Origin: Gemmatimonadaceae bacterium
GTDB taxonomy: Bacteria; Gemmatimonadota; Gemmatimonadetes; Gemmatimonadales; Gemmatimonadaceae
Reading direction: 5' to 3'
DNA: 6,608 bases
Assembly: GCA_025451425.1 (NCBI GenBank)
Contig: JANWKK010000266.1
Location: 1-6,608 of the forward strand
Shown one piece after another: positions 1 to 6,608 of the stretch; the stretch's first letter is position 1, and every line of letters starts with the position of its first letter. Made by a program: the position numbers and the translations under genes. The notes beneath the pieces were generated by a model. The model was not told the DNA's origin. It made no database searches and saw only the letters and a list, made by a program, of their open reading frames with translations.

Positions 1-1901
1 CCACTTTGAACGAAATCAGCGAGCGCCCGCGCGCCTTCCTCGCCGAGTCCACCACGCAGCGAATCGGGGTAGTTGCCCCCGAGCCCGCGGGCAATCGCGT
101 TAGGCGATTGATCGGGAATGACGATGACGTCGAAGCGATCAGCGAGCTTGCCGGCGCGAACGTCGCGGTCGACAATCGATGTGTAGGGCACGTGATAGGT
201 GTCGAACGCGTAACGCGTCCAGCCCTCGTCCATCGACGCGTTGTAGTTGCGATACAATCCAATCCGTCGCCGGCTGCCCGTTAGGCCGGCAGCACTGTAC
301 GCCGATTCTTTTACCGGCGCGATCGGAGCGCCCGCGGCCGGAACCGCTTCACGCACTTCGGCGACGTCGACGCCGAACAAGAGCGGTAGCGTATGCGCCG
401 TTACGTCGTACGGCCGCTTCGGAGGGCCGTTCGGATACTCGCGAAGATCGGGATAGTGCTGGCGCTCGAGCAGTGCTTTCGCGAAGCCACCATACGGTTG
501 ACGCGTGAGCACGACGTAGCTGCCGGCTGGATACGTTGCACCAGCGGTCGTGATCGGCGCCGTCGCTTCGCGAACCTCGACCTGACCGCGCTGGAGTGTG
601 CTCAGCAGGCGCCGCAGCGCGCTCTCGTCAGGCTGCATCTTGGGAATCACGAACGCGGTGGGCCACGCGTCGCGTCCCCATGCCGGCGACTTCGATTGAT
701 CAGCGAGTGCGCGCTCGCCGAGGTTCGCGTAACTCTCGAGCCAGGCGCGCCGATCGCGCGCCGCCTGACTGAGCATCGCCCAGGTAGCGTGGACCTGATA
801 ATGGACGATGTCGCCGTAGCGCCAGGTGCCGCCGGTCCAGAGCGCAGGATAGTTCCATGTCGACTCTCGCGCGTCGTAGCCGCGCCCGGGCCCGAGTTGC
901 TCGAAGTCGAGCTCGAGGGGCGTTGCAAGCCGCGCGCTCGCGGTTTCCGTGAGAATGCGGACACCGCGATGATACAGCGAATACTGTCGCGCCGGAGACC
1001 ATTCGTCGTACGACGCATTCGTCGCGACGCCGCTGAAATTGTCAGCGATCATGCGCCAACTCATGGCCATCCCTAACGCGTTGGTTCCCGCCGTAAGAAT
1101 CGGATCAATATTTGGCTCGACAGGGTCCATATAAGGAGGAATGAAGATCCTTCCTGCATTGGACCCTTGCTGATGGATGTCGTTGACGATCTCGGGGTCC
1201 CACGGCGTATACAGCGAGTCGACGGTGTATTGCGTCTCGACCTGTGTGAACGCGTACCAATCACGATTGTTGTCGTGACCCGTGTAGTGGTGATAGAGCT
1301 CGGGTGGCGAAGTGCCTTCGGCGCGCGTGCCTAACGTCGAGCGATACCAATCACCCACGATATCCACGCCATCCGGATTCTGCGACGGAACGAGCATGAT
1401 GATCGTGTTGGCGAGAATCGACTTTGCCTCTGGCGTCTCGGCGCGCGCGAGCTGGTCAGCGAGAACGAGCGGCGTCGTGAACCCGCCGACCTCGGTGGAG
1501 TGAATGCTCGACGTGATGAGGATGATGTTCTTCCCTTCGGCGAGTAGCTGTTCCCGTTCGCCCGGCGCCTGGAGCCGCGGATCCATGAGCTTCCGCTGGA
1601 TCTGGCGATAATGCTCGAGGTTCCGGAGCGTCGCCGAATCGCTGATGAACGCGACGATGAATGGCCGCCCGAGGGTCGTTTTGCCTAACGTACGGACGGA
1701 GACGCGGGGGCTCGCCTTGTCGAGGGCGAAGAAATAGTCGGTGACCTGTTTCCAGCTCGGCAGATGCCGATCGGCGCCGGGCTCGAAGCCGAGGATGGAA
1801 GCGGGCGTTGGAATCGCGGGATCGTGCGAGGAGCCTTGCGGGCGCTGGCCGAGGAGCGGGGAGGCGAGCAGAGTTACGAGCAAGGGAGCAAAACGGCGCA
1901 T
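1..1901 (-). CDS. Exported M14-family zinc metallopeptidase (carboxypeptidase-like), C-terminus cut by window edge
   Basis: An open frame runs on the minus strand from ATG at 1901 to the left edge with no stop, giving 633 visible residues. Residues 1-19 (MRRFAPLLVTLLASPLLGQ) look like a signal peptide, so the protein should act outside the cytoplasm. The M14 core is readable: zinc-binding HxxE at H134-S-T-E137; NPDG at 175-178; N211-N-R-D-W215, matching the Asn-Arg substrate-carboxylate pair; H243 in DIHQQG as likely third zinc ligand; and E319 in ILTETAS as candidate catalytic glutamate. The family hydrolyses C-terminal peptide bonds in a zinc-dependent way; the actual substrate is unknown. 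Residues 330-633 follow the catalytic domain, as in the long secreted M14 proteins of Gemmatimonadota, Acidobacteriota and Bacteroidota. The start is chosen for the signal peptide and the GGAG just upstream. The repeat element and hairpin behind it suggest its own promoter. Family assignment is firm; specificity is not. Confidence 0.9.
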   Translation of the reverse strand, partial: MRRFAPLLVTLLASPLLGQRPQGSSHDPAIPTPASILGFEPGADRHLPSWKQVTDYFFALDKASPRVSVRTLGKTTLGRPFIVAFISDSATLRNLEHYRQIQRKLMDPRLQAPGEREQLLAEGKNIILITSSIHSTEVGGFTTPLVLADQLARAETPEAKSILANTIIMLVPSQNPDGVDIVGDWYRSTLGTRAEGTSPPELYHHYTGHDNNRDWYAFTQVETQYTVDSLYTPWDPEIVNDIHQQGSNAGRIFIPPYMDPVEPNIDPILTAGTNALGMAMSWRMIADNFSGVATNASYDEWSPARQYSLYHRGVRILTETASARLATPLELDFEQLGPGRGYDARESTWNYPALWTGGTWRYGDIVHYQVHATWAMLSQAARDRRAWLESYANLGERALADQSKSPAWGRDAWPTAFVIPKMQPDESALRRLLSTLQRGQVEVREATAPITTAGATYPAGSYVVLTRQPYGGFAKALLERQHYPDLREYPNGPPKRPYDVTAHTLPLLFGVDVAEVREAVPAAGAPIAPVKESAYSAAGLTGSRRRIGLYRNYNASMDEGWTRYAFDTYHVPYTSIVDRDVRAGKLADRFDVIVIPDQSPNAIARGLGGNYPDSLRGGLGEEGARALADFVQS

Positions 1902-1906
1902 GCTGG

Positions 1907-1910
1907 CTCC
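1907..1910 (-). promoter_or_regulatory. Ribosome binding site of the M14 peptidase gene
   Basis: On the minus strand GGAG lies five bases before the ATG at 1901. It supports that start, which also begins the signal peptide. Confidence 0.6.
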
Positions 1911-1975
1911 AGCGGTGGCGGGTGGAATGGAACGAAAGCTAGGAGCGTGGTGCGCGATCACGAAAGGCGCAGAGA

Positions 1976-2045
1976 GCGGATCTAGAAGAGCGGCTCTAGA
2001 CAGGCGGCTCTAGAAGAGCGGTTCTAGAGAGACGGATCTAAAAGA
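1976..2045 (+). repeat. Left arm: five tandem 14-bp units
   Basis: The units are gcggatctagaaga, gcggctctagacag, gcggctctagaaga, gcggttctagagag and acggatctaaaaga, with no spacers. Four contain the palindrome TCTAGA; the fifth has TCTAAA. A degenerate sixth unit may follow at 2046-2062, where CGG is followed by ACTAAGGAAA with extra bases between. Confidence 0.92.
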
Positions 2046-2063
2046 CCGGGCGACTAAGGAAAC

Positions 2064-2086
2064 CGGGCGCGCCGCCGGCGCGCCCG
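2064..2086 (-). terminator. GC-rich hairpin, probable intrinsic terminator of the lipoprotein gene
   Basis: A perfect 10-bp stem CGGGCGCGCC closes a three-base loop (GCC on the plus strand). Reading leftward from the lipoprotein stop at 2193, the stem is followed by GTTTCCTT, a modest U-rich run. This fits termination of the minus-strand transcript before the peptidase gene. The plus-strand side (ATTCAGATTT) is a poorer tail. The hairpin sits exactly at the centre of the inverted 14-bp array, so it may instead be the apex of one larger structure. Confidence 0.6.
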
Positions 2087-2104
2087 ATTCAGATTTCGCC
2101 ACGA

Positions 2105-2174
2105 TCTCTTAGATCCGCCCTTTTAGACCCGTCTTTCTAGACCCGCCCTTCTAGAGCCGCTTCCTTAGAGCCGC
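2105..2174 (-). repeat. Right arm: five tandem 14-bp units, inverted
   Basis: Read on the minus strand from 2174 leftward the units are gcggctctaaggaa, gcggctctagaagg, gcgggtctagaaag, acgggtctaaaagg and gcggatctaagaga, contiguous and without spacers. They match the left-arm consensus in the opposite orientation. The arm begins 18 bases past the lipoprotein stop codon, so it would lie in that gene's 3' untranslated RNA. Confidence 0.92.
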
Positions 2175-2192
2175 CCCTCAATCAGTGCGACC

Positions 2193-2795
2193 TTATCGAA
2201 CGGAAGGAACCCCCTTCGTGATTTGCTGCAGGTGCTCTAGATCCGCCTGATGATGACGGAGGAACTCAGCGTTCGCGCGCCCAGCTGGCGTCGGAGGTGC
2301 CGACTTCGGGTTATTCATGAAACGCTCGGCCATCGCCGTCAGGATGCCGAGGCGGTAGTAATCCTTCACCGTGAGACCGGAGCTCGTGATCGCAGCGGAC
2401 ACCTTGGGATCGGACTCGAGCCACTTCTGGCCAGCATCGTCCGTCTTCGCGCCAACGATTTGCTCGTCGAGGTGCTGACGCACCTGCGGGTCGCGCGCGC
2501 GGAGCGCGGCAACGGTATCCGCGGCCTTGAGAAACTTCGCCCAGTCGTCGTCGGTGAGCTTCAGATCGAACGATCGATTGACGTTATGCTCATCGGTCGT
2601 CGTCACTTGAATGCCAGGCCCGATGGCAGCGGTCGTCGCGCTGATCGCGCCGTTCGAAGAATCGCTCGCGGGCACGGCAGGCAGGCGGCCCGCGGTGTCG
2701 CTCGCAACGCTGTCGCTTGGGCGATTGTGACTCCGCCCACAAGCTACGCACAATGTCGCCGCCGTCATCGCGGCCATGAACACGTTCATGCGCAT
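2193..2795 (-). CDS. Putative lipoprotein of unknown family, 200 residues
   Basis: Starts at ATG 2795 and stops at TAA 2195-2193. Residues 1-18 form a short hydrophobic leader with Arg2, ending LCVAC with Cys19 as candidate lipidation site. The lipobox is imperfect (Cys rather than Leu at -3), but Gly at +2 would allow outer-membrane sorting. Residues 20-70 are a Ser/Thr/Ala-rich linker. Residues 75-200 are charged and mostly helical in character, containing LTDDDWAKFLKAADTVAALR and a C-terminal segment rich in His, Gln and Leu. I do not recognise the family and see no catalytic motif. The frame stays open upstream to 3095, but that part runs into the divergent gene and lacks a leader, so the short start is preferred; ATG 2789 is an alternative. 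A weak GAGA lies at 2802-2805. It is divergent from the Asp-box gene and isolated from the peptidase gene by the repeat element. Confidence 0.8.
   Translation of the reverse strand: MRMNVFMAAMTAATLCVACGRSHNRPSDSVASDTAGRLPAVPASDSSNGAISATTAAIGPGIQVTTTDEHNVNRSFDLKLTDDDWAKFLKAADTVAALRARDPQVRQHLDEQIVGAKTDDAGQKWLESDPKVSAAITSSGLTVKDYYRLGILTAMAERFMNNPKSAPPTPAGRANAEFLRHHQADLEHLQQITKGVPSVR
2233..2246 (-). repeat. Unit-like copy of the 14-bp repeat inside the lipoprotein gene
   Basis: On the minus strand 2246-2233 reads gcggatctagagca. It contains the invariant CGGNTCTA core and matches the left-arm unit at 1976 at 12 of 14 positions. It encodes Ala184-Asp-Leu-Glu-His188 of the lipoprotein, using a CTA leucine codon. 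It has the same orientation as the right-arm units, but is not in their 14-bp register. Confidence 0.6.
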
Positions 2796-2964
2796 GTCGA
2801 ATCTCGTCTGCTGAAGGTTCTCGGTGACGCGCGCCTGAGTGCGCATGGTGCGTGCCGGCCCCTTCCATCCGCGCGGTCGTCCGGTTCGATTGTGTGCGTC
2901 GGGGGCTGAACGCCGCCGCCAATCCTCGAGTTCCGTCCGATTCCATCTGCGCGAGGTTGTCCCA
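2796..2964. other. Divergent intergenic region (lipoprotein / Asp-box protein)
   Basis: These 169 bases separate the two divergent start codons and must hold both promoters if the starts are right. I find no convincing -35/-10 pair, operator palindrome or riboswitch-like fold. A plus-strand frame open from ATG 2839 through this region would add 42 Arg-rich residues before the signal peptide, so it is treated as non-coding. Confidence 0.5.
2953..2956 (+). promoter_or_regulatory. Ribosome binding site of the Asp-box protein gene
   Basis: GAGG lies eight bases before ATG 2965. It decides for this start over ATG 2839, and over ATG 2986 (Met8), which also precedes the hydrophobic leader. Confidence 0.5.
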
Positions 2965-5900
2965 ATGAGTCGTCGCCGCGCGTGCATGCGCCTCGTCGTC
3001 GCGCCAGCGCTCGCCACGTTCCTCTTCTCTCCCGTCGCGACTGCGCAAAACGCGCAACGCACCACGCTCAGCGGCGTCGATCCAGCGCTGTTCAAGGGCC
3101 TACACTACCGCATGGTCGGTCCCAATCGCGGTGGACGCGTCACCGCGGTGACGGGTGTTCCGAGCGAGCCGGCAACGTTCTACATGGGCGTTGCGTCAGG
3201 CGGCGTTTGGAAAACCAACGACGCTGGACAAAACTGGTTTCCAATCTCCGACGGTAAGATCCCCGTTGGTTCGATCGGCGCAATCGAAGTCGCGCCGTCC
3301 GATCCAACAATCGTCTATGTCGGCACAGGGTCCGACGACATTCGGAGCAACGTCTCGATTGGCCGCGGGGTGTACCGCTCGATCGACGGCGGTCAGACGT
3401 GGAGCTTCGCGGGGTTGCGAGATGTCGGGCAGATCGGTGCGGTGCGCGTGCATCCGACGAATCCCGACGTCGCATACGTCTCGGCGACCGGTGACCCGTT
3501 CAAGCCGACGCCCGAACGCGGCATCTATCGCACGCGCGACGGCGGACGCAGCTGGCAAAAGGTGCTTTTCGTGTCCGATAGCACCGGTGCCTCAGACGTG
3601 GAAATGCAACCTGGGAATCCGAGTGTTCTCTTTGCTGTGATGTGGCGCGGCCAACGCAAGCCATGGACGATCATCAGCGGCGCGCGAGAAGGCGGTGTCT
3701 ACAAGACGATCGACGGCGGCGATCACTGGACGAAGCTGACCACCGGTCTGCCTAACGAGCTCGTTGGCAAGGGGAACATCGCCGTCACCGCGGGGAATCC
3801 CAATCGCTTGTATCTCCTGTACGAGGCGAAGCCTGGCGGCGGCCTCTATCGGTCGGACGACGCGGGCGAAACGTGGGCACTCGTGAACAGTCAGGCCTCG
3901 CTGATCGCGCGGCCGTTTTATTACACGACGCTCGCCGCTGATCCAATGAATCCCGAGGTTGTGTATGGCGGCGCCGAGGGATTTTTCAAGTCGACCGATG
4001 GCGGCAAGACATTCCGCAATTTTCCGACGCCGCACGGCGACAACCACGACATGTGGATCAATCCGCGGAACGACAGCATCATGATCCAGGCGAACGACGG
4101 CGGCGCGAACGTCTCGCTCAATGGCGGTCGCAGCTGGTCGACGCAATACAACCAGCCGACGGCCGAGATTTATCAAGTATATACGGACAGTGAAGTGCCG
4201 TATCGCCTGTATGGCGCGCAGCAGGATAACACGACGGTGATCGTCCCTTCGCTGCCGCTGAACTCGGGACAGTCCGAGGAGTGGCGTACGGGCCCTGGGT
4301 GCGAGACCGGGCCGATCATGCCGCATCCCGTCAACCCCGACACCGTCTACGGCTCGTGCAAGGGGCAGTTCAGCCGCATGAATCTCCGCACCGGTCAGGA
4401 GAAGCAGTACTGGGTCGGAGCGCAGTCGCTGTATGGCAACGTGCCCGCGGATCTCATCTATCGCTTCCAGCGTGTGTCGCCGATGGAGATGTCGCCCTGG
4501 GATCCACGCACGATCTACTACGGCTCGCAGTTCGTTCACCGTACGCGTGACGAAGGCGTGACGTGGGAAAAAATCTCTCCGGACCTCACCGCCAACGATC
4601 CAAAGTTGCGAAACGCGATCTCGGGTGAGCCGATCACGCGCGACATGACGGGCGAGGAGGTGTATCCCACGCTCTACTCGATTCGCGAATCGCCGGTGCA
4701 GCGCGGCGTGATCTGGACGGGCTCGAACGACGGGCCGTTTTATGTGACGCGCGACAACGGCGTTACCTGGACCAACGTGACGCCGAAGGATTTGCCGCCC
4801 GGCGGACGCGTAGCGATGATCGAGCCGTCGCCGCGACGCGCCGGTACCGCTTACTACGCTGTCTATCGCTACCTCCTCGGAGATTTCGCGCCGTACATCT
4901 ACCGCACCGATGACTTCGGGAAGACGTGGACGCGCCTAACGACTGGCACGAACGGCATTCCGAACGACGACCCGACGCGTGTCGTGCGCGAGGATCCTGA
5001 CCGGCCTGGCTTGCTGTATGCCGGTACCGAGTTCGGGATGTTCATTTCGTTTGACGACGGCGCGCATTGGCAATCGTTTGAGCTCAACCTCCCCGTCGTT
5101 CCGATCAACGACATCAAGGTGTTCCGGAAGGACCTGCTCGTCGCGACACAGGGTCGTTCGTTCTGGATCATCGATGATCTCACGCCGCTCCATCAGGCGA
5201 CCGCGCAGGTTGCGGCGACGCCGCTCACGCTCTTCAAGCCACGCGACGCGTATCGCATGCGCTATCAGGGCGGTGGAGGCTTCGGTCGTGGACGAGGGCC
5301 CGCGGCGCCTCAATATCCGTCGCCAGGAGCGACGATCGATTTCTATCTGGGGCAGAGCGGCGGCCCGGTCACGCTCGATGTGCTCGACGAAAGCGGGAAG
5401 CTCGTTCGCAGCTTTTCGAGCGAGGCCGGCGCGGCCGCGGAGGCTGTCGCTGGCGGTGGCGAGGACGACGAGGACACGCCGCGTCGCGCTCGGCCTGCGC
5501 CGCGCGTGCCGAAGGAACAGGGGACAAACCGCTTCATGTGGGATCTCGCGTATCCGGGTCCGCGCGACGGTGCCGGCCGCGTCAGCGGTAGCGGCCCGAC
5601 TGCCGTACCAGGCCGTTATCAGATACGCCTAACGGCAAACGGCGTCACCCAGACCCAGCCACTGGTCGTGCGAGAGGATCCGCGTGTCGCGAAGGACGGC
5701 GTGACCCTCGCCGACTTGCGCGATCAATTCGATCACAACATGCGCGTTCGCGACCTCGTCAGCGACGTAAACCACGCTGTCGCGCGACTGCGCGATGCGC
5801 ATACGCGGCTGCGTGACGCGACCGGAGCGGCGGCTGATACGGTCGAGAAGATTCGCGCGCTCGAGGCGAAGCTCGTGACGCCGCCGATTCGCTACAGCAC

Positions 5901-6096
5901 GCCAGCTCTGCAAGCGCACATTACCTACTTATATGGTATGACCAGCCAGGCGGACCAACGGGTAGGTCGCGACGCGAAGGAGCGTTACGCGCTGCTCCGT
6001 CGCGAGTTGGATGGCGTGGTGAACCAGATCAATCAGCTACTGGGACCGGATCGTCCGGCTGTAAAAGCTGTGGAGGCTGGACAGTCCAGATTCTAG
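2965..6096 (+). CDS. Exported Asp-box (BNR / sortilin-like) beta-propeller protein, 1043 residues
   Basis: Residues 1-28 are a signal peptide (Arg-rich start, hydrophobic core, ending ATAQ). Eleven Asp-boxes of the form S/T-x-D-x-G-x-T/S/N/H-W start near residues 84, 139, 190, 248, 297, 343, 384, 527, 595, 648 and 695. The one at 343 ends in Phe, and the one at 384 has Asn for Asp. They imply two stacked propellers or one large VPS10-like propeller. Residues 750-905 resemble the C-terminal beta-rich part of these proteins, with NRFMWDLAYPGP at 855-866 and VPGRYQIRL at 881-889; they carry Gly/Arg-rich (769-778) and acidic then basic (830-850) low-complexity stretches. Residues 910-1030 are charged and helical, perhaps coiled coil. 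Cys446 and Cys465 could form a disulfide. Such proteins are often labelled glycosyl hydrolase, but Asp-boxes are structural and I cannot point to catalytic residues; a binding or scaffold role is equally possible. The stop is TAG. Confidence 0.9.
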   Translation: MSRRRACMRLVVAPALATFLFSPVATAQNAQRTTLSGVDPALFKGLHYRMVGPNRGGRVTAVTGVPSEPATFYMGVASGGVWKTNDAGQNWFPISDGKIPVGSIGAIEVAPSDPTIVYVGTGSDDIRSNVSIGRGVYRSIDGGQTWSFAGLRDVGQIGAVRVHPTNPDVAYVSATGDPFKPTPERGIYRTRDGGRSWQKVLFVSDSTGASDVEMQPGNPSVLFAVMWRGQRKPWTIISGAREGGVYKTIDGGDHWTKLTTGLPNELVGKGNIAVTAGNPNRLYLLYEAKPGGGLYRSDDAGETWALVNSQASLIARPFYYTTLAADPMNPEVVYGGAEGFFKSTDGGKTFRNFPTPHGDNHDMWINPRNDSIMIQANDGGANVSLNGGRSWSTQYNQPTAEIYQVYTDSEVPYRLYGAQQDNTTVIVPSLPLNSGQSEEWRTGPGCETGPIMPHPVNPDTVYGSCKGQFSRMNLRTGQEKQYWVGAQSLYGNVPADLIYRFQRVSPMEMSPWDPRTIYYGSQFVHRTRDEGVTWEKISPDLTANDPKLRNAISGEPITRDMTGEEVYPTLYSIRESPVQRGVIWTGSNDGPFYVTRDNGVTWTNVTPKDLPPGGRVAMIEPSPRRAGTAYYAVYRYLLGDFAPYIYRTDDFGKTWTRLTTGTNGIPNDDPTRVVREDPDRPGLLYAGTEFGMFISFDDGAHWQSFELNLPVVPINDIKVFRKDLLVATQGRSFWIIDDLTPLHQATAQVAATPLTLFKPRDAYRMRYQGGGGFGRGRGPAAPQYPSPGATIDFYLGQSGGPVTLDVLDESGKLVRSFSSEAGAAAEAVAGGGEDDEDTPRRARPAPRVPKEQGTNRFMWDLAYPGPRDGAGRVSGSGPTAVPGRYQIRLTANGVTQTQPLVVREDPRVAKDGVTLADLRDQFDHNMRVRDLVSDVNHAVARLRDAHTRLRDATGAAADTVEKIRALEAKLVTPPIRYSTPALQAHITYLYGMTSQADQRVGRDAKERYALLRRELDGVVNQINQLLGPDRPAVKAVEAGQSRF

Positions 6097-6224
6097 GACG
6101 CGAAACCGCCGAATCGTCAACTGGCGAGCCCAGCGCTGCGGAATGGAGCTTGCGTCGAGTGGCCGACCCAATCTTGAACCGACCTCGGCTACACGGCTGT
6201 TTCCCCTTGCGCCCTTCACGCACT
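6097..6224. other. Short intergenic region before the oxidoreductase gene
   Basis: In 128 bases I see no strong terminator; the best candidate is a weak GCCGA/TCGGC pairing around 6162-6190 with a T-containing stretch some way downstream (TGTTTCCCCTT). No clear promoter is visible, and the bases just before ATG 6225 lack a Shine-Dalgarno sequence. Confidence 0.4.
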
Positions 6225-6608
6225 ATGACAGAATCCGCCCGACGAACGCTCGAACACGAGCTGCAGTCGCCGGCCGTACCACGACTCGGATTCCTCGGAA
6301 CTGGTTGGATCGGCCGTCATCGACTCCGAGCGATCGCGGCGCGCGGTCTCGCCACGGTGGCGGCCGTCGCTGATTTGTCCGAACAAGCGATCCGAGACGC
6401 ATGCGGCGGCTTTGCCTCGACGCCCCGTGCTGTCGATTCGCTCTCTGCGCTCCTCGACTGTGACGACCTCGATGGCGTGGTCATCTCGACGCCTAACGCC
6501 GGGCACGCCGAGCAAGCGATCACCGCGCTCGAGCGAGGCGTCGCCGTGTTCTGCCAGCATCCCGTTGGCAGAACGGCCATGGAAACCCGCCGCGTCGTCG
6601 ACGCCGCG
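6225..6608 (+). CDS. Gfo/Idh/MocA-family NAD(P)-dependent oxidoreductase, N-terminal 128 residues
   Basis: The frame opens at ATG 6225 and continues past the right edge. After about 20 leader residues comes a Rossmann fold: LGFLGTGWIG at 21-30 with G25xG27xxG30 for the dinucleotide, the hydrophobic strand VAAVAD ending in Asp50, VVISTPNAGH at 85-94 (the usual TPN/H turn), and ALERGVAVFCQHPVGRT at 101-117. The last segment is where most members have Glu-Lys-Pro with the catalytic lysine; here it reads Gln-His-Pro. Family members oxidise or reduce sugars, inositols and related polyols, or cleave biliverdin-like substrates; the substrate-binding C-terminal domain is outside the window, so no substrate can be given. 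No ribosome binding site is visible at the start, so a leaderless message or a different start remains possible. It lies on the same strand as the Asp-box gene but 128 bases away, with no evidence for co-transcription. Confidence 0.88.
   Translation, partial: MTESARRTLEHELQSPAVPRLGFLGTGWIGRHRLRAIAARGLATVAAVADLSEQAIRDACGGFASTPRAVDSLSALLDCDDLDGVVISTPNAGHAEQAITALERGVAVFCQHPVGRTAMETRRVVDAA

Follow-up and report, generated by a model that had tools for sequence, protein, structure and literature searches.

The window, that is the whole stretch of 6,608 nucleotides analysed here, contains two minus-strand genes, one for an M14 carboxypeptidase and one lipoprotein-like with no Pfam match, and two plus-strand genes, one of the Sortilin/BNR type and one of the GFO/IDH/MocA type. 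The M14 gene (3..1901, minus strand) is incomplete in the window and the lipoprotein-like gene extends over 2193..2765 on the same strand, the starts of both having been picked by eye. A mirrored repeat array lies between the stop codon of the lipoprotein gene (2193) and the start of the downstream M14 gene (about 1901). Repeat analysis and sequence reading define a left arm (1976..2045, plus strand) of five tandem 14-bp units RCGGNTCTARRRRR, starting at 1976, 1990, 2004, 2018 and 2032, and a right arm (2105..2174, minus strand) of five inverted 14-bp units, starting at 2105, 2119, 2133, 2147 and 2161. Between them folding and reading locate a GC hairpin with a 10-bp stem and a 3-nt loop (2064..2086, assigned to neither strand). 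The core motif GCGCCCGNTTTCCTTA, an exact match at 2055..2070 on the minus strand, comprises the 3′ side of the hairpin stem and a T-rich tail on the strand of the lipoprotein gene, which lies upstream of it; GTTTCCTTA directly follows the core stem on this strand. The units are gapless and the consensus fits all ten of them, the sole exception being a C within the tail of the second left unit. A lone unit in right-arm orientation, detected by reading, is located within the 3′ part of the lipoprotein coding sequence (2233..2246, minus strand). Gapless units without spacers, present in both orientations, rule out a CRISPR array.

The initial annotation described five units, a GC hairpin and five inverted units with boundaries symmetric about position 2075, an anatomy confirmed here, and considered the mirror to be base-exact, which holds for the boundaries and not for the bases. 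In the mirror register, Watson-Crick pairs form at 53 of 70 arm positions (59 of 70 when G-T pairs are counted). Permuting the order of the right units gives a mean of 52.4 pairs, with 62 of 120 orders reaching 53, thus ruling out a base-by-base mirror copy, and moving the register along by one unit improves the pairing (47 of 56 positions). The symmetry is one of boundaries and unit consensus, and what the arms have in common is their repeat unit, not a mirrored order of bases. TRF scores the two arms as period-28 arrays (106 and 87). A 7-bp shift pairs 9/63 and 11/63 positions in the arms; the unit is of 14 bp and not of 7. The mirror-array detector described below picks up the window array and reports none when the window is subjected to one 3-mer shuffle. 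Folding of both strands, as the initial annotation had advised, yields for the RNA of 1960-2190 free energies of −131.9 kcal/mol (plus strand, z of −10.66) and −146 kcal/mol (minus strand, z of −10.84), with none of 200 shuffles folding as well; with DNA parameters the array folds at a z of −9.39. One arm together with the core folds at z of −2.38 and −3.02, and lone arms at −0.84 and −0.82, compared with about −10.7 when both arms are present. The strong fold thus requires both arms in one molecule, either a read-through RNA or DNA, so that the arms, if useful, would act behind the core.

No GGG, as in quadruplex-type G-tracts, occurs inside any left-arm unit, the GTAG tag is absent from both strands of 1976-2174, and Rfam 15 gives no match at gathering score in the window or in 16 related loci. 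As a separate observation, the hexamer CCTAAC/GTTAGG occurs in the window at 98, 279, 1072, 1330, 1684, 3751, 4935, 5628 and 6492. It is common relative to the rare CCTAAG in 500 kb of genome G003 (469 vs 14), in G002 (215 vs 4), in 400 kb of G073 (348 vs 1), in the window (9 vs 0) and in locus L020 (11 vs 0), compared with 4 vs 3 in G118 and 26 vs 2 in loci L001-L019. The heptamer CCTAACG is no outlier beyond its hexamers. Judged from these counts, CCTAAC/GTTAGG is a lineage-restricted DNA motif.

The nearest genus was sampled as three genomes, G001-G003, and the nearest M14 locus (L020, 87% identity over its part) belongs to G001. Two same-strand CGGNTCTAR words within 30 bp were found in none of 80 loci reached via the M14 protein. 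A dimer of the window unit was located at four places in G003, the sole positive among 179 family genomes, with none in controls; a small mirror array carrying the window-type unit lies at G003:C41:25776-25846, and at G003:C52:5466 two tandem units directly follow a stop codon, the second of them opposed to a half unit and succeeded by CTTTT. Downstream of relA on contig C5 of G003, DNA comparison revealed 14-bp units of different sequence, after which come a GC hairpin and TTTCCTTA. From reading G003 loci the core GCGCCCGNTTTCCTTA was derived, and a search allowing up to one mismatch returned 17 matches in G001-G003 (5, 7 and 5, respectively) and none for the reversed control. Two other patterns were set aside: a two-mismatch pattern, where control counts above the matches indicate mostly chance, and a hairpin-pair pattern, which matched solely the known C41 place with higher control counts. 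The core stem is conserved as sequence, since compensatory change was seen in none of its 7 pairs.

On reading, 14 of the 17 core matches proved to be flanked, on one side or both, by tandem units of 14 or 18 bp. These units are GCGCGTCGARRRRN-like in G003, GAGCGCGCCGGGAA-like in G002 and GAGCGAGCCGARAA-like in G001, the last genome displaying also an 18-bp unit, TGCGGATACCGCGTGAAG. Matching 14-bp arms were observed at one of the seven G002 cores (L138); cores L126, L135 and L140 have a 14-bp left arm and a heptad right flank, and L129, L132 and L141 have no left arm. At six of the seven G002 places (L126, L129, L132, L135, L140 and L141) a heptad flank starting CCCTGATAACTATGGACT follows the core, whatever stands on the left. 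One-armed loci were also encountered in G003 (L207, L209 and L216; three further loci inspected). Loci L127, L128 and L130 reach the contig end. The units are private to their genome: G003 contains 206 copies (77 + 129) of the dimer CGCGTCGARRRNNNCGCGTCGARRR, which is absent from the other 178 family genomes and from controls. Upstream of the M14 orthologue of G003 (91% identity) just a right arm that seems decayed was recognised by eye, the opposite side of this site being rearranged.

Mirrored arrays were counted at the strict setting of a detector that looks for inverted arms comprising several registers; an earlier detector based on exact 8-mers misses the window array, and a relaxed setting reports more arrays, yet also three in shuffled G073. 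The strict detector found 9 arrays in 500 kb of long contigs of G003, 30 in 399 kb of G003 picked mostly for known matches, 11 in 315 kb of G002, 66 in 480 kb of G073 (one of them counted twice, as two of the stretches share sequence), 4 in 367 kb of G118, none in 104 kb of G012 and 25 in the 1.23 Mb of the 80 M14 loci. Shuffled sequence gave one array in G073 and none elsewhere; some of the arrays counted resemble coding DNA and may be false. Of the five family genomes sampled, four thus contain mirrored arrays, their density ranging from about 11 to 138 per Mb. Their recurrence in relatives rules out a one-off local duplication, the outcome that would have spoken against the initial annotation, and supports its suggestion of a non-autonomous repeat family, the same architecture being found in related genomes. 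Periods of 7 and 14 dominate G002 and G003, with 8, 9, 15, 17, 18 and others also represented. The G073 samples (L198-L201 and L226-L245) are very dense in mirrored arrays of many periods, including 15-bp-unit arrays with 14 and 29 registers at L231:4283 and L244:15977, respectively.

The strand heading to the array centre has more G than C in 49 of 51 arrays of the window, G002 and G003 and in 78 of 95 arrays of G073, G118 and the 80 loci. When arrays are grouped by shared words, a clustering that chains unlike units, the proportions are 9/10, 2/5, 2/3 and 14/19; polarity is weaker by unit cluster and is thus a tendency. A central stem of at least 7 bp was observed in 9/51 arrays vs 17/255 random places, and in 12/70 arrays of G073 and G118 vs 43/350 random places. 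These counts indicate that the core marks one class of arrays and not all of them.

Cores were placed relative to genes using gene calls supplemented by sequence reading. A gene 3′ end, of a same-strand or a converging gene, lies within about 260 bp of 15 of 18 cores, the core of the window included; two cores (L126 and L131) are flanked by divergent genes and L128 is not placeable. With its 10-bp GC stem the core displays the GC-rich hairpin of an intrinsic terminator. The terminator proposed by the initial annotation thus agrees with the position of the cores, whereas a T-run scan requiring 5 T in 8 bases does not call the window core, whose T-tract is weak. By reading, the 3′ end of relA carries a 14-bp array with the core in G003, a mirrored heptad array in G002 and a plain hairpin in G001. 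In G003 a PAP2-like gene ends in a core with arrays, as does its best match in G001 (53% identity), a likely orthologue, the units of the two being unlike. For the core class, the gene-end position, the conservation of a terminator-like core and its interchange with a plain hairpin at the relA 3′ end suggest a putative role in ending transcription. That the heptad arrays are terminators is unsupported, because arrays are not depleted between divergent genes: such gaps hold 8 of 23 placed arrays of G002 and G003, mostly heptad, vs 63 of 257 background gaps, these orientation counts being rough since the ORF caller overlooks the lipoprotein gene of the window.

A wider core family was revealed by the pattern GGGCGCN{0,24}GCGCCCGNTTTCC, which is present in 20 of 179 family genomes and in no control. 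There are 20 matches in G056 and 6 in G063, and some single matches outside these two genomes have no evident hairpin. Examination of 20 of the 26 G056/G063 matches (L302-L321), 18 of them aligned, revealed a conserved, sharply bounded element of ~195 bp with two hairpins and with inverted arms made of GGCAGAC-type heptads; it contains the core of the window. The relaxed detector flags 5 of the 20 copies. In G056 and G063 both the interior and the arms are common to the copies, whereas in the genus of the window the core is common and the arms differ.

The array of the window is best explained, with confidence about evenly balanced, as a dispersed, lineage-specific gene-end stem-loop in which tandem-unit arms face each other around a conserved terminator-like GC hairpin. 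Such an element is probably a two-way transcription stop with arms made of fast-turning-over repeats, its stop activity being putative. Speaking for this reading are the recurrence of the core in the genus, its usual flanks of 14- or 18-bp units, its closeness to gene 3′ ends, the exchange of forms after relA, the fold that needs both arms and the genome-private units; the weak T-tract, the cores between divergent genes, the scarcity of matching arms in G002, the one-armed arrays of G003, the lack of compensatory change in the core stem, the absent depletion between divergent genes and the small share of arrays with a central stem speak against it. The hairpin would stop transcription coming out of the lipoprotein gene and, more tentatively, might also stop transcription arriving from the opposite side. 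Were transcription to stop at the core, the two arms would never be in one RNA; read-through transcripts that reach the second arm would form a very stable long stem, which could block further read-through or protect the RNA end. The arms would lengthen and shorten by slippage, and recombination could maintain uniformity within a genome, processes that would allow the unit to change between species while the plan stays.

The ~195-bp element of G056 and G063 favours a dispersed element in general and is the main support for a different, rather unlikely account, in which the array is MITE-like or REPIN-like, its arms being terminal inverted repeats and the hairpin its interior, and spreads without serving the host. 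The same core is there enclosed, with inverted heptad arms and a second hairpin, by sharp edges, and the many copies that G003 has of its unit would also fit; unit number, however, varies freely and arms can be missing, one of the 20 examined G056/G063 copies (L320) is without its right half, and the single place after relA holds different forms across genomes. Doubtful, too, is a neutral origin, whereby slippage and hairpin-templated copying extend gene-end hairpins into mirrored arrays with functionless arms. The local likeness of neighbouring units within arms, the occurrence of one-armed arrays and the seemingly decayed right arm, seen by eye, at the orthologous G003 site are as expected from such a process, which would not alone predict the G>C polarity (49/51 and 78/95, although weaker by unit cluster); nor was exact mirror copying seen, 62 of 120 permutations being equally good.

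The initial annotation also considered a multi-site protein-binding array, here taken as a set of DNA sites for a protein that would read the 14-bp unit. Regular, gapless units would suit such a protein, and genome-private units could track one that co-evolves. This proposal is weakened because units differ from genome to genome, which argues against a fixed sequence-specific binder, and because unrelated units coexist within one genome; together with the location of the core class near gene 3′ ends, these observations make a binding array highly improbable. The preferred reading remains the gene-end stem-loop with a putative stop at its core.

The element resembles intrinsic terminators in having, close to gene ends, a GC-rich stem that leads into a T-rich tail, and differs in its weak T-tract and in the tandem-unit arms outside the hairpin. 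Cyanobacterial STRR heptamers and the heptads of tRNA-Leu intron stems are comparable as heptad repeats, some within stems, although they belong to other lineages and have another unit. The initial annotation knew of no described element of this form, a view superseded by the facing pairs of tandem heptamers published for Xanthomonas (PMC4692102). In that report, GGGAATC-type arrays number 186 and 183 in two genomes, facing heptamer pairs that can form stem-loops and have no established function number 70 (Xcc) and 75 (Xac), and Nostoc carries the heptamer repeat GGGGA(C/T)T (Rehm et al. 2015, PMC4692102). As there described, the Xanthomonas arrays are likewise tandem, short, G-rich intergenic units in many copies and facing pairs, while the present unit is of 14 bp instead of 7, genome-private and without GGG, and a conserved terminator-like hairpin lies between the arms (PMC4692102). 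The window element is thus of the same kind as the arrays of Rehm et al. 2015, from which its 14-bp unit, its core and the restriction of the unit to one genome set it apart.

Other published repeats are less similar. BrickBuilt, a MITE of Porphyromonas gingivalis with a 23-nt minisatellite, is likewise intergenic and dispersed with gapless tandem units, but holds one array inside an element ended by small inverted repeats, whereas in the window tandem units constitute both inverted arms (PMC4596501). The TAACTGA repeats of Beggiatoaceae are tandem intergenic heptamers, although they are direct repeats mostly upstream of starts, with a single inverted case (PMC4679880). REP/REPIN palindromes are tagged by GTAG (PMC3733652). 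Triplex repeats (PMC4666352) and a hairpin survey of 118,019 genomes, whose main text does not contain the word Gemmatimonad (PMC13155455), are more distant comparisons. Among the matches listed there was no published account of such arrays in Gemmatimonadota.

Facing tandem arrays, noted in Xanthomonas without a function, thus recur in Gemmatimonadota-type genomes, where a conserved terminator-like core characterises one class and genomes share the plan but not the unit. Mirrored arrays may break assemblies, three core loci (L127, L128 and L130) running into a contig end. Two questions thereby become open to test: by what means a bacterium keeps a repeat uniform throughout its genome, and whether transcription is affected by mirrored arms at gene ends. 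A bolder proposition, for which the likelihood is low, is that each species writes its own short repeat on either side of gene-end hairpins genome-wide and replaces it wholesale while the plan persists. If true, such species-own repeats would need homogenisation in trans, by gene conversion or templated copying, and the wholesale replacement of the unit, which may involve a co-evolving reader, would be a bacterial counterpart of satellite turnover.
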